Shown here piece by piece: positions 1 to 64,000 of a DNA stretch of 64,000 nucleotides. A model generated the notes under the pieces. It did no database searches. It was given only the letters and a program-made list of their open reading frames with translations, and was not told where the DNA came from. Positions within the stretch are counted from its first letter, which is position 1. Every line of letters starts with the position of its first letter. The DNA lies in NCBI RefSeq assembly GCF_963675165.1, contig NC_087381.1:2542001-2606000 (forward strand), in the 5' to 3' direction. Both the position numbers and the translations under genes were made by a program. This DNA is from Halichondria panicea (Eukaryota; Porifera; Demospongiae; Suberitida; Halichondriidae).

Positions 1-480
1 TAGGAATTGCTTCATTTCTTTCTGCTTTTGTAAGTTTGATATGCTTGATTCTGAAGCTCATTAATTATTATCACTTTGAAGGAGGTTTGATAGCAATTGA
101 TTGGACTGTTTCTGTACTTTACAAATCAATGCAAGGATTGATTGCTCAAAGTGTTGCCACTTCTGCAATTGCGTTTATTTGTTCCCAATCACCATACAGT
201 ATGAGGGGTTCTTACAGCATATATGGCCATTTTTGCTCCCCTGCATGGCTGTCGTTTTTGGTTTTGGTACACAAGTGTTTTATTGGAGAAATACACTTGT
301 GAGGCAAGTTGGTGTTTTCCTATTTCCTGGTGTGTAAAAGTAACTCTAAGCAGTATTGGACTAATCTTTTACTGTGTCATGGCTCGTTGGTACAAGAGAA
401 GAGTGAGGGGAGATGGTTATTTTGCACAGACAGACAATTGTGGAAGAAGTTTACGATCGTTATCTCACTCCAAGAGATAG
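1..480 (+). pseudogene. POT/SLC15-like transporter, 3' fragment, frameshifted
   Basis: This stretch matches the last ~160 codons of the intact transporter at 15973-17487 (shared residues include EGGLIAIDWTVS, ICSQSPYSMRG and YKRRVRGDGYFAQT). The reading frame is lost just after SPYSMRG near position 205, where the wording of the intact copies is altered, and again near 430, where four extra bases precede the conserved C-terminal end. The left part lies outside the window, so it cannot be told whether the 5' part is intact. It is a decayed outlying member of the POT array further right. Confidence 0.85.
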
Positions 481-795
481 TTAGTAACCAACTAATCGAC
501 TATGTCAGTTTAGTGAATGTAGTCACGTGACTCCCGTGGTTAATAATTATGTTTAACATCGCTATGTAATAGTACGTGCTATAGTCATCTTAGAAAGTTT
601 GTCCAGATCATGTACATTTATATTAGCAGGTGTTTACCAAGATATAAACAATCTGACTACAATTATTTGGCCGTGGATTGTCTCATTAATGTTTTGTGCA
701 TGTCTCGTACGTATACGTGATTATAGTGTAGTGTGTTTTAACTTCACGGTCTATAATTTGTACTCAGTTACCATTGATTTATGAAATGCTGTGAG

Positions 796-964
796 CAGTG
801 GAACCTCTGTTAACAACTACCTCCGAATAAAGGCCAGCTGCTATATAACGGCCAGGCACCCAGGTCCCAGTTTGTGTACAAAACAACCTCTCAACAAAGG
901 CCACCTCTGTATAAAGGCCAAAACATTGTTCCCCAAAGGTGTCCGTTATAGAGGGATTCCTCTG
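796..964 (-). repeat. MITE with CAGTGGAACC-type ends (copy 1)
   Basis: A ~169-bp non-coding element starting CAGTGGAACCTCTGTTAAC and ending, read in reverse, with CAGAGGAATCCCTCTATAAC. The same element in opposite orientation is at 60826-61021, where a TA target duplication is visible. The ends resemble those of pogo/Tigger-type elements. The 64-residue open frame across it is only the repeat read through. Confidence 0.75.
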
Positions 965-1828
965 TAATTCCAATAATAATTTTTTATTGACTGCTCCATA
1001 GCTTATAATTATGCATGCTCTCTGATTTAGAATACTGAAATGTTCTATAAAAATTAATTGCCTGGCTGCATGTGCTCACATCAAACATGCAGACAAAAGC
1101 TAACTTGGATGCTGAGATCCTTTGCATGGGAAAATCTCTAATACGTGATGATGCAACAATATCTTTGGTGAAATATCGCTGGTGAATCAATGGATGCAAT
1201 AATATATATACTGCATTGCATGCATCAAAGAAAGAGCACTGAGTCTTTATTGTTGTAAGCATTAGTCAACTTTCGAATTGACGATTCAGAAGCCCTTGAT
1301 GAATACATTTGTGAATCATCAATCATCGGCAATGCAGCCCTTAAAGTACTTCGCATACTTTTAGTTTCATTTGAATAATTGTGTCAATATAGCCAAAAAG
1401 TGCAGCATGCATGTACAAAGTGAAGATAACAGCAAAAAACTACTCAAAAATTTGCATATGTTCATGACATTGTAGATCGTTTGTGTTTGTGATATACTGA
1501 AATGGTGATAGACCAGAGTGTAGCACTCATATCAGCTAAGGTATAGGGTATAAATATTGCAACAAGAGTTATAATTAAACAGATCTCACAATTGGAGCAA
1601 TGTATATAAAAAGCACACACACAATAATTATAACAACAACAATTAATGCATATAATTATGTCTATTGCGTTCAATTCAGTGCAAAAGTCCTACACATAGC
1701 TATATACAGTCAGTCACTCGTAGATCACCGGGTCTGCATGTAAAGAAAGTACTATACATGAATTCCCGTTTTATTATGAACTAGCATAATTATGCAATCT
1801 AGTCTATACACAAGCTTGTATGTCAATA
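965..1828. other. no gene recognised; decayed POT leader module
   Basis: A+T-rich sequence without a credible exon. About 1275-1375 (CAGAAGCCCTTGATGAATAC, then TTTTAGTTTCATTTGA) is a degraded copy of the module repeated upstream of the POT genes. Nothing else was recognised. Confidence 0.5.
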
Positions 1829-12507
<10,679 letters not shown>

Positions 12508-14030
12508 TTCAGGCAGTTAGATCTACTTGCTTCCAATGAATGTCTCTGTAGCCAGTTACCTCACTACTTACACAAGGCTTGCAGTAGCAGCCACACAGCT
12601 TTAGTAACAACACTCTCACTATGTGGTAACTCTGACTAGCTAGTATTAAATTTTAGTGGTATCTACATATTTGTGGGTTTTAGTCTCTGTATTGGTTTCC
12701 TGTCTGTCTCGTTTTGTTATTAAGTCAGTGTTTTGTGCACATTGGAGTTGTATTCAGATGCTAGGTGAACCCCTGTCCCTATAGTCATAGTGCAGAGTAT
12801 ATATATATAAGCAGTGATCTAGAGTCTAGGCTATCAAAGATACAACACTCAACTTCTGCAATTACACATGCATAATGATATTATAGATTCACTTAAGTGT
12901 ACTGTGCAGGTTGACTCAAGGGGGAAGATTGGTGAGCCAATTCATAATTATACCTTTAGACAAGTCTTGTATGCATGCAGTAAATACATTAATTTTCCTA
13001 TAAAGACACAGTCAGTCTACAAGCGACAAGTATGAAATATGTATATAATTATAGCAACTGATACAATAGACTGCACTCCTCACCCATGCACTTATACCTA
13101 TATAGCCATCCACATATATTCTGATAATCGAAGTTCCAAATAACGCAAGACTTGTATGAAAAACCTCATTGATTAATAATATCTGCACTAAAACTGTTTC
13201 AAGAAATTTAATATCTTATATATATACCTGATTCTGGTATATGGAGTATTCTTCTCACCAACTCAGTATATATTATTATTATGACAACACTCATTGACAA
13301 ACTGACAGCTCTACAACTCATAAAGACATGCAGCTAGCAACATTCATTATTGGTCCCAGGAATGCACTCCTATATTCAATAGACACAATGGGGAACCACA
13401 CCCATGCAATCTAAGAATAACAACAATGCACACACCAGACCTGCAACACAACACCAGCTCACATTATACATATTCACCTGGGATGCTGTAGCATCAATAA
13501 TTGAAAGTACTTTGCAACCACTATATATAGGCCTTCATAGTTTTCCACAGTAGCAATATTTGAGTGTACATGTATAGGTACAGTTTTTGGGGGAGAATTA
13601 TTTATGCTCTCCTAAGGTTTTCCTCGCGTTACCATAGATACTGTAAAAAAAGCCAGTATGTCCGACTTTACTGAGCCTGACTATAGCTAGCTGTATCTGT
13701 TGCCTAGAGAGGATATTTGGAGTTGTTGCCCAGTGAGTGGGCAGATCACAGCAATCCAGTGCTCAGTATATGGCATGTTGCATCATTATACCATAATTAT
13801 ATTGCACTGCATTATATGGCATAAGTAGATTTCTGAAAGAGATATCCTTTTGGGGACTTATACCCCACCATCCCACCCAATAACCCCTTTTATAGGCTAC
13901 TACTTTTAAAACTAGAAGTGGGAAAAAAACCTAAAAATTTACTAAAATTCAGCAAAACTAATGAATACACCAAAACACAAGTATTTTATAATGACCAGTC
14001 AGACGAGTTTAACGTCATTGGGCAACAGGT
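12508..14030. other. intergenic; upstream side of the ROCO gene
   Basis: No exon recognised. The ROCO promoter should lie in the first few hundred bases; no TATA box or clear initiator was identified. The sequence is A+T-rich with short (TA)n stretches. Confidence 0.4.
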
Positions 14031-14133
14031 TAGTTATTGCAGGCGCCCTCGTGCAACATGCCATATATTGCACTGGATGACATAATACCCGAGGGCATTA
14101 TGTTGCACTCGTGCTGGGCAATAACAAGTATTA
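14030..14133. repeat. Foldback element (hairpin)
   Basis: Arms GTTATTGCAGGCGCCCTCGT and, read in reverse from the other side, GTTATTGCCCAGCACGAGTG pair, followed by the shared TGCAACAT. The loop is ~40 bp. Probable MITE. Confidence 0.7.
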
Positions 14134-15052
14134 AGGTGCATAATTATTATGCATGTGGGAATACCTATCACAATTAGTCTACACAAGCTTCTGCCATTAT
14201 TCGATATACAATTGGACAGTGTGGAGGACGAGATAGATACATAGATTATATATAGGTACTTGTAAACCAATTGAGCCTGAGGGCGCAAGCCAGAGATGGA
14301 AAGATTGGCTGTAATAATCTTGATTGAAAATGAAACCACATAGTGCATGACTGTATGTATGTACTTAAAGACAAATAAAGCTAATAATGACTATCAGAAT
14401 CAGACGAGAGCATAACTCCAATCCGTTACTGTTATAATTGTACATATAATTTTAGTAGGATTATAATGATCACATTAAAAGGTGGTTCATAGGACAACAA
14501 CTTCAAAATTGAAGCAATTGAGGAAGCACTTGACACTTAAATACTTAAGCTTGGTGTGCGAACATGGTACATTTAGTTTCATTTGATGAGAACCCACAAT
14601 CATATACACATAGCTGCATGTGTCGACTGATTGTGGTGAATACGGCAAAATTAACAATCTTATGGGACAATGCCGAGGCAATATTAATTAATTGATTGCT
14701 CCACGGCCTAAAGTAGGTGTATATTTCTGATATGACATCCCTTCTCTGTTAGAAAAAAATATGTTCCTGGAGAGAATAACTTCATGTGTCTGACTATAGG
14801 ATACTGATATCCCTAAAAAGTAAGTAAGGATTAATTATTCATTTTTATGTGATTAGGACACATCAAAAAACCAGAGAAAGTTTCCATATATGGAAAGACC
14901 AATCAAATTTTATGTTGAAAAAAGGGTTGACTTTGTTATTCAGAAGCACCTGGTGAATCCCTTGTTATTCATAAATGCAGCTGTTAGTCTGAATCATAAT
15001 ACTTTTAGTTTCATGTCAACCCACATACATGTAGTTGTGGTGAATGGTAGCC

Positions 15053-15107
15053 TTGAATCCAGGCCGATTAGTATTTTAATCAGCCGGCCTGGATTCAAGG
15101 CTAGGTG
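15053..15107. repeat. Foldback MITE, GGCCTGGATTCAAGGCTA arms
   Basis: Short palindrome with arms TAGCCTTGAATCCAGGCC and GGCCTGGATTCAAGGCTA around a small loop. A relative of the 8-bp-TSD element at 54754-54854. The equivalent at 27378-27434 shows it predates the duplication. Confidence 0.8.
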
Positions 15108-15353
15108 AATGATGGCCTATATACCGTATAGCGGGTATATTTCGAGGGTATTAATTTTCGCAGATTAACCGTTAGAAAGGTTTTCGCGGATTTATTTTTT
15201 GCGAATTAGTAGCCTTTCTGCAGCATGATTAATTATATAATTATGTACGTACCAAAAGCAAATATGAGACAGTAGCTAATTATTTTAATGCACATGGATG
15301 CGCGATAGACTGTACACTCGTTATGATAAAAACCGACCATCACACATTCTATA

Positions 15354-15534
15354 TACCGTATAGCGGGTTATTTTCGTATATTTCGATTTATAGAGCATCC
15401 ACACGAAAATGAAATTATTGCACGTATATAAGGTTCAACATCACTATAATTATTGAGCTGTACGAATTTTTTAAATAAGCAAATGGTAGTTCATACAAAT
15501 TTGCACTAATGAAAATTACCCGCTATATACGGTA
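15354..15534. repeat. MITE with TACCGTATAGCGGGT ends
   Basis: Inverted ends TACCGTATAGCGGGTTATTT and, in reverse, TACCGTATATAGCGGGTAAT, ~180 bp apart, no coding capacity. Sister copies sit at 27751-27929 and, more degraded, near 18794-18957 and 30820-30985. Confidence 0.8.
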
Positions 15535-15972
15535 CTAATCAGTCTGGCGATAAGAAAGTTAGCATGCACCTCTGTGTTGAAAGGCCCTTTGAAATGACGT
15601 ACGTAGCACTTTCGTGAGCATAAAAAGGTTCATGGGACAAAAATTCTATCGATTATTCAGAAGCAATTGAGGAAGCACTTGAGACGCTTGTGAATCTTTC
15701 AAAAATGTAGTTACGGCATGTGTGCAAACTTTTAGTTTCATTTGAGAACTCACAATCATATACATGTAGCTGCAGCCATGCTTGTGTCAATGACACAGAT
15801 TAATTAACTTCGATTGTTTTAGAAGCACTTGATGAATATTTGCTTGTAAAGCATTCAGAAATGCAGCCCTACTGTGTGCGTGCTAAGTTTCATGTGAGAA
15901 GTCAATAAATGTAGCTGCTTGTGTCAATGCAACAGATTGTAGTCAATTCGAATTTGAACGTATGGTTCAACC

Positions 15973-17487
15973 ATGAAGTGCAAGTACAGAATGAGGTGGT
16001 TCTATTCCAAAGGAGCACTACTTGTTTTGTTCTGGTTACTGCTTGTTACATTTGTTATCATATCAATGATGAGTGTCTTGCCTTCCACAAAATATTCAAC
16101 AGATGGCTACTGGGTATACGGTGCTTCATTGCTTCTGTCAATTTTGACGGTGCCACTAACAGGATGGCTGGCTGACGCAAAGTTTGGAAACTATAAAGTA
16201 GTAAGATTTGGTGTATGGCTTTTATTCCTTGCTACTGTTTTTAATTGCGTCTATAACTTAATTGCACCGTTTGTAGGTAACACTTTGGTTCTGAGATCGT
16301 TTGTGTTTGTTATATACAGTTCGTTTTTGGTAGGAGGTGTTGGTTGCTCTTTAGTATTGTTTCAACTGGGTATGGATCAGATGCCTGATGCTTCAAGCTC
16401 CAGCATTAGCAGCTTTATCACTTGGTTTGTATATTGTGCTATATTAGGAAGCTATTTAAGCAATGTTTTATATACTCTGAAGGTAGACTGTTTGGATGAT
16501 TCATTGTTTACCAACTACCAACAGGTTTGGAGCTTGCTTCTTGTTCTGTCTTTAAGCTGTGTTCTTATTTCGGATTTTTGTCTCTCCAAAAATTGGCTAA
16601 TAATTGAACCAAAATCACCAAACTCCCTCAGAACCATCTACCAAGTTCTCAAGTTTGCAGCCAAGCACAAAGCTCCCCTCAATCGCAGTGCTCTCACATA
16701 CTGGGAGGAAGACATGCCTTCAAGAGTTGACTTGGGAAAGTCGAGATATGGTGGTCCATTTACTACAGAGCAAGTTGAAGATGTAAAGACTATGTTTCGT
16801 ATTTTCCTGGTAGGCTTGTCATTAATGGTGATTGGCTTATCTACCTTGCATCCATACTATATCGATATACCCAGTGGCCTGAACAAATGTAATTCAAATA
16901 TAGTGAGATCATTTTCATTTAATGTGAGTTTATGTTTTATACTTTGGACTTTATTGCACGAGTTTCTAATATTTCCACTGCTTAGAGACAGGCTTCCAAG
17001 TATTTTAAAGAGGATAGGAATTGCTTCATTTCTTTTTGTTGTCGTTAGTTTGATATGCCTGATTCTGAGCCTCATTAATTATCACTTTGAAGGAGGTTTG
17101 ATAGCAATTGATTGGACCGTTTTTGCACTTTACGGATCAATGCAAGGATTGATTACTCAAACTTTTGCCACTTCAGCACTTGAATTTATTTGTTCCCAAT
17201 CACCATACAGCATGAGAGGTCTTCTCACAGCATGTATAGCGGTCTTAGTTATTTCGTCTTCCATATTCAGTTCTGGTACAACTTTTTTATTGGAGAAATA
17301 CACTTGTGAGGCAAGTTGTTGTTTTCCTATTTCTTGGTGTGTGGAAGTAACTCTAAGCAGTATTGGACTAATCTTTTACTGTGTTGTGGCTCGTCGGTAC
17401 AAGAGAAGAGTGAGGGGAGATGGTTATTTTGCACAGACAATTGTGGAAGAAGTTTACGATCGTTATCTCACTCCAAGAGACAACTAG
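15973..17487 (+). CDS. POT/PTR2 (SLC15-like) transporter, copy A
   Basis: Single-exon gene of 504 residues, a polytopic membrane protein with about 12 hydrophobic segments. The MFS loop motif GWLADAKFG sits near residues 63-71 between segments 2 and 3. The region FQLGMDQMPDASSSS resembles the POT-family FGxDQ motif. The central loop KHKAPLNRSALTY ... GGPFTTEQVEDVKTMF matches what I know of invertebrate SLC15-type carriers. Family members move di/tripeptides or related solutes with protons; the substrate here is unknown. The ExxERF motif usual in helix 1 is absent. The start chosen (MKCKYRMRW) is shared by the other intact copies. No intron is needed. The C-terminal 46 residues are identical in copies A, B and C. 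Confidence 0.85.
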   Translation: MKCKYRMRWFYSKGALLVLFWLLLVTFVIISMMSVLPSTKYSTDGYWVYGASLLLSILTVPLTGWLADAKFGNYKVVRFGVWLLFLATVFNCVYNLIAPFVGNTLVLRSFVFVIYSSFLVGGVGCSLVLFQLGMDQMPDASSSSISSFITWFVYCAILGSYLSNVLYTLKVDCLDDSLFTNYQQVWSLLLVLSLSCVLISDFCLSKNWLIIEPKSPNSLRTIYQVLKFAAKHKAPLNRSALTYWEEDMPSRVDLGKSRYGGPFTTEQVEDVKTMFRIFLVGLSLMVIGLSTLHPYYIDIPSGLNKCNSNIVRSFSFNVSLCFILWTLLHEFLIFPLLRDRLPSILKRIGIASFLFVVVSLICLILSLINYHFEGGLIAIDWTVFALYGSMQGLITQTFATSALEFICSQSPYSMRGLLTACIAVLVISSSIFSSGTTFLLEKYTCEASCCFPISWCVEVTLSSIGLIFYCVVARRYKRRVRGDGYFAQTIVEEVYDRYLTPRDN

Positions 17488-19572
17488 CTAGAGACAGACT
17501 GTAACATGTATAATTATATAGGTATTACAACTTTAGCAGTCATTACTATAATTATTATCATAGCTAGTGCATGCATGCATGTTGCTTTGCTTTATATTTG
17601 TGTATCATACACAAAAACATGTACATACTATGTACATGTTTTTAAGAGGTGTTCAGGGAGAAAATATCACACTTGAACAGCTAGGTGCTTGCTGGTGAGT
17701 AGTATACTATGCTGTTATCTGTAAAACCAGCGTGCATTCCGACCGTGTTGTTAATTCGTGTGTACACCGATGAAGTTGTAGTATAACCGAGTTACTTCAT
17801 CTCATTAGTTTCATCAGCTCGCAAAGAATGGCACTTTTCTTTATAGGATTGTGTGGTTCACCATACCTTATAGCAGGTATAAGGTTTTGAAACTGAGACA
17901 ATTGAACTATTATTGTCGATTTAAAATTTTAAACTTGACGATAGCATAGCATATCATTATTTATCACGTGGGATATGATGAAATGGTTATCAAACGGGAT
18001 ACCATTCTTTTCTCCTTAGCTTAAATCTGTATTTTATGTGGAGTGTGGCTGCAACTTCATGCATTGCCTACTGATGTGGCCGGGACTGAGTAGTAGACTG
18101 TAGTGAGCTAATTAATTTGTATAGGAAGAGAGACTCTGCATTACAATACAAAAGCCCAAGAATTAAGTTCGTATATGTAAAATTTTTATGGTCCAAACGA
18201 CCTCACTCAACGATTCCCCCTCCTTTTCTATAGTGTCGTAACCAGTAGAACACATGCATGCATGCATCCACAAATTATTGCTATTCTTGTTGGGTAGGGT
18301 AGGACATTCACTGATATGCTGGGCCTCACCAGATCCTAGAGGGACATGTACAATTTTCACACTGCAACAAATTGCCTGGTGCATAGTGGCCACTATGCAC
18401 CAGGTACTTTCAGGCACTGATTTGTTGCTTGCAACTGTTATAAGCAACCAGTTAGGGGTTAATTGGTAGATTATGCTGGCATAATTTTTGTATAATAGGC
18501 ACATTTTTTGGTGAGAATTATGCTGGCATAATGGGCATCTTTAGAATTATGAGAATTAGGTTTGGAGGTTAATTATCTCCTTGGCATTCTAGATAGAGTT
18601 TTGCATGTGGCCATTATTTATAGTTTGATGTTATTTGTGCGACAACATGGAGTTTATGTTGTGCTTTCTTATGGAGGAATAATGAGGAATGGATATTTGA
18701 GAATAATGCTGCTAACATGAGCTTAATGCACATGTGCATGCAGTAGATTTAACACTCGTTATAATATATGACAAAACAACGACCATCACATTTCTACCAT
18801 AATTTATAGCGGGTTATTTTCGTATGGTAGAAAGTATATTTCGTTTTGTAATTGCACTGCAATTGGTTCAACATCATTATATTGAGCTGTACGAATATTA
18901 AATGAGTATCAGTTCATACACAAATTTGCACCAATGAAAACTATCCGCTATACCGTACTAAGAAAATAGCACTTTCATGAGTATTCACCACTGTTAAAAA
19001 GGTTTATAGGAGTTCTTCGTTGAAGCAATTGAGGAAGCACTTCACGTTTGGAATCATATACCTACTGTGCAAACATTTATTTTCATTTGATAAAACCCAC
19101 AATCGTATACACGTAGCTGCATGTGTCAATGCCTGGACTGATTGTGGTGAATACGGCAATCTTATAGGACAATGCCGAGGTAATTAATTGATCCACAGCT
19201 AAGGTATAGGTGTATATTTTTATGTCTTCTGATAATTATAACATACCTTCTCTGTTTGTCAAAACAAAAGATGTTGCCGGGAAAAGCTTAAGTCATGTCT
19301 GACTAGGATGCTGAAACCCCTAAAAAGTAAGTACTCACTGTACGGATATAAAGTTTCCACGTCTATATGTTGAAAGGCCAATAAAATGTTATGTTGAAAA
19401 GGGTATTCAGAAGTACTTTGCTTATTCATAAATGTAGCTGTTAGTCTGCACTACTTCTGAATGATAGTTTTAATTTCACATAGAATGTCAACCCACATAA
19501 ATGTAGCTGCTTGTGTCAGTGCTGCCACAGGTTGTAGTGAATACGGCAAAGTTGAACGTATATGGTTTAACC
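17488..19572. other. POT intergenic spacer with R2 repeat, MITE and leader modules
   Basis: No gene. About 18180-18790 is dispersed repeat R2, also at 30190-30800 and 53330-54260, recognisable by AATTATCTCCTTGGCATTCT and GACAACATGGAGTTTATGTT. A degraded TACCGTATAGCGGGT MITE lies near 18794-18957. Leader modules follow at about 19015-19140 and 19370-19560, just before the broken transporter copy. Confidence 0.7.
18375..18404. repeat. Perfect 30-bp palindrome
   Basis: Arm CCTGGTGCATAGTGG is followed directly by its exact reverse complement with no loop. The duplicate at about 30383-30416 has gained a substitution and a TATA insertion at the centre. Confidence 0.9.
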
Positions 19573-19945
19573 ATGAAGTGCAAGTACAGAGTGAGGTGGT
19601 TCTATTCCAAAGGAGCCCTATACTTGTTCTGCTCTGGTTTCTGCTTATTATCTTTGTCATTGTATCAATGATGAGTGTCTTGCTAATTGCTTTTATAGTT
19701 TAATTGCACCGTTTGTAGGTAGTCCTTTGGTTCTGAAACCGTTTGTGTTTGTGATCTATACAGATAGGAGGTGCTGGATGCTCTTTTAATTAGTATTGTT
19801 TCAACTGGGTCAGTTGCCTGATGCTTCAAGCTCCAGCATTAGCAGCTTTATCACTTGGTTTGTATGTTGTGGTATATCGGGAACCTATGCGGTGTTTTAT
19901 ATACTTCAAAGGCTTATACTGTTTGAATGACTCAAGCACAACATG
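19573..19945 (+). pseudogene. POT transporter, internally deleted copy
   Basis: Begins with the same ATG as the intact copies (MKCKYRVRWFYSKGA) but has two extra bases after GGAGCCCTAT. It then jumps from the first membrane segment (MMSVL) to the third (LIAPFVG), missing roughly 160 bases. It keeps DASSSSISSFITWF and stops at the GLNDS-like stretch before the central loop. The equivalent copy in unit 2 is at 31150-31650 with the same internal deletion, so the damage predates the duplication. Confidence 0.85.
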
Positions 19946-20933
19946 TGTTATAATAATTATAATTATACCGTATCACTGGAAAGTTTGGTGGGTGTTTTAA
20001 TTTGGCCATTACATCCTCATATTTAACACAGTTCTCGGTATTTAAACTGGCCCAGTTAATTATACTGTATACACTGTATCCAGCTATGCACCATGACATA
20101 TTATACGCACTGCTCTTCCTTTGATCTCAGAGGTCAAAAGGCAACAAGTATACACATTCACAGCATGAATAACAACTGAGTCAAATTAATTTCTGCAGTT
20201 GTGCTTCTGATTATAGCATCAAACAGTCAATACTCTTTCAACAGCTGCTGATGATGGCTGCATGCGTGTACTGTACTAGCAACACAATGCAATTTGCCAT
20301 GCATGCATGCACTAGTGAGAAAACGCAATTTGCCACTAGTGAGAACATTGCTAGAATGCTCACATTAAGAATGTTCTGGATCTTCATGCGTATAATCATG
20401 TGCTGAGATCCATGAAGTAGTGATAATACTGAGTGCATGGGAAAGGTTTATGGTTAAAATACACCCATATGATATATTGAACCACATCAAAGAAAGAGAA
20501 AGATATAACACCACCTTTGTGTTGAAAGGTTCTTTGGGAAACTTCCCGGTATTTACTAAGTGAATTTGATGTAGCTATTATAATAATAGCACTTTCAAAT
20601 TGGGGAAATTTTGCTTGTGAATCAATTGATTTTCAATGCACATGCATGCAGGCTAATGAATTTTAATGAGGCTCATCATTCAATAACCGTTAGCAAGAAA
20701 GATAAAATTTTTTCTGTTTTATCGAGGTTTGATAATCAATATAAATACACACAACACAACACTCATTTTTATACCGTCAATAAGAAAGTTAGACTTTATG
20801 TTGAAAGCCTTTCCAAAGCCCTTTGGAAAACCTTCCAATGCATAACATTAATTATCGATACAGCACTTGGTGAATACATGTGTGAATCATTGGAATTGCT
20901 GCCTCACTCTATATATGGCATACCTTTAGTTTC

Positions 20934-21807
20934 ATTCTGGTTTCTGCTTATCACCTTTGTCATCACATCAATGCTCAAAGTTTTTCCGAGTCCTTCCACA
21001 ACATTAACAAATGATTTATACACTTGGATGTATGTTGTTTTATTAATTCTGTCGCTTTTGGTTGGGCCACTGACAGGATGGCTGGCTGATGCTAAGTTTG
21101 GAAACTATAAAGTAGTAAGATTTGGTGTATGGCTTTTATTTCTTGCTACTGTTCTTAATTGCTTCTATCACTTAATTGCAGACAACACTAGTACTTTGGC
21201 CCTGAGATTATTATTGTTTGTGATATACATTTTGTTTTTTGCAGGATGTGTTAGTTCCTTTTTGGTATTGTTTCAACTGGGTATGGATCAGATGCCTGAT
21301 GCTTCAAGCTCCAGCATTAGCAGCTATATCACTTGGTTTATTTGTAGTGGTGTATTGGGAGCTTATTTTGGCAATTTCTTATATACTTTGAAATTGTTCT
21401 GTTTGTAGGATGTTTCATGGTACTCCAACTACCAACAGGTTTGGAGCTTGCTTCTTGTTCTGTCTTTAAGCTGTGTTCTTATTTTGGATTTTTGTCTCTC
21501 CCGAAAATGGCTAATAATTGAACCAAAGTCACCAAACTCTCTCAGAACCATCTACCAAGTTCTCAAGTTTGCAGCCAAGCACAAAGCTCCCCTAAATCAC
21601 AGTGCTCTCACATACTGGGAGGAAGACATTCCTTCAAGGGGATGGACCTGGGAAAGTCGAGATATGGTGGTCCATTCACTACAGAGCAAGTTGAAGATGT
21701 AAAGACCATGTTTCGTAATTTCCTGGTAGGCTTGTCATTAATGGTGATTGGCTTGCCTATTTCCTTGCATCCAGGCTATTTTGATATACCCAGTAGTCTG
21801 AACATTG
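20934..21807 (+). pseudogene. POT transporter copy D, multiply broken
   Basis: Counterpart of the intact gene at 32910-34430. Four lesions are visible: (1) the start codon and first ~25 codons are deleted, joining the leader module (TTTAGTTTCA) straight to TTCTGGTTTCTGCTT in helix 1; (2) CAG to TAG at 21406-21408, giving a stop after LKLFCL; (3) extra bases at about 21629 (AAGGGGATGG against AAGAATGG), shifting the frame; (4) loss of everything after SSLN at 21807, where an R1 repeat begins. The open frame running in from 20611 is leader sequence read through. Confidence 0.9.
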
Positions 21808-22140
21808 TGCTTATGCGCGGCGAGGCATACGATAGTGTGTGTGTGTGTGTGTGTGTGTGCGGTGTGTAGACTGCTATAGCTGGTCAAGGGTCAATTACGT
21901 ACAAGTATGAGCTTCTATAAATATATAGGCTTCTATAGTCATGATTTCAAAATGTGGATTTCAAATTACGCTTCGTTCTCAAGTTATGGCTATAGTTTTG
22001 CTTATAATTATACTTTAAAGCCTATTGCAGTATTTTCTGACTCGTGTGTAGCAAAATCTGTCGATATAATTTGGCTATTTTACTTAGTTGGTTTAGTTCT
22101 GCACTAGAACACTAACTATTGGTAGCTACAAGAGTGAGAA
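21808..22140 (+). repeat. Dispersed repeat R1, copy joined to POT-D
   Basis: Starts TTATGCGCGGCGAGGCATAC, has a short (TG)n run and then AGACTGCTATAGCTG and TATAGGCTTCTATAGTCATG, as in the copy at 51220. It truncates the POT copy and abuts the caspase-like pseudogene. Confidence 0.75.
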
Positions 22141-22223
22141 AAGCTACTTTACCGTATCCTAAGTCATCTCATGAAAATAAACCATGCATGCATGTATTGA
22201 TACACCTTATTCTACATTGTGTA

Positions 22224-23222
22224 GTTTTGAAAAAAGAGTTAGTCACTCTAACAAAGAAAAAATGGAGTTCAACTACACAGGAAGACAAGACCAAAATGCA
22301 AGAAGAGGTTGAGCTGCTCCAATCATATGCAAAATCTGTTGGGGATCTACGGTATCGTTTTGAAAACTATGGTTTTGTAGAGGCATCGAATAATATGTAT
22401 GTAAACGATTTGCTTCGCTTTCTCACTGTCAGCCCTACAGTAAGCGGCCAAACAAATGCACAAATTTCTGTTGTTTGCCTGATTGGCCATGGTTTTTCCG
22501 AGGATGGTGCCAAGCTGTTACATGAACAACCTGTTCCTGATGGAAAGGTTAAAACCCCCTGTTTAGAATTGGATTTTAACGACTGTTAAAAAAGCATGGG
22601 CAATGACAAGAATTACACACCCCATACAGTAACTAAGTATGCATCTGTTGGGGACGTGTACGCATTTCATGCCGGTATTTTGTCCCCAAAATGGATCATC
22701 GATCAGCTAAAGAAACGAGATAAAGAATGGGGCATTGATAACCTCGTGATTATTGTCCTTGATTCGTGTTATTCTGGTCAATGGGTTGCTTACTTTGCTT
22801 GGTACTTTGCTGACCACGCTAATAGTCTAGAACACACGAAAATAATCGTTCAAACTTCTTGCGGTCGTGACAAAGAGTCCTGTGGTGGCTTTTTCATCCC
22901 ATTGTGGAACAAGCTTCAGACTACAAGTGACCTTCAAACTTGGAATCGTGATCAAGTTGTTGATTCCCGAACTCGTGAACATGCACTAAAGCAACATCCC
23001 TCACTGTATTCTAATATTCCACTTACAGACATTTATGGTGGAGTACGTGAGGTAACATACCTTCTCAACACTTTTCGTTTTTTCAGTAATTCTCTCAGTG
23101 ACTTCTTTCAGAATTTACCTACAATTCGTAATGATGGGGTTCCAAACCCCCCTCTCCGATGCAGGACCAGAATTCTTGAAGAAGTCATGTTTGCCTCGAG
23201 CAAATTACATGCACCGGCATAA
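22224..23222 (+). pseudogene. Caspase-like (peptidase family C14) gene with in-frame stop
   Basis: One continuous frame with a single TAA at 22587-22589 dividing it. Upstream of the stop lies ISVVCLIGHGFSEDG, with the catalytic-histidine GHG at about 22485-22493. Downstream lies LVIIVLDSCYSGQW, with the catalytic-cysteine motif DSCYSG at 22761-22778. The H...C dyad in this order and spacing is typical of C14 caspase/metacaspase-like cysteine peptidases. The part after the cysteine (about 150 residues, ending KLHAPA) was not recognised. No introns are apparent and the 5' end is not defined: R1 sequence extends to about 22140 and the first plausible coding residues are near 22224. An N-terminal recruitment domain is not seen. 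Nonsense-inactivated or retrocopied gene is the best reading. Confidence 0.7.
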
Positions 23223-23571
23223 TAACAGTTTCAGTTTTTTTCTTGCACATAATTATAATTTATCTCTCGTATTAAATGTAAAGGCAATCGTAAAAAAAAA
23301 ATCAACGCTTATAATAGTAACACAGTAATTTATATGTTATGGTCATACAGTCATCACATAATTCATTATTATTTGTACTGTCACTATTATATTTACATGT
23401 ACCCCTATAATTAATACAATGATTATTATTCTCTTTTTATAATGTTTACATGTGTATAATACATCTCTCTCAATACGAAATGATCATAAGTTAATTATAT
23501 ACACAAATCCGAGAAGGCATGCACAAGAGCATTGATAGTTAATTTGGCCAATGCTCTGATTATTTTCACAG
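23223..23571. other. A+T-rich spacer
   Basis: Low-complexity A+T-rich sequence with poly-A near 23290 and TTATTATT stretches. No gene or repeat family recognised. Confidence 0.5.
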
Positions 23572-25420
23572 ACCATTGTATTTATTGGTTGTGGTTTTGG
23601 CTGTAGCTGTACTACTAGTGTTTCAGATTCAAGTGGAAGTGATGCACTACGCTAGTGCTGCTGTGTCAGTGTGGAACAGTACTCTTACCACAAACCCTCA
23701 AATCACAGAGTGAGTGTGTCAATGCATGTATAGCATGTCTATTTCGCAAATAATCCAATTTTAGTTTGATGATCATGCAGTGGATCCATCTCATTAGGAG
23801 AATTTGTTTAGTTGCTTAGTAACTAATTGCATGCATTGTGTGTGGCAATGTGCATTATATCACTACGGGTGGATTGGTGTTACAATGAGACATTAAGACA
23901 ACCCACTGGTGATTGACTCATCAGCGGACACGTACAGCAGTGATGGAGAGACGTGTGCTAGACCTATTTGATAAACTGTACAACATGTATGTGGTCCAGG
24001 TGAGTACTCATTGCATACGAAGTTTTGTGTCTGTGCCTCCTTAGCGCAGTCGGAAGCGTGTCAGTCTCATAATCTGAAGGTCGTGAGCCTCCTTGTTAAT
24101 GTTTCGCTCTAATTAATACGAAATATATGACTGTATAATGTACACGTATTTACAACTCCCAGCATTGAGTCTGATGGTACTGAGAGTGTTATTATAGCGG
24201 ATGAAGGGCTGGACAGTGAGGGCAGTATTGTGGGCACTTTCTCTGAACTACTCCCCTACATTGATATTGGTACTACCGTCACTGTGAGTTATGGTACTGT
24301 ATGTGTGGTTATTTGATTGCTTCCTCCGGCCAATGATATAGCGTGGAGTGAAAAGACGTGAAACATTGCTAAAAACTGTAAAGTGTACATGTTTTCAATC
24401 ATTCTCTTGATGCAGGTGTTGAGCTCATTGTGGTCCATCCTCTGACAACATGGCTGTTGCCTTATCATTCCTCTACACACTGCTGCAGCTATTCTTCAGT
24501 GGAGGGACTCAGAGGAGGTACGCCAATGTCAAATTAAAACATCACGTGGGCTTATGTTTTACATGTAAAACTGAGTTTACCCTCGCGCCCCTGGGTTTAT
24601 ACATCACCACTAGCTTCATCCCCTTCATATCACAGCAGAAATTAGTTGAGCTATCGCGCCCCAAACAAACCAGCTTGAGAGAAGAGATCCAGGGTTTAAT
24701 TGCAACCTTTGACCTTTGTCAGGCTTTGATTGCATTCTTCAAAACCACAAGATATTGAGCTGGGTTTACATTTTGATGCACTAGTTTGCTGTACTGGATA
24801 GATCTAGGTATAGAAAGCTTTCCAAGCAAGCAAATAACCGATCAAGAGCAACAGAAACGGTAGCTGCTATAATCCAAGCAAAGGTCAAGAACCCAGGACA
24901 AGATGATTAATTTTTCATTAAAAGTGACCCTGTTGACCTTAATTGGCTTACCTCCTCTGGGAGGGACTTTCCTAATCAATAGTGTAGGCTTGTAAATAGG
25001 ATATTTAAAGTACTCATTTTTAATATCGAATAGCTGGTATTTGCAGGAGACAAAATATTCGTGGTTTTCATGGTTGGAGCTCTGATCACGAATATTTACC
25101 CACGAATGAAGCGACCTTGCCTACCTTTACCTGCAGTGCAAGCAGCAACCACAAATGTTTTGCCTCCCCGAAAATTACCGGCTATACGGTACACTACATG
25201 TTAGGTTGCAGTAGCTGCCCACAGATTGTAGTTTATATCACGGGAAGAACTGGTCTTGGTCCTAGGAACTCACTCATGTTGCAATGTATTCATGACATAT
25301 AGATTGTGTTCTTGACTGCTCTGTTCTACCTGCTGAGTTACTCTGAGCAAGACTACCTCCCTGGTCATGGATTTGTTCCCTCACTTAACCCTCTCCCCCA
25401 ATGATCCCACAACTGGTGCC
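23572..25420 (+). pseudogene. TMEM245-like multipass protein, decayed exons
   Basis: Exon-like blocks with splice-site words: 23572-23709 (hydrophobic helix, then VEVMHYASAAVSVWNSTL), 23925-23999 (ERRVLDLFDKLYNMYVVQ), 24163-24283 (ends LPYIDIGTTVT), 24417-24515 (VLSSLWSIL, then in a shifted frame NMAVALSFLYTLL) and 25303-25397 (IVFLTALFYLL, DYLPGHGFVPSLNPLPQ). The last two blocks agree in order and wording with my memory of the human TMEM245 C-terminal half. Lesions: a frameshift with TGA in the 24417 block, incompatible phases between the first two blocks, and a TGA after SLNPLPQ. The rest is absent; a broken reverse transcriptase follows. A remnant, not a working gene. Confidence 0.55.
24035..24087 (+). 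pseudogene. Truncated tRNA-Met (anticodon CAT)
   Basis: GCCTCCTTAGCGCAGTCGGA is the 5' acceptor strand and D arm of eukaryotic elongator tRNA-Met. It is followed by the anticodon arm CAGTCTCATAATCTG with anticodon CAT and the start of the variable loop and T stem (AAGGTCGTGAG). The T arm and 3' acceptor strand are missing. Either a decayed tRNA gene or the head of a tRNA-derived SINE. Confidence 0.85.
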
Positions 25421-25743
25421 CCAATCGAGGTCGGTGTGGACGGAGATAAGAAGAAACACGGCAAGACTTTCTCACGGCAGTAAGGTGAAGAATGGAGATG
25501 TTTGGGTCCGATAATTAAACTGTAGTAGAAAACATTTCCTATTGTTAAAGCCAATAGGCTTGTCTTAATAAGAAGGCTCCCTGCACATGTATTCTTAAGT
25601 TCAACATTAAAGTTTTGAGTGTCAACAGTAATAATTATAGTGACTAAATTATAGTGATACAATGTACATGTACTGTACAATTTCATAATTGTGCGTACAC
25701 TAGTTCATGACGTTGTGATGATATACTGTACATGCATATCTCT

Positions 25744-26421
25744 CTATAGGAGTGTGTTCCATGCAACGTTCAGACGAGCATTCTGTTTGTAGTTTCTTTC
25801 CAGTTTCCTGATGAGTGGTATGGTCGCAAGGGCGTACATGGGCATCGCAAGTGGGTCTCCCTGAGTGGTTCCCTCTTGAGATAGTAATGTGTCTCCATCC
25901 ACGAACAGTTCGGTGGGGGCTCTGTAATTGTTAATTAGTATGATGGCGAGGGGTGGACACAGTCTTTGAATATTATGAAGAGCAACTTGTCTGTTAAGCG
26001 AGTTAAAGGCGTTGCTGGCATCAACCAGGAGCACACCTTCGCTGTCATCTGATTCAAAGGAAGTTCTTACCGCATGCACTGCAGCTTCAATTCCAGCGAT
26101 CTGTCCCCCACACAGTTGAAGACATCCAGCGGTGTCTTGTATGTCCTGCCTAGTAATGGAGAGGACTGCTTTAGCAATAATCCATCAGGCAGTGTCTTCA
26201 ACACCTATAGGACGTACACCTGGGGTTTTGTCCAGGGCGATAAGCCTGCAGGCAAGTAGGGGTGAGATAGATTTGGGATCAATATAAGATGTGCAGATCC
26301 TCCTTGCTGCCAGACTGAGCGAGTTGCATATGTCAGCAGAGGCACCTTTATATGATGTACATATTCTTCTCCAATCGTGTGCGTCTATGCCCGATGGTCC
26401 CGCTGAGCCGGTGGTCCTCAA
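25744..26421 (-). pseudogene. Retrotransposon reverse transcriptase fragment, frameshifted
   Basis: Read on the minus strand: a first part at 26421-26185 (GPSGIDAHDWRRICTSY, LACRLIALDKTPGVRPIGV) is out of frame with a second part at 26079-25744 (GVLLVDASNAFNSLNR, SQEGTTQGDPLAMPMYALA). DASNAF and QGDPLAMPMYAL fit the palm motifs of reverse transcriptases. The YxDD motif and the remaining domains are absent. The element class cannot be assigned from this fragment. Confidence 0.75.
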
Positions 26422-26743
26422 TGCGTTATACCGCTACGTCTTCTGCAACGTAATGTTATTTATTATAAACGTACGTGGTTTTTCATACAAAAACGTACGT
26501 GCCAGGTTATATATATCTGAAACACCTAGCAAGTGACAGAGAGACTTGCACAAAAAGCGTATCTGGCTAATTATTACATTAAGAATAGATTGGTTTACTG
26601 CTATAAATACATCTATGTATCGATCTCGTCTTCCACATTGTCTAATTGTGTATAATTATATATCATCCGACTAGAAAAACATTTGCAATGTGAAAAATTG
26701 CTAGAATTGGTCGGGGGAACCACCAAAAAGCGTGGAAACAAGA
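26422..26743. other. spacer before duplication unit 2
   Basis: About 320 bases with no gene. Around 26650-26750, words such as CTAGAAAAACATTTGCAATG and CCACCAAAAAGCGTGG recur in reverse at 39340-39410, so this is a dispersed repeat that also flanks the FMO-1 copy. Confidence 0.5.
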
Positions 26744-27377
26744 AATCAGACGAGAGCATAACTCCAATCCGTCACTGTTATAATTGTACATATAATTTTA
26801 GTAGGATTATAATGATCACATTAAAAGGTGGTTCATAGGACAACAACTTCAAAATTGAAGCAATTGAGGAAGCACTTGACCTTAAGCTTAGTGTGCGAAC
26901 ATGGTACATTTAGTTTCATTTGATGAGAACCCACAATCATATACACATAGCTGCATGTGTCGACTGATTGTGGTGAATACGGCAAAATTAACAATCTTAT
27001 GGGACAATGCCGAGGTAATATTAATTAGCTCCACGGCCTAAAGTAGGTGTATATTTCTGATATGACATCCCTTCTCTGTTTGAAAAACAAAAGATGTTCC
27101 TGGAGAGAATAACTTCATGTGTCTGACTAGGATACTGTATCCCTAAAAAGTAAGTAAGGATTAATTATTCATTTTTATGTGATTAGGACACATCAAAAAA
27201 CCAGAGAAAGTTTCCATATCTATGGAAAGACCAATCAAATTTTATGTTGAAAAGGGTTGATTTTGTTATTCAGAAGCACCTGGTGAATCCCTTGTTATTC
27301 ATAAATGCAGACTTCTGAATTATATTACTTTTAGTTTCATGTCAACCCACATACATGCATCTAGTTGTGGTGAATGG

Positions 27378-27434
27378 TAGCCTCGAATCCAGGCCGGTTA
27401 GTATTTTAATCGGCCGGCCTGGATTCGAGGCTAG
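27378..27434. repeat. Foldback MITE, GGCCTGGATTCGAGGCTA arms
   Basis: Arms TAGCCTCGAATCCAGGCC and GGCCTGGATTCGAGGCTA. Same site as the element at 15053-15107, with compensating differences in both arms. Confidence 0.8.
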
Positions 27435-27750
27435 GTGAATGGTGGTCTAGCTTAAGGGCCACTATGCATGCATCAGGCATTTATTTTGTTGCACTGTGAA
27501 AGTTGTACGTGTCCCCCTACAGGGATCAGGTGATGCCTGTATATCAGTGACTATCCTGCCGTACCCAATGAACTAGCCGCTGCTTTCGTCCTAACCATGC
27601 ACTATAATTATTATGGTACGTTAAAATAATAAGTAATGGATACGAGTATTACTATGTACGAAAAGCAAACTGATATGAGACAGTAGTAATTAATGCACAT
27701 CATGCACGGTAGATTGTACACTCTAAAAAACGACCATCGCACATTCTATA

Positions 27751-27929
27751 TACCGTATAGCTGGTTATTTTCTTCGATTTATAGAGCATCACACGAAAAT
27801 GAAATTATTGCACTGCAATAGGTTCAACATCACTATAATTATTGAGCTGTATGAATATTTAAAATACGCAAATGGTAGTTCATACAAAATAATTTGCACT
27901 AATGAAAATTACCCGCTATATATACGGTA
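27751..27929. repeat. MITE with TACCGTATAGC ends
   Basis: Orthologous-position copy of the element at 15354-15534: TACCGTATAGCTGGTTATTT at the left, ACCCGCTATATATACGGTA at the right. Confidence 0.8.
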
Positions 27930-28540
27930 CTAAGAAAAGGACGAAAATATAGGTGCAGTCAGACGATAAGACAGTTATCATGCACCTCTGTGTTGAAAAG
28001 CCCTTTCCCATGTTAAGTGACGTACATATACGTAGCACTTTCGTTAGTATTAAAAAGGTTCATGGGACAACAATTCTATCGATTATTCGGAAGCAATTGA
28101 GGAAGCACTTGAGAAGCTTGTGAAACATTCAGAAACGTGGTTACTGTAGCTATAGGTGTAAACTTTTAATTTCATTTGAGAATATCATATACATGATGAT
28201 GTAGCTGCAGCCATGCTTGTGTTGATGCCACAGATAATAACTGAAGCATTTGATGATTGTAAAGCATTCAAAAATGCAGCCCTACTGTGTGCAAACTTTT
28301 AGTTTCATTTGAGAATATCGTATACATGATGATGTAGCTGCAGCCATGCTTGTGTCAATGCCACAGATTATAACTTCCAAATAATTGATTGTTCAGAAGC
28401 ACTTGATGAATATTTGCATTCAGAAATGCAGCCCTACTGTGTGCGTGCTTATAGTTTCATGTGAGAAGTCAATAAATGTAGCTGCTTGTGTCAATGCAAC
28501 AGATTGTAGTGAATTCGAATTTGAATTGAATGGTTTAGCC

Positions 28541-30058
28541 ATGAAGTGCAAGTACAGAGTGAGATGGTTCTATTCTAAAGGAGCTCTACTTGTTCTGTTC
28601 TGGTTACTGCTTATCACCTTTGTCATCATATCAATGATGAGTGTCTTGCCTTCCATAAAATATTCAACAGATGGCTATTGGATATACGGTGTTTTATTGC
28701 TTCTGTCAATTTTGACGGTGCCACTAACAGGATGGCTGGCTGACACAAAGTTTGGAAACTATAAAGTAGTAAGATTTGGTGTATTGCTTTTATTCCTTGC
28801 TACTGTTTTTAATTGCTTCTATCACTTAATTGCACCGTTTGTAGGTAACGCTTTGGTTCTGAAATTGTTTTTGTTTCTGATTTACGTTTTTTTTATTGTA
28901 GGAGGTGTTGGTTGCTCTTTAGTATTGTTTCAACTTGGTATGGATCAAATGCCTGATGCTTCAAGCTCGAGCATTAGCAGCTTTATCACTTGGTTTGTAT
29001 GTTGTGCTGTATTGGGATCCGACTTAAGCGATATTTTATATACTTTGAAGGTATACTGTTTGGATGTTTCATTGCGTACCAACTACCAACAGGTTTGGAG
29101 CTTGTTTCTTGTTCTGTCTTTAAGCTGTGTTCTTATTTCGGATTTTTGTCTCTCCAAAAATTGGCTAATAATTGAACCAAAGTCACCAAACTCCCTCAGA
29201 ACCATCTACCAAGTTCTCAAGTTTGCAGCCAAGCACAAAACTCCCCTCAATCGCAGTGCTCTCACATACTGGGAGGAAGACATACCTTCAAGAATGGATC
29301 TGGGAAAGTCGAGATATGGTGGTCCATTCACTACAGAGCAAGTTGAAGATGTAAAGACTATGTTTCGTATTTTCCTGGTAGGCTTGTCGTTAATGGTGAT
29401 TGGCTTGTCTACTAGCTTGCATCCACACGATTTTGATATACCCAGTGGTCTGAACATATGTAATGCACAAATAGTGAGATTATTTTCATATAATGAGAAT
29501 TTATGTTTCATACTTTGGACTTTATTGCACGAGTTTCTAATATTTCCACTGCTTAGAGACAGGCTTCCAAGTATTCTAAAGAGAATAGGAATTGCTTCTT
29601 TTCTTTTTGTTGTCGTTAGTTTGATATGCTTGATTCTGAAGCTCATTAATTATCACTTTGAAGGAGGTTTGATAGCAATTGATTGGACTGTTTCTGTACT
29701 TTACAGAATAATGCAAGGATTGATTACTCAAACTTTTGCCACTTCAGTAGTTGAATTTATTTGTTCCCAATCACCATACAGCATGAGAGGTCTTCTCACA
29801 GCATGTATAGCCATCTTAGTTACTTTGTCTCTCATACTCAGTTCTGGTACAAATTCTTTATTGGAGAAGTATACTTGTGAGGCAAGTGGGTGTTTTCCTG
29901 TGTCTTGGTGCGTGAAAGTAACTCTAAGCAGTATTGGACTAATCTTTTACTGTGTTGTGGCTCGTCGGTACAAGAGAAGAGTGAGGGGAGATGGTTATTT
30001 TGCACAGACAATTGTGGAAGAAGTTTACGATCGTTATCTTACTCCAAGAGACAACTAG
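28541..30058 (+). CDS. POT/PTR2 (SLC15-like) transporter, copy B
   Basis: Single-exon gene of 505 residues, colinear with copy A (MKCKYRVRWFYSKGALLVLF at the start, VEEVYDRYLTPRDN at the end). It carries the MFS loop motif GWLADTKFG, the LGMDQMPDASSSS motif, the POT-like central loop (KHKTPLNRSALTYWEED, KSRYGGPFTTEQVEDVKTM) and about 12 membrane segments. The frame is open 156 bases further upstream to an ATG at 28385, but that stretch is the last leader module and is not conserved as protein between copies, so 28541 is preferred. Differences from copy A cluster in the first half (loops around residues 120-190), while the last 46 residues are identical, suggesting conversion or recent duplication of the 3' part. 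Confidence 0.85.
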   Translation: MKCKYRVRWFYSKGALLVLFWLLLITFVIISMMSVLPSIKYSTDGYWIYGVLLLLSILTVPLTGWLADTKFGNYKVVRFGVLLLFLATVFNCFYHLIAPFVGNALVLKLFLFLIYVFFIVGGVGCSLVLFQLGMDQMPDASSSSISSFITWFVCCAVLGSDLSDILYTLKVYCLDVSLRTNYQQVWSLFLVLSLSCVLISDFCLSKNWLIIEPKSPNSLRTIYQVLKFAAKHKTPLNRSALTYWEEDIPSRMDLGKSRYGGPFTTEQVEDVKTMFRIFLVGLSLMVIGLSTSLHPHDFDIPSGLNICNAQIVRLFSYNENLCFILWTLLHEFLIFPLLRDRLPSILKRIGIASFLFVVVSLICLILKLINYHFEGGLIAIDWTVSVLYRIMQGLITQTFATSVVEFICSQSPYSMRGLLTACIAILVTLSLILSSGTNSLLEKYTCEASGCFPVSWCVKVTLSSIGLIFYCVVARRYKRRVRGDGYFAQTIVEEVYDRYLTPRDN

Positions 30059-31149
30059 CTATTGACAGACTGTAACATGCATATAATTGGTATTACAACA
30101 TTAGCAGTCATTAGTATTAGTGCATGAATACTCACTCGTTGCTTTGCTGATCATGATTAGATTTGTGTATGTGCGCATGCTTTAATGTATAATTTTTATG
30201 GTCCAAGCGACCTCACTCAACGATTCCCCCTCCTTTTCTATAGTGTCGTAACCAGTAGAACACATGCATGCATCCATAAATTATTGCTATTCTTGTTGGG
30301 TATAGGGTAGGACAGTCACGGATATGCTGGGCCTCACCAGATCCTAGGGGGACATGTACAATTTTCACACTGCAACAAATTGCCTGGTGCATGGTGGCCA
30401 CTATATATGCACCAGGCAACTTTCAGGCACTGATTTGTTGCCTGCACTGTTATAAGCAACCAGTTAGGGGTTGGTAGATTATGCTGGTATAATTTTTGTC
30501 ATAATAGGCACATTTTTTGGTAAGAATTATGCTGGCATAATGGGCACCTTTAGAATTATGAGAATTAGGTTTGGAGGTTAATTATCTCCTTGGCATTCTA
30601 GATAGAGTCATGCATGTGTGGCCATTATTTATAGTTCGATGTTACTTGTGCGACAACATGGAGTTTATGTTGTGATTTCTTATGGAGGAATAATGAGGAA
30701 TGGATATTTGAGTTGAAAAGAATAATGCTGCTAACATGAGCTTAATTTTTTTTAATGCACATGCATGCACAGTAGATTTAACACTCGTTATGACAAAACA
30801 GCGACCATTAAATTTCTACCATAATTTATAGCGGATTATTTTCGTATGATAGAAAGTACATTTCGTTTTGTAGAATTGCACTGCAATTGGTTCAACGTCA
30901 CTATATTGAGCTGTACAAATATTAAATGAGTATCAGTTCATACACAAATTTGCACCAATGAAAACTACCCACTATACGGTACTAAGAAAATAGCACTTTC
31001 ATGAGTATTCATCACTGTTAAAAAGGTTTATAGAAGTTCTTCATTGATTTATTTGGAAGCAATTGAGGAAGCACTTCACGCTTGTGAATCATACCTACTG
31101 TGCAAACATTTAGTTTCATTTGAGAAAACCCACAATCTTATATTAATTA
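30059..31149. other. POT spacer with R2 repeat and leader module
   Basis: No gene. R2 copy at about 30190-30800, degraded TACCGTATAGC MITE at about 30820-30985, and leader module at about 31020-31140, cut short where the broken POT copy begins. Confidence 0.65.
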
Positions 31150-31650
31150 TCTAAAAGGAGCCCTACTTGTTCTGTTCTGGTTTCTGCTTATTATCTTTGT
31201 CATCGTATCAATGATGAGTGTCTTGCTAATTGCTTTTATAGTTTAATTGCACCGTTTGTAGATAGTGCTTTGGTTCTGAAATCGTTAATTTTGTGTTTGT
31301 GATCTAAAAAAAAATTAGTATTGTTTCAACTGGGTGTGGATCAGATGCCTGATGCTTCAAGCTCCAGCATTAGCAGCTTTATCACTTGGTTTGTATGTTG
31401 TGGTATATCGGGAACCTATGCGGTGTTTTATATACTCTAAAGGCTTATACTGTTTGAATGACTCTTTGGTACATGCACTGTTTGGATGTTTCATTGTATT
31501 CCAACTACCAACAGGTTTGGAGCTTGCTTCTTGTTAAGCTGTGCTCTTATTTCGGATTTTTGCCTCTCTACTAATAATTGAACAAAAGTCACCAAACTCT
31601 CTCAAAACAAACTCCATCTACCATGTTCTCAAGTTTGCAACCAAGCACAA
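31150..31650 (+). pseudogene. POT transporter, internally deleted copy
   Basis: Starts within the SKGALLVLFWFLLI region with no start codon, has the same jump from helix 1 to helix 3 as 19573-19945, and carries a run of A just before LVLFQLGVDQMPDASSSS. It continues past the second deletion point of its sister to LIIEQKSPNSLKT and ends at KFATKHN near 31650. Several frameshifts. Confidence 0.85.
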
Positions 31651-32909
31651 CATGTGTTATTATAATTATAACCGTATCACTGGAAAGTTTGGTGGGTGTT
31701 TTAATTCGGCCATTACATCCTCATATTTAACGCAGTTCTCGATCTTTAAACAGGCCCAGTTATAATTATACTGTATACACTGTATCCTCTATAACTGTAT
31801 CCAGCTATTATAACGTCCAGGTTTTTCGCATAATTGTGATAGTTCTTTTGTTGTTAAACTGTCTGTATAATTATAGGACGTCATAGCTTACATATATAAT
31901 TAGTAACTGGATCGAAACCATACATATACTGTCTAGTAAATTGACCACAGAAACATGTCACTATATAAGCAATGATTTGAAGTATTGGGTGGAGGGTGGG
32001 CTCCAGTCAAAAAGGTCACTTTACCCCAGTGCAACATGCCATAATTATTATACGCACTGCTCTTCCTTTGATCTCAGAGGTCAAAAGGCAACAAGTATAC
32101 ACATTCACAACATGAAAAATAACTGAGTCAAATTAATTTCTGCAGTTGTGCTCTAATTATAGCATCAAACAGTCAGTTAGTAAATACTCTTTCAACAACT
32201 GCTGATGTGATGGCTGCATGCATGTACTGTACTAGCAACACAATGCAATTTGCCACTAGTGAGAAAATTGCTAGAATGCTCACATATAAGGATGTTCTGG
32301 ATCTTCATGCATATAATCATGTGCTAAGATCCATGAAGTAGTGATAATACTGAGTGCATGGGAAAGGTTTATGGTTAGCATACATATTGAACCACATCAA
32401 AAAAAGAGAAAGATAACACCACCTTTGTATTGAAAGGTTCTTTGGGAAACTTCCCCGGTAAGTGAATTTGATGTGGCTATTATAATAATAGCACTTTCAA
32501 ATTGGGGAAATTTCGCTTGTGAATCAATTGATTTTCAATGCACATGCATGCAGGCTAATGAATTTTAATGAGGCTCATCATTCAATATATACCGTTAGCA
32601 AGAAATATAAAATTTGTTCCGTTTTATCGAGGTTTGCTAATCAATAATACACACAACACAACACTCGTTTTTACACCGCCAATAAGAAAGTTAGACCTTA
32701 TGTTGAAAGCCTTTCCAAAGCCTTTTGGAAAACCTTCCAATGCAGATACAGCACTTGGTGAATACATGTGTGAATCATTGGAATTGCTGCCTCACTCTAT
32801 ATGGCATACTTTTAGTTTCATTTGGAAATCATATAAATCTATAGCTATACTTGTGCCATGCCATAATATAGCTATAGTGGATACAGTGAAATTGAACACA
32901 TGGTAAGCC
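31651..32909. other. POT spacer and leader of copy C
   Basis: No gene. Parallel to 19946-20930. It includes a leader module (about 32745-32890: ACAGCACTTGGTGAATACAT, TTTTAGTTTCATTTGG) that runs to the copy C start; its counterpart in unit 1 has lost the last ~115 bases together with the start codon. Confidence 0.65.
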
Positions 32910-34430
32910 ATGAAGTGCAAGTACAGAGTGAGATGGTTCTATTCCAAAGGAGCACTACTTGTTCTGTTCTGGTTTCTGCTTATCACCTTTGTCATCACAT
33001 CAATGCTCAGAGTTTTTCAGAGTCCTTTCACAACATTAACAAACGATTTATACACTTGGATGTATGGTGTTTTATTAATTCTGTCGCTTTTGGTTGGGCC
33101 ACTGGCAGGATGGCTGGCTGATGCTAAGTTTGGAAACTATAAAGTAGTAAGATTTGGTGTATGGCTTTTATTTCTGGCTACTGTTCTTAATTGCTTCTAT
33201 TACTTAATTGCAGACAACACTTTGGCCCTGAGATTATTTTTGTTTGTGATATACATTTTGTTTATTGCAGGATGTGTTAGTTCCTTTTTGGTATTGTTTC
33301 AACTGGGTATGGATCAGTTGCCTGATGCTTCAAGCTCCAGCATTAGCAGTTATATCACTTGGTTTATTTGTAGTGGTATATTGGGAGCCTATTTTAGCAA
33401 TTTTTTACATACTTTGAAGTTGTTCTGCTTGCAGGATGTTTCATGGTACTCCAACTACCAACAGGTTTGGAGCTTGCTTTTTGTTCTGTCTTTAAGCTGT
33501 GTTCTTATTTCGGATTTTTGTCTCTCCCGAAAATGGCTAATAATTGAACCAAAGTCACCAAACTCTCTCAGAACCATCTACCAAGTTCTCAAGTTTGCAA
33601 CCAAGCACAAAGCCCCCCTCAATCGCAGTGCTCTCACATACTGGGAGGAAGACATTCCTTCAAGAATGGACCTGGGAAAGTCGAGATATGGTGGTCCATT
33701 CACTACAGAGCAAGTTGAAGATGTAAAGACTATGTTTCGTATTTTCCTGGTAGGCTTGTCATTAATGGTGATTGGCTTGTCTACTTCCTTGCATCCACAC
33801 TATTTTGATATACTCAGTGGTCTGAACATATGTAATTCACATATAGTGAGATCATTTTCATATAATGAGAGTTTTTGTTACATACTTTGGACTTTATTGC
33901 ATGAGTTTCTAATATTTCCACTACTTAGAGACAGGCTTCCAAGTATTCTAAAGAGAATAGGAATTGCTTCTTTTCTTTTTGTTGTCGTTAGTTTGATATG
34001 CCTGATTCTGAAGCTCATTAATTATCACTTTGAAGGAGGTTTGATAGCAATTGATTGGACCGTTTCTGCACTTTACGGATCAATGCAAGGATTGATTACT
34101 CAAACTTTTGCCACTTCAGTACTTGAATTTATTTGTTCCCAATCACCATACAGCATGAGAGGTCTTCTCACAGCATGTATAGCCATCTTAGTTATTTTGT
34201 CTCTCATACTCAGTTCTGGTACAACATTTTTATTGAAGAAGTATACTTGTGAGGCAAGTGGGTGTTTTCCTGTGTCTTGGTGTGTGAAAGTAACTCTAAG
34301 CAGTATTGGACTAATCTTTTACTGTGTTGTGGCTCGTCGGTACAAGAGAAGAGTGAGGGGAGATGGTTATTTTGCACAGACAATTGTGGAAGAAGTTTAC
34401 GATCGTTATCTCACTCCAAGAGACAACTAG
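32910..34430 (+). CDS. POT/PTR2 (SLC15-like) transporter, copy C
   Basis: Single-exon gene of 506 residues. Same architecture as copies A and B but a distinct first half: helix 1-2 loop LRVFQSPFTTLTNDLYTWMY, helix 4 region IADNTLALRLFLFVIYILFI, and two extra residues before YSNYQQVWSLL. From the central loop onward (PKSPNSLRTIYQVLKFA to the end) it is nearly identical to A and B. The MFS motif GWLADAKFG and LGMDQLPDASSSS are present. Its closest relative is the broken copy at 20934-21807, so the array held two subtypes (A/B and C/D) before it was duplicated. Substrate unknown. Confidence 0.85.
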   Translation: MKCKYRVRWFYSKGALLVLFWFLLITFVITSMLRVFQSPFTTLTNDLYTWMYGVLLILSLLVGPLAGWLADAKFGNYKVVRFGVWLLFLATVLNCFYYLIADNTLALRLFLFVIYILFIAGCVSSFLVLFQLGMDQLPDASSSSISSYITWFICSGILGAYFSNFLHTLKLFCLQDVSWYSNYQQVWSLLFVLSLSCVLISDFCLSRKWLIIEPKSPNSLRTIYQVLKFATKHKAPLNRSALTYWEEDIPSRMDLGKSRYGGPFTTEQVEDVKTMFRIFLVGLSLMVIGLSTSLHPHYFDILSGLNICNSHIVRSFSYNESFCYILWTLLHEFLIFPLLRDRLPSILKRIGIASFLFVVVSLICLILKLINYHFEGGLIAIDWTVSALYGSMQGLITQTFATSVLEFICSQSPYSMRGLLTACIAILVILSLILSSGTTFLLKKYTCEASGCFPVSWCVKVTLSSIGLIFYCVVARRYKRRVRGDGYFAQTIVEEVYDRYLTPRDN

Positions 34431-34788
34431 CTATTAACAGACTGTAACATGTATATAATTAAGGTATTTGGTATTACAACTTTAGCAGTCATTACTATTA
34501 TCATATAGTTAGTGCATGTATACTCACTCGTTGCTTTGCTGATCATGATTAGATTTGTGCATGTATGTGCGCATGTTTTTAAGAAGTGTTCGGGGAGAAA
34601 ATATTGCATGCACTTGGACAGCTAGGTGCTTGATGGTGCATGAGTACTATGCTGTTATCTGTGAAACCAGCATAATTATGATGAAGTTGTAGTATAACAG
34701 AGTTACTTCATCTCATAGTATAATTTTATCAGCTCAAGGAACGGTACTTTTATTTATTGGATTGTGTGTACCGTATAGCAGCTAGGTA

Positions 34789-35434
34789 CTGCCCTTTGCA
34801 GCTCAATTGGAAGTTTAGAGCAAATAGCAAAAAAAAACATGAGATAAGTGTAACAGTTTACATAAGTAAACCACAATACTATATTTAACACAAAATTTGG
34901 GAACAATAGTCTAAGACCAGTTTTGTTGTTGTAGTTTTTTCATGCTATTTGGTGTAACTCATAATTATTAGCTCACGTGAAGTTTTAGTAAATAGTAAAA
35001 TGCAAAAAAACCACTTGAGATAAGTGTTTACCTGATGCTGAACCAGTCTCCAATTCTCTGCCACATAACTCCTCTTGATATAAGCAGTGGTGTCGGAAAG
35101 GGGGGGGAGGCTCCAGGGGCTGGAGCCCCCCATCTTTCTAGGCTAGATGACTTGTCAAGCTGCACTATGTAGATAGCCGCACTTCAAAAACTAAATCCCC
35201 CTCATTGAGAAATTGCTTCGTACGCCACTGATAAGGGTTTCCTGGTTACCCAACTAGTAGTTTATTGAATAGTTTAGGTTAACTTATAGATCTATATATA
35301 TATCCACATAAAAGATCTGAATCTTCTGTTTCAAAATTTAAAATATGTTGTCCCTTACTCTATAGTATTGCGGTTTACTTGTTACACTTATCTCAAGTTG
35401 TTTATTGCAATTTCAAGTGAACTGCAAAGGGCAG
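34789..35434. mobile_element. Inverted-repeat element with TA target duplication
   Basis: A 646-bp insertion with termini CTGCCCTTTGCAG and CTGCAAAGGGCAG flanked by TA on both sides. Longer subterminal similarity follows (GAGATAAGTGTAACA and TAAACCACAATACTA against their complements at the right). The related site near 17876-17890 reads GCAGGTATAAGG without the element, which gives an empty site. TA duplication suggests a Tc1/mariner-type MITE. A different G-rich repeat (about 35075-35230, with GGAGCCCCCC and CGTACGCCACTG) is nested inside. No coding capacity. Confidence 0.8.
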
Positions 35435-36315
35435 TATAAGGCTTGGAAAATGAGGCAACTGAAATTATTGTCGATTTTAAACTTGACCATCATCGTGCAT
35501 GGCATTATTTATCACGTGGGATACGATATACTGGGACTGAGTAGATTTCTAGTATAATTTCTAGTAAATTAGTGAATCAATTTTGTAGGAAGAGAGAATC
35601 TGCGTTTACAATAATTCTAAAAAAATAGGCATTCAGTCTGACGATAAGAAGTTAGCACCTCTGTGTTTAAAGGCCCTTTGAACAAGTTTCCCATATTAAG
35701 TGACGTAGCAATTTCATGAGTATTTTAAATCACTGTTAAAAAGGTTCATAGGAGTTCTTCATTGATTTATTCGGAAGCAATTGAGGAAGCACTTCACGTT
35801 TGGGAATCATATACCTACTGTGCAAACATTTAGTTTCATTTGAGAAAACCCACAATCGTATACACGTAGCTGCATGTGTCAATGCCTGGACTGATTGTGG
35901 TGAATACGACAATCTTATAGGACAATGCTGAGGTAATATCAATTAATTAATTGCTCCACAGCTAAGGTAGGTGTATATTTTTATATAACACACCTTCTCT
36001 GTTTGTCAAAACAAAGGATGTTGTTGGGAAAAGCTTAAGTCTCTGACTAGGATGCTGAGACCCCTAGAAAGTAAGTACGGATATAAAGTTTCCACGTCTA
36101 TATGTTGAAAGGCCAATAAAATGTTATGTTGAAAAGGGTATTCAGAAGCACTTGGCTTGTTATTCATAAATGTAGCTGTTAGTCTGCACTACTTCTGAAT
36201 GATAGTTTTAATTTCACATAGAATGTCAACCCACATAAAAATTAGCTGCTTGTGTCAATGCTGCCACAGGTTGTAGTGAATACGGAAAAGTTGAACGAAT
36301 ATGGTTTAGCCATGC
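35435..36315. other. POT leader-module region
   Basis: No gene. Parallel to 17870-19560, with leader modules at about 35765-35890 and 36125-36300. Confidence 0.6.
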
Positions 36316-36590
36316 ATGAAGTGCAAGGAGTTAGTACAGAGTGAGGTGGTTCTATTCCAAAGGAGCCCTACGTGTTGGTATACTGTTTGAATGACTCATT
36401 GGTAAACTATTTGGATGTTTCATTGTATTCCAACTACCAACAGGTTTGGAGCTTGCTTCTTGTTCTTTCTTTAAGCTGTGTTATTATTTTGGATTTTTGC
36501 CTCTCTACTAATAATTGAACAAAAGTCACCAAACTCTCTCAAAACCAAACTTCATCTACCATGTTCTCAAGTTTGCAGCCAAGCACCACA
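36316..36590 (+). pseudogene. POT transporter, heavily deleted copy
   Basis: Keeps the first residues (ATGAAGTGCAAG, broken by a short insertion), then jumps from KGALRV to the YQQVWSLLLVLSL helix, and ends after IEQKSPNSLKT / AAKHH. Frames are interrupted. Followed by the same tail (TATCACTGGACAGTTTGGTG) as the copies ending at 19945 and 31650. Confidence 0.85.
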
Positions 36591-37599
36591 TGTGTTATTA
36601 TCTGTATCACTGGACAGTTTGGTGGGTGTTTTAATTCGGCCATTATACATCCTCATATTTAACGCAGTTCTCGATCTTTAAACTGGCCCAGTTATAATTA
36701 TACTGTATACACTGTATCCTCTATAACTGTATCCAGCTATTATATAACGTCCATGTTTTTCGCATAATCGTGATAGTAATAGCCTGTATATATATATATA
36801 GTGACATGTATGTGTGCCAACTTAGGTGTAATTAATTTATTGATTCTCATTTTCGAATTGACAGGTCATTTTAGCATCCCGAATACTCCGAAATGGCCGG
36901 GGTTTGATCAGTTTGAAGGTCGTATCTTGCATTCCCATGATTTCCGAGATGCAAAGGAATTCAGCGGGAAAGATATCCTGGTGATTGGGACACACTATTC
37001 TGCTGAAGATGTTGGCCTACAGTGCTATAAGTATGTGTTTACATATTCCATTGTTAAAAGGTTACCTTATACAATCCTTACCGTCAATCCCACAAAGCCT
37101 TGTTCTACTCCTGTGATTACCACTGATATTTCTGACAATTAACAGTAATTGTATTGCATATCATTGACCATAGATAGTATCTATACATGTACTAGGTTCA
37201 AGAATAAAGGTATGTTCTTTCTATATGTTATCTCAGTTTTATATCACTAAATAAACCTATTTTTAGCTATTAAAGTTTATATAGCTATTATCTGTGACAT
37301 GATGACATGCTATTACAGGTACGGTGTGAGGAGTGTGACCCTCTCTTGGCGTACTAAGCCAATGCCTTTCAACTGGCCGGCGGATAAATTTTCCACTGTC
37401 CCTCTTCTTACTCGTGTTGAGGGCTCAAAATGTTTCTTCAAAGACGGTTCCTCAAAGAAAGTGGATGCCATTATTCTGTGCACTGGATACAAGCACCACT
37501 TCCCTTTTATGGAAGAAAGGTATTTATAGCTCACGGTATAATTATAGCAGGTAATTTTGAGAGCTATACAGAAACCCATGCGCTTTTGCAATTGCTTAA

Positions 37600-38490
37600 T
37601 GTAATTATGCCTCGATCAGCATGCGCAGCGAGATATACAGTATATATTTATATAGTTTGTGTGCATGCATGTGTGTGTACCTGTCTGTTTGTCTATATAT
37701 AGGCTGCTACAGTTGCTCAATGAAGTGCAAGTATTAAAGTTCTATTAGTCTTCTAGTCACATTAATTTGCAAAAATAAACCTTCGTTATAGACTCGGTTA
37801 TGCCTAGTTTTGCTTACTTAGAATACCATGTATTTTCAGAATAGTGTGATAGAAAAACTGGTAATGGAGTTTTGCTATACTCTACTTAGTAGTTAGCTGC
37901 ACTAGAACGCTATATATAGTTACTGTGGTAGCTGCAAAAGTGTGAGAATAGAGCTACAAAGATAACTAACATTTCATGTGTGCATTAATTCCAGCTGTAA
38001 CTGCTCAACAGTTGCAATGCGACGAAAACTAATTCTATAGGCTTTTATAGCCACGTTTTCTTGGATTATAATTCTTGAATTTGCAAACTTAAAGCTTACT
38101 CGAGTTATGGCTAGTTTTACTTACAGTGAAGATTGTTGTATGTATAGTATCTTCAGAATCTTTTGTAGTATTATCTGTTTGAAAAAACTTTCTTGTGAAC
38201 TCTGGCCTCTTTAGATCCATGCATGCATGCACTCCTTTTATAATTATTCCGGTATTGACAGGAAATGCAATATATTCTATACATTGTAGATCTACACGCT
38301 TTTATCATTGAAGATCATTCTAGACTTCTGTTTCCATGTGACTGCATGTATGAAATTCAATTCGTTCAATTCGTTCATTGTCAATTCGTTCATTGTCCAC
38401 GAACAAATGCATTCATAACGTAACATTATACTAAACTTGAGCAAAGCAACATGTGTCGAGAGGCATTAGCATAGCGCAGCTTGCAACATT
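37600..38490 (+). repeat. Dispersed repeat R1, long copy in FMO-1 intron
   Basis: From TTATGCCTCGATCAGCATGC through AACTGCTCAACAGTTGCAAT to the 3' signature GAGAGGCATTAGCATAGCGC then AGCTTGCAAC. Absent from the matching intron of FMO-2. Confidence 0.75.
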
Positions 38491-38914
38491 CATTATTATA
38501 ATAACATTCATTTTTATGTACAGTATTACTCTGAAGACTACTAATCGCATGTGGACTGACCATCTTCACAAAGGAATCTTCTTGTTCAGTAACCCGAAGG
38601 TCATGTACCTAGGCATGCAGGACCAATATTTCTCATACAACATGTTTGACGCCCAAGCATGGTATGCACGTGACTACGTCATGGGAAAGATAACAATGCC
38701 TTCGGCTGAGGCAATGAGACAGGAATTTGCGATTTGGCGTGCTTGAGAAGAGAAACTAAATGATGAAGAAAACGACATTAATTTTCAAGCCGACTATATT
38801 GATGATTTGGTCAAAGTCACGGATTATCCTATTTTTGATTTACAGAAGTATGCGCAGCTCTTCATTGACTGGGTAAGCCATAATTATACTATTTCACTGA
38901 GTGACTGTACAACT

Positions 38915-39255
38915 ATGTTGTGGCCTGACTACCAAATGCAATAGAGTGGTTCCAGAGGAGGTACGACATCCACGTGTCAAAGGAAACATTTTAGACACAC
39001 ATTCCTTAGGTCAAAGTTCGGAATGTGTGTATTAAAGACACGCGGATGTCGTACCTCCTCTAGAGTGGTTCATACTATGTTGTGGCCTGCCTACCAAATG
39101 CAATAGAGTGGTTCACACAACTGTGTTGTGGCCTGCCTACCAAATGCAATAGAGTGGTTCACACAACTGTGTTGTGGCCTGACTACCAAATGCAATAGAG
39201 TGGTTCACACAACTGTGTTGTGGCCTGACTACCAAATGCAATAGAGTGGTTCATA
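38915..39255. repeat. 46-bp tandem repeat, about 5 copies
   Basis: Units read TTGTGGCCTGACTACCAAAT then GCAATAGAGTGGTTCACACA, in FMO-1 intron 6. The first unit is split by the inverted-repeat element at 38954-39061. Confidence 0.9.
38954..39061. repeat. MITE with AGAGGAGGTACGACATCC ends
   Basis: Inverted ends AGAGGAGGTACGACATCC and GGATGTCGTACCTCCTCT, 108 bp overall, flanked by the direct repeat TAGAGTGGTTC, which may be a target duplication or the register of the surrounding tandem repeat. A related element is at 57631-57754. Confidence 0.8.
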
Positions 39256-40316
39256 CATGTATCATTATATAGAGGCCATCCTGTTTAATAGTGTGTGTGA
39301 TTGACGTTGTAACGGATTGGAGTTATGTTCTCGTCTGATTTCTTGTTTCCACGCTTTGTGGTTCCCCTGGCCAATCCTAGCAATTTTTCACATTGCAAAT
39401 GTTTTTCTAGTCGGATAGATATATATATATAAGCATATTATAGTTATGATAACAATAATTTGATCCCTCAATTTCACCCTGCGCAGGAGCACAACAAATT
39501 TGAGGATATCATGACGTATCGTGATCAAGCCCACCGCTCTGTTGTCACTGGTAACATGGCCCCCCTACACCACACCCCCTGGATCAAGGCCATGGACGAC
39601 TCTATGAGCTCCTTTCTCAACAACAGCTAGAAAACTGGAATTGTTAATGTAGAAACTTCTAGACAGTGAGACTATATATAATTATATATAGCTGTTCTTT
39701 ACTGCTTAGAGTATAGAACGTGAGAAGTTATAAGTTTTAGATATAAATTTATGAAACTTTGAGAGCAATAATTATATCACTTCATTGTTTTCTTATTGCT
39801 CATTGTGCACGCATGGTCAGACATCAAAGGAGTTGTAGCAGGCTAGGCATGCACTGTTGTACAGTATACCCCAGCAGGAGTGCATTTTATGCACTCCTGA
39901 CCCAAGATAATTATGGTGCTTCCACCCATTGCCCTATTATAATTATAGATTGCATTGCTTTTTTATATCATGTAGTCAAGGTAAATAAAAGTTATGCAGT
40001 CCATTCCGTGTTATTATTACTCAGTCATGTAGACAGTAGACTCGAGGCATGATTTGGTAAGGGTCGTCGTGATACTGATAAAACACAGAGGGGACAGGCA
40101 ACTCGCCCTTAGGGCTGCGCCCTCGTGCTTGTGCCTCACTCGGTCTCATTCTCAAATATTGTTGTATGAATTCCTGAGGGTTATGCATGTATTCGTGGTG
40201 AATGGCACATGCACAGTGCAGTCGCAATTGAAAGAAGAACTAATAGCGCACACGCTGCACAGTGCATGTATATACACACTGTAACTATAATTATGCGATG
40301 TTGTTTTAAGTATTGG

Positions 40317-40412
40317 TTTGAGGAGGTCAGATCAACTCACTGGGTGACAGGCCTTTAGCATGCAGATGCTATATACAACAGCTATAATAATAGAGGAAAC
40401 TTGCAGCAAATT
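40317..40412 (-). pseudogene. Remnant of GPD1-type last exon
   Basis: Compared with the last coding exon of the dehydrogenase at 61262-61346, this shares GAGGAGGTCA, GCAGATGCTAT, TACAAC and the exon-boundary end TTGCAGCAAATT, with several substitutions and small gaps. It lies ~690 bp after FMO-1, as the true exon lies ~675 bp after FMO-3. So FMO plus GPD were duplicated together and this GPD copy has decayed to one exon. Confidence 0.75.
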
Positions 40413-42469
<2,057 letters not shown>

Positions 42470-42779
42470 TAGATAATGTAGATCAGCTCTATTCTAGATG
42501 TTTAACATAATTATGCAGGTGTGTCTCACTGGATACAAGGGCATGCATATGAGTGTGATGACATCATAATACCGCATATAGATATATAGATCAAGGAAGG
42601 ATTTTACAGTTATTTTATACAGGCGAACTGGACTAGATGATAATGGTGAACCATTACATAATGGAATGTATCGATATTTGTGGAGCAATGGACCCAGAGA
42701 AACGATAGAAATTGCAGACCACAGTTTTGAGGAGCACTTTGGAAAGCCCATTCCTTCACTGAAAAAACAACTGGGTTAG

Positions 42780-43150
42780 TTTAACCTTAATGGGTAAATG
42801 TACCTTTCAACCAAAGGGTTAAAAAAACCAGCGAATAGTAAAGTAACATTTTGGAGTTTTTTCAACTGTAATAGATTAAAACTACTGTAGTTGTCAAAAG
42901 TACCTTACTCGTACAGTAAAAACTTCCAGCACCGTGTTAAAACAACCATTTGTGATTGGTAATAAAAATGTAAAGGGTTAAAACTTCCACAATGGTCAAA
43001 TCACTTCTCCTCATGCAGTAAAAACTCTATAATTGTGTCAAAATAACCATTTGTGGTAGGTAATAAATATATAATTGGTTAAAACTACTGGTGTGGTCAA
43101 TTCCTTTACTCATGCAGTAAATCCTCCAGCACTGTGTCAAAACAACCATA
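42780..43150. repeat. Left subterminal tandem repeats of the transposon
   Basis: About three and a half degenerate units of ~100 bp carrying GTTAAAACT, CATGCAGTAAA, CCAGCACTGTGTCAAAACAA and GGTAATAAA. Subterminal repeats bind transposase in known CACTA elements; that role here is inferred. Confidence 0.75.
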
Positions 43151-43171
43151 AATGTTCTGATAATTATGAAA

Positions 43172-45859
43172 TTATGACATAAAAAAGTGTTTCAATGTGA
43201 TATAGCGAAGTCCATCCGAGAGTATGTGACTGTGATACACATTTCTATCCAATAATTTGGTATAGATGGATTGCTGGGATGTTATTTTAATGACATAAGC
43301 ATGATAATGATCATCGAAGTACAGCATATCACACAACCTGACAAGAAAAAAAAGCAGATCACCACCAACTACTATCAATTCGTCGATGTAAGCAAAACAG
43401 GGATCAAGGCCATCAGTTCCTACAATAATGTAAGCATTGTTGCTTTTGTATTGAACTCTATCTTGACGAACCCAATTAGGACGATGTAGCACTGTATCCA
43501 TAGTAATATTAGACACTTCCCTAATTATGTGATCTTGAATGTCTGATCTTTCATTTTTAAACAAAGTCGGCGATTTTGCAGGACCACATTCGAAAGAAGA
43601 ACAAATAAGTCTAGATGTAGACATTTCGTAACACATTAATCTTTGGTGATGATTGGCTAATGATAGTGTAATGTTTTTGAAGCTAGATGTAATAGTCGCT
43701 TTTTTGAAAAAATATAGCTTTGCTTCATGGCGAATAGTCCAGCTTCTGACCATTGGACCAATTTGTAGGATTTGGGCAGGGTAATGCAGAAGGAAGTGCA
43801 TTTTTGGAATGAAGCGTCCTGTGTACAAGGTGATGAATGCTGTATGGTGCTCTTCAATCAGAATCCTCAGACTGGATGCTGTGTTTTCTGATGCACACGG
43901 ACAAAGCACGATGTCCACGATCTTTCGCAAAAGTAAAAAACACTTCCAATAACCATCCCCCTCAGGTATCTTATCACCAATAAGGAAAGGTAAGATATAT
44001 AGCAACAATAACATTTGAGATGAAGAGCTACGCAGTGATCTGTCAGTTTGAAAGTGACTACTCGTAATAGGTATTGGTTTATCGCAATCAGAATAACCGT
44101 AGTTAAAATCAACTAGTCTTTTGTTGTACTGGTCAAGAGTTAATAACTTTTCAGATATACAGTGTTTCAGCAAAAGCTTGATTTCCATTGGTGCAATACC
44201 TTCAAGAATGTCATGCATGATGTCATGCGGCAATCCACCACCGAACATAGAGAAATGAGTGACATTTAGTAATGCTGATCTGCGGTTTATACCATATGTT
44301 TTTGAATAATGACTCCTTGTTGGCCCTACTAATTGCTTGCACTGCTCTTCGTGAAGTGCAAGACTTCGATCTACCAAGCCAACACATGTAACATACTGTG
44401 ACATCTCATCATTTTTTAGCAAACAAGTTCGACAGAAACGAAACGAGAAGGAAAAAGAAAGCTTGAATCCACCTAGTTCATTACTTGCAAGATTGTCAGC
44501 CAAAAACGTAAGCAAAGCACCCTTAAATACACGCTCAGTCCCATTTACAAGTACACTAATGCCAGTAGTTGCTAACACATTCAAATCACGAATAAATGGT
44601 TCCATGATAACATCTAGCCCATGCTCTTCTAAAACAGGCTTTGAACAAACAATCACCAAATTCATAGCTCTCAGTGACGACCGAAATTTAGGATGAATGT
44701 TTCCCAATGAAAAGAAAAAAATACCCACTTTATGCTTCTTGATATGCGATCCCAAGGGATTACAAATTTCCAATTCGTCAAAATATGCAATAATTTGTAA
44801 GGCATATGGATCACTTGAGAATAAAGGATGACTCTTGAACAAATTTCCATCACAAAAATCTTCAAATATACCATCATTACGAACTCGTAACGGAAAATCA
44901 TCTATTTGCTCTATAACGGTAGGGTCTTCTAGAAGGCTCTTGAGAGTTGGTAAAAGGGGAACGTAATGATATGAACTATACCTAGAGACAAAGCGAGACT
45001 TTTCCCCTGTGAATTGTCTGACATACTTTGGCGTCCCAACTTGCACTTCCACTGGTTCCTGCATGTAGTTTGAGTGATGCACTTATATAGTATTAGCAGT
45101 CAATTACTGATTGCACATAATGAGTGCAGATATACATACATAATTATTACAAGGGTATTATGTATAATTAACACTTACAATAAAGTTAAGCTGTTCTTTG
45201 AAATACTTGTCCTGCTTATATTTTGTTTCAAGTCCAGTGAAGGGATGACCTATACCATTAAGAGGAGTGTCGAAATCAAAGTCATTAGGGTTTAATCCCT
45301 TATCTGCCAGTTGAGAACGAATGCCAGCAAGTATCATTGATACGGTTTCATCATATTGGGTTATGCTGCTGTCAATCATATCATTGACTGCTACTTGAGA
45401 CACATTTCGTGTTTCCTTTAGCTTGAGAATTAGTAGGGCACTAGAACGGCATCGAATTTTTGTGTCTGTTCCAGTAAGCCGATTAATGTCACTAGAAACA
45501 AACTCTGCAGACGAACAATCGTACTGTTAGGTGTAATAGCTTCGCAGCCACAACATATCTACACTGTACACACCTGGAAGAGGAGTCATTCCACTGTGAT
45601 CATCACCACTGATCTCAGGCTCTGTTTGTGGAAGGAGTTGGGGGGTCTTACGTCTGATACAAAACTCTGGATGACGCCTGTAAACATGGGAGTATAGGGC
45701 AGAAAAACTTTTTGAAGTTACGGTGCAGCCATTGATTCCACAGGTAACGAGAAACCTAGGATCATTAGAATGAACCAATCGTAGATGGCTTAGTAGCAGA
45801 GCAATAGTTGGTGGTTCGAATGAACACAAAGGACAGTGTTTTTGCCTCAAACTTGACAT
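43172..45859 (-). CDS. En/Spm (CACTA)-type transposase, three exons, 832 residues
   Basis: Minus-strand exons 45859-45574, 45504-45179 and 45058-43172 join in phase to 2499 nt. Exon 1 codes two C2H2 zinc fingers (CPLC...HLRLVH and CGINGC...HVYRRH), likely DNA-binding. Exon 2 has a conserved-looking LKLKETRNVSQVAVNDMI helix region. Exon 3 (about residues 205-832) carries YFDELEICNPLGSHIKKHKV, HDIMHDILEGIAPME, DGYWKCFLLLRKIVDIV and YTGRFIPKMHFLLHYP, wording I associate with animal En/Spm-type transposases. Acidic residues in these blocks are candidate catalytic positions but the triad was not assigned. The gene starts ~310 bp from the divergent SAM-protein gene and ends ~415 bp inside the left terminus. 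No stop or frameshift is seen. Confidence 0.85.
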
Positions 45860-46173
45860 TGAAAAATCATGTGCTAATTTAGGAGGGTTAATTAAACCTC
45901 CTCTGGGTTAGGTAACCTATGGTTAAGGGTTAGGGTAACCTAGGGTAGGGTTAGTATAACCTAGGGTTAGGGTTAAATTCATATCATGTGATTCTGGTTC
46001 AGGTGATCCAGAGTGCATGTGAGCTCTTCACAAACATGTGCTAAAGTCCAACTTCTGTTTAAAGTTAGTACTTTTTGCTTCTTCTCTCAAACTCTAACCC
46101 TATATAGATCTATCTAGCTATATTTATACTGTTAAAAGGAAAGCAAGTACTAGGACATCCTTTTGATGAGAAC
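45860..46173. promoter_or_regulatory. Divergent intergenic region of the transposon
   Basis: The 314 bp between the two start codons must hold both promoters if the gene models are right. It contains a degenerate run of GGTTAGGGTTA / CCTAGGGTAGGG words (about 45903-45975), telomere-like in wording but irregular. No TATA box is certain. Confidence 0.45.
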
Positions 46174-48047
46174 ATGAGTTCAATATCCGTGGAAGCGATG
46201 AAGGTGGATGAAGTTTCCCAGATGCTGAAAGACAAGGGTGTTCCTGACAAGTTTTGTGAAGTGTTTGAAGGTAATATATTTTTTGCTACAGCTAGCATAA
46301 TTGCAAGAATTGTTTGCATGTGTTCGCCTGTATTTTGTAAGCCATCATTATTTTACTCTTTTCGACAGAAAACTTTGTTGATGGAGAAGCGTTTAAATGC
46401 ATAAAAGAATCTGACATCAAGGAGATGGTGCCTCCAATTGGAATTGTGAAAAAGATTCTAAGGATTCAAAACGATTGTTTCACCTTACCTGCTCTACCCT
46501 CACCTTCTTCTCTCAATCCTCTCAATCCTGAACGTGGTGATGATGATATCTCGATCGGCTCAAGTTCCTCTATCTGGTCAAGTTCTGAGTCGCCCCCGTC
46601 GGAAGCTAGCACCATGCCTAGAGCACGCGACAGAGAAATATTGACTATACCAACTTCTTGGCGTCCTGAAATCCAGGATTGCATAACGGATGAAATGCTA
46701 GATATTTCTGCGAGAAACGAGATAGTACGCACCCTTGTCAACATTCTCTTCACCTGTTACTCTTCCCCAACTCGGGCGCAGTGTTCTTCCTTAGCTCGAA
46801 AACTTATTTTACAATACGGCTTCATGAAGGATGACCAGGGGAGTGGATATGTAAGTTAATACTTGGTTTTCAATTTCAGGTGGTATATAATTATTTTTCT
46901 TTAGCAAACCTGGGAGGACAAAATGGTTGAGCGTGTAAGAAATGTGATCAAATGTGCTCGAAAAAAGAGAGACAGAGAAGATTCTTCTTGTCCTAAACAG
47001 AAGAAACAAAAAATGCCTTTAAAACGAGGCCAGCTTCTCCGGAGGTACCCAATTGGAGTGACTAGACCAATAGAAGACATTGGAAGCTTTGGTGAACATA
47101 TGAAAGCGTTGTCAATAGAAATGGAAAAGGCTAATCCCAGAGACACTATCATTCTTCCCTTGATGAAGTCTACCTACTCAAAAAGAAGAACATTTATCGA
47201 GGCTGAAGCAGTGTCTGTGCAAGAGGTACTGAAAGAATGCCATGCAGCACTAAAACGGCCAGCTGCTGTAAGTGTTAAAATTAACAAGTAAAATTAGTAA
47301 GTTTTTTTCTTACCTTATTATAGCTGGAACAGGAAATGGGGCTAGTGACGGGGTGTCATGATGTCAAGCAAACCTTCATTAATAACTGGAAGTTATTTGT
47401 TCCAGCAATCATGAGGTATGCTAGGAAGAATAAGGGGAAAAAAGGACTCTCAACTATATTTGAAACCCTTGATGACACTGGTAAAGGATTACAGTAACGA
47501 GAGTATAGGTACTTAACGCATTCTTTTTACAGTTGAAAGGCATGCAGATCTTGGCCCATTGAGCTTTTTAGGAGTTTTAGTGGCTAAAATGCTAGATGAT
47601 GCCCTTATCTATCTTTATCAAGAATTTTCAATGGTAAGATTTTTTTCTCATTTTGTATGCACTTTAACCTTGCATGCGTGTATGTGTGGTGTGTATTCCC
47701 TACTGACCTATTGTTTTGTTTTTCCCATGTAGGATACATCTCTTACAGATGCCATTCAAAGAGAGCCCGTTAGAAACTCCCCAAGAATTATTGCTCTTTG
47801 TGGCGCAGAAATAACACAATACTTTGTCGTTGTTGAGAGAATTGTTTTGTGTGAAGCTCCATCGATCCCAAGTGCTCTGTTCTATACGTTTTCAGCCTAC
47901 TATGTGTTTAACTTGGAGTACCCGAAAAAAGCTGCTGGAATATTTTATTTCCTACAAGACTATATTCTTGCATATCCTGATTCACTTAAACGGCCTGCTA
48001 CATACCTGTCTGTGGTCTCAGATATCAAAAGCCAAGTTAAACGATAA
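46174..48047 (+). CDS. SAM-domain partner protein of the transposon, six exons, 504 residues
   Basis: Exons 46174-46270, 46369-46850, 46905-47267, 47324-47480, 47533-47633 and 47733-48047 join in phase to 1515 nt with a TAA end. Residues ~6-70 form a sterile alpha motif: KVDEVSQMLKDKGVPDKFCE, then ENFVDGEAFKCIKESDIKEM and GIVKKILRIQ. A Ser-rich linker, a helical stretch (about 105-160), a basic segment (ARKKRDREDSSCPKQKKQK, likely nuclear localisation), and an unrecognised C-terminal half (WKLFVPAIMRYARKNKGKKG, LSFLGVLVAKMLDDALIYLY) follow. SAM domains mediate protein-protein oligomerisation. I recall similar proteins annotated as SAMD3-like in fish and cnidarians; that needs a search. By analogy with the two-protein En/Spm system, it may bind subterminal repeats or recruit the transposase. 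Confidence 0.82.
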
Positions 48048-48179
48048 CAATCAACCATTTCACTATGTAAGTACGTTATAACTATTCACTATAGACCAGC
48101 TAGCTATAATAATTATTAGCTATGTGTATAAGTACGTTATCAGTTTATTGTTTTTGTGCAAATATAGTTAGTATACCCA

Positions 48180-48800
48180 TTCATGTGTACTGTTATAATT
48201 ATGGCCGGGTGATGACTGCTATGACTAGCTACTACTCAAAATAACGGTTGTGCTATAGAGCCTATGGCACATAATATTATTATGGGAGGTTGCTAGTTAC
48301 TTCAACTTATTATATAGCTGGGTATTGTTACCTATTTGAAGTTGCTACAACCATTACCAATATGCTCAAAGGAACCTGTGTGGCTGGTTGCTACAGCCTA
48401 TAGCTGGGTATTTTTACCTATGGGAGGTTTCTTTATACAACCAATACCAAATATACCCTATGTGTCTGATTATTACAACCTATGTATAACTGAGTATTTT
48501 TACCCATGGGAGTTGATACAAACCATTACCAATATGCTTAAAATACGTTATGTGGCTGGTTGCTACAACCTATATTATAGCTGGGTATTTTTACCTATGA
48601 GAGGTTGATACAACCCATTACGAATATGCTCAAAATAACCTATGTGGCTGGTTGCTACAACCAATATATATCTGGGTATTTATACCTTTTGTGAATGTGT
48701 TGGAATAACCCATCAAGCTGTAGGTACATCCGACCTATGTTTTTAAATGTTGTTGTAACCCAGCGAGTGGGTCATCTGAATTGCACATGTTTTAACCCAT
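48180..48800. repeat. Right subterminal tandem repeats of the transposon
   Basis: Five or so units of about 85-110 bp with TGTGGCTGGTTGCTACAACC, TATAGCTGGGTATTTTTACC and CCATTACCAATATGCTCAAA. Unrelated in sequence to the left-end repeats. Confidence 0.8.
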
Positions 48801-49001
48801 TTTTCTGGGTTATTATGAACCATTTGTTTTTTCAGTGTTCCTACCCACCTCGTGAGGTGCTATTTGATTACATTAAGGGATGCGCTGACAAGGTACGTAT
48901 GCAGATTCAGTAAATAGTTTTCATATAGGAGAGTTGAATTAAAAAGACACAAGTTGCTTTGATAATAGAGTAAGGCATCGATAATCAGACACAATGGATG
49001 T

Positions 49002-49083
49002 TCAGACATGCACTCATTCTAAGGAAACAAGCAGTGTTTTTATCACTGCTTGTTTTGTTAGAATGAGTGCATGTTGTCTGACA
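49002..49083. repeat. Foldback element in FMO-2 intron 2
   Basis: Arms CAGACATGCACTCATTCTAA...AAACAAGCAGTG and their complement around a short loop. Non-coding hairpin, absent from the matching FMO-3 intron. Confidence 0.8.
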
Positions 49084-49434
49084 TCAACTCTACCGTATAT
49101 ATTATAGTGGGTGTAAACTACCCAATTAAATAGTTTGTATCCTAAATTTTCACACACCTTAACAATAGTGACATATGACCTATTGCGTAAATAACCGACT
49201 GTAAACGACAATGCATTACTATACCTATAATGTGTATACAGAGTGAAGTCAGAGATTGGATCCAGCTCAATACAACAGTTCGTCGAGTGACATTCGATTC
49301 TGTCACTTCTACTTTCACTGTAGTAACAGTATGCAATGGAGCTGAGAAGGTGGAAAACTTCGACTATGTTATAGTCGCTTCTGGTAATAGCCTGTATAAT
49401 TATAGTGACGTGTGTATATATGCAGTGCTAATAA

Positions 49435-49857
<423 letters not shown>

Positions 49858-50176
49858 TAGGCTCAGGATCAAGATTTGCTATATTGTATAATTATACTAT
49901 GGCATGCAGGTACGGTGTGGGGAGTGTGACCCTCTCTTGGCGTACTAAACCAATGCCTCCTTTCAACTGGCCAGATAACTTTTCCACTGTCCCTCTTCTT
50001 ACTCGTGTTGAGGGTTCGAAATGTTTCTTCAAAGACGGTTCCTCAAAGAAAGTGGATGCCATTATTCTGTGCACTGGATACAAGCACCACTTCCCTTTTA
50101 TGAAAGAAAGGTATACATTAAGTTTATGTACTGCCGTGAATTATATACAGGTAATTATATACATTATATACAGGTA

Positions 50177-50396
50177 TACCGTATTATTAGAATATTTTGC
50201 GGGTGAAAAACCTTTGCGAATGAGCCAAATCAGCAGAAAAGTTGACTCTTTGCGATCTAACTATTGCGTTCTGGCAAGGATCGTGTGTATTTACTAGTAA
50301 TAATTTAGGTTTTGGGGATTTTATTGTTGCGAATTGATCAACCCTCGCAAAGTTTGCAAATTTTTAGTGCTCGCAAAACATTCTAGTAATACGGTA
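50177..50396. repeat. MITE with TACCGTATTA ends
   Basis: Inverted ends TACCGTATTATTAGAATATT and, from the right, TACCGTATTACTAGAATGTT, 220 bp apart, in FMO-2 intron 5. Confidence 0.8.
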
Positions 50397-51219
50397 GTAT
50401 TATAATTATAATTATGTAGTTATAACTTACGATTGGTATTTTTGTAAAGTTTGTGAGGGAGCAGCCCACCTTTGGAAACCCATGCTTTTTTTGCTTTTTC
50501 GCAATAATTATCATATGGCTTATTTGCTCATAATTGTACAGTACCATAATTATATATACATGTATAGCGGTTAATTTCCTGGAGTCAAAACATTCGTGCA
50601 TGTATGGTTGAGCAATGTTTACGAGTCAATTTATGGATGGTTGCACTTGTACTGCAGGTAAAGTTGATTAACGATCACTTTATTCTTGGGTAAAATGTGT
50701 ATGCTCATGCAAGGAAAAAACACACCCCCTAAAATTACGATACTTTTCTACATTTTGTTTTTGTTGTTATAAATGTACAGTATCACTCTGAAGACTACTA
50801 ATCGCATGTGGACTGACCACCTTCACAAAGGAATCTTCTTGTTCAGTAACCCGAGAGTCATGTACCTAGGCATGCAGGACCAATATTTCACATTCACCAT
50901 GTTCGACGCCCAAGCATGGTATGCACGTGACTACATCATGGGAAAGATAACAATGCCTTCGGCTGAGGCTATGAGACAAGAATTTGCTATTTGGCATGCC
51001 CGAGAAGAGAAACTGAATAGTGAAGAAGACGAAATTAATTTTCAAGCCGACTATATTGATGATTTGGTCAAAGTCACGGATTATCCTATTTTTGATTTAC
51101 AGAAGTATGTGCAGCTCTTCATTGACTGGGTAAGCCACTATTTCACTAACTGTATACTAAACAAATTTCTGCATGCATGCATGCTGACTTTGCCATGCAG
51201 TGGTTCATCTATATATTAT

Positions 51220-51560
51220 TATGCCTCGGTGCGCATGCGCAAGCGAGGTATACGGCAGTGTGTCTGTGTGTGTGTGTGTGTGTGTGTAGACTGCTACAGC
51301 TGCTCAAGGATCAATGAAGTGCAAGTAAGAGTTTCTATAGGCTTCTAATCATGTTTTCTTAGATTTTAATTAGTGGATTTACACTTTGTTCTCGAGTTAT
51401 GCCTATACTTGGAATGCTATTGCAGCCTTTTCAGAAGAGTGTGTAGCAAAACTTGTTCACCGAGTGTTGCTACTCTACTTAGTAGTTAGCTCTGGCACTA
51501 AAACGCTAGCTATTGGTAGCTGCATGCAAGAGTGAGAAGAGAGCTGCAAGGCTCTGCTAA
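51220..51560 (+). repeat. Dispersed repeat R1, copy in FMO-2 intron 6
   Basis: TTATGCCTCGGTGCGCATGC, then GCAAGCGAGGTATACGG, a (TG)n run, AGACTGCTACAGCTGCTCAA. The opening forms a small hairpin around GTGCGCATGCGCA. Confidence 0.8.
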
Positions 51561-52194
51561 TGCAGCCATTAGACTAATTGAGCTTTTGGCATTGATCGTT
51601 TTTAACAACAATCATGGTCGATCATTACCCACTCTTTGAGTTTGCATGCAGCAATGTAAAAATATTCATCATGATAATTATAAGTGCATGTGTATAAAAG
51701 CTATTAGTAGCTTTATGTTATATACAGCTTTGGCATCTCTACCGAGGCATCAGCACCCGTGGTGCTTTCATTACAATTATCATATCAAGGAAGAGAGGGA
51801 TTAGAAGTAGAATTACCCCTTGAAGTACAATCCTGTTTCCCCGCAGTTTAATCGAGGCTGCATGTGTTTTAAACGAAGACTATAACAATGCATACTATAT
51901 AGTGTCTGTGAAGGCGAGTACCTTTGTTAGAGGTGCTGCATGTATTGATGGTTTATATAGAGGACTGTGTATGCAAGTCATAGTAAAACCCCAAGGACCA
52001 AAGTATATCCACTACAATCTAAAGTAGTACAGTAATTATTACCAGTCCATGTGTCTAATAAGTAGGAAAGGAGATGTAGTGCTAATATAACTCTCCTCAT
52101 TTACGCTAACACTATATAACCGTTAAAAGCATGAAATAGAAAAAAAACAGCTGCAAGAGGCAGCTTATACCTCGAACATTCCCCCAATAAGTAC

Positions 52195-52450
52195 ATGTAA
52201 TCTTAAAAGGCTGCAATGGCATTCCAAGTATAAGCAAAACTATACTACTAGGTATATAACTTGAGAACGAAGCATTATTTTGCAAATCCACACATTTCTT
52301 TCGAAGAAAACGTGGCTACAAGCCTATATAAAAACTCTTACTTGCACTTCATTAATCACTGGCAGCAGCTAGCACATGCACACACACACACACACTATAC
52401 CGATACCTCGCTTGTGCATGCGCATATACCGAGGTATAACTATATAATTA
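52195..52450 (-). repeat. Dispersed repeat R1, reverse copy in FMO-2 intron 6
   Basis: Ends ATACCTCGCTTGTGCATGCG then ATATACCGAGGTATAA, the reverse complement of an R1 opening, with a (CA)n run inside. About 630 bp from the forward copy in the same intron, so the transcript could form a long hairpin. Confidence 0.75.
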
Positions 52451-52740
52451 TACCGTATCAAGAGTAGATAAGAGTAAGAGTGGAACTGCTGTAGTAATTG
52501 TGGAACCGCATTTGCCTTGACATGCGTCATCACTGTCGTCACTATTCAAATAATGAGTGCTGTTAAGTAAACTGTGGTCTGTGCATGGTGTAGCACTGAA
52601 CTGTGCAATCACAGCATGTGCAGTTTCTGGGAAGTGTTGCTAACATAACTAATCAGTACTGATTACTATCAAGTGATGCCCGCAGGAGCAGGAAATTGCT
52701 GTTACTAGCAGTTTAACACTCTTACTCTTATCTACTCTTG

Positions 52741-52850
52741 ACCGTATATATATAGCGTGTATATTTCGAGGGTATAAATATTTGCGGTTTTTACTGATCA
52801 AGCATGTACCGCGAACATTTATACCCTCGAAATATACCTGCTATACGGTA
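52741..52850. repeat. Foldback MITE, ATATTTCGAGGGTATAAATA arms
   Basis: Left ACCGTATATATATAGCGTGT then ATATTTCGAGGGTATAAAT; right ATTTATACCCTCGAAATATA then CCTGCTATACGGT. A 110-bp hairpin. Confidence 0.85.
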
Positions 52851-53329
52851 CTCATAAGCGTGCATCTTCCACTTATAATTATTATTGTCTAGTTGATAGT
52901 TATTAGTCTGTTTCGTTAGCGTGTTCCCGGCAATGTGCAATTTCAATAAACCTCAGTGTATTTTACTCTTGTAAACATAGTAAATTAACATACATATACG
53001 CTTTCCCTCTGTGCAGGAGCACAACAAACATGAGGATATCATGACGTATCGTGATCTATCCCACCGCTCTGTTGTTACTGGTAACATGGCCCCCCTACAC
53101 CACACCCCCTGGATCAAAGCCATGGACGACTCTATGACCTCCTATCTCAACAACAGTTAGAAAATTGATGTCAGAAACGTCTGGACAGTACTATAGTGTC
53201 TATTATAATTATATGTAGAATATAAAAATTAAGAGCTAATTATGCAACTCTGAGCAATACACTAATTAGCTATATACTTTAGCATTGCATTTATGTTCCT
53301 ATATATGTAATTATAGCACCTGCATGCAG

Positions 53330-54260
53330 TTCGAGGTTGGTAGATTATGTTAGCATAATTTTGAGCACTAATAATTATAGGCACTATAGCTTTCCCAATT
53401 ATGGGCTGCATTGAGGGGGGAGAGGGGGGTAATTCGCCCCCCCCCCCTGTGCACAGTTTCGTCACCCCTAGGATCTGGCAGATTCATTTGTACTGCTATA
53501 ATTCTGATGACTTCGCCCCTACTACATTTTTAAATTGCCCAATTCGCCCCCCCCTGATCCAAAATCCTGGATGCAGCCCTGCCAAGAGAGTCTACCTATT
53601 GTTCTTTTGTTGTCACCTACTATTCTCGAAATCAGTAAATTCACAATACAACAAATGAAAAATAACATGATCTATTTTCTATTATTGTACTGTAACGTAA
53701 CTGAGGCCTCAATGTAATCGCAATTAAAGAGCGTGAGTTTGTCTGTCAAGAGAGAACAGTGAGTCACTACTAAGATGATGCCATTAGCATGTGCAGGCCA
53801 TGTATGTATTTTTCTCACACAATAACTACGCCCATTAATTTTGTTCTAAACCATACCCAAAAATGCTCAATGCTATAAATTGATTTTCTGCTAGCATAAT
53901 TAGGAAAACCCATTAGGCACCTTTTTAACAATTATAGGAAAGATTTGAAATATACAGGTCATACATGTCATGTAGTATAAACCTTTTGTAGGCCTGAGTG
54001 GAAGTTCTGGTGGTTAATTATCTCCTTGGCAGTTTATAGATAGAGTCATGCATGTGGCCATTATAGTTTGATGTTATGTTACTTGCATGTCAGTATATAC
54101 TTGTGCAACGACATGGGGTTTATGTTGTGGTTTTGAGGAATAATTAAGTGATTTGTATACTATATGTGTATATATAGTCAATTTAAAAAGAATAAAATAG
54201 GCTATAATTATAGCTGTTAACTTGAGCATAAAAGAATAGGTAGATATCTCGAGCATAATC
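53330..54260 (+). repeat. Dispersed repeat R2, third copy
   Basis: Shares GGTTGGTAGATTATG, GGTTAATTATCTCCTTGGCA and ACGACATGGGGTTTATGTTG with the copies in both POT duplication units, but is more diverged. Lies between FMO-2 and FMO-3 and contains a C/G-rich patch at about 53415-53450. Confidence 0.65.
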
Positions 54261-54420
54261 TACAACCCCTATATACTGCAGTTTATCCCTTTACTGGTCA
54301 AATTGTTGTAAATATTACAACAACAAAGGAGCATGCTATTCACTTGTCAATATTGATCAATGTTGATATTGGATTGTGTGGTAGATTGTGAGAGTTTTGA
54401 ATGGCTCTGCATGCAGCACT

Positions 54421-54508
54421 GTAGCCTCGGTCCCAGGCCGATTTTTTTTAATAGAAGGAAGTTGAGTAGGCGATCAGCGAGACGGATTGGCCTGGGGTCG
54501 AGGCTAGG
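54421..54508. repeat. hAT-like MITE, GTCCCAGGCC / GGCCTGGGGTC arms
   Basis: TAGCCTCGGTCCCAGGCC at the left and GGCCTGGGGTCGAGGCTA at the right, with similar flanks CAGCACTG and AAGCACTG that may be an 8-bp duplication. Confidence 0.7.
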
Positions 54509-54753
54509 AAGCACTGTTGACTTTGTACTCTTTTTTTTTTCAGGTGATCTTAACTGCTTATTCTCCTGTTTAGCCATTGTCTGTTGGCTACTGCTTCCAT
54601 CTACACCACCTTTAAATATGTTAAGTTTAATTAATATTACTTTCTCCAGACCTTTTGTGTGTCCTACTGTGTCCCTTTACCGGTCAAATTGAAGGTTTAG
54701 ACCAGCTACAGCTTTAAAGGCCACACATACTTCTATCGAGGCAAGCAGCAAGG

Positions 54754-54854
54754 CTAGCCTCGATCCCAGGCCGAGTTTTCGCTTTTATAACGGTTAGGCA
54801 AACAACTAGCCTAACCGTTATAAAAGCGAAAACTCGGCCTGGGATCGAGGCTAG
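54754..54854. repeat. hAT-like foldback MITE with perfect 8-bp duplication
   Basis: A 101-bp nearly perfect hairpin beginning CTAGCCTCGATCCCAGGCC and ending with its exact complement, flanked on both sides by CAGCAAGG. An 8-bp duplication is typical of hAT elements. Its relatives are at 7967, 15053, 27378, 41300 and 54421. Confidence 0.9.
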
Positions 54855-54862
54855 CAGCAAGG

Positions 54863-60587
<5,725 letters not shown>

Positions 60588-60825
60588 AACATGAACACTG
60601 AGAGGACTGTGAGAGGACTGTCAATTAGAAACTGCAATATTTATTGAGACCATGCATTAATTATTTGCATCGATCCCTTTACTAGCTATTATTTTTTTGA
60701 TATATAAATGCATGTACTGTATGTCAAAATAATAGTTATTACCAATGTAAATTTAAATACTATAGCAAACTATAGTTTCATGTTTCTGCATGCAGCAGAA
60801 AATGCATATGCATGACAACGTTGTA

Positions 60826-61021
60826 CAGTGGGAACCCCTCTATAACGGACACCTTTGGGGAACTACGTATGTTTTGGCCTTTATACAGAGGTGGCCTTAA
60901 TTTGTTGAGAGGTTGTTTTGTACACAAACTGTTCATTTGGGACCTGGGTGCCTGGCTGTTATATATATATAGCAACTGGCCTTTATTCGGAGGTGGTTGT
61001 TAACAGAGGTTCCATGCACTG
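60826..61021 (+). repeat. MITE with CAGTGGGAACCCC ends, TA duplication (copy 2)
   Basis: 196-bp element from CAGTGGGAACCCCTCTATAA to TGTTAACAGAGGTTCCATGCACTG, flanked by TA on both sides. Reverse-oriented relative of 796-964. TA duplication and these termini suit a pogo/Tigger-type MITE. Confidence 0.85.
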
Positions 61022-61261
61022 TAGACTATTATAATAGCTCCCAGTACACGGATACGTAATGTCCCATATAATTATAATTATTATACAGATCCGCCTATCG
61101 ATATCAATAATTATAACGTGCATGCTCTAAATATTTTATTCAATGTGCAGGTAAACACAAATAATTTTTATGAATACAAATGCAATTCACAACATATATA
61201 CAAATCTAAGAAAAATAATTTGTCTAAAATAATAGCAGGCAACTAACAATTGCACAAAATC

Positions 61262-63730
61262 CTAGAGTTTAGCTATTGACTTGAGGAGGTCACTAGGGGG
61301 CAGTCCTTCGTAGCAGATGCTATGTACAACGTTGAACAGTGGGAACCTGCAGCAAATTTAAGATAGCACGGTTAAATATAGATACCAGTATAGAGACTCT
61401 TGTTAATCCGGCCATCTCTTGGGGCAGTGCAGTTTGACCGCATTAGCGAGTTGCATTTCAGAGAGTGCATGGCCACAGTTAATTCGCGGGTCCTACGTCG
61501 AATACAAGGGCTGGATAATGAATCATTATACGCTCTCTATTCGAGTGTGATCTAGTTTCATTTGCCAAACTACACCCAAAACATCATATTAAACGTATTA
61601 TATAAAAGACCATTAATAATATGGCAGCCGGCCAGCATTGACAAGCTATAGTATACAGAATAGTTAGTGGCCGCATTTCAGGAAGAGTTTTGTACAGTAC
61701 AAAAATGATCTAGCTAGCAATCTGTGCAAAATGAAACGGCCGGTATATCGAGGTGACATTGATTCAGAGAGTCGAGTCGGCAGTCTATTACTTTCTCTGT
61801 ACAATGTACATGTTTATAGAGCTTCTAATTCAGTATGTATACAGTAGCAATGCAAATGTCTTGAATTCTCTCTAAACTGAAGGCTATTATAAAGCATACT
61901 TATTGTTACCATGCTTACTATAATACCGTTTCTACAAGTGTCGGTGGTGGGTTCACTTACTGATCCGTTTTTCCTTCCTTAGTGAGATACTCGTGCACCT
62001 CTTTGGCAGTGAGTGGTCCCTGCAGCTTCTGACCATCGAGCATTTCAGCTTCCAGCACCTCGAATGACTGTAAACAGTGTATTATAGCACTGTACGTGTA
62101 TAGTATATAATTTATGAGTACATGCTGGTATGATATGATACTGTAGTGCAGGGCAACATGTATTTTAAATGACAGTGATACTCAATGTACAATGTACAAA
62201 CTCTATACTACTATATATATCCTCTAACCATTTAACTCAAGTATTGCAGAAGTACACACATACAGTATACATCATACGTACACACACAGGTACAGTATAA
62301 TTTACGCTATAAAGGCAATTAACGCACTCAAGTAACAAACGAACAGAAAAGATCAATGCAGAGCTGTATGATTCATACCTTCCCACTTGTGACAAAAGCT
62401 TCAGACACTCGTCTATTCCTACCTCCGAAACAAGTAGCAATGAGGTCAGCCACTCCACAGCTCTCCAAGAGGGAAATGGAGTCCTGGCCACCAAATATCT
62501 TAATGAATTGCCACATCTCACCGAGGCCAATACGTAGCACTGCTGCCTTTGTGCTAGTGCCGTACCTGATGAGAGTACATGCTTGATGTAAGATAATTAC
62601 ATAGATATCAGGTATGTGCCCTGACCTGCCCACACTGGTTAGTGGTGGTTGGTACTAACCACCTATACACAAAATAACCATGCACTTCTTAGGTCTTTAC
62701 CACATGATAGGCTATAAAAGAAATTTGTGAGATTGCGTGAGGATTGAAAATATTCACTACTTCAAGCATTCTAGCTGGGCACATTACTTAATTGTCAAGA
62801 GGAAAGCATAGTAATATCTATATCACTGTCGTGCATGTATCATACAGCAAGTGCTTGAAGTACTTACTGCAGGCCGTCACAAAATCCAGCTGCAACTGCA
62901 ACAATATTCTGCGGGAAAGAAGATCGAAACCATGCATCAAACAGTGTGACATCTCACCGGTACAAAGAAACCTTCTTGAGCCTCTAACGCACTTAATTAT
63001 AGTGGAACCCTTTACCTATATAAGGGCAAAACGAGGGCTTCTTTCACCATGAGGAGGTGACCTTATAAATATTTAGGTACCTGTTTACAGTAGTGCCCAC
63101 AAAAAGGGATTCCATAATTATTATGTGTACACACTAACATAATAATGCTTAAATATTAATTAATTTTTGCCTGCATACATTTTACCTTGAGTGCTCCACA
63201 CAGCTCCACGGTAATCAGATCTGGTATGATTCTGATTTGAAAAGTTGGCGAGTGGAACAACTTCTTCAGCAAATCACCTTGCTCAGTCGAGCGGCACCCT
63301 ATGGGAAGTGATATCACACACGTTAAACACTGTAGACTGTAATGTCCATTGCGAATGCTTGAAAGAGATTTATTGATGAATACAATTTTCCCAGTACAAT
63401 ACATTATAGCAATAGAACGTACGGGGCGGGCATGAGGAGAGAAGAAGAACGTATGCATGACTAATGCAGATGCCTATAGGAGAAGCAACTACATGTACAC
63501 TGTAAACGGGACATCATTAAAATTGAGCTGGGATTAGGGTTTGTAACTTTTCAAGTGAGAGTTACAAGAACATAATTATGTGCTAGCTCACCTATGGTAG
63601 ATTCACAGAAATCTTCCTGGGCCACGTCTTTGGCTACATTGGCCCCCATTAGGACAGACATATCGATGCTCAGTGCGTTACTGATGACCTCAGATATCAG
63701 GCGAATGTTACCATCCTTCACGTCCATTCC
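61262..63730 (-). CDS. GPD1: Glycerol-3-phosphate dehydrogenase [NAD+], C-terminal part
   Basis: Minus-strand exons 63730-63592, 63298-63186, 62908-62868, 62565-62379, 62067-61961 and 61346-61262 join in phase and end at TAG. The 5' exons, with the NAD-binding fold, lie beyond the right edge. Residues seen: [55 protein letters not shown] with the family's catalytic lysine in [36 protein letters not shown], and [18 protein letters not shown]. The enzyme interconverts dihydroxyacetone phosphate and glycerol 3-phosphate with NAD(H) in the cytosol, linking glycolysis with lipid synthesis. No lesions are seen. It is tail-to-tail with FMO-3, and a relic of its last exon lies beside FMO-1. Confidence 0.92.
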
Positions 63731-64000
63731 CTGAGCAGAAAATATATAATGGTAAAGTGAATGAACTGGAGTGGGTAAGTACTGCACTGTGCATTGAATA
63801 AAGGAACAAAACGTACCCTCAGAGAGAGAAGCTAAAAACATACAGTTATGGTGCCATGCAATATGGAGAAGAAAATTAATGCATCGTGTATAGGAGGTTC
63901 CACTAGTCTAACCCTAACCCTAACCCTAAGCCATGCATATACAACTAAGAGTACAAGCTAGTATACAATTAGGACATTATTTATTACATGCATGTACATG
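63731..64000. other. intron of the GPD gene; short telomere-like motif
   Basis: No further exon could be fixed before the edge. 63908-63929 holds three CTAACC-type units (CTAACCCTAACCCTAACCC), too short to be a telomere. Confidence 0.6.

Follow-up and report, generated by a model that had tools for sequence, protein, structure and literature searches.

The element and its insertion site

The window, as the whole analysed stretch of Halichondria panicea DNA is called here (64,000 nucleotides), contains a two-gene DNA transposon inserted in an exon of a host FMO-like gene. The subterminal and central repeats were located with Tandem Repeats Finder.

42757..48837, no strand: whole transposon, 6081 bp, with identical 14-bp inverted ends, a 2-bp target-site duplication (TSD) and five other full-length copies
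42757..42770, plus strand: left terminal inverted repeat (TIR), CACTGAAAAAACAA
48824..48837, minus strand: right terminal inverted repeat, CACTGAAAAAACAA
42755..42756, no strand: left TSD, TT (flanks of both TSDs ...CCTT / TTCC...)
48838..48839, no strand: right TSD, TT
42905..43149, no strand: left subterminal repeats, 2.4 copies of a 101-bp unit
48312..48691, no strand: right subterminal repeats, 4.2-4.3 copies of a unit of about 86-92 bp
45860..46173, no strand: 314 bp separating the start codons of the two divergent genes, with GGGTTAGG-type repeats at 45905-45975
42582..42756, plus strand: left part of the interrupted exon of the FMO-like gene (the coordinate is the start of the open frame, not the exact exon start)
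48838..48892, plus strand: right part of the interrupted exon, running to a GT donor

The two ends of the element are identical over 14 bp, with the first mismatch at the 15th base. Fusing the flanks with a single TT restores the FMO-like reading frame, and the reconstructed empty site thus supports a TSD of 2 bp. FMO-like stretches flank the insertion on both sides, their domains lying in neighbouring exons; the left exon piece by itself has no Pfam match. The termini, CACTG...CAGTG, and the 2-bp TSD agree with the CMC group (5'-CA..TG-3' ends and TSDs of 2-5 bp), and the 14-bp TIR with repeats near both ends also agrees with the strict EnSpm/CACTA type, which is defined by CACTA/CACTG TIRs and subterminal repeats. 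The gap between the two start codons is presumed to be a bidirectional promoter.

The genome has Wnt genes, as animals do. Six full-length copies are present in it, and the window copy is 99.67-99.82% identical to the other five. Because these are six separate genomic copies with the same ends, the element lies far beyond chance. Five of the six are bordered by 2-bp TSDs. Two copies (L024 and L025) are identical over 6085 bp, yet their 2-bp TSDs differ. The pair of identical copies, on C11, points to recent activity. The SAM gene is open in all six copies and the transposase gene in five, and the internal splice sites are GT-AG throughout. By its sequence, the window element is an animal CACTA (EnSpm) transposon that has been active in the recent past. 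An earlier sequence-only reading had described a complete-looking two-gene transposon of this type with identical 14-bp CACTG termini, encoding an 832-residue transposase in three exons and a 504-residue SAM protein in six. The ends, the TSD, the open genes and the six copies bear out this description; both proteins rebuild free of stops across GT-AG splice sites, and copies lacking the SAM gene, which had been named as contrary evidence, do not occur among the six. The idea that a one-gene transposon landed by chance beside a host SAM gene is refuted here, and its probability is practically nil. No support for it was found, the element's ends enclose the SAM gene at each of the six separate sites (6/6 copies), and diverged families show the two genes paired again.

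Solitary matches to the 14-bp end number eight in the genome, against six for a reversed control pattern, and perhaps are mostly due to chance apart from L026, L031 and L027-L029. The first of these is 80.6% identical to the right end over 170 bp, L031 is a relative of the element, and the last three resemble one another.

The transposase

The transposase gene lies on the minus strand.

45574..45859, minus strand: exon 1, with a pair of C2H2 zinc fingers (residues about 9-63)
45179..45504, minus strand: exon 2, reconstructed reading frame
43172..45058, minus strand: exon 3, with the catalytic residues and the stop codon
44779 and 44497, minus strand: codon starts of D298 and D392 in exon 3, from the alignment
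44434/44425, 43798/43786 and 43726, minus strand: codon starts of C413/C416, H625/H629 and E649 in exon 3, from the alignment

The N-terminal finger pair is supported by a profile (A2) that matches GLI fingers (E=0.0014). In an alignment of three diverged transposases, all seven residues D298, D392, C413-x2-C416, H625-x3-H629 and E649 are invariant. They compose the signature D-D-C(2)C-H(3)H-E of the CMC group (EnSpm/Mirage/Chapaev), with D, D and E assigned by motif rather than by structure. A fold predicted for exon 3 with no alignment input was discarded (pLDDT 33). The C(2)C/H(3-4)H part of the signature is ascribed to EnSpm, Mirage, Chapaev and Transib in the sections of PMC12730594 drawn on here.

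In Pfam, the window protein matches Transposase_21 (tnp2) best, at 15.0 bits and E=0.014. This score is below the Pfam cut-off of 28.6 that would mark a strict EnSpm/CACTA transposase, and therefore the element is assigned to the CMC group as EnSpm-like. Neither of the other two transposases in the alignment matches Transposase_21 at E<=0.1. The transposase could instead come from a different CMC branch, such as Chapaev or Mirage. Such an origin would agree with the sub-threshold match, with a signature common to the whole CMCT clade and with a TSD of 2 bp rather than the 3 bp given for three fungal EnSpm families in parts of PMC12730594. However, the termini start with CACT, Transposase_21 is still the best match, and animal CACTA relatives such as SmTRC1 combine Transposase_21 with 2-bp TSDs, which are recorded for 7 of 14 SmTRC1 copies in the portions of PMC1636069 used here. 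We consider another branch rather unlikely.

The SAM-domain protein

The second gene stands head to head with the transposase and has no internal stops. Its product carries a SAM domain, a module through which proteins often bind one another.

46174..46270, plus strand: exon 1, coding from 46204 onwards for the first half of the SAM domain
46369..46850, plus strand: exon 2, coding for the second half of that domain as far as about 46460; domain confirmed via relatives
46905..47267, plus strand: exon 3, following the SGY/xTW junction, with the basic KKRDREDSSCPKQKKQK stretch
47324..47480, plus strand: exon 4, reconstructed reading frame
47533..47633, plus strand: exon 5, reconstructed reading frame
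47733..48047, plus strand: exon 6, encoding the conserved C-terminal region, with the stop codon

In the window protein the SAM domain is weak by Pfam standards. The whole protein scores 13.6 bits against a cut-off of 23, and a 67-residue piece bearing the domain reaches 18.7 bits (E=0.0022), still below the cut-off. A relative at C16 clears the cut-offs for both SAM_1 and SAM_2. Compared with the PDB, a profile of five relatives (A3) matches L3MBTL3 (2.9e-8) and Polyhomeotic (5.1e-8), as well as SARM1, SAMD1, ETV6 and Sfmbt. Its 38 matches to E 0.01 are all SAM-domain proteins, by name or from general knowledge, except 6een (a PPR design); 2dkz, labelled hypothetical in the PDB, we take to be a SAM-domain protein. 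Several of L3MBTL3, Polyhomeotic, SARM1, SAMD1 and ETV6 polymerise or form rings. Through its relatives, the SAM domain predicted in the transposon's second protein is certain to be genuine. For the region behind it, neither Pfam nor the PDB gives a convincing match (best E 0.68). SAM proteins from two families align collinearly across 521 columns, with 24% identity and E=9e-30.

Pairing of the two genes in diverged families

A related transposase lies within 8 kb of 11 of the 33 diverged SAM-protein loci, against 0.12 expected; the count of 33 leaves out the SAM rows of one further genome search. The associated probability (P=2e-19) presumes loci that are independent and uniformly distributed, and it is too small because certain loci seem to be copies of a single family: C1:8.35M, C7:4.00M and C7:6.20M all align to similar portions of the query. 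The excess of 11 over 0.12 nonetheless stands. SAM homologues consistently outside such elements had been regarded by the sequence-only reading as evidence against it. The 11 near pairs speak for the association, and the remaining 22 loci have no transposase match within 8 kb. Conversely, no SAM match accompanies 18 of the 29 diverged transposase loci. One transposase locus of this kind in the genome searches, at C16, turned out to have a head-to-head SAM gene when its DNA was read. The L064 family is a second one with both genes open.

Two further claims of that reading stand in part. Divergent transcription applies to the window and to 8 of the 11 near pairs, and three pairs have both genes on the same strand. 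The partner is a SAM protein in the window, at C16 and according to the PDB profile, but at the only same-strand locus read (L067) its N-terminus is not recognisable as SAM. By eye this N-terminus appeared PB1-like, an assignment that was dropped because Pfam gave no match and the PDB only a single row at chance level (E 1.1).

Seven C1 transposase loci without a SAM match (81.6k, 258k, 339k, 624k, 685k, 949k and 13.34M) match like parts of the query and may represent a subfamily without a SAM partner. A group of SAM genes at C6:454k, C1:12.73M and C15:3.10M has no transposase match nearby; for C6:454k, none is present within about 1.4 kb upstream. No SAM-protein locus occurs within 8 kb of any of the 26 Transposase_21 stretches in the genome, so a SAM partner is not a general feature of EnSpm-like elements in this genome. 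In the L064 and L065 families, the candidate TIRs were no better than chance expectation, and the C1:5.08M family yielded one end only (CACTGAAAAAAGGA at 5078010); with these three families examined, both ends are identified solely for the window's family. Two scans of viral contigs found no relatives. Among the publications listed as matches (titles and abstract starts), none joins a SAM protein or SAMD3 to EnSpm/CACTA elements, and an earlier description may be present in Repbase or in subscription papers.

In comparison with the C1:5.08M family, pS/pN is 0.77/0.25 for the transposase and 0.83/0.41 for the SAM gene, with synonymous sites saturated. Against a decayed C3 copy, dN/dS is mildly below 1 (0.56 for the SAM gene, 0.62 for the transposase). 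CACTA-superfamily transposons capture host genes, and the SAM fold is abundant in animals; both points favour the view that the element captured its SAM gene from a host and carries it as a passenger that plays no part in mobility. The proximity of transposases to SAM loci argues against a passenger, as do the presence of the partner beside transposases diverged down to 33% identity (L064), the intron that splits the SAM domain, whose position is shared by the genes of the window, L064 and C16 (L065 lacks this intron), the open SAM gene in every full-length copy and the excess of pS over pN. A passenger origin is therefore very improbable.

Possible role of the SAM partner

The best explanation, which we regard as probable, is an autonomous-looking, recently mobile animal CMC (CACTA/EnSpm-Mirage-Chapaev) transposon whose two integral genes diverge from the shared 314-bp centre and whose SAM partner may act as a scaffold. 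The identity of the element as a CMC transposon with an integral SAM partner is held with high confidence, and the scaffold mechanism is given somewhat less than an even chance. The transposase would cut and join at the CACTG ends, with the SAM protein as its non-catalytic partner. The SAM domain would self-associate, and the rest of the protein, comprising SGYxTW with the basic stretch and the conserved C-terminal region, would bind the subterminal repeats or the transposase. The two transposon ends might thereby be gathered into one complex. In maize Spm, TnpA gathers the transposon ends into a complex, and the SAM protein could do a comparable job, though the proteins are unrelated; TnpA is not known to be a SAM protein.

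Alternatively, the SAM protein could be integral but regulatory, either countering host silencing or repressing the transposase promoter, like VANC of Arabidopsis VANDAL or TnpA in its promoter role. The best SAM matches include the chromatin proteins L3MBTL3, Polyhomeotic, SAMD1 and Sfmbt, presumably all linked to Polycomb, as we take it partly from their names and partly from general knowledge. The central region is also common to both genes. Anti-silencing genes borne by transposons are known from the parts of PMC10398659 and PMC12730594 cited here, and TnpA acts on the Spm promoter according to passages in PMC1636069. However, no enzymatic or chromatin-reader domain besides SAM was found in the proteins scanned, and a role is not readable from SAM similarity alone. 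A regulatory function is considered unlikely, albeit of some weight.

The scaffold reading may extend to the whole lineage, and this is proposed with more doubt than belief. The transposition complex might be built by a dedicated oligomerising protein with a shared body, whose N-terminal module is SAM in every family read except one and something else in a sister branch (L067, with both genes on the same strand), and the SAMD3-like proteins of animals might be the second gene of such transposons or domesticated descendants. We take the SAMD3-like proteins of fish and invertebrates to have a SAM or PB1-like N-terminus and a conserved region resembling the SGYxTW...basic...YPK pattern found here. 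The very young, near-identical set of animal CACTA-type copies with both genes open makes an animal counterpart of the two-protein maize Spm testable. Should movement depend on the SAM protein, animals would offer a case of a self-assembling module recruited to DNA transposition, and the puzzling SAMD3-like gene models in animal genomes would be simply explained.

Comparison with known systems

Plant En/Spm elements have subterminal repeats and produce 3-bp TSDs. The window element resembles them in its CACT-type ends, its subterminal repeats and the combination of a Transposase_21-like catalytic protein with a second protein, and differs in its 2-bp TSD and in ending with CACTG instead of CACTA. 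In the account of Spm taken from PMC1636069, neither TnpA nor TnpD is dispensable, the two proteins interact, and one alternatively spliced unit gives both, whereas the window element has two divergent genes.

SmTRC1 and the animal TRC/CACTA elements resemble the window element in Transposase_21, the CXXC motif and the 2-bp TSD, and their spliced transcripts, reported in the same parts of PMC1636069, parallel the predicted multi-exon genes of the window element. SmTRC1 differs in its 54-bp TIR starting with CCC and in its single coding region with splice variants, and neither a SAM protein nor a divergent second gene is named in those parts of PMC1636069. TET/JBP-bearing EnSpm and other fungal transposons likewise combine a CMC transposase with a conserved accessory gene inside the element, but as described in the relevant sections of PMC12730594, the accessory protein is an enzyme (a dioxygenase), no SAM protein is mentioned, and the EnSpm families cited have a 3-bp TSD.

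Harbinger/PIF and Nuwa belong to another transposase superfamily, and their partner has a Myb/SANT fold rather than SAM. Harbinger/PIF follows a two-protein logic, with a catalytic protein and a separate partner as in the window element. Nuwa has the same composition in the sections of PMC12730594 used here. The conserved SAM gene suggests that these animal elements use a helper protein unlike that of their plant relatives.

Element and insertion site

A CACTA-type transposon carrying a transposase gene and a SAM-protein gene interrupts an FMO-like host gene. The main features are:

Window 42757-48837, 6081 bp: transposon, ends formed by identical 14-bp inverted repeats, CACTGAAAAAACAA
Minus strand, within the element: transposase, 3 exons, 832 aa
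Plus strand, within the element: SAM protein, 6 exons, 504 aa
Window 42299-49860: FMO-like gene, broken by the transposon inside an exon
Window 45905-45975, between the divergent start codons: about three copies of a telomere-like GGGTTAGGGTAACCTA-type unit

The sequence-only reading had proposed an apparently complete two-gene element with identical termini, and this was borne out: both genes rebuild from GT-AG exons with no internal stops. The start codons are separated by 314 bp, with transcription diverging. Subterminal repeats are present on the left (101 bp x 2.4) and on the right (about 86 bp x 4.2). The element is flanked by TT on either side, and the frame of the host gene opens again once the flanks are fused with one TT. 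FMO-like domains lie in the exons left and right of the insertion; unless splicing removes the element, the allele of this assembly should be non-functional. On its right side the element terminates in TTTTTTCAG, which resembles a splice acceptor. The host is an animal, with 10 Wnt matches over the cut-off in the genome (best 189 bits) and none in 14 control genomes.

Copies and recent activity

The 14-bp end has 20 exact matches in the genome, versus 6 for a reversed control pattern, and 12 of the 20 mark the termini of six elements, each 6081-6091 bp long. Identity to the window copy is 99.67-99.82% for the five other full-length copies. Alignment of these further copies, which had been proposed as a check, found the SAM gene in all six with its frame open, while the transposase frame is open in five, being disrupted in L021 by 4-bp and 6-bp insertions. 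The 2-bp duplications are likewise present at five copies and missing at L021. Two copies, L024 and L025, show zero differences across 6085 bp and lie 1.7 kb apart in equal orientation; they are separate insertions, because their duplications differ (TG versus AA). Three solitary end matches (L027, L028, and L029, at C1:14.06M, 14.27M, and 14.37M) have the 14-bp end in common, followed by different, mutually similar sequence, and perhaps represent another element family with an identical terminus.

Transposase

The window transposase was aligned with those of two diverged families, L064 (33% identity to the window) and L065 (35%, cut at a frame break). D298, D392, C413-x2-C416, H625-x3-H629, and E649 are invariant across the three. 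In PMC12730594, a C(2)C/H(3-4)H signature is described for EnSpm, Mirage, Chapaev, and Transib, and these residues agree with it. A pair of C2H2 fingers lies at the N-terminus (E=0.0014 for a profile match to GLI). The best Pfam match is Transposase_21, under the cut-off (15.0 versus 28.6 bits), and the L064 and L065 proteins have no Transposase_21 match at E 0.1. The earlier description as an En/Spm transposase with zinc fingers therefore stands for the fingers and for membership of the CACTA/EnSpm-Mirage-Chapaev (CMC) group; judged from its sequence, the protein is an EnSpm-like member of that group and a possible EnSpm transposase in the strict sense.

SAM protein

The SAM domain gives a weak Pfam signal in the window protein. 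The proposed divergent SAM domain was confirmed by a profile built on five of this genome's SAM regions, which matched L3MBTL3 (2.9e-8), Polyhomeotic (5.1e-8), SARM1, SAMD1, ETV6, and other SAM domains, and by the C16 relative, which alone clears the cut-offs of SAM_1 (24.1 versus 23) and SAM_2 (21.7 versus 20.5). Among the 38 profile matches to E 0.01, judged by protein identity, one was non-SAM (6een, a PPR design). Outside the SAM domain, the alignment of the window protein with that of L065 runs to 521 columns (24% identity, E=9e-30), taking in SGYxTW, a basic stretch, and the C-terminal region; this part matched no Pfam family, and its best PDB match reached only E 0.68. SAMD3-like proteins of fish and other animals may share this build.

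Because Polycomb-linked proteins are among those with the nearest SAM domains, a regulatory or anti-silencing factor is the main rival to a role in transposition itself. For the latter role, the SAM protein would self-associate, and its basic and C-terminal parts would gather the subterminal repeats into a complex; the transposase would find the element ends via its fingers and then catalyze cut and paste.

Recurrent pairing of the two genes

SAM-protein and transposase matches were clustered by position, leaving out the six near-identical copies. A transposase stretch lies within 8 kb of 11 of 33 SAM clusters, where 0.12 were expected, and a SAM match lies beside 11 of 29 transposase loci; these counts are lower bounds, because 54/157 and 53/164 transposase candidates were scored. 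In this genome, homologues of the SAM protein do not consistently lie apart from related transposases, and the proposed proximity held for these 11 clusters, not for the other 22, where no transposase match was found within 8 kb. Opposite transcription of the partner, also proposed earlier, applies to the window copy and eight of the near pairs (head to head), not to three on the same strand.

At C16:2067-2069k, used as a forward test, one of four matched transposase stretches contains stops and no SAM match had been found nearby beforehand; reading the adjoining DNA revealed a head-to-head SAM gene. An intron inside the SAM domain has a common position in the C16, window, and L064 genes and is missing from L065. 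Behind the C16 SAM exons, an HTH_psq-domain element, pogo- or Tigger-like by eye, has inserted (L068 1786-3577, C16:2.071M). Both genes are open in L064 (542 and 846 aa across 12 and 10 exons), whereas L065 has an open SAM gene (501 aa, 9 exons) and a frame-broken transposase. In L065, at about 2807-3031 on the minus strand, a 39-bp exon (GTQSNxPPQAPVP) occurs three times in tandem, with one intron each, an exon triplication within a transposon gene.

In the C1:5.08M copy the two genes, interrupted by stops, stand head to head, and one end reads CACTGAAAAAAGGA. Against it, pN (0.25 for transposase, 0.41 for SAM) is below pS (0.77 and 0.83, saturated), a sign of constraint on each gene. Against a decayed C3 copy, dN/dS is only mildly below 1 (0.56 for SAM, 0.62 for transposase).

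Loci without the pairing

No SAM match was found beside 18 of the 29 transposase loci. Seven alike loci on C1, with no SAM partner match, may be a branch without the SAM gene. A separate small family of SAM genes (C6:454225-456164, C1:12729877-12731854, and C15:3101184-3101556), in which the second SAM exon at C6 and C1:12.73M is in each case 94% identical to a C6-derived query, has no related transposase match nearby, C6 having been read 1.4 kb upstream; its members are candidates for non-autonomous spread or domesticated genes. At L067 (C7:4.001M), a related partner gene (3556-5100) lies downstream of the transposase on the same strand. Its middle region is retained, matching the SAM protein of L064 at E=4.5e-8, while no search recognized its N-terminus, SAM included; by eye, this N-terminus looks PB1- or ubiquitin-like.

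Of the 26 Transposase_21 stretches in the genome, 25 exceed the cut-off and some occupy long open frames. The one nearest to a SAM-protein locus is 12.2 kb from it, so that all of them fall outside the 8-kb range; therefore, the SAM partner is restricted to one lineage among the EnSpm-like elements of this genome.

Comparison with known systems

TnpA of Spm gathers the element ends, and the SAM protein would take that place as a different protein. A SAM-domain second gene in such elements was absent from the literature matches listed and may be new, unless described in Repbase. CACTA relatives that make 2-bp duplications and carry Transposase_21 have been known in animals since 2006 (PMC1636069), and accessory genes of CMC elements are known as well (TET/JBP, in fungi; PMC12730594). 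Spm needs both TnpA and TnpD, two proteins that interact (PMC1636069).
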